This document shows positions 1 through 64,000 of a DNA stretch of 64,000 bases, piece by piece. Below the pieces are notes generated by a model. That model had not been told where the DNA came from and ran no database searches. It saw only the letters and a program-made list of their open reading frames with translations. Source of the stretch: Motacilla alba alba. Taxonomy: Eukaryota > Chordata > Aves > Passeriformes > Motacillidae. The DNA is taken from contig NC_052018.1 of assembly GCF_015832195.1 (NCBI RefSeq), forward strand, positions 53,443,666 through 53,507,665, read 5' to 3'. Both the position numbers and the translations under genes were made by a program. Every line of letters begins with the position of its first letter. Position 1 is the stretch's first letter.

Positions 1-3000
1 TAGCGTAACCAGAGTCCCTTGCCCATCCAAGCCAGCCCTATGATAGGCACTTATCATGAGCTGTTCCCTGGGGCCGTCCTCTTTCCTGGCTTGGACAGGA
101 GCAAAAAGACAAATCACCTCAAAAGGTAGCTTGGGGTACAACACCCTGTTTTGGGCAGTTATGGTTTTCCCAGAACACTGTATTTCTGAATATAAAAATA
201 AATTTGAATATACAAAATGTTATTCTCTGTCCCTAGACTATGTATTCTAATCCAGGCCATGGCAAAGAGACAGGAGCACGTGTCCCAGCTTCCATGAGGA
301 CACCAGCAACAGTAGTGTTATTGGAAGGTGGGTGTGGGAAAGTTAGTTTTGTCATGCCCCTCTGACTACTTAATTTTAAAGTTTCCTTTAAAAGTCACTT
401 CAGAGTAGCACATTTCAGGAACTGCCATGACAGAAAGCCAGTTGCACATACATGCTGGAGTACGGGCATCCAGATATTCCTCTTTCCTCTCCCTTAAGAC
501 CTCGGATCTTCTGTGGAGTTAACCAGCCTGCCCGCATACATTGCTGGGGAATCTTTTATAAATTAAACACACCTAAATATATCACTTACCCAAGTTCTTC
601 CTGCTTTGTTTCATGTTGTTTTAAAGCTCACTGACCCTTAAAGACTTGGAGACACCTTTTAAGAATAGAAGGGAGCAGGCTTTTTCACCTCCTCATCACC
701 AGAGAGAAGCACTGAAAGGAGCAACAGATGCTGTTGTTTCACTTTGGAATTAAGTCACTGTCATCCTGCTTAAAACATTCAGCAGATTTTGAATCTCAAC
801 CAGCAAGAAGCTTGATTTCAGAGGTGCCAGCTGACCTCAGATGAAGGTGGGAGGTGTTGGTTCAGCTATTTAGTGTAAATTTGAAACTACCTGTTGAAAT
901 TGTTTCTGCTGAAAAGTTGAAATGTGTTACAGAGATAATAGCATGTTCCATCCATGCTTGGTTTGTTTCAGCCTGTGCTGAATGAAAGAGTATCAGTGAC
1001 AAGAATTAAAAGAAACCAAACCAAAACAACAAAATTGAGCAACATATACAATGTTTTTCTCTAGATCACAGTAAATTTACAAAGGCCCCTGGAAGAAGAG
1101 GAAGAGTGATCAGGTAAGAATATAAAACCCAGTTGGAAAAGCACAGAGGCTTGAAAAGAGTATCTGTCTTCCTTAAACATTTGTGAGCCTGTGACAAGTT
1201 CAGAATAGGCACCTCCTGGCAAACTCAAAGTGATGAGCAATATCAGGACATCATGGTACTGTGAGGTGTCTTTGCACGACCATGCAGGTGTGTTATTTAA
1301 AGTCTTAAAAGTGAAGGCGAGGAAAATGCAGACTTGTATGTGTATATCAACAAAATAATTGTCACATTCTAGTCACTGTTTTTCCTAGGATTATCTGATA
1401 ATTGAATTTTTATTTTGCCATGCTGGACTGTAAACTCAGACTAACTTGCAGGGCATGTGCCCCTCCCCAATCCAATTTTTGTAATTTTTCCCAAGTGCCA
1501 AATCATGTGGCATTCTGAAGGCATTCATTTATCAAGTCAGCTTCTCTTTTCAAGACACTCAGAATTCTTCTCACTCTCTGAAATCTTCCTTTACTGTGGC
1601 TCCCTGGAGGACACAGTAAAGCACCTGCCTCTCGGAGTACCCTCCCAAAAAATGCTCTTCCCTCTCAACCCCCATTTCTGATAATGCTTGACTCAGTAAA
1701 ATTTTTCTTCTTCTAAGAAATGAAATATATATATATATGTATATAAAATTGTGCTAAAAACAAGCATCAAAAAGAAGCCTGCAGTGTAGCATTTGGCTGT
1801 CACTTAGCAGTGAGGTAGGGGCTGAGACCACCCTTGTGAAATCTCACCTGAGCTATAACTTCCTGTCACATTTGCTTTGCTTCTCATTTGTTGCTTGTCC
1901 TCAGAACCAAGATGAATGACCATGTTCAATGTTGCAGCACAGTTCCCCTTTTCTTTATTGGCATCAACCAATATGGTATCACAAAAACTGCACCTTGTGG
2001 CCTTCAAGGCTGACCGACTCCAGAAACATACTGGAGTTCATAGGTCATCAAGTGAGGCATGTGACCAGATCCTCAAGTTTCTTGCCTGTGCTAAACCAGG
2101 TTTAGTGGAATTGTTATTTTTTTTAATATTTCACAATTCCACTGCAGAAATGTCCTTTATTGAAGGATCTGCTCACTTAAATTGCCTATTTCTTCCTTGG
2201 CACTGTCCCTTGCTCAGCATCTTTATCCTCAGTGGCCTAAATCAATTGTTCAACCTTCTTTGACCACAAATATGACATTTACTCAGTATTTGAAACTTTG
2301 TCACTGACTGAAGCAGTCAGTGAAATTCCATGTATTTCATAACTGCATGCTTTTGGGGAAGTTCCAATCTTGTCTACATTTTTATGCTTTCCATCCTGCC
2401 TATTCTCACATCCAAAGCAAGTGCTTTCTATGCTATTGCCAAATAACTGGTGAACGAGGTTCCTATCTTTGTGCTGATCCCAGTCAGTTCACTGACTATT
2501 TTATCCTCTGTCTCTTGCACAAAGTTTAAAAATCCCCCAGTGCAAAAGATAAAGGCCTCTTTATATTCCTTAGGCCTCTGTGCATCATAGTCCCTCCCTG
2601 AATATTCTATAGGGCTCATCATACTTGTGCCTGCTAGCTTTAATCCACATACCAACAGCTTACTTGTATTTAGGGACAGAGACTGCTGCAGGCTGTGATT
2701 CTGACTACTTAAAGGACTATCATCTTAGAAGGGGTCTGTGTAAAGCAAGGCTATTATTTGAAGTAAACAAAGTGCCTGAAAGGAAGGAACATTGAAGTAG
2801 AAACAAAGCCTGCACTTCTTCCCTGTTTTTTAAAAGAAAAATTTAAAAGCCTTTGCCACAGACAAAACCACACAGTTATTTTCTCACAGCTGTAATTACA
2901 GCTCACTGTCACACTAGCTGAACCACCTCATCTGGCTGGAGGAGAAATATTAGAAGAACCTATAACGTGCCTAGTACTTTTATATTCTATTTTATCCTCA

Positions 3001-6000
3001 CCCCTGAAGAAGTCTGACCTATGAGAATTGCTGCTGTATTTCTAACTGTAAGGTAAGCTGGAAACCGTGATCATTTCAGGAGATGAAACCAAGCAGCAAC
3101 CTATTTATACAGTTTAAACCGCACCAACTGAAGCTTCAATGACAGATTTTGTGCAACAGAAGAGGTTGCAGCAGCATCACAGCTTCCTATGATTTTCCAC
3201 CTAGCTTAAAATGAATTCATACACCCCTTGAGCAGGGGGTTTCAAACATTTTCAGTACACAGAGGCAATTTTGCAATGTTAATCTGGATTATCAGTAAGT
3301 TTCATAACAACTTCACCATGAAGATGAGGAAAAGGGCTTCAGCAGCAAGTTCTGTGAGGAAGATAGTTCAGACCATGGGTCCAGATGGGCTATTCATTGT
3401 ACCTGTTCATTGATACAGCAAGTGGGTCAGAAAGATTAACAAAATATTAAGTAGTTTAATGTCCTTGATCACAAACAATGATTTCAGCTACTGAGACTTA
3501 AGCAAAACAAATGTCCTCCAAAACTTTTCTGAAACTTACAGTTCGACTTTATGGCTACTACAAAACCAAACACTCTGGTTATCTTGAGAGAGAAACCCCA
3601 AAGATACTGTAATCTTTGATTTCATGTTTGTTATCAGAATGCAAAAGGACATTCACTTTCTTCAACATTTCAGGACTGCAAAATACTGTGTCGTTTGAGA
3701 TGCTATTCTAGAAATTTAAATACACAAAAGTAAGACAGAAGTTTTGCACTGAGAAATGGAAAGAGCTCACACTGGTTTGCACCTGGCAGGAAAATGCAGA
3801 GATATTATCACAGTTTGGAGGTATTGTGTTTTGCCAGATGCCATTTCCGTGCTCATTACAAAAGAGCTCCAGGATGCACCCAAGCTTGCAAGAAAGATCA
3901 GGTTTTGCTTCCAAGTCCAGTAGACAGACTTTTTTGCTGCATTTTTGTTTGTTTTGTTGTTTTTTTTAACATAGACTTCCTTTTTTTTTCTTTTACTTAG
4001 AGGAGATTTGAAAAAAATATCTGAGCATACATGGATTTCAAATTAATCTTGATGTAATTTGGGAAGTAAGGGACTATTTTCTGATCCAGATGGAAGCTAG
4101 AAGGCATTACAAAAGACTATGGAAATCAAGCTGTTGTATTTCAACAAGGCACAAAAACATCTGTTCTTTGTTGGCCAAGACACAGCTAATAAGCATTATT
4201 ATTAGGTAAGCATCCTATTGTGCCTGTCATCATACATGTCAATCTCTGCATAAATTAGGACTCTAAACCCAACATCAGGGAAAGAATTAATTTCTGAGAA
4301 GCGTGGGCCAAAATAACATTTATGCTTGTCAACCACCACCACAATCTCACATCATCCTTTTAGTCAGGCTTAAAGGAAAATCATCCAGGAAGCTTAAAAT
4401 AATTTAGAAACACTTCTCTATTCGCGGTATCTCAATGTTCACTGAAACAGAGACCCCAGTTAAAAAATTACCATAGGTTTTTCTGCATAAAGTTGAAGGA
4501 AAATTTATGGGACTAAACCTCTGCATATTCTGAAAGTCTCATCCTCAGTACACACTATCTGATCCCAGCAGATTATTCAACCCTAGAAAGTAATGACATA
4601 GGTGAATATTCACAGATACCCTTGACTATTCTGGATTTGCAGAGGTTACAAGATCTTTGACTGTTTAACAAAGACCACTAGCAATAAATCACCACAAAGG
4701 TTCTTTTGTGAGATTAGGATCACTTTACTCAATTCAGACCTCTACGTGACACAGGAAAGTACAGCAGAAAATGAGTTACTTTTCTTTTCAGTACAGAGCA
4801 GAGCACTATAAAAGCAGCTTTTACATTTATTTCAAGATCTCAGGGTTTCTTCTGACACTGCAGCAGAGTGAAGTTTAAAAGAGGCCCTTTATACAGTCAT
4901 TTGTCAGTCCAGGTGGCCTGGCCATGCAATGATTCTGTAACGTTTTTTTCTCAGGCTGTCCCTTCCTTGTACTTCAATTCAAACTCGAGGCTCAATGACA
5001 AAGTACTTGCCTACCATTGCTTCCCCAGTCTGCTTTTTTTAGACCTTTGATTTTGGAAATTGTTAATCGGTTTGAAAAAGCACACTCCTGCAGTAGCTTT
5101 GGCTCTCATGTTTTTTAAAGGAATATTCTGTTTCTTAATGTAGTATGTAGGACATAGCATAAACTAAGTAAATATATTGACTTAGCAACTTCCCAGATGA
5201 AATAAATCCCAGTAACTGCTTGCATATGTGAAGATACTAAGATTCAGGCTTCAAACTCCTATGGCAGTGACAGTTTTCCAGGAAGGTAAAGCCTTTTTCC
5301 AAGTTGTTTCCCAATGGCATCATTTACCCAGGAAGCAGGAAATGTAAATACTAGGATCTCATTGACCATCTGGATCTGATCTCTCAGGACTCAGATAAAA
5401 GGTCAAAATCTGAGTCTACTCACACTTCCTTCTGCTGGACTTAGGTCACTATGAACCGGGAAGGCAGATTCAGAAGGCTAAAAGAAAAAAAGAAAGCAAG
5501 CTTCTTACTATACAGGGTGCTGAGGTTTAGTAGCTATTCCACCTCAATGATCACATCCAAGGTGTTTTATGCCTTTTATGGTTCCTCAGTGTTGGATCCT
5601 ATGATCTGTTTTTTTCCTGGGAAAATTCAGATAATTTCAACCATTACCTCTTTGATTACTGGCCTGTAGAAAATGAACCAAAGCCATCCAAGTGACTCAC
5701 AAAATTCCTTCCACAAACAACTACACAGAACAGGACATGAGGGTCATCACTTCTCAGTTTTAGAGGAAAGAAAAACCTCTTGCACATAGCAACCATGTTT
5801 TTGGGAAGTTGTACATTCCTTTGGTTTCTTTCACTATGTGGTATTAGACCAGTTTCAACTTCATTAACTTCAGATTTCAACCATCTCACATATACCTGGC
5901 TGGATGTAGCCTTTTGTACCTCTTTGTACTCTGCCTTGATGCCCATTTGCTTTCTGTATTTACCACATGTGTGAGTCCAGCCTTTGCTTCGTGCTGCTGA

Positions 6001-7340
6001 GGAAGGCAGAGACAATGCAGGCTTTAGCCACTTGATTGTGTGCTAGTACTTCAGCAAGGATGATAGAAAGCAGAAAGATTTTGAGGAATCTTGAACCCTA
6101 CAGACCACTCCAGGTTAGGAGCTGCTGGCATATTTTGATACTAGTGCCAGTGGCTTTTCACCACCTTAGGGAGTGAAACATTTCCCTCTTCAAGCGTCCA
6201 AGGTCAGGAATACTTCTATTCTTCCACAGCACACTCTTTTTGTGATAAGTACCTGTTTTCTGTCTGGATCAGGTTTCAATTCCCTCATTTCTCTTTCTTC
6301 TGTCTTGCATGGGTGTAAGTAAAGGGTGCTGGTGCAGCATCTATCCAGGGTAACAGAGCTGGTACCCTCAAAAAACAAAGCTGGCATTTGCTTATGCTGG
6401 GTGAGACTAGAGAAACAGCTAATGAAACAACTTGTGTCTTTGGACTTTATACTCAAAAATCACATTCTAATATTATATTTTGCCTAAGAGACCCTCAAAA
6501 GATACCATTATTGGAGAATGATATTTGTCACCTGCTTCTCACATATCATATTCCCTCTTCATACATTTCCCTGACCTTGCCAGGAAGAATTTCCCAGAAA
6601 ATTTTCAATCATGAGCTATTGCAAAAGCTCTTTAGATCACCACAGTCAGCAACAGTTAGAGAAATTACGAGACTCTCAGAGTACCCTCTGCAGAATGACC
6701 AGTGGCAGCTATAATTTCTTCTAGCCAAGGAGGATGCTCCCAAGGAAGACTCTTTTGCAGGCTTAGTATGCTGCAATGCCAGGATTAATACTGGCACTTG
6801 CACCAGTCATGCTTAATGTCCAGAGGAAACTGGACTCAAAGGTCTTAACCAGGATCATGAAATTCTGGTGGGGATGGACCCCAGTGTCCCAAACACAGCA
6901 GCTCTGCATGAGAAAAACCTCCACACGTATCATAAATATCACAGTGGGCAGTCCAGAATGTGGTTTTTGACTTCCACAACCCCAAGAGCTACTCATCTCT
7001 CCTGTCACAAAATTAATCTAGACTTCTAGACTAGTCTTCTCAACATCCTCTCAGAAAACAGAGGAAGATTTTTCCACAGTCAAAATAATTTAGTGCCAGA
7101 CAGACGTCTAACAGACAGGATGCATCAGGCGTGTTGTTTCCACGAAATGTGGTGACCAGACAGTCAGCTCTAGGTAACAGACCCAGCACTTTGACTGCCA
7201 AAGTTATTTGAATACCATTTCCTCGCAGGGAAAGCTAAGAATGTTGCAAAGCATGTAACTTATACTCCACTTTCCAGTATGGCAGAAGAAAAAAAGAAGG
7301 GTAATTTGAGTATTAAGAAGCCAGACCCAGTAAATGTTTC
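1..7340. other. Intergenic DNA beyond the PTPRK 3' end
   Basis: No exon, RNA gene or transposon recognised on either strand. Open frames up to 119 codons (minus strand, 5656-6015) have no recognisable domain and behave as chance frames. In human the neighbour on this side is THEMIS in the same direction; I looked for its first coding exon and did not see it. Confidence 0.6.
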
Positions 7341-7348
7341 AAACCTTA

Positions 7349-7354
7349 TTTATT
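7349..7354 (-). terminator. Candidate distal poly(A) signal of PTPRK
   Basis: AATAAA on the minus strand within AAATAAATAAGG. Cleavage would fall near 7320-7340. Alternative signals lie at 7970-7975 and 8997-9002. Confidence 0.45.
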
Positions 7355-7394
7355 TACCTTGCCGTTCATAACTGGGAATTGACATTGGGTGACA

Positions 7395-7475
7395 CAAAAA
7401 AAAAGAAAAAAAGGAAAAAAAGGAAAAAAAAAAAACCCAAAACAAACAAACCAAACCAAACCAAAACAAAAAAAG
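7395..7475. repeat. A-rich low-complexity tract
   Basis: Runs of A with scattered G, then (CAAAC)n-like repeats; U-rich on the PTPRK transcript, within the distal 3' UTR. Confidence 0.9.
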
Positions 7476-8592
7476 TGGTTTAGATTTGAAAGAGGTGGAG
7501 CTATGCAGTACAGATGGAGGCATTAAAAAAATCTGAGAAGCAGTGTTTCTCTAAACATTTCTCTGCAGTTTATAGTGCTGAATGGATAATTCCATGTATC
7601 TGGAGGAAGAAATTTAGGACATACTCCCTGAAGCACCAGGGTGAAAAATAACACAATTTCCTTTTGAGATTTTCCTTATCCAAATATACTGGACAAGAAT
7701 GACTCCTTAAAGAGGACAGTAAATGAGAGGATATCAAAGCAAGAAAAAAAAATAAAGTAATCTTTAAATAAAAATTTAGTTCACTCTTGCTTTACAGAAT
7801 ATTTAAAAGCACCATAGCATTTTACAGTCTGTTCTAAAAATGATCAAGAAGAGACTGAAATGATTTTAGCTGGAAACATAGAGGAAACTTTGTGAAGAAA
7901 TGGATGCAAGCTAAGTAAAAGCAAAGTAATATTTTGTACACCACAACTATAATCAGAATCTGGCATTGGTTTATTCAAATTTTGCTTTCTTGGAAGCAAA
8001 GCTTACATGTTCGTAAACATCAAATTAAACATTGCTTAATATTACAATTTCCTAAACAAATACTTTTTTACCCTGAAGGGCATATGCAGACCCATCTCTT
8101 TGTGTCACAGTTCTCCTGTTCATCTGTGCTTCAATATTTTTAAAACAATTGGCTCCTGTACAATTTTAATGGATCTTAAAAATTTCTTCCAATATTGTGC
8201 AAGTCATAGGCAAGGCCATTTTAAAGTGTGCACTTCCTTACATATTTTTTTATCAGTACTTAACTAATGCAACCGTGAAAAACTATACATTTTCAGGAAA
8301 ATGTTTATATTTTGGTCCTGTACTTAAAGACCTTCTATAATCAAGTTGTTTACATGAATTTGAACCACAAGCATGTACACAACAAAACCACCATACCAAT
8401 GTTTCTTGGTCTATGCATAAAAAGTATGTCTTCTACTTACACTAAAACATACAAAAAATAAACTACAAAAATTGTTTACACTTGATTTCAGCAAAAAAAG
8501 CTTTCTTCAAGAAAAATGATTTTTCTTTTTTTCAGCCATCAAAAAAGGAATGCAAGTAAACAATAAATACATGTGCTTTCTCCATATAGACA

Positions 8593-8600
8593 TATTTACA
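8593..8600 (-). promoter_or_regulatory. Pumilio-type element in the 3' UTR
   Basis: UGUAAAUA on the transcript strand is an exact match to the Pumilio consensus UGUANAUA and would suggest post-transcriptional control. Such an 8-mer is not rare in AT-rich sequence. Confidence 0.35.
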
Positions 8601-9162
8601 CTTGAGTCTTTGGCTTATGTTTAAGTTTCTTTATAAAGATCTTTATGTGATCCAGCCATCATTGCACATTAAAACAAAATAAGCCAGTTTTTCTTTTACT
8701 ATATATAATATATATATGCAACACTTGAAACGTATAAAGAATGAACCTTACTATCAATCTGCACTGTTATTGTACTTTAACAATGTATCAAAAAGAAAAA
8801 AAAATTAATACCATATAGGAAATATTGATACATGCAACAGATGGTCGCTCTACTGTATCTGAGAGACAGCTGCATATACACACACGAGAAGGTCCTAGTC
8901 TGAGCAAATCTCTTCTGACTCTGGTTTTCATTAAATAGTATTTATGTGGCACTAAATGTTGATACTGTATACAAGCATAGAAACAGATTGAGTTCTTTTA
9001 TTAAGATACACAACTTCATAAGAAAAATACTTTGCATTTAAAATTTAAAATCCCTCCCACCCCCCTCTTCCCCTAAAATCTTTCTTCACAGGATCAAGAA
9101 CTGTTGTCAAAACAGCTTATTGAGATTCATATATTTGGTGAACTTCGTCACATCCTTTCCGA

Positions 9163-9216
9163 CTAAGAGGATTCCAGGTACTCCAGGGCAACATCGTAGC
9201 AGAAACGATATTGCTC
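9163..9216 (-). CDS. PTPRK: PTPRK exon w20, coding part: C-terminus and stop
   Basis: The exon encodes residues 692-708, [17 protein letters not shown], followed by TAG at 9165-9163. The acceptor is CCTTAAAG. This C-terminal sequence is the clearest identifier of PTPRK among R2B phosphatases. The exon runs on into the 3' UTR. Confidence 0.96.
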   Translation of the reverse strand, partial: EQYRFCYDVALEYLESS

Positions 9217-12200
9217 CTTTAAGGGGGAACAGAAACAGAAGTTACATTAAAATCTAAAATCTTAGCAGCAATATCTATAACCAAGAACATTCTTTGCTAA
9301 CTAGTAAACCAGACAGGCTTGGATTTTCTATTTTCCCCTCCTACTACACAAGTATATTACCAGCTCTGATTTAAAAACTCACCCTAACCAATGAAGGGGA
9401 AAAGGACCCTGACAATGGAAAGCAATGATGTGCTTCTCTGATTTTTTCAGCTTCTGAACTGGTTTATCAAACATGAAAAGCTCTCCTCTCAGTCAGAGCA
9501 TTCTTGCAGTGAAAGCACCTTGACTCTGATACCCCACTTCTATTTGAGTTAGCTGATTTTGAGCAGTAACTGGTGCAGGACCCCAAGCAGCTCTGTGTCC
9601 AGAGCCCATTGGTAGAGTCCCGCTGATGTGGCATCCAAAAGATCAGATGAACATTTAAAAAAGAAGTTCAAAACCTCGTTGTGGCTATTATTTCTCCTCA
9701 ACAGTGCTGTTGTTGAGAGCTGATACTGGGAGACAGGGAGGAGGAAGGAGAGAGGAGAGGGGAAGAGGAAGTAGAAATGAAACCAAGGAAATTAATTTGA
9801 TGTCTATTGTCCTTACGACTTGAAAAATGAAATCTGCCCTTGTGATTTATTTCTGTTTGCACGGGAAGACAGCATGATGCATTAACAGGAAGTTGTGGGG
9901 ATATCTTAAAGGCTTTATTGCACTGCTCGTTGTTATCTGATCCTGTTGCTGAATGTAGGGCATATGACACTGCTATATAGTGGTTTTCCTGGTTTGTTTT
10001 CTAACTAACAACTCAACAGCTTCTGCTGTTCAAGAGTTCTGAATAAAAATCCATACAGCACAAATACATAACTAAAAAAATATAGCAATTTCAGTGTAAA
10101 GCTGCAGAGGAATTCAGAACTATTTTGAAATGCAATATAAGTTTACAGGGAATTTATCAGAAACAAATACAATTTACCTCGGCCTCCCTTTACAGAGACA
10201 CAAATAATTTTCCATGTGATCTGACCTGTTTTCTTGACAGCAGTGAACTGAAACCCAGGCAGCAATTCAATATGTTGTGTCTCAGATGTCTATGGCACAG
10301 GAGAATGCAAAGCATTTGCAGCAAAAGCAGCAATACCTAGCCCAGTGTCACTGCTCCCACAGGCTGTTCTATCTGTTAACATATTAACCATCTTCTTAAT
10401 TTATGTGCTGGCAAGGGATGGAAGTGATGCACTATGATTAAGAAAATCGTGCCACAGAAGCTATTTGATATTAAGCAAACACAGACACCTGGAAAAAGGG
10501 GGAATATGGGAAGAGGCAGATACAGCCGTTTTGCACAACATGCAAGTTCACAGGGTCAGAAGCAATTTCCACTATGCGTTAACTAAAACATGTTTTTAAT
10601 TTCAAGTGGCATCCCTGATTTTTATGCTGTAGGCAGCCATCTGGCTGAAAAGTGACACTGGCAGCTGGCAGTGTGAGACTCAAATGGCAGGAACTCCCAA
10701 ACACTATATAACCTGCTTTCATTCACCTACAAAAAGGAAAAACATCCATGTGGAAGTATTTTTTAAGGACCTTCCAGTCCTTAATGTTCAGTTTTTGTTG
10801 GAGAGGCAAACATTCAAATGGATAGGCACTCATACTGCCTGCATAAAGATTAACCAGATGATTCAAGGTCATTTTGAGTTCTGGCAATGTATACCCGGAT
10901 ATTTAGTCTTGCAATTTTGCTAATTCAGGCTCATATTGTTTGTATTAGTTTATTTTTTATATTGTTTATTATTTAACTGTTGGATTCAATGATCTTAAGG
11001 GTCTCTTCCAACCTAAATGATTTTATATATTAATTTGCAACATACTAGATCCAAATGTTTGATTTCAAATTTCTGAGGTATCATTTTGACTACTACAAAT
11101 CTTAGTTACAAAGATTGTCAGTATTCAATACAACATTCAAAGCAGCAGTTTTTACTAAGGAGCAAAATATTCACAGATCCAGCTAGGAATCTGTACTTAA
11201 CAGCTTAATCCTACCAAGGAGAAATGCCTTGCTCTGTAAAATTTCAAGACAGCTTGTGTGAGTACAGCCTGCTGCAACTTCCTTTCAAACAGACCAGGTT
11301 ATTTTGGGAGATTAAAGTGCATTCTGTTAACTCAGAATGCTTTTTCTGTGGAAAGCATGCAACCACGACAAGAAAGGCAGTGTAAAATTCTAAGCCTGTC
11401 CTCTCATGATGCTGACTTGCGTTTACACGCAATAGCTGTGCTTCCCTCTGGCCCACGGTAGGTTTGCACTGCTTTTGTGGGCACGGGACTGAAAACACAG
11501 CTCACGCAGCGAGGCAGCCTCTGGCTCCCTGGCTGCCTGTAGCAACCCTGCGGGGCTGGTGCTTACCGGAGTTTCTACCATGTTGGGCTTGCTGTTCCGC
11601 AAGGTCTTCACGGCATGGAAGACGTCCACCACATTCTGCCTTTTCACCATCTCAACCACAATGCCGATGGCACAGAACATCCCGCTCCGGCCACCGCCGT
11701 TTCTGCATGTGAGGAAAAGAGGGAGTTAAGTGCCACTGTGGCCTAAGACAGCACTCAAAACATCCATTTCAGTTCTTTCAAAACAGCATCCATTTCAGTT
11801 CTTCCCCTCTGTAAGCACGAGTGATTCCTCAGTCCCAGAGGGAGACCAGACTTTAGCAATCTTTTTGCACTTCCAGTGGGTTTGGCCTAAGACATTTGCT
11901 TTTTCTGACCTTCCTCTCAATTACTGCTTTTGAATTCTGCCCTCACAGCCCATCATGCTGCCCAACTATGCTGTAAGTCTAAAATACATATGCATTAGAA
12001 ATAAAAAATAAAACCAAAACCTAAACCCAAGTTCAATGGCAAGTAGGACATTAGAAATAATAAAAACAAGTTCAATGCCATTTTCCACTTACTTCTGGAA
12101 AGACACTCACTTAACTCATGATATGAGGATTATTCAACCAGATATGATAAAGCATCACTGATTTAATAACTTGTTGACCTTTGGGGACACTTCTGAACTA

Positions 12201-15200
12201 TTTTAATCTAATTTCAAAGAAATTAGGGTAGGTATTTTTTCTTATTAATTTTGAAGTGGTGTAGGCAGAAATGGGTCACTAGTTAATTCTGAACATTTAA
12301 ACAGAGGTCTTTTTTTCAGAGTAAGGAGACAGATTGATTACTCTCTGCTTAGGGAGAAGAAGATGTTGTCTTTTCAAAACTCCCAAATCAGCTCCCATTT
12401 AAGTATCAGGTAAGCAGCCAGAAGCCATTTACCAACAATAGTTTTAGTACCGTGTGCTGTAATAGAGCTTTTTTTGGATTTCATATATCCATAGTTTTCA
12501 GTTTAAATCCCTCAAAATACTGTAGGCTTTCCTTTGGGGAAAAAATTTAGCACTCTCTGTGCAAAAGAGACACAAAACTCCCCTATTTGGCACTCAGTAT
12601 AAAAGACTTCCTTACTGAAACCAGGTAGAAGAAACAGATCTGTACATGCCTTGTGCCTGAAAATCATGCTATTATGCACAGATGACAGTATACACAGTAT
12701 CACTGCAGTATCACACTCAAAATACTCGTTCCTTGACCTGACACAGAAAAATCCAGAAGTTGAACAAAAGCCTACAGTGGTAGGCAGTGGTACTTCTTTT
12801 TTTTTTTTTTTTTTTCATTAGAAAAGAAATAAGCACAGGTGCAAAGAAAGGCATCCATAAGAACACTGCTTAAATTAAAACCAAGAATTAATTTATAAGA
12901 ATTTATTTGAAGAGCAGCAATTGACTTTCTCCAAGTTACTCACAGGCAATGGATGATGGTCCGGCCCTCCCCTTCTTCACATTCCTCTTGCCATTTTTCA
13001 ACCTGGAGAATTAACTTCAAGAAGGATCTTTTGGAAGCTGGTACATCTCTATGAGAAGCCCATCCCAAATACTGGAATTGCTGCACCATCAGATAGCCCT
13101 CTTGTGGCTGAGGGAAATCAAAGAGTTTTAGGTCAAAATGGTACCTTTACATCTTGGTTTAGAAAACCAAAGTATAAAACTAACATGAAACCTAGGTGTT
13201 TATACTCAGGAGATTCTAACGTGTGTACATTGCACAGTAGGGCCTCCAGGAATTTCTACCACCTTAGCTCAAGGAAAATGTCAGAAAAGGTAAAAAAGGA
13301 AACTATATTGAAGACCACATCACAGTTTATTGATCACCTATCCTGAATTCTAAATGAACAAATACCCTAGATTCCATAGATTCTATGTGCTAAGGTTGCT
13401 TAGCACCACTAATCAATTTAAAACATCACTATTAAATTCTTAGACTCGCAGAAATAGAGAGGGATGCATTTGGCTCCTATTCATGAACTGACCCCATTGT
13501 AAATGAACAATGAGTAATACTGGTGCACAAACATGACTACTGTCCTTGAAGTCTTCCTTTTGTGCCAGACTATGATAATTATCACAGCCTTGCTGCCAGT
13601 CTCTGAGCCTTCCACATGCTAGATGTGACACAGGGAGAGCTTTGAATAGAATTTGACTGTCACAAGAAAGGCCTCAATAACAGGAAGGAAGAATAAATAC
13701 TCTATCTACTTTCTTGTAGCTGAAGATGACAAGTAGGTATGTGGATTTTAGAAAAGTAACAACAGAGCAGTGAGATTTTTAAATGCAAGGCTTATGAGTA
13801 AAAGGACATAGGAGACAAAGAGAAGAGTAGAAAATCAAAGCATCATAAAAAATTAAGAAATGGAAAAAAATAAAATCAGAAAAAAAAGAGGAAGTCTCAA
13901 AATACAAGAAAAAAGCACTATGGCGTAGTATTTGCCAGTGTGCCCACACCTTAGTTTCCTGTAGTTTCCAAAAAGAACTGAAAATGTTTTTTGTAATTCT
14001 GAATACAAGCAAAAAAAAAAAAAAAAATTGAGTGAAATACTAGCCACATGAAAACTGATCTTTGCCCTCTGAAAAATGAAAATGTGACCAAAATAAAAGA
14101 AAACAAAAATAAAGCAAAACACATGAAAGATCTTTGTGTACACTGTAATTAATTTTCCCCACTTAGCTTTCAAGATTAATGAGAGTTAAACATATACTCA
14201 AGATACACTAGAAATTGTGATAAGTTCAGTATTGGATGGATGGTAAAAAGCAGTCATGGTAAGTAAAATAGGGATTGCTGGCTAATTGTACATAGACTGG
14301 TGTCACAAGCATCTGTAACTCTTTGTGGTGGGCAATATAAATAGGCAATTCATAGAGGTAAGCTAAAGAGGAAATGCTGTATGGCAAGCGGGGTTTAAGA
14401 AGATGCTGCAAGAGTGTGGAACACTATGGGACAGTAAAAAGATAAGATGGTCTAAGGTATGAAAGAGCTGACAAGAATGCAAGACTGGCACTGCTATTGA
14501 AATTGAGAAAAAGATGGTAACTGTAGGTTGAGGCACAATGGTGGCAGAACCCATTAGAGGCAGAGGAATTTTCAAGGTTTTATCACACCCTGCTTTGCAG
14601 GGCACCACAGTCTGTCTTTCCTGTTGTGGCTTTCACATCTTAGGCTGAGAAGGTGCTGGTTGTAAAACCAGCCTCAGTGTTTCTGTTTGTGATTCACCAC
14701 AGAAAACATCTTACCAAAGCTACGAACTAAATACCTGTCAACACACATTCATTACAGGGATATTTCTTTTACTGTACACCAAACAAACAGAATACAGAAT
14801 ACTTCTCACATATCAGGGATGAATGCCTCAGAATAACATCCATTCACCTTAAAGCTCTCTCTGCTTATTGTAGAAAAGTACTGCAAAAAAGTACTGCAGC
14901 TGTAGAAAAGTACTAGAAATTAGTATTAGATAATGATGCTTGACTGAGTCTTTTCTGGGTAATGTCTTATGAACATTAGTACTTTACTATTATTCAAAAT
15001 TAAAAAGCAGAAGAGCCTAAAGAGTGTGAAAAATGACATATTTTTCTGTCACACATTGTTAGAATAATCCTTACTCTTGTTAGATTGCATATCCTGAAAA
15101 TTCTGTTTATGACGTCGCAGTCCATTGAACACGACATGCATTCCACTTGGATGGGGCCGTACCGCAGTATCCCTTCCTCGGGCCAGTATTGTGGGCAACC

Positions 15201-18200
15201 CTGTGCCAGAGCAAAACAGCCATAGTTAAATGGTAAATTACAACTTGAGCATTGCCTTATTCCCCTGCAGACATCTCACCTAACCTTTGCTGAGCAACTA
15301 GTGTTGATTTGTTGCTGTAGAGCAGAGAAGAATTGTAAAATCACTGCACTGCTCTACATTTTCATCATGTAGTAAATCCAGAGTGATTAAAGCATGTGAC
15401 AGTACATGGAAAACTCGAGCTTCAAACTAACCTGTGCTAAGTCGACTTCATTTAACATCACAAGAGAAGTACAGCCATAGTCATATACTAATCTCCAGAA
15501 ATCTTTCACAGTGTTTGGTAAAGGATGTTGTGTGACGATAAAAGCTGCTGGTTGCCTGTAGCTCTGTAAAGGCAAACAATTTTGTTAGTATCGGTATGGG
15601 AAGTACTTAAATTTTACTGAAATAGAACAAAATGTAAAAATGGAACAAAGGTGTGACATCAGTTACTTCATATATCACTGAGGATGTAAAAGTTAAAAAC
15701 ATATTATCATCTCCAATAAGAACAAAGAGGTTACTCTGCTCAGGTCTGCCTTCTTCCTGGTTACAGAACAAGCCCTGTTTTTACACTCAGATATGCTCCA
15801 GGCACTGAAGATGTTCTTTGTGGCTCTGTTGAGTTGAGGCTCAGGCACTCTGCTCTAGGCGTTATGTCCAGGAGCCAAGCAGGGAACCTTCACCCAATGA
15901 TGCAGAGAGGGGTGCAGAGGTCTCAGAAGATCACCCTCTCCACAGTAGGTTTTATGTGAACTCTGTGACTGAACTGGGGACTAAGCTCAATCTCAAAGTC
16001 TCTTTCACAGTGCACAGCCACAGAAACACCCACAGAACTGACTTTAGGGACAAACTGGAACCCATTTCCAGCAGAAAGCATAAGTTCAACAGCAAAATCC
16101 TATTTCCTGCCATGATTGCAGGTTCCATTTTCTGTATGCTGTGTTATATACAACTGCAAATAGGGACTCCCAGCCTTGCACAGTAACTGAGATGCAACTA
16201 ACAGCGGAGGGGCTACTTTCCTGCTACAGATGTATTATGAGCAGCAAGCAGAAGACGAGAGATCAGAAGTCTTTTGCAGGCAATTTGTAACCATCCATGG
16301 AAAAGTAAATTAACCCGGAGAAAGATCTGGTAGGGCAGATAAACCACTTTTGCTATGGAAGCTTGCTTATTTGAAGATTGATCCAAGGGATCGTTACGTG
16401 CAATATATCGACATACCTTCCAATAACTTGTTGTTAATGTCTTTAGCATCAGTACTTGCTTGATGAGAGATTAAGCAGGCTGCTGATTTTTTTAAAATAG
16501 ATTTTTGTTACCTCTTCTAATGCAGAAAGGATGTTGGGGTAGTAGCAGCTCATGTCCTACTTCCTAGAACTGCCCAGGGACAACTTAGGGACAAAAAATT
16601 TTTATTCTTCCCCTGTACTTTTAAGAAATAAAGCAAGTCCTAGCTGATGCTTTTCTAACCCCCTTCCCCATAATTTATCGTGTTTCTCAAGAGAAAGATA
16701 AGGGGTAAGTTCCTCTTTCTGTTTTGTTATTGAAACTCCCTTTTTCTTGTCCAGGAGTAGTTCCTCTTCTGTGAATAAATCAGTCTTAAAAGAAATGGCC
16801 AGAAGAGAAAAGGCAAAAAAACCCCAAACTTGTGTTACCCAAAATATTAGCCTTTTACTTATAACCTTGTTATATGCTTTCATTGTAATATAATACCTTT
16901 TATTTCTGCTGTTGTTTTTCCTTTTATTACTACCATTTCTGCCTTTTCTAACTTGCCTGTGATTGCCAATCCATTAATATATTGCTTGGTTCGTGTTCTA
17001 CCTGCTGTTGCACACTCAAGAGTCCTCCTGCCTCCCACAGCCTGTGTTACTTTTCTTTCACCCCAAACCACACTCCTCAATGCAGCTCTGTTGGTTGGTT
17101 CACAGCACATCAATTTTATCCAGGTGCTTCATGCCATTTTAACTGCAATTCTAAACAACTTTTGCTACCAGAATTCTGTTCACTGCTCTAATTCATCTGT
17201 TCAGCCCTCAGTGACACCCTAATACATTGGTCTTAGACACACTACTCCTCTATTTTTTTGACACAATAAGCTGATTGTGAGATTAGGGGCTGCATTTTGC
17301 TATCAGTTTGTTTTCTGCACTAGCTCGGGCAGAACTCAAGGATGACTACACCAATCAGTGTTGATGATTTCTGCTGCTATTTGCCATTTTATTTCAGCAT
17401 CTCTCCTTGGCATGGCAGTTTCTGATAGCATTTCATTTTTGAAGAAGGGGAGATGCTCCTGGAAATCAGGCCACTTATTTAAGCATTTACTGTAAAAGTG
17501 GCTTTAGGGGCCTAACTTTGGAAATGCTAATGGGAGGCACAGGAAGGTGTCTGGCAGCACATGAACTGCTTTATTGATCAGACATATATAAGCAGGTTCA
17601 ACTCCATTTTTCCCATTAATTCACCTTTTCCCCTGACAGTACTTCTGTTACTCAGACTTCAACTTTAAAGAGCTGCAACTCAAAACATAAACAACAAACT
17701 CCCCAATCCTATACTCTATACCCAAACATGCCAAGAAAAATATTTTTTCTTCCTCTGTTGTTCCTGCCTCAGTATACAAAGACTTTTTTTATGAAATAGT
17801 GATAGTAGCCTCATGTTCAGAGAGATAACATTTACTTCCTAACAAACAGCAGATTTTTGAGAATCTGCTGAGATTTGAGATTTGGAGGTCTGGACACTAG
17901 AGCTTTATATAATGCTGTTAAAAAGGTGAGATTTCCAGAGGGTCCCACAAGGATGCCAAAGACTAAAGATAACTAACCTTCTGAACAAAAACACAAGCTG
18001 GTGGGGCTTCTTACCTCCTCTCCACCACCCCCCCCCCCCCCCCCCCCCCCCTTCTTCATTAGGACTGCTTTACTGGGCACTGCAGCAACAGAATTACCCT
18101 TTCTTAAACCAGCAAGTGCTCTCTCTCACATTACAGAGCTTTCCATGGCACGCTATGCAGACAAAGAAGGTAGTCTCTTACATCCATAAGAGCAGCATTG

Positions 18201-21200
18201 ATGTAGTTGCTGCTCTCCCCATCAATAGTAATTAAGAAAGGCAGACATCTGTCAGGTGGCAGCATATCCATGAAGCGGTTCTTGTCGTGGTTCCTTGGCA
18301 AGCAGGCGATGCTGCAGTCCTCTGCCTGCAGGCGAGGGGTCACAGAATTCAGGGTCTAAGGAAAAGAGGACGCTTGTTTTAGCATGCTGAGCTAACACAC
18401 GTGGAACTCGGGAGCCCCGAGTTTTACTGTAACATATTGCAATATGAGAAAACATGAGGCATTAGCAAGAAGACATTAGTAAATGCAAGCTCCTATCTGT
18501 TTGTTGGACATTCTGGGGCTTTGCAAGGGGGGTGAAGCTGCAGGTATTAAAGGCACTCCATGTACCACTGAACACATTCCGCGTGACACCCTCCCTTCAG
18601 AAAGGAATAAAACAAAGAGGATCCTTTGGAGCTCTAAAAAGCTATGCCTTCCACGTGCAAATGCAAGCCAAAACTCTCTCTAGCTCCTACTCACTGGTCT
18701 TTATTTCCAACAGATATTTACTGCTATTTTATTAAAAGGAGGATATTCTGTATTTAAAACAATTTTGCAAAGCACATAAATATGGGTGCTTTATTTTGTG
18801 GACAAAAAGTTAGGGACCAAATGCTATAAAAGTCATATGAAAAACCTTCTCCTTAAAAAAAATTAAATGTATCTAGAGGCAAAAAAATTGTTGTCACATC
18901 AAGAGTTAGTAGGAACTGTGAATACCTGAAACTCATCTTTGAGATGCGAAGAGTTCGTCTGAGAGTCTATTCTAATCATATCAAAATAAGCAGCTTTGAA
19001 TTCACAGACAGGAATGGCAGTTTCTCCACACAGGCAAGCTTCTAGAATGGCATCATGAATAAAGATGTACTGTTCCTGTCAAATTAGGAAAAGAAACAAA
19101 AATTGTAGCCATTTAAAACCAACAGATCTTTCCTTCTTTTAGGATAAACAGGCCTACTGCACACTCTTAAACCCATTCAAAGTACTGTCCATCAATACAT
19201 TAAATAATGCTTTACTACAGTCTTGTTCTTATTGGGGTGCAGCGGACAAGGATTCCCACAGGTCCAATTTAAATTCAGTAAAACTTAACAGAACAGCGAT
19301 AATAATTTATTTAAGAGATTTTCAGTTTTCTTGTAGTGCTTGTGCATTTCTGTGCATATGCCAAAGGCTTGTTTGCTTTACCATTTTTTTTAAAAATAGC
19401 TTTCAATCTTCTGATGTTAGCAGAAAGTGTAAATCGCTTCAAGCACTACCAGTGTGATTAGCAAGTATTTGGCACATTGCATTCTCCTTATGCATGTGCA
19501 AGCCAGTGCATCAGTTGCCTCATACTTGGCTCTAGGCCAGTAATAAATTCCAGTGTGTTCCAACAGAAGCACCAATTCTTCCCATTTTCACTAACTTGCC
19601 TTGAGAGAGCCTGAGTCCTAGATAACTGCATTACTATTTCAGTTAGGCCTCCTGTCAATTTTTACACAAAATGCCCATTATATTTACTTATCCTGTGAGT
19701 AATAGATGTAAACCTTTTCTAGAACTGTGCCAGCCTCACGTAGCTACTGTGAATACCAACAAGGCTCTTAAGAGCACAAAATTTAAAATGTGCCTGTAAA
19801 AGCAGCACATGTGAAGGACCACAGTCATCTTCTGGCTCTACAACCATACCCATACAGCTATGGAGCTACTGGCATCACTGTTGACTGTATGACCATCACA
19901 AGAACTTGATGCAACAACAGCTTTGTTATTCTATGCAAGCATGAACTTCTGAGAGAAGGTGAGAGGTGAGAGGCAAAAGGGAGAGAAAGGAATTATAGCG
20001 GGTGTGTAATTCACATCCAAGTGCAGATTAGACTGGGAGGGTTAAAGCAGTCACACTGAAAAACTCCACCCCATGCACTTCCCAAAGGTTAATGGCACTG
20101 TAGCAAGAGCAGTTGACCAGGGCCGTCTATTGTTCAACTGGCATGGGTTGCAGCATGGTATAAAAACTGCACCAAATTACACTGACATGTTTGGCTGCCA
20201 TCTGCAGAGATTTCCATGAGGTCAAATGTGAAAGAACATCTCCGGTACATAGAGGGCAGGAGAGAGAAGTGGTGAACCACTTCAAGTAATCTGCCAATAG
20301 AAACCAATAATCTGAGTTTCTTTGGAAGCTCAGTGGTACTCTGGTGGCAGAGTGGGAGCTTCTAGAACTTCATTCCTAAGGCAATGGTTTTATTGTGAAG
20401 CTGCTGAAGGTGTGTTGAAAGACCAAGAGTAAAAATATGGAAAAGATTCAGAGCAAGGTTAATAAAGCAAACAAAAACAGAATTGAAAAGAGGGTGTTAA
20501 ATAGACATAAAGTTTACCAGTCAATTTATAGATAAAGTGATTGGCAATTGTCTAAAACAAGTGTCAGCCTGCTGAAATTCCAGCTTTAGGATTCTGGGAC
20601 TGCTAATACCAGAGCTGGAGAGAGACATCCCAGACATGCCTAATGTAAGGTCTTCCCTGAAAAAATCCTTCTTTCTTTCCTTTTGTTACCTAGTTAGGAG
20701 GGCACTTGCTTCTGTGAAGACTACAAGAATTGGCAGATTTGTTGCACCACCCTGGTTCTGGGTGCTTTTACACTCAGCAATTGTCCCCAGTGGAGGCATC
20801 CCCTTGACAGGGCCACCACCTGCTCACTTTGCAGAGTCACAGTGAAATTCTGACCCAGAACATTTCAAGAAGCATCAGGTGCTTCAAAGGCAAGCTGCTG
20901 TACCTCAGTTTGTACCATGTTGATGCGCCGGGACCGCAGAGCTTTGACACAGTTGTAGATATCCACAACACCTTCTCTTTCTGCCATATCTAACATGATA
21001 TCGATCACGATATAACAGCCAGTCCGTCCAGCACCAGCACTGAAAAGAATCAGTCAATACTGTTAGTAATAGCCCCAGAAAAACATCTACAAACTTAATA
21101 ACTGTTATTGAGAGCATTCTTATAAAATCATTCAGTTTTTTATCACAACCACTATCTAATTTTTATCTTCTCTCCTTCTCATCATAATGCCCTTTAAATC

Positions 21201-24200
21201 TTTTGATGTCCTCAAAACAACGTTTTTCTATCACATTTGATTCACTAAGTAACAGCAAAAAAAGGTTTATTCCTTTTATTACCCAGACCAATACTTAAAT
21301 TAAAAAAAGTTAGTTTAACTGAAATATGAAGATTGATTAAATGTATGCACTTCAGAATATTATAGATCTTGTTTTTCTTTAATAAGACTAAGAACGATTT
21401 TAAAGTGATCTATTACAATAAGAAACTCAAGTGTATGTTTTACCAGGCAAGTTCCAAGCTTGTTCAGACAGCACATTTAACAATATCCAGAAGATTCACT
21501 AATGATTTATTTTGGCTTTACATAAAGCTATGGAAAATTTTTGCACAGTGAATTATTATAATCCGTAAAGGCTGAGCAACTTTATCTACAAAATGTAATT
21601 AAACTTTTGACTAAAATACTTAGGTAAATCAAACATTTGTAGAAAGCAAATTCTATTTGTCAAAGGATGGTGTCCCAACAACATAACCTAGCAAAATCTG
21701 CACAGGAGAAACATTCTATATTTGTTGCCACTAACCTCATTCCATCTTCCTTCATCTACTTGCTTACTTTGCCTTAAATTAATAATCTGTTCAGACATTA
21801 TATGCAACACCAAGCTATCATAGCAGATGTATCTACACTCATTCTCAAATGCTGTCACAAAATTGTTAAAGGCTACCTAAAATGATAGCTTGGAGTATCA
21901 TGATTTAGCTGGTGCAGCTGTTGTGGGAAAAATAAAATCTCAGACTATTCTATTTAGGAAAAGAATCTGGTTATTTTCAAACATTGCTGTAGACAGCCAA
22001 ATCCTACTGCAGTGTGAATTAGGCAATTCAAAAAGGGAAGAATAAAAACAGAGCACTTCAAAATGATGGATGCTTCAGAAGAGACTGCTGTAAATAACCA
22101 CATAAACAGTTGTGAAAAATATAAATCTATGCCTTTGGTACACACCTGCAATGGACAACAATAGGCCCTGCACTAGGAGGGTTAGATAATTTGACTCTCC
22201 GTATAAAGGAAAGCAGTCCTGTGGCATTGTAAGGAACTCCATGATCTGGCCAGCCAGTGAAATGAAACTGTTTAACTTCACGGATTTCATTGTAGCCCCT
22301 CTGTAAAAGACAAAAAGAAAGTTACGAAATTTGAAGTATTTCATAGACTAGATATTACCTGGCTCAAATAATGATCACATATATTGGTAGAATCTACATG
22401 CAGTTTTCATAATTTCATCAATTATTTAAAGCAATGATCCATAGGAAGCTTAGAGATGTCATTGGGTTATTTTAATTTTGAAGTTTGTAATTTTTACTTT
22501 AGACATTAGGTATGCTAGTTTTGCTGCATGGAAGATATTTCTTTAATAGACTTTGATGCATTTCACATTGATTTTCAGAAGCTTTGCTAACTAGGGCAAG
22601 GGCCTGCTGCATTTAAAGGCAAATATGATTTAGCATAAGACCACAACTGTATCACATAAAGTATTCACCGAATTTGTACTTTGATTGAGATTGACTCAGC
22701 AGCGGTCAGAGCAGAGGGCTACGGGATGAACAGCAGGCATGACTCATAATCTGGTACTTGAGTTTAGCTCAGAAGTGTGGCTGTGGAGAAGAGGTGACTT
22801 TCAGAGGGGGACAGCAGCAGCTGACATTTCTGGGGAAATTCAAAGTCCCACAGTGAGATGCATGCTTGGGTAGCGCTGGTGCAATGCATAACTCCCATGG
22901 TAAGGTAAGGCTATCTACATTGTGGCCCAGCAAACAAGCCAGAGGGATTTGGTATACCACAGAAACATCAGCATAGCCTCTTTCATCCTCCTTGCTACCA
23001 GGAAACAGTATTTTGCCAAGCCCTTTCAAAATGTGCTCACCCTTCCCAGAGTGAAGGTCCTGACAACATATTCCGCGAGTGGCTCCATCTCTACACAAGT
23101 CACTTTGAAGTCCCCATACACTTCAGTGTCATCAGGCCAGTACTTGTAACACTTGACCTAAATAAAAAATGGGTATGAATTTACACCAAGGGAAAAGAAA
23201 AGCTTAAGGATACTGTACTGCATTATATTGCATTTATTTCCAAAATGACCGTGCATTCATGTGGCTTGTCATGGCTAGTGGCTGTTATGTCAAGTTAAGC
23301 ACTAGCTACAAGGAGTTTCCACTGCTTTACACAGCTACATTTAGGTGCCAATTCTCTTCTAAATGAGCATTTGTATTTTCTTTAGTGCTGAGCTGTGGAA
23401 TATATTTCCACTTATGCTAAATTGTGATGCATTTTGTACCCATAATCAAACTGTTGCAAGTAATCCCAGATACTTTATAGACTTCCCTGAGGTATGTGTT
23501 ACTGCTAAACTGTAAATAATTTGCTGATTTCTAGCCACTGATATAGAAGCACATTTCCTCTACTACTCTTCTCATTTGAGTGATGCTATACAAATCTATT
23601 CTGCTGAAATACGAATTTTGGATTCAGACAATTTTCCACTATGCATGAAAGCTACACAGCATCAGTTTCCAGAAGTTGCTTTTAGACAATACCATAACTG
23701 CAGCATTACCTGGACTCCTTCCCATTGCCCCCCTCAGGATGCAGGGCTGCCCTTCACAAGACCCTTCTACATTCTGCCCATAGTATGTCTTGTCAGCAGT
23801 TTTTTTTCTTTACACTTGCAGCATTAAAAGAAAAACAAATCCAAAAACTTACTCTTCCAACTTCCACTAAATTTGTGACCATCACAACACAAGCTGACTG
23901 CTCCTGCCATATCATTCTCCAAAAGTCATAAACAGTCTCATGAACTGGACCTGAAAGAAAAAAATGCAGGTAATATTCTGCAAAAAAATTAACAGTCAAA
24001 GTGAATACTAAGAATAAAATCCAGTGTGTTTCAGAGCTAATGCATGTGAGCACATTTGCTCAGAGAAGAAAATTTTGTTAAACCACATCATCCTGCCATT
24101 GTGCCAGTTTCTAGATTATATTGTTACTTCCGACCAATGCTGGATATTCTCAATTTAACTGAATTACCACTTGAAAGGAAATAATGGCAGGTGTTTCATG

Positions 24201-27200
24201 TAGCAAAATGACAGAAGTTGCTTGAGAACTACAAGGACACAGCAATGTGTGACTGCATCTATAGTTATACCAGTTATATCCAGTCTTGTTTTACATCTGT
24301 TAAATATAATGTGTTGAGAACAAGTTTCTTCAGGTGCTCACCAAGGAGATGCCCATGCCAGAGTGAAGTATCAGGCAGGAGGGTACTGGTACAGATACTG
24401 TGCACTTGCTATCCACTTCCTGGCAAGCATGGATGCACAAGTAGGCACTGAGCCAGACACTTCCCCCTGAAGTGTATTTAAACTAACTTAAGTACTTTTC
24501 TGTGAGGCAAATGAGAAGCACATGTTTAAGTTTTGCCTCTTGCTCTGCTGCAGAGACATGTTGTATTGAGTGACAGAGGCATTTACCCTGTTACAATAGT
24601 CTCCTAAACAGTTCCTTTACCACCATCCAGCAGTGCTATAAATATTACTGTATATAACAGACATAGAATCACAGAATTATCTGGAAAAGACCTTTAACAT
24701 CATCAAGTCCAACTATAAATCTAACCTTGCCAAGCACACCGCTAACCTTAAGAACCACATTTGAAGACTCAAACACATTCTTTCATATGCTAGATCAAAG
24801 GCTACAGACAAAAGCAGCAATAAATTTTTCTCTCCTTTACACACTATTATGTGCAATGATTTGCATAGTAAAACAGAAGTAAAATACAAACGTATACTTA
24901 ATGCCATGTAGAGACCTATTTAGGCAGCACTTACACAAAAATAAAAAACAAATGTGGTCAGAACTCTAAGCATCCTGCTTTAAAATAAGCTTTAACTTTG
25001 ACTTTCCTGTGTGCACCTACAATCAGCTGAGGGACAAATAATAGGATATTTCCAGACAGCTATCTGATTATGCTGACAGATCAAATAATGGCACACCTAA
25101 ATCTAATTATTTTTACTTTTAATCATAGCCTCTGATATTTCAGTGCAATCTTAGACTAATCTATTTGGTTTTCCTCATTGTGAGGAGTTCTATCAGAAAT
25201 ACAAACCAAAAAATATAAATTCTTTTTTTCTCTAGCACCTCTTTTTATTAGTAGGGTGTTATGTGATAAAGATTTGCCTCACTCCTTTGTACAAAAAGTC
25301 TTTGTCCTCTGGCATTACTTTACCCAGATTTTCTGAAAGAGTTTAATTTATCATTACTATCTTCACTGCATCCTGGACTAAGTTGAAGACAGCAAAATAA
25401 AACATTGTAATATGGAAAGAAAAATGCCTCAAGGCAGGTTGAAACTGTTCTCTTCTCTGTCCATGTCTCTTTTCTCTATTCATCTTCATAATTGGAAATC
25501 ATGGTAGTAGGTTCTGACTTTATCAGCTGAATTTATCACTGACAGATTTGCTCAATAGCTAATTAACATGATACATTAGTGCAATTTTTGAATTTATTCA
25601 CATTCCACCCAAACACACTATGTTAATTTACCATAACACAAGATGACAACTCACAATACTGGGTATGCTTTACTTTCTTCTACTCCTATTTTACCAAAAC
25701 ACTGTGGAACTCTACAGAGAACAATTTTTTGATTTGATTAAAGCTGGCAGATCCTTACCTTGGGTTGCAATGTAGTGGCTTGGTCTCTGATATCCCTAAA
25801 ACAGCAATATAAGTTGGTTTGAGTACCATATTAGTAACAGAGAGTGGAAAATAAAAGCATAAGGATACTACAGAATCCTTATATCTAGACAACATTTTCA
25901 GAACAAATCAATATTTAAGAGCAGCATGAAGCTCAAAACCTAAAAAACCAGTTAATATTGAAAAGGTTTGAATGACAACAGATAAAATGAAAATAAGAAC
26001 ACCTGACTTGAACAGACATTGTAGTGTACCAGGAAGGAGTACTCTAGATTGGTCCCTTGCACCTAAAAATGAGTCCTCTATTGACTTTATTTCCCTAGTT
26101 GTATATATTTGGGCATTTATTTAAAATTTAATAAAAATTCTTTGCCACCATATTATCTCACAGCTAATCTGTGTTGCCAGCTTAGCCAATATGAAAAAAT
26201 ACACATCTTTTGTCTTCTTATAAACAGAGAATCACTGTAAGGCACAAAGAGGTATGTGCCTCAGCCCTGTCTAATGGGGACAAATACATTGGTGTGTGCA
26301 CAGAATCAAGGTCCTACTGCAGTGAAATCTGCTCAACTGCACAAAGTGTGCATCAGTTACAGTGGGCATGATGCACACAAGTATATACACAGTCTTACAC
26401 ACACACATATATATATATATAGGTAAATAATCCTACACAGCTAAGCCTTTCCAGATAGCTGGATCTATGCCAATGCTAGCAGCACTAATTGTCCACATAA
26501 AAACTACAAGACAAAGAGCTACTGCTCTTGAGGAAATAATTGAGAGTATATTTTGACCAGTGCCAGTAATTTAGCTACAAAGAGGAAGGAAAGTTTAGCC
26601 TGGCTGGTGAGAAGACAATACTGAATTTCACAATGTGGAAATGTTCATAATGCCAGTTTTCCTCCAGGTTAAGTTTCATTAGGCCACTTGCTGGAAGTAT
26701 TGCATTACAGGGGTGTACAAGCCCTTGGTTTCCTGGTATTCACAAGATGTTACTAAAGTGAAGGATTTCAGTGTACCCAAGGAATTTATATTCTTTTCCA
26801 CAGACTGCTTTATTATCCTATCTAGAGTGAGAGCACCTTCCTCTGGGGCTTCTAAAAAAACCATTTGAATATCTTATTCTCGGCTTTACAGGAGACCAAA
26901 ATTGCATCAAATGATGAAAGAATTTCTCCTGAAGTCCTTCATATGAAGTTGCAGCTTAAAATTATGGAAGTAGAACCTGTGCTAGACAGGTTTACACTCA
27001 GTAATGCTTTTGAGAAGAAGATAAAATTGTTACTTAAAAATTGTAAAATGACAGTTTTTACTTGTAGCTTTCTTGCCTGCTTCTAATGAAATTCAATTCA
27101 CTCCTAAATAAGAAAATCAATATCCTCAGGGAATTATTAAAAATCTGCGAGAGTTTTCTTCTTTAAGGCCCCAGGCAAAATATCACAGGCCTATCATTTC

Positions 27201-30200
27201 ACAGAGATTGCCACATTAAAGTATCCAAATAAAAAAGACAGAAATATATCTGGAGCTAAATCTTTATATCCTGGAAAGTCAAAAGAGTCTTAAATAACTT
27301 ACCAACTAAAAGTGGTCAGGAAAAACTACTAATGTGCAATTATAAAGAAAAGCAATCAAAGCCATGTATATCAAAAACACTTGCCATAGCTATTCCACCA
27401 CCTTTCAAATGGCTTCGGAATTAATTTGAATACAACAACTTGTTTATTCCTAAGGTGTTAATTAGAGAAAAGTCATATTGTGTTAGTCAAATTGCCTGGC
27501 AAAATTTGGATCAGTTTTTAAAGTTTATAAACTAATTTGTATTCTGATTAAAGTATGGAATTTCAAATTTTAGAGATTTTTTGCAGAAGTGAGGAAATCT
27601 CCATGTTAAAAAATATATATGTATATATGTGTGTGTGTTTGGGTATATACTTTGTACTACCTAAATTAGCACCTTAAAGCAAATGCCAGCTAAATATTGC
27701 TTGTCTAAAACATTGTTAAAAACAAACAAACAAAAAAACCTGCCAACCTACAAATGTCCTTATTCCTCCTTTTTTTACTAAACACATATTATGACTACTC
27801 CACAGGTATATTTAAAAACAACTACAGCGCAGCAAACTATCTAGCTTCTTACATATACATGGGAAGGGGAAAGGACGAGCTAGTGGCCAAAATGACCACT
27901 AAAAAATGGGAACAGCAAATTCTCTTTAACAGATAGGCTCACCTGAGCTACCCAACATCCAATAATATTTAAGGCTAAGCTAAAAGGCTACATTTTCTTT
28001 TCAAAACAGGTACAAAAAATATTCACACAGAAAAGAAATTTTTTAAAGGAACAGATGAGATAAATTAGATGAGGCATGCATAGTTATCAACTGATAAAAA
28101 TAGAAGAAGAAAGTAATTAATAACAATATCTATATTAAATATTTACAATAGGATGCTGTTATTCACATATAGTGGTACTTACATCCCTGTACAGCCAAAT
28201 CTACAGCCCAAACCAAAGTCAGATGTGAAAGAAAGCACAACAATGTCAGTGAGTACTAGGACGTAGAACAAGGAAAGTGTACATTTGTTCTTAATAAAAG
28301 AAAGCTTTCAATAATTTTGTAGCATAACATGCAATAATTTCACAAAGAGAAGCTGGCAAATTGAGAGGGAGAAAGCTGTTCATTCCACTCACATCTATGT
28401 AGTTGGCATTAATGTAATCTGAAGATGGATCATCTTCAACAGGTTGCAAAATCACCCTGGAGTGGTCATCTGTAAAAACCAAGTGGTTACGGAGCCTTTT
28501 TGAAGTGTGATTTTTAAGAAATATATTAACGGTAAGTCATCTAGAAAACCAAAATCAGCTGGCATAAGCACCTCACAATTTACAATCCTTAAATACAAAT
28601 TGTTTACACAGAAATACAGAGAACCATTTTGTCTGAGGTCTGCAATTACTTCAAAAAACCTTCACTACATTTCATTAAGTGCAGCTGAAATGTATTGGCA
28701 TTGTCACAAGTGGTTAAAAAGACACAAAGAAACCAGGTTACTTGCTCAAAGTCCCTTTCAACATCAGCTCCACTGTTGGTAATCTAGAAAACCAAAAATG
28801 CTGATTACTGTTTCCTCACTTCCAACCCAAGCCTGCTCAAGCCCATATTGAGACATCAATGAAATCAAGAAAAAGGAGTTAGCAATGCACTTGGGATTCG
28901 ACGAAGAGGTAACTCTACCCATTCAGGGACTTCTCGGGCATGGTGATTCCTGCGTGCTCCATTGCATGGGTAAAACAATACAAATTGCAAACAAACAGAA
29001 TCAACACCCAAATGAGTGCCAGCACGTTGCTGATATATGCTTACCACAGCTTGCACAACAGAGATGCAAATGCGAAATTCAGCCTGAGTTATAAAAGGAA
29101 GAAAGTTGAACTGTGAACAACAACAACAACAACAAAAGAAAAAGCTGAGAAAGGCACTGTTCTGCTTCTCTGCTGCAGGTATGAAGCAGCTGTGCCACTG
29201 GAGACTTGCAAAGGAAGAGAGAGCGCGGCCCGAGTAACACACGAGTAGAGCTATCGCTCAAACTGAGGACACCGATACTCACATGCTATAATGTTTCCAT
29301 AGCGGTTCTTTGTTCTGTTTTGATCCTTCTTAGCGACATCCCAAGAAGCTGACTGCCCCTCAAAGAAACTCTATAAATAAAAATGTTCCGAAAGAAAACA
29401 TTCTGACCATTAATTTATCTCCAAAAATAACAGTTTAAAAGAACTGCCCCACCATAAAGTAAGTTCAGCTTTGCTCGCCTGCCCTGGTCACCCAGGCAGT
29501 GCCATGGTACAGAAATATCTAGAGAAGAAGGGAGCCTCTGTCCCTCTGACTGCCACTGGAAAACAGGCAACTCACTGAGGAGCTCCACAGGGATTTCAAA
29601 TCCTGTAATTGCCAGAAGGCTAAACTTGCTTATACATCCTTGCTATGGAGGAATGACAGTAAACTGAGAAAGCACAGAGACACTGATCACTCTTCTCACT
29701 GTGTCTTCTCACAAGACAGTGTAATATAGAGCCTGTTTACTACAGCATTACATTGCTTCCCACATTACGTAGTAAAACATCTTTCCTTCCTACAGAGACA
29801 TCAGGAACTCTCCTCTGCCAATGTTCATTGTTCTTTTTGCCTTTCCTCATATCCCTCCCTCTAGTCACTAGCAAAATTATTCTACATTTTTGAATTCTTA
29901 AGACTTTGATCTCTCAGTATTGATAGAAGCAGATTTTATTTCTCCTTGGCTTTCTCTTCATTGCCCGTAGATATTTTACTGCTGTTGTAGGTCTATGCTA
30001 CTCCTTCCTTCCAGATGATCTCTTATCCTGGGTAAGTTATCTCCAGAAAATACACAGTAGCCATGGAATCAGAACTTTAATGCACAGTGAGAAGCCCAAA
30101 GCAGAGAATAGATGTCATGTATAGAGATAGAAGAAGTAGCAAGCAGGAAAACACCTGATACGGCATCAGGGACCACCCTCCCCCCAGCAGTGGCTGACAC

Positions 30201-33200
30201 TTGGTCTTAGCCTTGAAGTTAGGCAGAGCATAACAAAGCATGTTTAAGTAAAAGAGAGGAAAAGAGCATAATATTCTTTTAAAAACCACACATTTATTTA
30301 TTCCAGTTCTTATGTTTACAGTAGAGACAGCTGCAGAAAGGAGAGAAGGTTGAAAACTGCGTCAGAAGAGATTGCTTACTCGGAGAAAACTCATTGTAAA
30401 CCTAGCTGTATTGTGAGCAACCTTGGCAGTCCCATTCCCATCTTTACTGTGTATCCTGCTTGATATTCCAATCCCAAAGAATCACAACAGATTCAGAGAT
30501 CAGAAGCAAAACTAATCTCTACTCATCTTCTACCTCCAGGGCTGGGAATTTCTTTATTCCATTTTAACATTAAAGTTGTAAATAGACATGCTCAGGCAGG
30601 TTTAATTAGAACTTCAAGATGTTACTACCCTTATTATCTCTTCCCTGCTTCTCAACTGGAGCTAAGTCCCAGTATTGCCCTACTGAGATGCTGAAATAAA
30701 TCAGGAGAGTACTTCCAGTCAATGTTTCTTGGAAAACCAGGCAGGTTAAATTCTTTTCTTTAACCTAATCCAGGAGATCTGCACTAAAAATAGCTCACAT
30801 AACTAATTACAGCATTTCCACTAAAGAGCAGTAACAAAAGAGTGGCAGCTTCTTACAATATGTCAAAAAGATTCTTTTTATACCCTAGGGAACACACAGG
30901 GATTTTCTTCCAGGCAGTTGTAAAGGCCCAAACTATTAGACTCCATTTACTATTTCACTTTTGGGTTACATTTATAAGAATCTTACGCCTGTTAATCTGT
31001 TTTTCACTTAAACCCATGACATTTAGTTCCATCCTTCTGCAATACAATGCAAACAAAAGGCTGCTCATTTCAAAGGGATTTTTCCTAGCAAAGCCCCACC
31101 ACTGGAGATCTCACCTCATACTCCTCTTTAAATCCATAGCTGTCAGAGGTCTTCATTAGGTTAATATGCTGCAGGAGATCAGCCACTCTAATGGCAGGGT
31201 GCAGCTGCCCAGTCTGGTATGGGGATTCTGTGCCTTCGCAGAGATAACGAGGGACATCCAGTAGTCGGCTGGACTCAGCTGTTGCACTGTGATTTTCATC
31301 TGCATTCACAAGAAATCAGTGTATTATGTACCCACAGAGCAGTAAAACCTGCTGCTATACATATCAACATATATTTTGAACCTCTTCCTTCAAAAACATC
31401 TCTAATTTCTGAGAAGGCAAAGCACTTACTCTGCAGCACATAAATACTGTGAAGTACATAAAAGAAGTTAACAGCAAACACAAACAAAAGTTTGCAGTCC
31501 TTCATCCAGTAATAAAGATGTCTGAGGGGCATTTTATTTGACACTACAAAACTTTACGACATTAATGTACTTGGAAATTCCAGACTCTATCAACCAAAGT
31601 AACTTTTTAAGGGCTAATACATATCAATAGCAATATTGCACCTTAAACAATAAATTAAAATTAATTTCATAGTGGTAACAGCACATAATTTGTCTAAAGC
31701 CACCAAAGAGAGAATTGAGAACCCAGTAAAAAAGAGAAGCAATTATGCCACCTCTTCAGAACATCACCTCCACTTAAAAAGGAGAATCAACAGTACAGAG
31801 TAGTCAATTTAACTCAGGTCTTTTAGTAGAAAAATGAAACTCGAGTTGAGTGTGCTATTTCAGTCACAATTTTTTGCCCTGTATAAGCAAAGTTTCTTCT
31901 AACGCTCTCTGTGCTACAAGAATTTTCATATCAAAACCGTATGTCAAAGCTGCATGAGGTGATCATATTTTGTCTATCCCTTCTGTGAAATAGTAATTTT
32001 ATTCAAATTTTAAATTATCAGATCAAATGAATTTACAGAGGAAGAAAAATTCTAGTCTAAGTAGCTACTGAAATGAGAAGTGAATAGTCAACCCCTCCTA
32101 AACTTTTTTGAAATCATTTTACCATTTTCCTTGCAAAGGATCTAGATTAGGAGGCAAAATCTCTAGAAAAAAATTGACTCTCTAAGGGTTGGATTTTGTA
32201 CAATTACACCAAAATGTAAACACTATTAATGTCTTCTGAAATTAAATCTCCTGAGAAACCCGACTCCTTCAACTGTCACCCAAGTTGCTAATTTCAGTAC
32301 CTAATTTATGCCTCACTACTCTGCCTAACAAGGTGAGTGACAAGCAGCAGTCACTTTTTATTGTCGTGTTACCCATACCAAATCACACACATTTCAAACC
32401 ACCTCAGGATTTGTAGTTCTCCTCATTGGTCATAGAATACTTACCAGTAATAGGCACTTTAACCCATTGAAGCAGCAAAAAAACGAATGAACAGAACATG
32501 AGAAATTTATTTTAGGACTATATTAGAAAATGGCTTAAAGAAAGTGACATTCAAAGTTGTTAAATCTTCACAATAGGTAACAATGAAATCCGTTTAAAAA
32601 ATGTAAGGGCCACATTATTATACTATCAGTGTAATAACAGGGACTTGGGAAAAGCAAAATTGTCATACCAACTTAGTGCTAATGTACACAGAATGGAGAG
32701 CAGCATTAATAACTTATACATGAAGAAAAAGAAAACTAGTATAGCTACAAAGTAATAAGAGTTTCATATAAAAAAAAAACATTTTCTATGATTTAGAACC
32801 CATAAAATATTTCTCTTCTCTAAATAAGGCAGAAGAAAACTGTTTTGTCATGCTGGGCTGAGCAAAGTCTCAATTAAAATGGAGTAGGCCAAATGATGCA
32901 GTTTCAAAGGAACAAGGTTACATATACCTTGCTTTTACTACATGGTGTACCCAAAAACTTGTACATTTCCCTCCACTATTTCATTCCACTCTATGAAAAT
33001 TAGTACCTCTTCCAACTATCAATGGTTTGCTCATATGAGGAAATTAACATGCCCAGAATATCATTACCAGTAGATGAAAAAGCAGACAGGAACTATTAAG
33101 CTGTTCTTCAGTTAGTTCCTTGCCCTTGGTATTCACAGCTGTCTGTGACTGTGTCTGCCGCAGCAGAAAATACCATGGCAGTATGGCACTGAAGGTACCA

Positions 33201-36200
33201 TGAGCACTTCACAAGCACAGGATCAGATTTCAAAGTGATCTTGATTATTTGGGAGACAGTGTGAAAATCAACAAGGTGAATTGAATGGTGAATGCACAAT
33301 TTCCAATAGTGTTGGAAAGGGAAGTCAAATATACAACTACAAAATGGAGTGATGGACGGGAAAATGATAACTGTGATTTTAACAGGTAACTCAATGCAAG
33401 TCAGCAACATGAACACAATAAAAAGGAGAAAATACAGTTCAGTTAACAGAAACAGTGAAAGTGGGCCATGGGGGTACCTATTCCACTCAGCTCAGCTTTA
33501 AGACTTCTTCCAAGAATACTACCTGATTTGGGGCACTGCAATTTAAAATTCAACCTATGAGTTGGGAAGTTGGAAAGCTTTCACAGGAAAATAATGACAA
33601 CAAATTTAGAAAACGTCACTGTCACAGACATATTTTATGAAAATCCTTTTGCCAGGATTTTCTTCTCCTGAGAAGCTGAGTAGCCTCAGGAAAGAAATGT
33701 AAACAATAACTATCTGCTGCTGTGGAATGCAACAGGCGCATCCTTGATTGGCCCATGTTAGGTGTTTCTACTTAATAACCAATCAAGGATGCAGCTGGCT
33801 CAGACTCTCTGGGCAGTCACTAGACTTTGTTATTCATTCCATTCTATTCTTGTCCAGCCTTCTGATGAATCCTTTCTCTCTATTCTTTTAGTATTGTTTT
33901 AATATAGCATTTTTAATATATATCATAATATAATAAATTAGCCTTCTGAAACATGGAGTCAAGATTCTCGTCTCTTCCCTCGTCCTGGGACCCCGGCAAA
34001 TCTCACAACACGTCACCCACGAGATGATGAGTTAAAGAGCTGGGTTAAACTCAACTAAAAGAGTTGAGGACATGAGCCTTTCAATGTGAAAAAGTCAGTT
34101 CTGAAAGGAGAGAAATGTGCCACTTTTCCATATTTTCTATGAGTCTCTCAAAAGGAAATGGCTCAATCCACAGCAATGAAAATTTAGTCTAGGTTAGCCT
34201 AGTTAGGAAAAACTAGGGGTGAATATTAATAATACATAGTAGTAACACCCAGTTAGTAGTAATTGATACTCAGAAAATTGACCTTTGGGTCCCAAATATT
34301 ACTAATACGAAACAGAATTTATTCTTACTAAGGAGAACTGAGGCACTGGAACATTCCACTGCAAGAGCAAAATTCTGTTTGCTAAAATTCTGTTTGCTAC
34401 AAATTTTTAAAACATAATGAGACAATTTCCAGAAAGAATTTGTACTATATGTATAATATCCCTCCTCAAAACAGAGAAGGGATTTCCTTGCCCCCAAGTC
34501 CCTTTAGGATTTACTTCTAGGAATCTAATTTTCCATATGTCTATATTCACATCTACTTTCTGATTTTTGTCTTTTATCCTAAAATAACTGCAGCAACTGA
34601 CTGAAACTCAATACTGCACATTGTGTTTATCCAACCAAGAACTTGGGTACAAATTTTATCTTTATATTTAAAAAAAAGAAAAACATCTCTAAAGCCTGCA
34701 TTCAGTGTTAGATGCAGCATAGACATATTCAGCCAGTCTATTTCAATGTGTATTCTTCTTTTTAAAGTAAGTAAAAAGCTGAAAAATTTACTAGTTAATG
34801 CCAATTGAATTATGTAATTAATATAGGCATACAGAAGTATTTGTTCAGAACATGCAAAGAAAGTTTTTTCCTCTTAGATATTCTGAAAGTTTTTCTGTTT
34901 TCTGTTTCTCTTTTCATTCTTGTGACTAAGAAAATTGAACTTTGGGAGCCAAAAAATGTTAATATGGACCTAAATTATTTTAAAGATCTCTTAATAGAGC
35001 TCTAGTTTCACATGTCAGTTTATTGGAACTCAGTTCCAAAAGCTCTGGGGAGAAAAATTTTAGTGTTTTCCATTTACATATTTCCTCATTTACTCTTCAA
35101 TTAGCAGTGACTAGGAATAACTTCTTAATGAGGACATAAAATAATTTTTATTCTAAAATTGTTGTCAGTCGAATTCTGAATTGATGAACTGAGTGTAAAA
35201 TTATTTTCTGGCAACAGCATAGTTTTACATAAAACAAGCTGTTTCAACGTTCAACCATGCAAGGAGACAGAACTCATGCAGGGATGGATAATGAAGGACT
35301 AGGGTCCTCACCTAACACAGCTGTCGGCACAAGTGGATCATTGGGCACTGCAGGAAAACAAAGCCCATGAAGAAACACATTACCCTTAATTTGTGTATTT
35401 TTAAGAACAAAAACAATATACTTCAGAGTATGACCAAGTGATAACTAAACTCCATTAATTTTGTTAAAAGAGGAAACCAGAAAGAATACAGTTCCAGAAA
35501 GCATCCTGAATAAAAGAAGTATGAAAGGCAGTGATTTCAGACTTTAGAAATGTAATGATAAGAGCCAAGAGATCCTTACTGAAATGAAATAAAAAGACAT
35601 TACATGCAATTTAGTTTTTGAAAGGGTTCCTCCTTCACTATTGTTTTTTTTCACTTCAGAATAAAGGTTCACTTTCATAGAACTCACTTCTTTCCTTTTA
35701 AAACCATCCCCTCATGTAATACTTGAATAGCTAATCTCAAAATAAAATGGTATTTCTATAAAGTTTTCAAGGCAATTAAAAAAATTATATACATTTTTAG
35801 TGTTAATAGCTTTTTTAATACTCAGTACCAAAGAGATTGCTCATAATGAGTAAAGGAAAATCACAGATACACAGATGCAGATGTCTGAATAAAATTCATA
35901 GAATTTTATCTTTTATTATTACAACTAGAACCATGCAGAGATAAATGCACTGTTTTGGACAGAAATGGCAGAATCCAGGATTTGTATTGTTCCAGTCTGG
36001 AACAAAAAACTATAACGTCTGTAACAGAATTAAGCTCCAGTTCTCAAACATTCTGCCTGAAAGTTTGTCACATAGCAGGAAACCCTGAAAGATTGGAAGA
36101 CTTGTCTCAGCAGAGACAATTGTCAGAAGAAACAAATCCTCCAATACACAAAAAATCACATTCCTAGGATGCTAGAAACCAGTCATGTCCAATTTCTTTG

Positions 36201-39200
36201 CCAACTAGCCAGGGCAGCTGTGGTGACAGGAGCTCATGGGCTCTTGGCATCACATCAGTCCAGCTGAAAGGCTGCCTGAGTGCCTGGCAGCTCCAGCTCA
36301 CTAACAGCCATGTAAATTCCTGATAAATTCTTAGCCTGGGATCCACCATCACAGTCCATATCCAACTGTCCGTGCAATCCTGCCTCCACAAATTTCAATG
36401 CCAATAAGGCATCCAACTTCGGAGACTTTTCAAACTGTTCCAGCCAAAACTGTAGAAAAACCATCCGGCTGATACTCCCATTAATAATTGGTTATTATTA
36501 ATGACACTTAAAATGTTAGCACTTGGCAGTTTGGTAAGCTTCAACAAACCAACCAATAAACCCTCCTCCAAAACCCATTTCCCTTACAACAACCAGGAAA
36601 GAGCTTAAGAGCCTTAATGGATGTATTTTGTTCAAGCATGGTAAGGAGTGTGGGAGATGAGAAGAGACACGGAGTTTCATTCCCAAAAGGTGGCAATTCA
36701 GAAGCAGCTCAGATCTATTCAAAGCTGAACTACAAGTCCATGGAGCTGTGAGAAGCTCAGGTTCCTACCAGCTCCATGGCAAAATGGCACGTCTTTGTAA
36801 TTTATACACAAGTCTTGAAATGTTCAGTCTGCAAGTGGAGTACCTTGCTTTTGGCAAGGTATAGTGCAGATGTTGGGAGGCAAGAGTGCTTAACACTGGC
36901 AGCTATAACCCTTAACAGTCAGAAACCCAAACTTTTTCCAAACCAGACAGCTGGCATGTCTACAAAAAATGAATACAAATATAGAACACATTTGCAGATA
37001 TATTAACAAGCTTGTTCCTAAACTCCACAAACCGCAATGAAAATTGTCAATGTTTCCTTCTGTTGTAATGTCCTTACTGCCAAAAAAATAGAAAATAATT
37101 TGGACCTCATATTATTATTCATTACAGACATGGTGTTCTGCAGTAATATTTAACATGCTGGCATTAAATAGTCTCATGAGGGAAAACTCAATTTCAAGCT
37201 TTAACTGAGGTATTCTGGAAGTATGATACTTTCCGTAAAATAAATATCACTGCATAGTGAAAGCACATGCAAATATTTAATTAAATAACTTGCCACATTC
37301 CAGCAAGGACAACATATGAACATCCCTACTCAACCTTTTGCTTTACCATCATTCCTGGAAAACCTGGAGCGTAAAACAATTTTCCTTAAAAAGCAGAATT
37401 GTTTTCTGTGTTTCTGTATTCACTTACACTCTGGAGTATCTACCACTGTGTACTTACATCTGGGGCTGAAGTTATGTGAGTCCATAAATGTGATTGACAG
37501 GGGATCCTCTGCATGCAGAGTGCTCTGGTCGGCGTAACTCCTGTCCATGGCATTCACCATGTGGGTCATCTCCTGACGGGTGGTTCCCATGGCATCCTTG
37601 CGCTTCTTTGCAAGTTTGCTGCCCAGCCAAAAAAAAAAAAAGTAAACCACCTTAATATTTGATGAATGTTGGTGTCTACGGTAATCATTCTCTATAATCC
37701 TGAGTGCCTGATAAGTTTGATAAACTTATTTCCCTGTGGGCAATTTTTTCAGCGTGTGATAAAACCGTGCACCCTGCTATGCAACAGTCATGGTCTTGTG
37801 TTTTCTGTACACACACAAATGCTGTAATGGAAGTGCTTACTTCTGTACTCCGGCAATAATTTTTTTTCCTGTGGAGTAATTATACTAATATACACAAATT
37901 AGAGAATATAATTACATTTTAACTGAAATGACAAATAAGAAGCATCTGTGCATGCAGTTTTATCAACCATCTCCATTTAAATATCTATTTTGATTTTATA
38001 AATGGATAATTCATTCCCCTTGCTTGTGTTGTTGGGAAAAAGAGTCATGTAACCTTCTAAATTACTTTGTTAGTCAAAAAACCTATGAAGTAACAAAAGA
38101 AGCATAATCATTCAAAACATATTTATATTAAATATTTATATGACATTTTATGTAAAAGGTTATATTGCCTATTCAATATACAAGAAACGAGAGAATACCA
38201 CACTATAGTCCTGGTACTTAACTTTGGTTCTTTGAAAAACAAAACCACTCTTATCATTCTACCCTTTCATGCAGTTTGGGAACATCGCAATTTGACATTA
38301 ACAGTCTTACACTCTGACTGCATCACAGTTAAAGACCAACTTAATCTGTACAACTAAGCCCCTCAAATTAACAGCCAGTGCCCATAAAGTGCACACTTCA
38401 GAAATATCACTCAATTCTTCCCTTTTGAGAAAGAAGTGGAAGTAATTTTCACTGTCTCCAGGAGTCAAATGGAAGCAGACAATATATTTTAATTATAACT
38501 TCAAGCATATATCTCAAGTAGCAAGAAGTATGCATGAGGTGGGCCTTGGTTCTGCAGAAACCTTTAACATGCATCAAACTGTTCTGAAATCTCCCTCTTT
38601 TCAGCTGAAGCCATGACTATAATACATAGCCAACCTGCTTAGTTGGATAAATGTGACACCACATGAGAGAGACACAATCATCACTGAATATACTGAGTTC
38701 TTGAAAATGTATGTTTAAAACACAGCTTATCTTCACAAGCTTTTTCTGCATAGAATACCATCAAATGCTCCGGTAATCATTTAGACAGTGTTTGTCTTAC
38801 ATTTCTCTTTACTAAAAGGATGGCCAACTCTAAATATTCTATGCACATTCTAAGAGCAGACAAGGATAATATTAGATACTTATTATATATTATAATATTA
38901 GATGTTAGGAAGAAAGTCTTTACTATCAAGAAGGTGGGACATTGACAGTAGTTGTTCAGAGAGGCTGTGGACCTCCCCTCTCCAGACGTGTTCAAGGCTA
39001 GGTGGGACGGGGCTCTGAGAAATCTGATCTGGTGGAAGGTTTGGAACTAGATGATCTTTAGGGCTCCTTCCAAAACAAACTATTCTGGGATTCTGTGAAG
39101 AATATTAGAGTAAATTATCCATTCATTTACTTGTTGAATCCTGGGAAAATTCACCAGAAAGGACCTACACTGTTCTGTAGGGCAAGAAGTACTTCATACA

Positions 39201-42200
39201 TAATTAAGAAAATGTTACAGGGCTATTTCTTAAGTTAACAGTCTTGGTTCATGATGAGGTACCACGGTGTAGAATATGGATGGACAAAGCCCTCCTGTGA
39301 ATAGTAGATTCTTCCACCAATCAGACTCATGTCCTTATTTTGTCAGATTCCCCCCCCCTTTTACTCCATCTATAGATGGAATAGTTGGAAAAGTACTACT
39401 CAGTAACATTCTTACTACAAAAATCCCAAAGGTGGTCTCTAAACCGATCAGTTTTTTAAATCAAACTATTGTTTGATGGGGGTCTGTATCAGTCATTACA
39501 CGAAAAATAAAAAAAATCTGTTGGATGTCCCCCCTACAATGCTTTATTTTATACATTTACTCCACACATTCCTTTCAACTTAAGAGAAGCTAGTTTAAAT
39601 GATGCTCTGGTTGAACAAATGAAGACCATAAAAACTTCCAAGAGTGAAACTGCTTGAGCTTTATAACTGCTTTCCAATACTATCAAAGGCTTCACAAAAC
39701 TAGCATTTCTAGTTCAAAGTAGTTTTTTAAGTTTCAAAGCCTTTCAAACAGTCTCTATACACTGAAGATCACCTTTTTCTAACATCACCTCAGAAACGGA
39801 ACAAAAAGACTATTACATCTCATCTCTCGATGATATTAAGCTTTTCTTTGAAGCATCACTTTGCAACAAAACCTGCTAGCCACACTAAATAAATCAACAG
39901 CTATTAAGGCTTTCACGTTATTACCTTATTACAGTAGCTACTTTCTAATTCTTATGCTCTGCTTCAACGCCTAAAAAGGCCTATTGTGTTGTAGCACTGC
40001 AACCCTACGCTGCTGGGAAATGGGAGGACAGCTTTATTGTTCAACAGCTCCGGGGTCCCTTGCGGTTTGACAACTTCTTTTTCCTTTCCTTTTTTTGCTT
40101 CCCTCACTCAGCTATAGGCACATGCAATCTGTGCTTTGTGATAGTTAGGCAAATCATTAGGTTAAATAACTTGAGGCTGACAGAAAGCGTAAATTATTCT
40201 CATTATCTGCTAAAGGATTCAGTTGGATGAATCTGCTCAGGTGGGTGTTACAGTGGTTGGAGGGGAAAGGTGCTCCATCATTGGATGAAACTGGGTGGTC
40301 AATTATCTTGAGTAGAAGCAATTGCTATTTAACAAGAAAATTTTAATTAGTCACAATAAATCAGAGAATGACAGCTAAACCAGCCTTTTTAAAATTTTTA
40401 AGTTTGTTTAAAGAAGCAAACTAATTCTGCTTAAAAATGTGGAAGAGCATCATTATTGGACACCACCAGTTCATCAAAGCACTTGAGTGCATCTTCAATG
40501 CCTCTGAAGTCGAGCACTTTATGCATTTATTTAAAATGAAGGATGCGTGTAACTGCTTGCTCAATCACAGACAAATTTGTCAAGAGTCCTCACAAAAACT
40601 CATTTGGTCAGCAAGTATCAAAAAAGCCAGTTTTGCTTCAATGAAGCAAATCTTTTATACAAACCAATGCCATAAAATAAGATCCAACTTTAAGATGTGT
40701 ATGCAAAGCACCTCAAACTCAAAAGAGGCAGACCATAAACTATTTATAAAAGTTTGGCATCTGCCTACAACCTACATAGGAAAATGTATACAAGATCACT
40801 CCTGAACTAATACTCTAAGAACATACAGTTTGTGATTTACTGGCACAGTTCACTAACCAGGAAATGGGAAAAGATATTTTTTCCTTAGTGTGATGTATTG
40901 CTGTGAATCATAATGCAAATTAAATTATGATCATAATAAACTCAAATGATAGTCATGGAAAAAAAAAACTGTAGCAAAAAGCTAAGTCTCAATATACAGT
41001 TAGAAATACAATATCCCTTTAAAAAAAAGAAACAACAGGGTAAGAATAACAGGAACGATACACGCAATTTTTCAAGCCTGAGAACAAGGAAAGGTAACTA
41101 TCAGTAAAACTTTGGAAAAATTATAGAGGCTGTTTTTCTTTTTTAAAAAGGGATACTGCATCTTTAAAACACACAAAATAGTAAGTCACCCATATTCTAC
41201 TTACAGATAGTAGGAGTAAGAATAGTAGCTCCTCCTGGCAAGCAAATCACAGACAGTGGAAAAAGAGAAGCAATGGTGAATGAAAAGCGTGACTCTGTCA
41301 CATCCAATAAAGCAGAGAAATGTGCGTTTAAAAAAAAAGTTGAAAAAATTCATGTTTCTTTGGTTAGCATTTCAACTTGCTCATGCGCAAACTAGCCTTA
41401 CTTTGCCATGCAATTAAAAACAAAACAAAACAAAAATTAAAAAAACCCTAGCGTATAAAAATGATTTGTTTTTTAGAAGGATCACTTGAGAAAATTACAT
41501 GCTGAGATTTCACTTATTGCCAAAAATTTTGAAAATTAAATGGATTGTGTAATTTCAACATGCAGTTCAGCATAATATAATGATTACTGCCTAGATGTCA
41601 TGACAAATGAACAGCTGTGTACAAGTCTTGTGCAGCAGATATGCTTTTTACTTTTCAGTCACAAAAAATAAGGTTCCATTAATAAATACATTTAATCAGA
41701 AAACAATTTCTTGTCATTCAGTTTAACATATTTATCAGTACACAGTTGTAGACATATATGTTTGTATGCGCACTATGCGTAGCTATATGAGTACACACAT
41801 TTTAAAGAAAACTGAACATTTCCAGCAGACATGTGTGTACTGGCATATCCACCACACATTTCCTCAATGCAAACATATGCTTTCTATTTGAAAATCTTAC
41901 GATTGGAAATGCTGATGTAGTCATGCTAAGCATTAAAAACATGGAAGGTAAACAAATGGAAGGAAATGAAGGACATTTGGAAATAGTCCAACAATGATTT
42001 CGAAAATAAAAATAGCATTGCTTGTTAAAGATGCAGTATCCCTTTTCTTAGCTGGTTTGATTACTCCAGTAGAAGTCTTTAAAAGCTGTTAAGAGCTTTA
42101 TTCAGGAAAACTTCAAACCAATTTGTACAAAATGATCAGGCAAAGCCTAAAACATCTCAAGCTCATAAACAAAACTGCTCAGTACTCCATTTTTCAATAA

Positions 42201-44649
42201 AATGTAATGCTGCATTTAATCAGTGATTTGAGATACTGGTGGCTGTGCATACGACTTAATAAACTAATAAAAATGCAGAAACCATTGTTTTATTGACTTT
42301 TCCATCTAATAAACTGTGGTCAATTCGGGTACCAAAAGGGATACTACATAATGGATCACTGAATAGGTACACTACAGAGGATGATTCAGACGGATCGGAT
42401 TTCAGTCCCACCACAACTAAGTGAAGTGTGTTTTTGTATGTGTGAATGTGTCAGAGTTTTTACAGCTGTTTCTGCCTTCATTATATGAATTGCCCTGACT
42501 CACTAGATGGATTGATTTAACTCAGGAACACAGTTTTTCTGTGTTTTTTGTAAGAGACCTTGACTAAAGCTGGTATAAAAAATGTGCCCATTTTCACTAA
42601 AGGCAGAGGGGGAGAAGAATGGCACACCTACAACATGTTCAATAGACAACCAATTAAACCATCATGATGGAAAATTGCCAAACATTAAAGATTCATTAAG
42701 AAGGTTAATTTCTCACCTATTTAGAATACAAAATAGTACAGGAATTTAGGCTATAGAATGATGATAATTTCTAAAAGGATACTGCCTTCACAGGTTCTGA
42801 GGAGGGAAAGAGGGGAAAAGGGAAATTTTAAAATATCACTTCACAGATATAATTAACTCACTTTGGTCAAACAATAGTGAAAATTTGAGCCTAAAAGGAC
42901 TCAGAATGGAAGAGGCAAAAACTATAGGAAAAATGTACACATGGATTTGTTTGTTTGTTATTTGCAAAACTAGTCAATCACATCTGGAAGTGACTGACAC
43001 TCTGTAGTGCAGGATGGTCTCTCTCTCACACACAAACACACGTGAACACACAGAGAATTTTCTATTAAACGTAAGGGGACCACTGTAACACTCACTAAGA
43101 TGATACTTGCCAGTACATACCATGCTACAAAGCTACAATATAACGATTTCCTCCTAAAAGCTGAAAAACAATTTCACTTTTGTTTTTCAAAAGTCGTGTA
43201 AATAAAGAAAACTGGCTGACTGTATGTTTTTTTTTGTACATGATGAGTTGGACCTTTTGCATATGTGTAAATTCTCAGCCACAAAGGTAAACAACAGAGA
43301 AAAGTAAAAGCACTTTTGGGAAAAATCACATATGTAGCTAACTAACACAGAACACTATAAGCATACCTAATGTTTCTAATGCAGACGTTTCTTCTCCAAG
43401 TTATATATCTCCAGGGATAATTGTAAAAAGGCAATAAATTAAAAAAATCTAATGCAAACCAACAATGATAACATATAGAATGATCTTAATCGATAAAAAT
43501 AATAGTAAGCTGCATTTCAGAGGAATATACGCAACAATCACAAAAATACTTTTTATTATAACTTCTGCAAAAGGCAAGGGAACGCAACGCACACACCATG
43601 GGAAGGCAAAGGGCTCGTTCTATGCAAGAGAAATCAGCTTGTGCCGTGTGAAGGGGAACCACCAGGGAGGACGTGCACAGAGAGAGAGGAATTAGTTTCT
43701 ATACTATAACTACGGAATTATAGGGACACATTATGGACTTCTCTGCCAGGTTAAAAGAGTTGCAACTACTGGTAAGGCTAGGCTTTGAAACACTGACCAA
43801 GCAATAGGATAGCACAAGTTGCTACAGGTAGGAGGGCTGGGATGCAGGGATAGCATTGAACAATGCCAGAAGATGGCGATATTGCTTACTGTCTAAGAAA
43901 GCACTGAAAAAAATTTAAATTCACTTAAATTAATACACTTAAACAATTTCATGCACTAAGAACTCACTAGATAATTTTACAGTGATGCGCTATGACTTTT
44001 AAGAAAAAACTCCAGGTTTAAAAGAGCATAAATAGAGGTATAAAATTACATTATTTTGCAAGTTGGGTAACATGCAAATACAAATAACTCATTAGAGCCA
44101 CACAGAGAAAATAATATTCATTAAGTGGTTAAAACATGAAAAGTGCAACAAGTTATTATTTTTTCTTTGCTTTAAAAAATAAAAAAGGCACCATAAATTT
44201 CAATTCCACCCACTTTAACAATCTGTACATTCTTCTATCTCCAACTTAAAAATCCTTGGAAACTAATAGCATGAGAAAATGTATAGTTATCGGAATCTTA
44301 AATATAAAGAAATTCTATCTTTAAAGACATCCTAAGAATCACAGCAAAACCAAAAGAAAACACAAGGAACTAATCCAAAAATTGACCTAAAGGACCTACC
44401 AGTCCCAAAGCTTTTTCTTTTTCTAAAGACCTCTAAAAAACATCCTTTCAAAATTGTTTGATAGAGAGGAGGAAAAATAAAAGATCAATCAGCAGAGATC
44501 ATTTTCTTACCTTTTTTTGACGATCAATATGACAACAAGGAGAAGTAGGATGAATACCAGAATTCCAGCACTTATTCCTGCTATTTTCACCACTCGATCT
44601 GTTTGTTTGGCGGGATCCGGAATCACCTCAGGTTCTTCTGTTGCTGCTG
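9163..44649 (-). CDS. PTPRK: PTPRK, 3' half of the coding region (transmembrane helix to stop), split over 17 constitutive and 3 cassette exons
   Basis: Receptor protein tyrosine phosphatase kappa is a single-pass plasma-membrane protein of the R2B family. Its MAM-Ig-FN3 ectodomain binds homophilically at cell contacts, and its D1 domain dephosphorylates junctional proteins. The joined constitutive exons give 708 codons plus stop with every exon phase matching. Order: transmembrane helix (about residues 22-43), basic stop-transfer KK, juxtamembrane region (about 46-160), D1 (about 161-415, catalytic C351), D2 (about 430-705). The end [11 protein letters not shown] and the segment [10 protein letters not shown] fit PTPRK as I remember it, and not the NSG, SSF or GLESR ends of PTPRM, PTPRT and PTPRU. 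The ectodomain exons (MAM, Ig, FN3) lie upstream, outside the window. No frameshift or premature stop was found in the constitutive path. Confidence 0.96.
9217..11566 (-). other. PTPRK intron w19-w20
   Basis: 2.35 kb. Holds a CR1 remnant and a pyrimidine-rich stretch on the transcript (9736-9772). Nothing else recognised. Confidence 0.85.
10970..11030 (+). mobile_element. CR1 LINE 3'-end remnant
   Basis: GTTGGATTCAATGATCTTAAGGGTCTCTTCCAACCTAAATGATTTTAT (split here only by reading) follows the CR1 3' terminus, plus orientation. Only about 60 bp are recognisable. Confidence 0.8.
11567..11702 (-). CDS. PTPRK: PTPRK exon w19: D2 P-loop (136 nt)
   Basis: The exon encodes residues 647-691, [16 protein letters not shown] to PNMVETP, completing HCLNGGGRSG with R651. 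It enters in phase 2 and leaves in phase 0. The donor is [27 protein letters not shown] is PTPRK-like. The acceptor is ACATGCAG. The exon is clearly richer in GC than its flanks. Confidence 0.95.
11757..11807. repeat. Local tandem duplication
   Basis: CATCCATTTCAGTTCTT occurs twice, about 26 bp apart, with shared TCAAAACA flanks, just upstream of w19 in the transcript. Other small duplications: AAAATTCTGTTTGCT at 34370-34402, TGTAGAAAAGTACT at 14869-14915. Confidence 0.75.
12797..12815. repeat. Homopolymer T19
   Basis: Uninterrupted T run in the w18-w19 intron, A-rich on the transcript. Similar runs: A17 at 14011-14027, T14 at 53372-53385 and T14 at 61077-61090. Confidence 0.9.
12944..13107 (-). 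CDS. PTPRK: PTPRK exon w18: D2 region with degenerate WPD loop (164 nt)
   Basis: The exon encodes residues 592-645, [19 protein letters not shown] to GEGRTIIHC. The WPD loop equivalent reads GWASHRDVP, so the catalytic aspartate is missing (S609), whereas C645 is kept. This is the known state of R2B D2 domains, regarded as non-catalytic and regulatory. It enters in phase 0 and leaves in phase 2 (CT). The donor is GTGAGT. Confidence 0.95.
13108..15074 (-). other. PTPRK intron w17-w18
   Basis: 1.97 kb AT-rich; A17 run and a small duplication at 14869-14915. No exon seen. Confidence 0.85.
15075..15200 (-). CDS. PTPRK: PTPRK exon w17: D2 CPQYWPEEG segment (126 nt)
   Basis: The exon encodes residues 550-591, [15 protein letters not shown] to FRICNLTR, the counterpart of w11. 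Phase is 0 on both sides. The donor GTAAGG follows AGA and the acceptor is CTGGCACAG. Confidence 0.95.
15432..15563 (-). CDS. PTPRK: PTPRK exon w16: D2 core (132 nt)
   Basis: The exon encodes residues 506-549, [17 protein letters not shown] to NEVDLAQ, the D2 counterpart of w9-w10, including [13 protein letters not shown]. Phase is 0 on both sides. The donor is GTTAGT. Only 231 nt separate it from w17, the shortest intron in the window. Confidence 0.95.
15564..18181 (-). other. PTPRK intron w15-w16
   Basis: 2.6 kb; the C24/G24 homopolymer is the only notable element. Confidence 0.85.
18028..18051 (-). repeat. Homopolymer C24 (G24 in the PTPRK transcript)
   Basis: Twenty-four uninterrupted C on the plus strand, in the w15-w16 intron about 130 nt past the w15 donor. 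The pre-mRNA carries a G24 run able to form G-quadruplex structures. Length is prone to assembly error. Confidence 0.9.
18182..18355 (-). CDS. PTPRK: PTPRK exon w15: start of D2 (174 nt)
   Basis: The exon encodes residues 448-505, [17 protein letters not shown] to NYINAALMD, with KNRF replacing KNRY of D1. Phase is 0 on both sides. The acceptor is TTTTCCTTAG and the donor GTAAGA. A run of 24 G on the transcript begins about 130 nt downstream of the donor. Confidence 0.95.
18356..18925 (-). other. PTPRK intron w14-w15
   Basis: 570 nt; nothing recognised. Confidence 0.85.
18926..19075 (-). CDS. PTPRK: PTPRK exon w14: D1 C-terminal helices and D1-D2 linker (150 nt)
   Basis: The exon encodes residues 398-447, [17 protein letters not shown] to [10 protein letters not shown]. 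The first Gln belongs to the Q-loop TEEQY that spans the w13-w14 junction. Phase is 0 on both sides. The donor CAG|GTATTC lacks G at +5. Confidence 0.95.
19076..20903 (-). other. PTPRK intron w13-w14
   Basis: 1.83 kb; nothing recognised. Its donor (GTACAG) is weak. Confidence 0.85.
20904..21039 (-). CDS. PTPRK: PTPRK exon w13: D1 P-loop arginine (136 nt)
   Basis: The exon encodes residues 353-397, [15 protein letters not shown] to MVQTE. With w12 it completes [10 protein letters not shown], with C351 and R357 in the HC-X5-R signature, so D1 is predicted to be active. The length of 136 nt equals that of w19, its D2 counterpart. The donor GAG|GTACAG is weak (C at +4, A at +5). Confidence 0.95.
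21040..22145 (-). other. PTPRK intron w12-w13
   Basis: 1.1 kb splitting the D1 catalytic motif after C351; nothing else recognised. Confidence 0.85.
22146..22300 (-). CDS. PTPRK: PTPRK exon w12: D1 WPD loop and catalytic cysteine (155 nt)
   Basis: The exon encodes residues 301-351, [14 protein letters not shown] to IVVHC. It contains the WPDHGVP loop with the general acid D319, and ends just after the nucleophile C351. It leaves in phase 2 (AG of S352). The acceptor is TTTTACAG and the donor GTGTGT. It matches w18 of D2 in its place relative to the catalytic motif, reflecting the ancient domain duplication. Confidence 0.95.
22301..23040 (-). other. PTPRK intron w11-w12
   Basis: 740 nt; nothing recognised. 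Confidence 0.85.
23041..23157 (-). CDS. PTPRK: PTPRK exon w11: D1 [10 protein letters not shown] (117 nt)
   Basis: The exon encodes residues 262-300, [19 protein letters not shown] to VVRTFTLGR, in phase 0 on both sides. The donor is GTGAGC. The penultimate residue is Gly (GGA); I remember Glu (ERRGYNEI) in mammalian PTPRK at this place, a single A-to-G difference. Confidence 0.94.
23158..23852 (-). other. PTPRK intron w10-w11
   Basis: 695 nt; nothing recognised. Confidence 0.85.
23853..23950 (-). CDS. PTPRK: PTPRK exon w10: D1 [11 protein letters not shown] core (98 nt)
   Basis: The exon encodes residues 230-261, [17 protein letters not shown] to LVEVGR, the hydrophobic core helix and strand of D1. 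It enters in phase 1 (GT completes G229) and leaves in phase 0. The donor GTAAGT follows AGA. Confidence 0.95.
23951..25758 (-). other. PTPRK intron w9-w10
   Basis: 1.8 kb; contains the CR1 fragment at 24661-24775. Confidence 0.85.
24661..24775 (-). mobile_element. CR1 LINE 3'-end fragment
   Basis: The plus strand begins CATAGAATCACAGAATTATC and continues AAAGACCTTTAACATCATCAAGTCCAAC, the reverse complement of a CR1 3' end. The distal end fades gradually, so the upper limit is approximate. Confidence 0.8.
25759..25795 (-). CDS. PTPRK: PTPRK exon w9: short D1 exon (37 nt)
   Basis: A 37-nt constitutive exon encodes [12 protein letters not shown] (residues 217-228), the family signature just after DYINANYID. 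It enters in phase 0 and leaves in phase 1. The acceptor is CTGTTTTAG and the donor GTAAGG. Because 37 is not a multiple of three, skipping it would break the frame. Confidence 0.94.
25796..28392 (-). other. PTPRK intron w8-w9
   Basis: 2.6 kb AT-rich; two short dinucleotide tracts, no exon seen. Confidence 0.85.
26396..26421. repeat. (CA)n(TA)n short microsatellite
   Basis: A short compound dinucleotide repeat in the w8-w9 intron. A TA/TG tract of similar kind lies at 27611-27640. Confidence 0.85.
28393..28469 (-). CDS. PTPRK: PTPRK exon w8: D1 DYINANYID core (77 nt)
   Basis: The exon encodes residues 192-216, [12 protein letters not shown] to DYINANYID, the first core motif of D1. It enters in phase 1 and leaves in phase 0. 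The acceptor is TTTTTACAG and the donor GTGAGT. Confidence 0.95.
28470..29282 (-). other. PTPRK intron w7-w8
   Basis: 813 nt; (CAA)n repeat. A 125-codon open frame on the minus strand here has no recognisable domain. Confidence 0.85.
29117..29136. repeat. (CAA)n trinucleotide repeat
   Basis: About six CAA units in the w7-w8 intron. Confidence 0.85.
29283..29370 (-). CDS. PTPRK: PTPRK exon w7: D1 substrate-recognition loop (88 nt)
   Basis: The exon encodes residues 162-190, [15 protein letters not shown] to YGNIIA. The KNRYGN motif (residues 182-187) is the phosphotyrosine-recognition loop of classical PTPs. It enters in phase 0 and leaves in phase 1. The donor is GTGAGT. Between it and w8 lie 813 nt of intron, in which I see a (CAA)n repeat but no exon. 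Confidence 0.95.
29371..31114 (-). other. PTPRK intron w6-w7
   Basis: 1.74 kb; nothing recognised. Confidence 0.85.
31115..31299 (-). CDS. PTPRK: PTPRK exon w6: juxtamembrane to D1 entry (185 nt)
   Basis: The exon encodes residues 101-161, [11 protein letters not shown] to YGFKEEYE, including the conserved R2B segment [20 protein letters not shown] that leads into D1 (the wedge and helix region). It enters in phase 1 (AT completes Y100) and leaves in phase 0. The acceptor is GAATGCAG and the donor GTGAGA. The three cassettes w2, w4 and w5 all insert upstream of it. Confidence 0.95.
31300..32444 (-). other. PTPRK intron w5-w6
   Basis: 1.1 kb between the 12-nt microexon and w6; nothing else recognised. 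Confidence 0.65.
32445..32456 (-). CDS. PTPRK: PTPRK microexon w5: 12-nt candidate cassette
   Basis: A 12-nt segment (TGCCTATTACTG) is followed by a near-perfect donor, GTAAGTAT, and preceded by AAAG after a pyrimidine-rich stretch containing T7. The phase is 1 on both sides. Joined to w4 and w6 it yields TAVL-VPIT-DENHSA; I recall a closely similar VPIN-D stretch in long PTPRK isoforms. Joined to w3 directly it yields LPIT-DENH. The acceptor is weak (A at -3, purine-rich last 12 nt), as is usual for microexons. Confidence rests on phase, donor strength and the remembered isoform. Confidence 0.62.
33620..34010 (+). mobile_element. Solo LTR of an endogenous retrovirus (391 bp, ERVK-like)
   Basis: The element begins TGTCACAGAC and ends CTCACAACA (TG...CA), with a perfect 6-bp target-site duplication CGTCAC at 33614-33619 and 34011-34016. 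It holds CCAAT boxes in an inverted repeat, and AATAAA at 33932-33937. No internal retroviral sequence or second LTR is present, so it is a recombination product. A 6-bp duplication is typical of class II (ERVK) elements. It resembles an LTR family I remember as abundant in songbirds. It lies antisense to PTPRK, between microexon w5 and cassette w4. Confidence 0.88.
35256..35280 (-). promoter_or_regulatory. Two UGCAUG (RBFOX) motifs downstream of cassette exon w4
   Basis: TGCATG occurs on the transcript strand at 35275-35280 and 35256-35261, 31 and 50 nt past the donor of w4. RBFOX proteins bound downstream of an alternative exon are known to favour inclusion. Confidence 0.7.
35312..35347 (-). 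CDS. PTPRK: PTPRK cassette exon w4: 36-nt alternative juxtamembrane exon
   Basis: The acceptor is TTTCCTGCAG, the donor GTGAGG, with phase 1 on both sides, so inclusion keeps the frame. It replaces the split tyrosine codon between w3 and w6 with [12 protein letters not shown] followed by D before ENHSATAE (if joined directly to w6). I recall this segment from annotated PTPRK isoforms. Two UGCAUG motifs lie 31-55 nt past the donor, the classic position for RBFOX-promoted inclusion. Confidence 0.9.
   Translation of the reverse strand, partial: CPMIHLCRQLC
35348..37457 (-). other. PTPRK intron w3-w4
   Basis: 2.1 kb. A relatively GC-rich block at 36164-36470 carries two overlapping open minus-strand frames of 69 and 75 codons that I cannot assign. 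Confidence 0.8.
37458..37618 (-). CDS. PTPRK: PTPRK exon w3: juxtamembrane segment (161 nt)
   Basis: The exon encodes residues 47-99, from [11 protein letters not shown] to HNFSPR. It enters in phase 2 (C completes the serine) and leaves in phase 1 (T). The donor is GTAAGT. The polypyrimidine tract is a run of 13 T on the transcript followed by GGCTGGGCAG. The [10 protein letters not shown] motif inside it distinguishes PTPRK from PTPRM and PTPRT. In known PTPRK the region between membrane and D1 is the target of phosphorylation and proteolytic processing; no specific site can be assigned here. Confidence 0.95.
38893..39098 (+). mobile_element. CR1 LINE 3'-end fragment
   Basis: It starts at GATGTTAGGAAGAAAGTC, passes GTTCAGAGAGGCTGTGGA and GACGTGTTCAAGGC and ends at GATGATCTTTAGGGCTCCTTCC...ATTCTGTGA, the characteristic CR1 3' UTR order. 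Orientation is plus, opposite to PTPRK; it lies in the w2-w3 intron. Confidence 0.88.
41146..41167 (-). repeat. Downstream arm of a 22-nt perfect inverted repeat around exon w2
   Basis: The plus strand carries a 22-mer with core GGGATACTGCATC whose exact reverse complement lies at 42025-42046. Similarity ends at the arm edges, so this is not an obvious pair of transposon copies. In the transcript this arm lies 37 nt below the 3' edge of exon w2. Confidence 0.9.
41205..41234 (-). CDS. PTPRK: PTPRK cassette exon w2: 30-nt tyrosine-rich juxtamembrane microexon
   Basis: A 30-nt exon lies between acceptor TTGCTTGCCAG and donor GTAAGTAG, in phase 2 on both sides. Including it changes KK-S-KLAKK into [18 protein letters not shown]; skipping it keeps the frame. 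The insert carries five tyrosines directly under the membrane. From memory, the paralogue PTPRT has a nearly identical YSYSYYL segment at the same place, which argues that this is a real, ancient cassette. It sits in the 6.9-kb intron between the transmembrane exon and w3, close to an unusual inverted repeat. Confidence 0.88.
41407..41412 (-). promoter_or_regulatory. UGCAUG (RBFOX) motif upstream of cassette exon w2
   Basis: TGCATG on the transcript strand, about 173 nt upstream of the 30-nt exon. A second copy lies at 41559-41564. Upstream RBFOX sites usually favour skipping. Confidence 0.5.
42025..42046 (-). repeat. Upstream arm of the 22-nt inverted repeat around exon w2
   Basis: Exact reverse complement of 41146-41167. 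It lies about 790 nt upstream of exon w2 in the transcript; pairing of the two arms would place the exon in a loop of 857 nt. Confidence 0.9.
42334..42349 (-). repeat. Third, one-mismatch copy of the inverted-repeat core
   Basis: The plus strand reads AAAAGGGATACTACAT, differing from the first 16 bases of 41146-41167 at one position. In RNA the difference becomes a G-U wobble when paired with 42025-42046, giving an alternative 16-bp stem entirely inside the intron upstream of w2. Confidence 0.8.
44511..44649 (-). CDS. PTPRK: PTPRK exon w1: membrane-proximal stalk and transmembrane helix (139 nt)
   Basis: The exon encodes the last ectodomain residues ([12 protein letters not shown]), a helix of about 22 hydrophobic residues starting [11 protein letters not shown], and the basic KK stop-transfer end. 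It enters in phase 1 (the first two bases, CA, complete a codon) and leaves in phase 2 (AG). The donor is GTAAGA. The acceptor region reads TTAGCAGCAGCA, so three AGs stand in tandem; I chose the first, and the others would remove one or two alanines. The helix sequence agrees with PTPRK from memory. Confidence 0.95.
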
Positions 44650-44652
44650 CTA
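44644..44652 (-). promoter_or_regulatory. PTPRK: Tandem (triple NAG) splice acceptor at the transmembrane exon
   Basis: The transcript reads TAGCAGCAG, three potential acceptors three bases apart. Use of the second or third would remove one or two alanines from the membrane-proximal stalk and keep the frame. Confidence 0.6.
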
Positions 44653-44819
44653 AATTAATCAAAAAAATAAGTTATTTAAATGTGTAAGCACTAGAGACAA
44701 GGAAATAATTTTTGGCGATAATTTTCAAATGTGTGTGTGTCTTAATAAAGTAGTAAAAATATAGATACAGGCATCATGTGTTTAAACATCTACACGACTG
44801 TATGTAGACACACTATAAA

Positions 44820-45265
44820 TTCAACAGAACAATAGAATAGGCATAGTCGTAAGGGACCCACAAAGATCAAGTCCAACCCTTGGCACAGAACCATCCCCAA
44901 AAGTCACACTACGTGCCTGAGGGTTTAGTACTAACATTTGAGCTCTGTCAGGCTTGGTGCTTTGACCTCTTCCCTGGGGAGCCCATTCCAGTGCCCAACC
45001 ATCCTCTGGGAGAAGAACCTCTTATTTATACCCAACCCAACCTTCCCCTGACACAGCTTCAGGCCATTCCCTAAGATTCTGTCACTGGACACCACACAGA
45101 AGAGATTGGTACCTGCCCCTCTGCTTCCCCTCACAAGGAAGTTGTAACTGCAATGAGGTGTCCCCTCAGTCTCCCCTTCTCCAGGCTGAACAGACCAAGT
45201 GACCTCAGCTGCTCCTCAGCAGCTTCCCCTCAAGGCCATCACCTTCTTTATTGCCCTCCTTGCAA
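44820..45265 (-). mobile_element. CR1 LINE, 5'-truncated 3' portion
   Basis: The minus strand contains the hallmark CR1 tail: GGCTGAACAGACC (plus-strand form) with adjacent lines on AGGGGACACCTCATTGCAG, then the GGTTCTTCTCCCAGAGGATGG region and ending with the GTTGGACTTGATC-type 3' end near 44865. CR1 is the dominant bird LINE. The truncated 5' end runs close to a TG/TA microsatellite. It lies in the intron upstream of the transmembrane exon. Confidence 0.88.
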
Positions 45266-45298
45266 CAGCAAGTATATGTGTATGTATACAGCCGAATA

Positions 45299-45314
45299 AA
45301 TGTGTGTGTGTGCG

Positions 45315-45397
<83 letters not shown>
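45299..45397. repeat. Compound TG/TA/CA microsatellite
   Basis: (TG)n followed by about 75 bp of nearly pure TA with one TG interruption, then (CA)n. The two flanks are complementary, so the whole can fold into one hairpin. Open frames across it in several frames are artefacts. Confidence 0.95.
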
Positions 45398-48300
45398 CTC
45401 CGCACAGGCAGAAGTGTTTATGTACCTGGATTTCCAAATAAGTTACTGTATTAAAAAGCAGAAGACAAAGCAGAGACAATGTACCAACTTACCACCATTA
45501 TTTCATTTAATGTTATTTTTTTCAGATATTAAATATGGTATATTTAACACTGAATAGTAAGAAAACATTTATTCACAAATAATAAAACGCTTTTCTCCAA
45601 GCCACAATGTGAACTCTAAACTGCAGTGCTTCTGTCCTCCATGCAGTCCTTTGTACACTAATTCACCTTACAGCATCTGGTCTGAGATCTGCATTCTACT
45701 GGGAATTTTGATTCTCTAAATAAGGTCATCCACAAAGCCAAGCCTAAAGTCAGCAGTAGTTTTATTTCTGTTTATAGGCCCTGAAAGATACCCCATAAAC
45801 CACCGTTCTACAGAGAGATTAAACCAGTCTGTAACACAGCTGAGTGGGCTGAGGCTACAGGTTACAGCAGAGAGAAAAATAGAATATACATGAAAGTGCA
45901 CAACCATTCAGTCTGCACCTCTTTGCATAACAGCCTGGTGTAAAAAGGATCAGGAACAGGAGCTTTTCCAGCCTGATAAAAAGATAAAAAATATAAATAG
46001 GTTGCAGCAAGGGGTAAAATCTCTTGAGATGCTTACATGTAAAATACAAAATGGCTTTCCAGCTCTCTAGTTCCTGCTTGCTAAGGCTGTGGCCTTTCCT
46101 CTACTCACTGGCATGAATGGGTATGTGTGCTTGCTCTCCCTCTGGCCCTTCTTCTCTCACACTCCCCCCAGCATGCAGCAGATGCCACCTATCCTCTCCC
46201 CTCACAGCATCTTCATGTGGAATAAGTTACAAGCTGTTGGTATCATCATACTTATGTCACTACACAGAAAGTGTCCCTTAGTCTGAAACTAGGATGCTTC
46301 TCAACAGATCACCAAAAGCAGCAGAACAATAAACCAAGGTAAAGTCATATGAGAGAAAGGCTAATGCTCTCCTGAAAATCGACTCCATTCAGAAAGCCAG
46401 TGTAGTTATTATCAGGGATCATTGGTATCTAATACTTTCTGGGTTTAACTATGTTACACAGATCATTTCTATTTGTATTCCATGTGCAGGAACCCACAGT
46501 ACCTTTTGAGGGAAGGATAATGCTGTTGTTTAAAATTACTCTTTATTACTTATTTCTGTAACCTTCATCTCTGCAGTATCTGAACCACATACTAACAACT
46601 TACCCTCAGAAAAACCTTATGAGTTAGGAAGGTGCTCTCTTCCAGATACCCACATGAGAGCTAGACAGACAGTGAGAGGTCTGGCAGTGCTTTAATCGTA
46701 AAACTTAATCATCATCATAAGAATTCATCATTATAATCATCTCTCTCACCTACAGCTTGAACTCTATCTGCTGAGAAATACTAAATGTTTCCTTCTGTAT
46801 GTAAATACATGCCTGCATGCACACTTGCATACATAACCTGTGAGGAATGAATACTATATTTTTTGTTTGTATTATATGTGTTGTTGAGGTGTCAAGGGAT
46901 AAAAGTAGGGAACAGGCAGGAGATGTGTGCATGTACAACACACACCAGCTAGAATTAATGTTGGATGCACACATGATGTTGTCTAAGAGAGGAAATGAGG
47001 GGCATGACTTTTGAGGCAGAACTAGAAGATGAAGGTATTCAACATTCTCAATGCTAAAAATGAATTAACTCCCAGTCCAGTTTTAGCTGGGCTGGATGTG
47101 ATAAATGTGAATGAACATTTGACAAGCAGTAGAGACAAAAGGCCAATCAGTAGAGTCAAAGGATAAATCTAAGATAAATATAAATGGCTTTATATGCCAA
47201 TGGGGAAAAAATGGTCATGTTTGCTGTACAGAGTACTGAGAAACAGCAAGGACATGGGAAGGGTAAAGAGGGACTGTGCAGGAATGGGATATTTGCTGTG
47301 TCTGGAATTGTACAATGTGACCTAGCAAAGGTAAGAACTACTCAATCTGCAAAATAACTAAGGCTGGAGCAAGAGATTTAGTTGTGTGGATGGAGATTTA
47401 AGACCAAGTCTCTGAGAGATTTCAAAATATGAATGATAGGGATTGACCTGAAGATGCACTTCTAAACTTGAAGGCTCAAAAATACATCCAACAGTACAGG
47501 CTTTGAGCTTAGATCAGGACAGTGGTATTTTCAAAGGAGTATTAGTGATGAGAGAGTGAAGGAGAAAGAATGACAAACCTGTTTCACACTTCCCTGGAGA
47601 AAGACAGGACCCTTATAGCTTGACAGAGCAAGCTGCAATATATGTGCTTATCAGAGTCACGTTTAAAACTATTGCATGGCCACACACACAGCTGTTTCAT
47701 TCAGAAAAGTTACTTTAGGAAAACAACTATCCATGTCTCAGAAAATCTGAAGGGAAGGTTACCAAGCGTGTTTACATATTTGGCTAACTAAGGAACAGGT
47801 GTTTTATTATATACACTCTAGGAAATAGTTGGTTTGGATCACCAGTAAATTCAAAATGAAACTCTGTTAAGTTTTTCAAGCAACAGTGGAAAGTCAGGAG
47901 GATATCTGCTGCTTGACCATTTGTTCTTGTTTCCTTACATTAAGGATTTTGAAGCAAGGGACAGTAACTCATTCCATGAACTTTAAGGCTACTTACGAGA
48001 TAAAGCTGGTGCCCACTAGAAACGCACCACAGAGTCCTAAATTAGTTGAGGAGAATGTCATTGAATAGTCATACACTAACCAAGATTATTATCAATGGAT
48101 GAACCTGCTATACCTAAAATGCTAAAATCTACTGGCACAACGATACTTCTCTTTCCAATATCAACAGAAAAATTGCTTTGAACTTAAACAAAGCTAGGAT
48201 TATTACATGTATATTTCTAGCAACAGATAATATATGCATTCTTTAGACTAAATTCTACATTTGGGGACTATATGAAAGTAATCATAGATATAAATCACAT

Positions 48301-48699
48301 TGTAATCTATGTGTATTGCATGCAATGATTATTTTGAGGAAGCCATTGAATGTAGCATAGAATAATTTATTGAAACTTATGAATTTGAAAGCATTTCCTA
48401 TTACTCGTGTTTTAACTTTGATGGCTCAAAGTGTGTTTTATAACCATATGTGATCTTACTCATACATAACCAGACAGACAAACAGATAAACCTTGTGTCT
48501 ACATGTTAAAACTACACATGTAAGTGAATATCTCCTGGGTGCTGACTGCACAAGGACTAAGCAGCAGGTAAACTTCTGCTTACTCTGAGAACTCGCTTTC
48601 TCTACCCTCTATGAGACAACCAGGATTTAGTTCTCTGAAGTGGCTCTTCTGCAGGCTGAGCTGCTGATTTTGCCAAACAAAACAACACAAGTAACCAAA

Positions 48700-48872
48700 G
48701 ATTCACAAGGAACAAATCTTGCCTAACCAATCCAGCGACTTTCTATAATGGAGTGACTACATCAGTGGGCAAGGGAAGAGTTACAGATGTCATCTATCCG
48801 GACTTTTGTAAGCCTTTGACATGGTCCATGACAGCATCCTAACACAAAATCTCTAAATTGGAGAGATATAAT
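48700..48872 (+). mobile_element. CR1 LINE, internal reverse-transcriptase fragment
   Basis: A decayed stretch translates to pieces of the CR1 reverse transcriptase (the ATDVIYLDFCKAFDMV-like block appears as VTDVIYPDFCKPL, then breaks). It lacks the CR1 3' end. Several substitutions and indels make it non-functional. Confidence 0.75.
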
Positions 48873-51800
48873 TATTTTGATAACTGGAATTAACTCCTAT
48901 ATATTTCTAAAAAGGGAAAAAATGCTTTAAAATTATTTAAGTTACAAAACTACCTGCTTTACTAATCTTGAACATCAGACTCTATAAAAAGGTAATTTAT
49001 TGATCTGAGAAGGAACTTTGCATGGTAAGAGAATCATCATCATACAAAAATGGACTCTATTGACTACAAATTCGCTTGGCCAGCCTTACTCCAATAGACC
49101 ATGAATTAAGTGTTAATTTTTACTGTGTCTTTGCCTTGCATATCAATATATGCATTTTTGAATTTTGATCCTGTGAATCTGAGAAGAGATAACCCAACAA
49201 TTTTCAGTCCATGCAAACTCATCTTCCATAAAATTTTCAAGAAGAGTTTCTGAACTTAAACAGAGCTTTAACTACATTTTCCACCTGTGCAAAAATAGCT
49301 GCCTACACTGAAGATTTATGAACTAGATTGGGAGGTGAACACTGGATTTTAGCAATTTATCTACTTGCCTTCCTTCTGAACTAATGAACAGCAACAACAA
49401 TCATATCCCACAGTCCCATTCACAAAGTTCATAAAATAACTCGACCTAGTGATTCTGACTCTGCACATAGCCAGTTACAGTCACCATATAAGAAGTTGTT
49501 CTCCTTGTTTTCATTGATGCTAGAGGAGAGTATTCAATCAGTCAACTTCCATGATTAATAGCACAAAGTTCAACTGTGAACAGCACTAAATTAGACTAGT
49601 ATAGCTAACTCAGGGACAGTAAAATTCTAAACAGGTGAGGTAGAATCCATCTTCTCACAGTTTCCAGATGTACTTAATTACTCTAAATTTTTTAACCACA
49701 TTTTTAATCAAACACACAAAGAAAATCCAATATCCACGTCTTAAATTGAGCATATGCATATTATTTACACTAAATTTTTGAAGTATACTGTGGCATAAGG
49801 AATCCAGTCACAGCACGTATTTCTTTCCTGTCTTTTCCTTCCTTCTGTGGTTCAAGATTTACACTGAGCCTTGCAAAATTGTCAGGGAATTTATGGCACT
49901 CAGCACAAAATCTATTCGCCTATACCTTCCCAAGAAGATAGTGTAGGAATCCAGATAATGATATTCTACTTGCTCATCCAAACACAATTATTCAAGCAGA
50001 AAATTCTGGTAGGATTTTGCAGGGTTGTTTGCATGGTACCATGAAGAGAACAGCCAGGCTTCCAACTGACAGCTTTTAAATCAGAAATCTTGAACAACAT
50101 TTTTATACTTAACCTTCTCACCATACAATTTGATTCTTTTAACATTCACTGCATTTTATTCTGAGTTTCCTTTGTGTGAGCGAGGGAAGAAACTCAATTT
50201 TATGCATGATTAAAGCTACTATTTTATTACACTGCATTTTCTTTGAATGTTAATTTCTGTTTATGGCAGATCTTTGAATTCTCACAAACTGGTGTTATTG
50301 CTGCATAGCTTGATATTCAAAATAGCTGTGCTCTAGATAATCTGTTCTGCACTTTCGTTATGTGACATTCAAAAACTTTTAATTAAATCCAGGAATGACA
50401 TCTGAATGAGTTCAACAAGGTAACATCATGATAACATCAAATGAAACTGAAGGTATCTCTGGAGATGTCAGTCTACCACCTGAGAAAAGGGCTTGTTGAG
50501 AAACCAGGTGAGATTCTCTGACATTTTTTTTAGATTGGTCTGCCCTGTGTTTTAATCATCTGCCCAGAAAGACTGTTCCACCTGCATCAGTCTTTTTTTT
50601 TTACTGCTTTGCTACAGTGATAATCATCGTGCAATTAAAGAAATTTTTATAAGTCTGAGATTTAATTAATAAATTCAAGTTCAGTGAGAGAAGATCCACA
50701 ACCACTTTTAGCTTTATCAAGTTTTAAAAAAAGCCTGAGCTGAATCTTTTTGCTGCAAACATTTTAATGTATATTTGCAGGGATCAGGGGACAGGATGTG
50801 CAACTTGTTCTAGCAGACTATGCACATCATTCATGAGGTCTTACAGATATCCTCACATGGGTCACTTTGGTACAGCACTACTGATTTTTCTTTCTCAAGC
50901 TGAAAGCTGAAAATACATTTAGTGGGAATCTCCACAATTGTCTCTTGCCTACAGCTCCTAAAGAATTTCTCTCTTGGACTGCAGGTTCTGGGAGATGAAG
51001 GCATGCCAGAAATTTACTGGGGTTTGGAACCATCTAAGCTGTTGCTTCCAGGATTCTAAATTACAGATTTTTTAGGGTGGCATTATTAGAAAGAAAAATT
51101 GTATATGACTGAACAGAAATTGTGATTCCCTGAGCTGTGCTCTGAAGTGTCAGGTTCATCCCTGTCACCATAGTAACCAGGTTCATGACTGTCCCAAGGA
51201 AGAGAGTTTTAACAGGCTCTTCCAGTGAAAAGGGGGATGCCAGGCACCACCAGCCTCTTCTCTGAACTTATCCTGGAAGGAGAGAGTAGTGAGGTGATGC
51301 TTAGATAAAATCTGCTGTCTTACATTTGTGTTGCAACACACTGTGCCAAAATTTATCCTCATGAGGGTCCCTTGCTGGGGGAAAGGGAGAGGTGTCACCA
51401 CCTCCAGATGCTGCCAGCTGAGCCTAACACAAGGAGCCCTCAAGGCCCCAAAGCTTCATGATATTATAAGTTAAGCCTTCAAATGGACAAAATTATATGT
51501 GACTATGTTCTCCACATAAAAGTTCATTGCTGCAGAAATTGATACAGAGACTGTTCATGGGCCCCTTCTGATAGTTGACGTGTAAATAAAAAACAACAAA
51601 CCAGCTTGAGGCTAACCTCTCTTTAGTCAGATTTGAGATGGTGTAAGGAGCTGTAAAAGTTAGGCACTGGGAGACTCACAGATGCTGTGCATACAAATAT
51701 GGTATCAAGTAAACAGGTTACACATCCTGCTTTCAGATAATGCAGAAGAGCAGCCTGAACTTATGCTACTGGATACTTTTAAAATTATGAACACGTAGCT

Positions 51801-54800
51801 TATAAATATTTATAGACATTTTAATTAATTAAAAGTCTAGCACAGCATATCTTGTCCTACAATAATGATAATGCTACCTGAAATTCCAGTATAATATGTA
51901 CATTTATGTATAAAAGACCAGTTCCTGACTAGTGTTGATAAGCCCTCTCAAATGTTGATAAATGTTGCTTTGATAAGTCATACACAATAAAAAAAAAACA
52001 AACCCAAACACATCTCTACAACTCTCCAGGACTTTCAGATCACTTAATTGATGGAACTACTTTGGTAGGAAACTGTAAGAAAAACAGAATCATGTGAACC
52101 AAGCCTCTGCTGCTATAATAGTCTGAAATGAAAATTAATGAGGGCTCTGAAATCAGTAATGTCCATGAATTTATGACCAATTAGCAAAGAGTTTACCTTA
52201 ATAGATTCAGAAGTATCAAGTGAAAAAAGTGCTGAATCTGTTTGCCTCAGTAGCTGAGAAACCTTGGACATGAGCAAATGAGGAGAGCCAGAGCAGGAAC
52301 AATGCTGAGGAGACAATGTTCCTGCAACACTCTGCCCTGCTGTCCGTGGGTCACATTGAAAATTAGTGCCATCAATGTGTTTCTACTACATTTGCCACTA
52401 AGACATACTTCTGGAGCAGTGTACTTTGCAGGCACATTACTATCTTTAAAACTATGGCTAGAAAAAGATTTGGTTATGGGGAATTAGGATGTTCAGTGAA
52501 TGTCATAATCCACAGGTTTTACAGCTTCTGAATTGCAGGCTGCTATCTTCTGCCAGAAAACAGCTGTTTGTGTGCAGAGATAAACCAAGTTAGCTCTAAG
52601 GGAGCTGGCTCAGTGATGCAACCATGCCCTCAGGACATAAAAAGCTCTGGGCCAATACAGATGGCAACACTGACAAGACATTTTACACAGAGGTGTAAAC
52701 TGAAGTTACACTCTCAGCTTCTAGTTCAGTTGAGACAGGACACAAGACAAACATGTGGGCTAAGGCTTCTGAAATGGCACCTCTCAAAGCAAAGAGCAAA
52801 CACGGTCAGAGGAACATGGCCTGTCCCCATCTCACAATATCACTGCCCAAGTGAGTGGAGACTCCTCCTGCTCACGGCCTATGATGAAGCACAGGTGGCT
52901 GAGTTGCCTTTGGAACTTTCAACTCCAAAACATTCAGAACAACTTATGTTGCTGAGTTTTACCTGTGGATAAATTCCAGTCTGTTCATTAGTATACCTGA
53001 CACTAGAAAATCCATGACACAATCTTTTTTTCTCCCCTCCTATTCTGGATTGCCTTGTCTTCAAAACAAATAACAAATATTTGAAAGGAATCAGGATACC
53101 ATGTTTCAGGGGTCTAGTACTGTGTTTTTTGAATCTTTGAAGTCCTCTTTCAGGTCATTGTTTCAAAATTGTCAACAACAGTGCAAAGGCTGGAGATTTA
53201 CCTAAAAAATCCTAATCCATGTGTTAACCCATGTGTTAAGGTTTTACAATCCTGTAGATCTTCTAAAATATAAACTATTTGACATATTAAATGCTTGTTA
53301 TAAAACATCAGATCTCATAGTGTAACAGCTGCACATTTGAAATACTGGAAAAATTCAGAGAAATTCCTAGGTTTTTTTTTTTTTTGGAAATCCGGTTAAT
53401 TGTCTGTGTCTTGCAAAAAAATTTCAAAATAAGGCTTTTTTGAGTAGCTTGATGCATTTCTTTAAATGGTCAACATTGAAGAAAAGATCTAAAAATTCAA
53501 ACAAAATTTTTTCATGGCATGTGCACTAACAGACCTTGAAATGGGTATGTAGAAAAACGGATGTAGAAAAACATAACACACATACTGTAAAGTACTGGAC
53601 TGAAACAATGGAATATAACTAACTTTGCTCTCTGATTTTCTGGAAAGGGGTATTGGCTAAGAATGATCCTCTGATCTACCTCATCAACAAGCCATTTAAA
53701 ACCTGCTTGTTGGATGGACTGCTACCATTTCTAAGGTCCCTGTGATTATTTCCCTTATAAGCACAATGGACCTGTTGTTGGACCTGTTGCAGCATTTTTT
53801 CCTGGGAACATATAAAAGCAGTCAGCCTCTTGTTAATGAGATAATTTGTTAAGTTAGTGTTTGGCTACCTTACAAATCAATCAACTTCCAAGCTTTATTC
53901 TAAACAAACTACCTTCAAAAATGTGTTTTTAAAGATAAAATCTCTCTTGATATTATAAAATTTCAACTGTGCAAGACACTGCACTGAAAAGTTACCTGGT
54001 GTTGACAATGAGTCCTAAATGGCTTGTTAGCTCAGAATTAATTCTTAAAAGAAAATTATTTAAAAATCAACGTTTGGTAGCAATATACAAAATGTCTGGT
54101 CTTTCCACCAGATAGCATTTAAGAACTTTAGCAGAGAAAGTACATTATCATGATCATTATTACTTATATGACATGGTTTATGTGGAAAAATATTACTCTC
54201 AAATGCCCGAAGTTACATTTTGCTATATTTATTGGAAATAACATTCTATTAATAACTTCTGCTAATTTAAGCAACTATAAAATTGCAAGTGAGAATTTAC
54301 TGGTAGTGTAGGAGTTGCGGAGTTAATGCAGAGCTGTGTAATTACACTGAAGGAAGTAAGGACAGCTTAACTCTTCTCCACCAGAAAAGTGCAAACTCTC
54401 ACCCCAAATGCTAGCTCAAAATACAGAAAATGAGACGAAAAATTTTCTTATATCAAATGCAGTGCTAATAACATTGTAGATGGAATCAAAAGATGGAGGC
54501 AGTGAAGAACAGAAACAGTCCTTCCTCTATTCTTTCCAAACAACCAAGCCCCTACAAATTAAAGCTTCTATAGTACTAAATCTAGCCTTTGGTAGCAACC
54601 ATCAGTTGTTCTTTGCCATTCAGAATGGTGAAAGATGAGAAAATACATAGAAACTCCCCAAGAAAACAAGTGGTTAATTCTTCCTTTGGAGGTAGGTTCT
54701 AGTGTTTCCAAACATGCGTAGATTAAATTTTATACAAAGCATATATATATACATATAGTTTATGCATAATCTTTAATAGCACCCATCTGTTCTTAGTATC

Positions 54801-54895
54801 CCAGATTATTACTGTCATGACTGCCAGCCTTCAGTATTTTTTCCCTGTAAAATTTGGTACTTTTTCAAACAGTGAAAAAATAGAGTGAAAGAGCA

Positions 54896-54896
54896 A

Positions 54897-54968
<72 letters not shown>

Positions 54969-54979
54969 ATGTGCATATA
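54896..54979. repeat. TA/TG microsatellite
   Basis: More than 50 bp of (AT)n followed by (GT)n. A short related tract lies at 54738-54758. Located in the intron upstream of the transmembrane exon. Confidence 0.95.
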
Positions 54980-57900
54980 CTCTGAAAGAAGAAAATAAAA
55001 TATGCTTTCTTTCACAAGATTTATATTCTTCAATTTAGAGAAATTTTTCACAGCTTCTTCAGTTCTATAATACCTTAATGAGATGGTGCAGTGTTTGTAG
55101 GAGTCCACTGGGCTTGCTGGGAAGTGCACCTGCACCAGCAGTGCAACAGCCACGGCAGAGAACCTTTTCCTTTTTTTTCTCTTTTAAAACCTTCCCATCT
55201 GAAGAGCATCCACTCACAGAAAAAGTTACATGGGTCAAAACTCTTGAGGTGCTCTGGAACTTTTTAGCACTAATAGATGTCTTAAGCAGCTGGATGGCTG
55301 GGAGCATGACAGAAAGGCAAATATCCTGTTCCAAACCAGTGGGAGGGTATCACCCAGCTGCACATCACAGCAGGCTGCAAGTACTATCTCAGCCATTACC
55401 CTAATTATGCAGTTGCTCCCAAATCTGCTTATCCAAATACATCTGAAAGGTCTTATGTCAGCACTTTAAGCTCAGCCACCTGATTTTGGACTGAAACATC
55501 CAAAGCTGTGGTGCTTATCCGTGCTAGTCTACCAGCTGTGATGTGAGTGCAGCAGCCTTTAGCTGGCTAAAAGCTTTGTCATCTTCTGCTACACCAACAT
55601 TTCCAACCCAAATATGTTACCTAAGCCTTAAACCCTGTGTAAGAAGTCAAGAGCCTGTCCATGGGCTTGTTTACCACATCTGACATCTACAAATGCAACC
55701 ATAATGACTCTGCAACAACATGCAGCTAAGGCAATGACAACTGTGTGAAAAACACATCAATAACCACAGCTCTGGCTTGACTGCCATTGATTATTGAGTC
55801 CAGATCAGAACTTGTAATGATATTAAAAGCCTTTCATACTGTGTCATTGCCTCTCTGTCTAGATATTCCTACATTATTAATATGTCAAAGAAACTTTCAA
55901 GCATGAAGAAGAGATGGGAGTCCTGCAGACTACAGGACAAAACATGCCTGCAAGAAAAAAGACTAAAAGTGTATTGACACTTTCTGGACTTTTGGGTCTA
56001 CTTTTTCACATTTTTTCCTTTTAATACTGAAGTTTTGTTGCCTTCAAATCTTAAAGTAATCTCCCTCATCTGAAAAAAAAATGAATTTTTTATTATTTCC
56101 ATTACTGGAGGAAATATTCACACAAGACTATGATGGGGAGCCAGGTGTAATAGAGAACTGCCATGACTAAAGTTAGATGAACTTTTTATATCTGTTGTTA
56201 TACTGGTTCATATAAAGTAAATGAAAAGCAATTTTTAACTTCACAAAGCACAGACCATGGCAGAGTACAGTGAGGCTGTAAGAAAGGTAGTAATGGGCTG
56301 TGCATTATGCAAAATTAAAAGGTAACAGTTTGAAAATGACTTTGGTGTCCCCTCAGCTGCTAATGTTTTACACAGGTATAGAGTGTTGGGTTGTTTTTAT
56401 CCAGAGGATGAAATTTCCTGCTCTGTATAGGATATGCTTTGGGCTGCTGCTTTCTGAGCTAGTTTCTCCAGGAAAATATAATTGTATCAAAGGCAAAAAC
56501 CCCAAACATATATTTAGCAAAAGCTTCAAATTCACATACAAGTCAAAATAAACAAAGCCAACTATAACATGCAAATATTGTATTATGATTTATGTAATGG
56601 ATTGTCGGCAAAGAAGATTACTATTCTGGTATTTATGCTTTAAATCTGGTTTTAGGGTTTTCAGTCAGTTGTGATCTGATTAAAATGTGACTGATTTGGA
56701 GGAGAAAATCACCTTAAACTGATGGAGTGCCAAGAACTCTTGCAGATGAGGTGGCAGAAATATCTCTACTGAGCTATGTCTAACAATGACCAAAACCAAA
56801 TTTGCATCTTAAAATGAGAACAAAGATTGTATTAAACAACAGACATTAAAACAATGTGCTCTAGTGGTGAGCACACAAGCTAGGACACATCTGTATATAC
56901 CTGATTTACACTGTTCCTTTGGCAAATGTGAATAGCATTTTGAAACACACAGGCCACTCCACACTGTGAGTTCCCATTTATAAGCAGGTATTCCCAGCCA
57001 TTCAGGTCAAAAATGGCCCTTCTCCTTTTCAAGGAAGAGGAAAATGGCTTTATTCACTAACTTAATACAGCTTTAATGAATGGTTCACTTCAGCTTCTTA
57101 TTGCTTAAAACCCAAGCAATGTTATCTATCAGCTTTCAGAGAGACAGATGGACAAAATTGTCAAACTTGGGTTGATGGATTCACCCTCATATATTCAGAC
57201 AGCACCAACACAGGAGATGACTTTCACATTGCTTGAACAGCTCTCATAAATCAGATGAATTGTCCTCTTTTAACCAGCATGTGAAAAGAAACGTACACTT
57301 GGGAAATATACTAGCCAATGAATGGAATGACAATACCTGATAAAACCTTCTCTTGCCTGATTCTGGTCTAATGATAAGTCTAGTAAGTACTACATGAAGA
57401 CATAATGCAATCTGATATGATCACGCCTGTTATCTACCAAATACTCAAAAAAGTAAAATCAAATACAAAACTGTTTGCATATTTCAAGCACTTAAAAAAC
57501 AGAAAGTAGAGAATAATAATGTATTTCTGAGGCAAATATTAAACCACTTGGGACTACAATAAACTTCATAAGAACTATAAAAGCCTTTTTTATCACTACA
57601 ATGCTTCAGCAGGACAAAATGCTGAAAAAGAAAAATAAGAAATGTAAATGAAATTAGTGATTTGTGATTGCAAAATTTTGGTTTAAATTGGACTGGAATT
57701 GTATCCCTAGCTACACGAATCTGAGAGATATATGCCAATGAAAAGAGAAGCAAATCCAAATGTGGATCTCTGTGAGTGAAAGAGGTGGCCTATTTCTTTC
57801 CTTTTTTCCAAAGGCACAATCCAGACCTGTTACAGATGTTACTTCACACACTCTAGAAAGTCCATCCCTTGTGCTGGTTAACGATGGCAACTCCAGATGC

Positions 57901-60900
57901 AGCTACACATGCTGCCACCACAGAAAACTACTATTAATTCTGCATAAATTGTCTGCCTTTTTGTGAGATGGGTGGAACAGGAAAGCAAATAGTGCTGGTA
58001 ATCATGACTGAAAGGCACTATCAAATCTGCTTGGAGTCATTTACAGATCAACCTTCTTGGGTCAGTGCTAGTAAGCCCTCACCTTTAGCGGGAGCAAGTA
58101 CATCCCTTCCTCTTTCTTACTGTGCAGAGAGAAACAACCAATCAACATCACTGAAATGAGGGAAGTGGTGTTACCTTCTGCTTAACAGAAAATATCAACG
58201 AAGATCCTGTCATTTAAGCTTCCCTTACCTTTGCCCCTGCTTCACAAGCAAATAATTACTGTCTCAAAGTACTGCACTGCTTTTACTCTTGATGTTTCTT
58301 AAAAGGTTTTTAAGCCTGTGTACCTTTTCCTAAGCTTAAAGAAATTATCTATAAAAGTAACCATCACTGACCAAATGAAAGAATCCAATTCAGATTAAGC
58401 CTAAAGATATGCAAATTAATGACTAAATTTCAGTGTCTGTTTACTTTTCAAAAAAATTATACTACCATTGTGAACTAGTGTGAACAGGTTTTTAAACTAA
58501 AAAGCGTTCCAGCAAATATTTTAAATATTCTTTACATTCAGTTACTCTCTTGAGACCTGACAAATCAAACATCTCCATATGCATTTGAGAGCAGGACTTC
58601 TACAGAAATCAAGGCGGTTATGTCAGGATGTACAAAACAGGAGTGGTTCAATCACTCTTAATGGAAACTGCTAAAAGAAAAGCCTTATTTCAAGGTTCTG
58701 CCTTTTGCTTCATGAAACATAGTGAACAAGGATGCAAATTTAAGGACTATCGGTTTACATAAAAGCAATACTTACTGAAGTATTTTTCATCAATTAGTTA
58801 AATGTATTTGCTCTAAGCTTCCAGCAGAATAATATGCAAAAAAGTCTTATTTTCAGACATTTACAGCAAAATGTATTTAGGCCCAATAACAAAAAATGCC
58901 TTATTAAACATTCTTAGGCATTGCAGGTATTTATTAAATCAGTTTTTTCACCAGAAGATAATTTTTTATAAAATATCAATTTTTCACTCTGTTTATTGAA
59001 CACTTGCAAAGCCTCTTTTAAGAAACATGAAATATTTTACTGAGTAACAATACACTAAATTTCATTCTCACTCAGCTCATTGACTTAACAATGTTCACTT
59101 AGTGAATGTGAATTCTAAACAAATTTCATCACATTGAACCATCTTACACTAATCTTGACTTTTGGCAAGGATATAAAGCACCATTAATATTCAAGAACTT
59201 TTAATTACAAATGCTGATTGGAAACCCAGTGACAGCAACAGCCCTATCAAACAATTCTTTTTGAAAAAGGCAAATAATTCTCATCCCATAACTCGAGAAT
59301 AAATAGCTCTCTATGCTGGCATGTACTTCCCCATTAGACCCAAATATCCTTCTCCCATTGTACTTCCACTTTGCCTGGGCTGCTGCAGGTGGGTAACAAC
59401 TCCAAGGAACTCTTGCTCAGAGTTTTGCAGAGACCTTTTTCACATGCTTGGCTCATCAAATACTCTAGTAACAGATTATGCCATCTTGGATTTCATTCCT
59501 GTCTTCAACACTGGATCAGGGAAGATGACAGCTGAGATTAGGCTGAGTTATGTTCAGAGCTGGGTTATCCCTCCCTCTTCAAACAGGGCTCCTTGTACTT
59601 CCAGCCGCAATGAAATGAACAGAAATGGTTTGAGAATAATTACTAAGGTTAAAAGAAATCTTTTCACCTTAGCTAATACATTAAAAATTTCAAGAGGGAT
59701 GTAGGCAAAACCGTTAGACAGTAGTAAACAGACTTTTCAGGGAGGCAGAACTCAAGGAATTTGGGGGAAATGCAAGTGTGGAGTAGCACACTCTGGGAAT
59801 TATAATTTTTCTCTTTTTCCCACAAATGCCCTGTTCTTAAATTCCAGTTAGTTTCAGGTATCTGACAGGGAAAAATAAGCAGTTCATTCCCCTGTGCCCA
59901 TTGGTATCTTTTTCCCAAATTTAGAGCTCATGAAGAATTTCATTAATATGAAACTTCAGAACATCAAATTTGAATCATCACTGTAAACCTACAAAAAGGA
60001 TGAAATTTTATAGAAAATTCCTCCATTCTCAGTGGAAATATAATATACTGAAAAGCATGATCATTAAATCTAAGCATTATTAAGGAATCTGTCTGGCTGA
60101 GGATGGAGTAAGGATAAGTCTGGCTGAGGTTCACCTTCTTCACTTTAGTTGTTAGCATGCTATGCTTTCAATTTGTGACTAAAACAGTGCTGATAACATT
60201 GTTTTAGCTACTGTTGAGCAGTGCTTGCACAGCATCGAGGCTTCCTCATTTTTCATACTGCTCTAAGGGTTATCCCATGTCACGTGATGTCATGCACAAA
60301 TAAAAACTACAAATTCCATTTTTCCAAAGCTTGGAGACAGTCTGGGTGGGGGACTGGGTGTGGGAGGTAGTGAGTGACTGTCTTTGTATCCTTTTTAAAA
60401 TAAAAAATTAATCCTTTCTTCACTTACTAAACCATTCTTAGCTCACAGGTTTTCTTACTTTCCCTCTTCTAATTCTCTTTCCCATTCTGCTGGTGAGCAG
60501 AGAAGCTGTGTGGGCTCTTAAATGCTGGTTGGAATCAATTTTCTACCCTCCAGAAAGCACACAGAAAGAAAAAAAAAAAAAGAGAAACAATGAAAATTGT
60601 TCAAAACCTTAAAAAAAAATCCCAACCTACAGAAAAAACCCAAAAGCTATACTATTGTCCATTTATATTCAGGTTGGTTGTCTAAAAACAAATAAGCCAT
60701 TTCTTCTTATTCAATTAACAAGACATATTTATAATGCTCTATTCAGTTAGTCACTACACTGTAACTGGCATTGCATCTCTCCTTCTAGCTGAACCTTTAA
60801 AAGTCCTTTCAGGTATTAATTTGAGACAGAGCACTCCTATTTAACAGCTGAAAGAGTGGAAACAGAAAATAAACAAGCCTGGGGACAACAAGGATCTCAC

Positions 60901-63900
60901 ACTTTAGCTGTAAGTGTTTTCAGATAAAGGTAATGTTTGGCATAACTCTTACTTTCCACAGTGTAGCTTTTCCACTTCCTCACTCTGCTGCTTCTACAAC
61001 AAGGTAAGATAAGGTCATACCACGTTTAGTAACCTTAATAAAAAAGCAGCCTATACTAGCTGGCACTTTTTCACACTTTTTTTTTTTTTTGCTATACCTC
61101 TCTTCCCACCCCCTCATTTTTTTTTTCACACAGTATTTAAGGCAGTTAAAGATTAAAAGATTTGAATGTCAGACTTGAAAGGTAAAATACTCCAGCTTGC
61201 TACAAATTTTTTTCTCTATAGCAAGTGAGGATGAATGAAAAGGGAATAAATGACACAGTAGTCCTTTCATACCCCCCTTTTTCTTTCAAGAGCATTCCCT
61301 TTTATTTCCCTCACTTTCAATTCAACCCATTCACAAAGGATTAGCATAACACATCTTTTTATGCTTGTAAGGGTTACAGCTGTAATCGCCTCACCTCATC
61401 CCTTTACTTAGAAATCCTGTCTCCAGAGGAGTAATTCGATTACTCACAACAATCCAACTTTTGCCTAACCAAATAGGAATTCATTATAATGCCGTGCTGC
61501 TTCATCAGTTTACTATGAGTGGATGGAAAAAAATGAATAGCTGGTGTGAAAGGAAGAAAGCAATTGTCGCCTAACAAAAGGATACCAACAAAAGGTAGGA
61601 TGACAAGCAGAAATTCTAAGTCCCATGGACAAGGTAGCCTCCAAACTACTAATGACTTGTAGCTTTTAGAAGTCTTGGGTTTCAAATAGGTATGAAAACT
61701 GTGTAAATTGATGAGAACACCTGAGTGCTTCAATCTGACTAGTCTTTAGCAGGTACTGGGCAAGTTTGTGTGAAAATGTGAGGCAGAGCTTTTCCACCTG
61801 CTGAGGAATCACCATCATCTTCTGTTGACGAAAAACATATTCATGCTGGTCCTTACAATGGCTTTCTTGTCCTTTTCTTCTAAGATTCAAAAATGTACAT
61901 GAAGTAGGCTTGGCTGCATACTGCTTCAAAGTAAAACTAGTACTATCCTTAGCAACTGACAGTGGATAAGGATAAAAGAAAATGATAATAATGAGGACAA
62001 CTGGCATCTCCAAATGACTTCCAGTTGTCCATATGCCCACAAGCACAAATCTAAGAAAAGCTCATGCTGATTGTGGCACAGAAGGACAGCACTTGGGGCA
62101 GAAGCACAGATGCCAGGATCATGCCTTCTATTTAGAAGTAGAACATTTTATTTTATTTTGTATTATTTCTGTAGAGTGATTTAAAATGCCCAGATATAAC
62201 GAGGTAAGTTCTCAAGGGCAACATTTGTTTTGCCAAAGGTTTAGGAGCATTAGGATACAGCTGACAAATCTTTAGCTGTTAGACTGGCTTAGGTTGATTT
62301 TCAGCTTTTGGGGCCCAAAACTATCTTCTTGACTTTTATTTTTACAGATTCCTAAGGATTTCAACACAGCATATGGGCAGCATTAAGGGCATTAAGGATT
62401 TATAAATTCACATCATCATTATAAAAACATATGAAGTCCGAAATATACTTGGGGTTAAATGGAATACATGTATTACTCGTGGTCAAATTAAATATTGATA
62501 TGTTCCCATCTGCATTAAAAAGAACAAAAGAAAATATTATTTTTACAGTAGCCATTTGAAGAAAACATTCCAGACACAAAGAAAGCATTTCACTGCATTT
62601 ACTTTAGTCTGATTTCTTTCTAAGCTGGAATTTTTTTTACTTAAAGTTGCTGCTCTTTTACATTCTTCTAGGCAGTTAACCTTTATTGCAATGTATGTGT
62701 ACTTTACAGTGACTGGAAATCAATAATAATTCTGATACCAAGCCCTTTTTGTCTTGAAAAACTTAAAATATCCCTAAGACAGCATATTTCTTCAATACTA
62801 CTCATGAGAATTTACTAATAATTACATTGTTAGATGTGAGTGGAGAAACTGAGTACGTGAAATAAAAGACAAACTTGAAAATGAAAAAAAGTCCTCAGAG
62901 CATAGGAAAAACTGTCAGTTACTGTTATTGTGCAAATTTTTGTTCAACATATACATGACTGCAATAACCATGTTCACTCTACACAGGCAAAGTATCTGTA
63001 TTGTTTCTCTTTATTCCATAGTTAAAAATCAGAGAAAAGTAATTCCCCAACAAAGACCTCTTGCTCTGATCCTAATGAGCCTTCCAGTTCCAAGAGAGAA
63101 TCTACAGCTGCTTAGAGAGCTGGGGCAAGATCCAGCATCCATCTTGAATAGATAAGACACCTCAAAAAATACAGCAAATTGTTCAGGTACAAGAACACAC
63201 ATTTTGTTTTGCCTCCTGATACTTTTTGATTCACCATGGTTTATTTGTTAAAACTGAATTTACAATACTAATTTTCATTTGAGTATGTCATTTAAGAAAT
63301 TAATTATCCTATTTGCAGAAAAGCAGCTCTGATACACTGTGCAGAGCACTCAGGCATGGTTAGGCAATGCTCTATTTCCCAATGGAAACTAGACCTTTCT
63401 CTTCAATAAAGAACTCCCACCAGAAAAGTTGAAATACCTTACATTAAACTGGCGAGAAATAACAATAAAATGGAAGAGAGAGTGGAAAGACCTCAGCAAA
63501 AACACAAAACCATGCATTATTGCAAATGTCTTACCCCAAACCCAAAAAACATCCTCCAAGTTAAAAAGATAAAAACATGTTCTGGGACTGTAAATATCAC
63601 AAGGCAGCCATCATGCTTACAGATAGAGGACTGAATAGTGTTCATTAGGGTGATGATTTTTTTCTCTTTGCTGTAAAACAGCTAGTTAGACACTTACTCA
63701 GGAGTCAAAAATTACAAGTTTGCAAAACGAATGTGACACAAACATCAGCAGAGTACAAAAATAATTGAGAGTATCTGATCTCATAAAAAATGAATTTAAA
63801 ACACAATAGCCAGTTTCAAAGCTGACAAAAGAAATGTATATTATATCTGTACTTGGCTTCCAGTTTAGGGATGTTTTATTTATGTTTATGTCTCAAACAC

Positions 63901-64000
63901 TTATACCAAAATATAAATTGGTTCTAACTACCTTAAGTAGCTACATCCTGAGAAGGAAGAGAAAAACATGAAAGACTTACAGTCAGCTTATTCTGCATGA

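What the first reader, a model, noticed from the sequence alone, without database searches (positions are those of the whole stretch)
41146..42046. Perfect 22-nt inverted repeat flanks the 30-nt exon and could loop it out
Seen: 41146-41167 and 42025-42046 are exact reverse complements, 857 nt apart, with no similarity beyond the arms. Exon w2 lies between, 37 nt from one arm. An exact 22-nt match this close is very unlikely by chance. Inference: long-range RNA pairing would loop out the exon and favour joining w1 to w3, like known conserved complementary intronic pairs that control alternative exons.
Basis: partly seen in the sequence, partly recalled or inferred. Interest (0 to 1): 0.8.

Follow-up and report, generated by a model that had tools for sequence, protein, structure and literature searches.

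The report
Competing RNA helices around PTPRK microexon
In a probably avian copy of the PTPRK gene, a tiny ancient exon sits between short matching sequences that could pair in two mutually exclusive ways, one holding the exon in a loop and one not, but whether the cell uses this is untested.

Summary
41146-41167 and 42025-42046 are perfect reverse complements. The next longest complex inverted repeat within 3 kb is 14 nt, and 60 simulations reached at most 17. The gene is PTPRK, minus strand. The 30-nt exon (41234-41205) is real and old: 85 of 120 listed vertebrate relatives carry it, from elephant shark to gibbon, so the arms are not the two ends of one transposon.

The arms (A1 upstream, B1 downstream of the exon) have two relatives nearby: A2 (41000-41021), which forms a 35-bp hairpin with B1, and B3 (42334-42349, 15 of 16 bases). 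In transcript order B3-A1-exon-B1-A2 they allow two exclusive states: A1:B1 (exon looped out), or B3:A1 plus B1:A2. Ensemble folds favour A1:B1 if A2 or B3 is missing, and in most settings the local pairs if all are present; one parameter set reverses this in one context.

Best reading: an attenuator-like RNA switch setting exon inclusion. The B1-A2 hairpin is the strong part; B3-A1 is not unusually stable. Conservation of the arms and any splicing effect could not be tested. Neutral local copying is about as likely.

The parts
44511..44649 (-). exon w1: transmembrane exon of PTPRK, ends ...IVKK + AG before GTAAG; its start is uncertain because of tandem AGs
43367..43408 (-). second optional microexon 'x' (42 nt, [13 protein letters not shown]) between w1 and w2
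   Evidence: translation matches turtle P0027 and frog P0064; coordinates
42772..42787 (-). B4: weak copy (13 of 16); may be chance
42334..42349 (-). B3: 16-nt copy complementary to A1 (15 of 16; the one difference gives G-U on the gene strand)
42025..42046 (-). A1: upstream arm of the perfect 22-nt pair
41205..41234 (-). exon w2, 30-nt microexon (adds ten residues, turning KKS-KLAKK into [18 protein letters not shown])
41146..41167 (-). B1: downstream arm, 37 nt after the end of w2
41000..41021 (-). A2: imperfect copy of A1 (17 of 22); pairs with B1 with 2 mismatches counting G-U as paired
41000..41167 (-). B1-A2 hairpin: 35 bp (sides 41167-41130 and 41038-41000), -41.5 kcal/mol, z -5.3, 0 of 200 shuffles as stable
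37458..37618 (-). exon w3: juxtamembrane exon ([13 protein letters not shown]...)

Best explanation
The intron between the transmembrane and juxtamembrane exons of PTPRK carries a four-segment RNA switch, B3-A1-[w2]-B1-A2, laid out like a bacterial attenuator. If A1 pairs with B1, the 30-nt microexon w2 is held in an 857-nt loop and tends to be skipped. If A1 is held by B3 and B1 by A2, w2 lies between two local hairpins, outside the loop, and can be included. Because the segments are transcribed in that order, the predicted sequence is B3:A1 first, then A1:B1 once B1 emerges, then B3:A1 plus B1:A2 once A2 emerges. Transcription speed or an RNA-binding protein could therefore set how much w2 is included. 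Shown: the sequences, their complementarity and the exon. Predicted by folding: the two states. Inferred: any effect on splicing, and the timing.
For: The perfect 22-nt pair is far beyond chance. Both arms have extra partners close by; 0 of 400 and 3 of 400 control 22-mers had neighbours as good. B1-A2 hairpin: 35 bp, z -5.3, 0 of 200 shuffles; the gene strand folds better than the other strand (-41.5, z -5.3 against -32.3, z -2.98). The A1..B1 stretch with its arms paired: z -3.94, 0 of 20 shuffles. Ensemble folds (Turner, 37 C): B3 and A1 present, B3:A1 13.3 expected pairs; up to B1 without A2, A1:B1 21.3; A1, B1, A2 without B3, A1:B1 21.1; all four, B3:A1 13.2 and B1:A2 16.3 against A1:B1 1.4. 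The all-four result recurs in three further contexts, at 41 C, and in the minimum-energy fold of the 6892-nt intron stretch, which has 15 B3:A1 and 17 B1:A2 pairs. w2 is optional: 85 of the 120 listed proteins include it and 35 skip it.
Against: No comparative DNA was available, so nothing shows that the segments are conserved or covary. The B3-A1 stretch is not unusually stable (z -1.74; 4 of 100 shuffles as stable). In the minimum-energy fold of 42360-40995, B3 pairs with the w2 region and A1 pairs elsewhere, although the ensemble still gives B3:A1 13.5 pairs. With the Andronescu parameters the 1.4-kb fold flips to A1:B1 (18.1 pairs) plus B3:A2 (9.9); the 2-kb fold flips back. Predicted openness of the w2 splice sites hardly differs and, if anything, is higher in the loop-out state (5' site 0.40 against 0.37; 3' site 0.52 against 0.48). 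The hairpin's rank in the window scan rests on an exact placement that I added; no regular-grid window over it appears among the 30 rows printed. Of 5 transitions separating A2 and B3 (16-nt core) from their mates, 4 give G-U on the gene strand, too few to count. No RNA-probing or splicing data for these segments were found.
Confidence: 0.37

Rival explanations
1. The copies are neutral debris: a short stretch was copied locally in inverted orientation (for example by template switching during replication), recently for A1/B1 and earlier for A2 and B3, with no role in splicing.
For: Copies are short, differ in divergence (22/22, 17/22, 15/16) and lie in one 1.4-kb tract. Of 20 flank comparisons, 18 are at or below the 95% background, and the interiors of A2..B1 and A1..B3 are unrelated. 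The B3-A1 stretch is not unusually stable.
Against: Four copies in the order needed for a two-state switch, a 35-bp hairpin starting 37 nt after an optional exon, and neighbours matched by 0 of 400 and 3 of 400 controls would be a coincidence.
Confidence: 0.38
2. Simple loop-out: A1:B1 alone represses w2, and the other copies are incidental.
For: Between 36-nt stretches A1:B1 is the strongest duplex (-37.9 kcal/mol; the other five pairs -25.3 to -17.7; these stretches cut the B1-A2 stem short). It forms whenever B3 or A2 is left out, and with all four under one parameter set and context. Validated human intronic structures in a published table span 51-9431 nt at -15.8 to -35.9 kcal/mol (PMC8052449, table passage).
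Against: Ensemble folds with all four segments prefer the local pairs in the other settings tried, and so does the minimum-energy fold of the intron.
Confidence: 0.13
3. The copies are ends of small inverted-repeat transposons: A2..B1 a 168-bp element and A1..B3 a 331-bp element.
For: A2..B1 has long near-symmetric ends, as such elements do. One A-rich stretch at 16.8-17.2 kb aligns to it with gaps above the 99% background (30 against 26), though without its CCC core.
Against: The interiors of the two would-be elements are no more alike than background (11.5 against a median of 12.5). I saw no target-site duplication by inspection. The 22-mer has no other match at up to 3 mismatches in 64 kb. 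Genome-wide copy number could not be tested.
Confidence: 0.12

Closest known systems
Exon loop-outs by long-range intronic pairing, e.g. DST, CASK, PHF20L1 (PMC10790352, passages) and GPR126 (PMC8052449, passages)
   Same: Complementary segments in the introns on both sides of an optional exon, hundreds to thousands of nt apart.
   Different: The PMC8052449 set was found by conservation; here conservation is untested. Here each arm also has a second partner nearby. PTPRK is not named in that paper's main text; its supplements could not be read.
Competing intronic RNA structures in Dscam, ATE1, DNM1 (PMC10790352, passages; the ATE1 paper was not held)
   Same: One segment can pair with more than one partner, and the choice decides which exon is joined.
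   Different: The review lists these for clusters of mutually exclusive exons; here a single microexon would be gated on or off.
Bacterial trp-type attenuator (recalled)
   Same: Four ordered segments with 1:2 and 3:4 against 2:3.
   Different: Would control splicing, not termination; no leader peptide; no trigger known.
Neural microexons controlled by SRRM4 (motif recalled; PMC10214192, passages)
   Same: 30 nt, in frame, UGC close to the 3' splice site of w2; a PTPRK microexon is included in neuroendocrine prostate cancer, which overexpresses SRRM4.
   Different: SRRM4 dependence of this exon was not tested, the passages do not give the exon's sequence, and they report almost 0% inclusion across normal tissues, with only one of its two junctions seen in brain.

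Membership tests
Exon loop-out by long-range intronic pairing | Complementary segments in both introns flanking an optional exon | tested here: met
Exon loop-out by long-range intronic pairing | Pairing conserved or supported by covariation | not testable with these tools
   no vertebrate genomic DNA reachable; the genome search unanswered
Exon loop-out by long-range intronic pairing | Pairing lowers exon inclusion | not testable with these tools
   needs minigene or RNA data
Competing intronic RNA structures | At least one segment has two mutually exclusive partners of comparable stability | tested here: met
   in silico only: B1 with A1 or A2, A1 with B1 or B3; B3-A1 by itself is not unusually stable
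Competing intronic RNA structures | The choice changes splicing | not testable with these tools
   no splicing data
Inverted-repeat transposon (single element spanning 41146-42046) | Interior is transposon sequence, not older host sequence | tested here: not met
   interior holds exon w2, present in 85 of 120 listed vertebrate proteins including elephant shark
Two small inverted-repeat transposons (A2..B1 and A1..B3) | Related interiors, target-site duplication, many genomic copies | tested here: inconclusive
   interiors unrelated, no duplication by inspection, copy number not testable
Microexon (at most 30 nt, as defined in PMC10214192) | At most 30 nt, in frame, alternatively used, conserved | tested here: met
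   length and frame; 85 of 120 listed proteins include, 35 skip
Neural microexon | Included in neurons under SRRM4 | not tested
   only a published PTPRK microexon of unstated sequence

The most novel reading that the evidence does not exclude
A vertebrate pre-mRNA carries an attenuator-like four-segment switch (1:2 plus 3:4 against 2:3) whose middle helix imprisons a microexon. The switch is flipped during transcription as each segment emerges, so that polymerase speed or a duplex-binding protein reads out as the number of tyrosines beside the membrane in PTPRK.
Probability: 0.18. Interest if true: 0.85.

Novelty: new variant of a known kind. Interest (0 to 1): 0.56.

Why it matters
Microexons change receptor tails, and their control is usually explained by proteins alone (general knowledge). 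A compact set of four intronic segments that predicts opposite effects for mutating A1 and for mutating A2 would give a direct test of co-transcriptional RNA switching in a vertebrate gene. If w2 is the PTPRK microexon reported in neuroendocrine prostate cancer, it might also help explain why that exon is nearly silent in normal tissues.

Tried and rejected
Chance match: rejected. One transposon spanning both arms: rejected because the interior exon is old. Known structured RNA: no Rfam match at gathering thresholds. Longer shared flanks: of 20 flank comparisons 18 were at or below the 95% background; the two above are B1/A2 3' flank (17.0, which is the rest of the hairpin stem) and A1/A2 5' flank (16.5, unexplained, about one such expected). 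B4 as a firm member: dropped, because matches to the 16-nt core at up to 3 mismatches are expected about 1.8 times per window. G-U drift: 4 of 5 transitions, too few to count. Published PTPRK RNA structure: one search listed one paper, which I did not open and which is on acetaminophen in hepatocytes; one search found no PTPRK in the main text of the PCCR paper. A search for bistable RNA switches in splicing listed one riboswitch review, not opened. The string YSYSYY was in no paper of the library. The FTD paper PMC12558363 (passages) reports a PTPRK exon in neurons but not which one, so I did not use it. Exact 22-mer in viral and prokaryote contigs: none. 40900-42900 against phage records: none. 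Pfam and PDB searches of the juxtamembrane peptide gave nothing above Pfam cut-offs and no significant PDB match. In one search I dropped the 5 'langdon' rows of 20, because several repeat other parameter sets exactly, so that setting evidently did not load; their all-four rows point the same way as Turner's. One search timed out and was replaced, in which 3193 windows were folded but only the 70 with the largest residuals were shuffled. One search's tally by regular expression failed for most rows; I used only its printed sequences, and for counts.

Full report
What is there. The window carries part of PTPRK on the minus strand: joined minus-strand ORF pieces match the solved PTPRK phosphatase domain best (2c7s, E 2.9e-43). 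The relevant exons, in transcript order, are w1 (44649-44511, transmembrane segment; start uncertain), a 42-nt exon x (43408-43367), w2 (41234-41205, 30 nt) and w3 (37618-37458). Joining w1 to w3 gives ...[18 protein letters not shown]; adding w2 gives ...[20 protein letters not shown]. The 7 bird proteins in the first list have AMGTT as the window does, and the turtle proteins there have AMGNT, so the source is probably a bird (inference).

The exon is old and optional. A protein search gave 2944 matches, of which the best 120 were listed; 85 of those 120 contain w2 (with S or T at one position) and 35 skip it. The 85 range from elephant shark and coelacanth to gibbon. All 7 birds listed skip it, but the database is clustered at 90% identity and one cluster alone holds 4207 members, so this says little about use in birds. 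Exon x occurs in 3 of the 181 proteins fetched over two searches (painted turtle P0027, a frog P0064, an axolotl P0124), each time followed by w2; none joins x directly to w3.

The arms. The perfect 22-nt inverted repeat is confirmed and is not chance. I call the upstream arm A1 and the downstream arm B1 (gene strand). Two more copies exist. A2 (41021-41000) is 17 of 22 identical to A1 and pairs with B1 with two mismatches if G-U is allowed; apart from A1 it is the best such partner in the window by mismatch count. By duplex energy A2 (-24.4) ranks just behind one site at 15145-15200 (-24.6), inside an ORF with PTPRK phosphatase residues. B3 (42349-42334) has 15 of 16 bases of the arm core and is the best partner of A1 after B1 by duplex energy. 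As a control, 400 complex 22-mers from elsewhere in the window were compared with everything within 1.5 kb in both orientations: 0 had a 15-of-16 neighbour and 3 had a 17-of-22 neighbour. B4 (42787-42772) is weaker and may be chance.

The hairpins. B1 and A2 form a 35-bp stem (25 A-U, 7 G-C, 3 G-U; sides 41167-41130 and 41038-41000). It folds at -41.5 kcal/mol against a shuffle mean of -23.75, z -5.3, 0 of 200 shuffles as stable. The opposite strand gives -32.3, z -2.98, 1 of 200 shuffles as stable. In a scan of 3193 windows on both strands, the 70 with the largest residuals were shuffled; the exactly placed hairpin window, which I added to the grid, had z -5.08, and outside the AT microsatellites only windows near 33.7 kb and 2.0 kb were more extreme. 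No regular-grid window over the hairpin is among the 30 rows printed. The hairpin begins 37 nt after the end of w2. The B3-A1 stretch is not remarkable by itself: z -1.74, 4 of 100 shuffles as stable. The A1..B1 stretch has z -3.94, 0 of 20 shuffles as stable, with the arms paired.

Two exclusive states. Order on the transcript: B3, A1, w2, B1, A2. Ensemble folds (Turner parameters, 37 C) give: B3 and A1 transcribed, B3:A1 13.3 expected pairs; with B1 but not A2, A1:B1 21.3; A1, B1 and A2 without B3, A1:B1 21.1; all four, B3:A1 13.2, B1:A2 16.3, A1:B1 1.4. The all-four result recurs in 1451-, 1951- and 2501-nt contexts, at 41 C and for 42360-40995 (B3:A1 13.5, B1:A2 17.5). In the minimum-energy fold of the 6892-nt stretch 44510-37619 there are 15 B3:A1 and 17 B1:A2 pairs. 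Against this: the single minimum-energy structure of 42360-40995 keeps B1:A2 but pairs B3 with the w2 region and A1 elsewhere; and with the Andronescu parameters the 1.4-kb context gives A1:B1 (18.1) with B3:A2 (9.9) nested outside it, while a 2-kb context again gives the local pairs. The two states are therefore close in predicted energy, and the choice is within the error of such calculations.

How it probably works. A1:B1 would put w2 in an 857-nt loop and so favour w1-w3 joining, as described for other loop-outs (PMC10790352 passages; PMC8052449 passages). B3:A1 plus B1:A2 would leave w2 outside that loop. Because segments emerge in order during transcription, the loop-out would be transient before A2 is made, and anything that holds A2 or B3, or slows the polymerase between B1 and A2, would favour skipping. 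Predicted openness of the w2 splice sites barely changes and is slightly higher in the loop-out state (5' site 0.40 against 0.37, 3' site 0.52 against 0.48), so masking of splice sites is not the mechanism suggested. All splicing effects are inference.

What is known. Loop-outs and competing intronic structures are established. PTPRK was not found in the main text of the conserved-pairing catalogue, and a search for PTPRK with RNA secondary structure and splicing listed one paper on another subject; supplements could not be read, so a catalogue entry may exist. A PTPRK microexon with 27% average inclusion in neuroendocrine prostate cancer and almost 0% across the normal tissue panel is published; its two junctions were absent in nearly all normal tissue types except for one junction in brain, and that tumour overexpresses SRRM4 (PMC10214192, passages). 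Its sequence is not in the passages; at 30 nt w2 fits the paper's definition of a microexon, but the identity is my inference.

Limits. No vertebrate genomic DNA could be compared: the genome search tool did not answer in nine tries. Without that, a neutral local inverted duplication is about as likely as a functional switch.

Noticed in passing
43367-43408 (-): A second optional microexon x ([13 protein letters not shown], 42 nt) between w1 and w2; in the 3 of 181 fetched proteins that have it (turtle P0027, frog P0064, axolotl P0124) it is followed by w2.
   Followed up: partly
related proteins P0142-P0180, P0121 and P0123: Salmonids show SHGGFTTKNWSVR, and two other teleosts RWLTASVSASDR or RCLTVSVSALDR, joined directly to w3 without w2, hinting at other alternative exons in this intron in fish.
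   Followed up: no
33623-33840: Strong local RNA fold (z about -6.6) around a 14-nt inverted repeat with a 27-nt gap.
   Followed up: no
2001-2200: Another strong local fold (z about -6 on the plus strand).
   Followed up: no
45315-45388 and 54897-54958: Long (AT)n microsatellites, mutually complementary, 9.5 kb apart, upstream of w1 in transcript order.
   Followed up: no
42360-40995 (-): In one minimum-energy fold B3 pairs with about 41180-41240, the w2 exon and its 5' splice site region, a possible third state.
   Followed up: no
16801-17200 (-): A-rich stretch with a gapped resemblance to the A2..B1 hairpin element (score 30, 99% background 26), without its CCC core.
   Followed up: partly
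41235-41290 (-): The 3' splice site of w2 has UGC and UUGC just before the AG and pyrimidine-rich CUUCUCUUUUUCC upstream, as recalled for SRRM4- and PTBP-controlled microexons.
   Followed up: no
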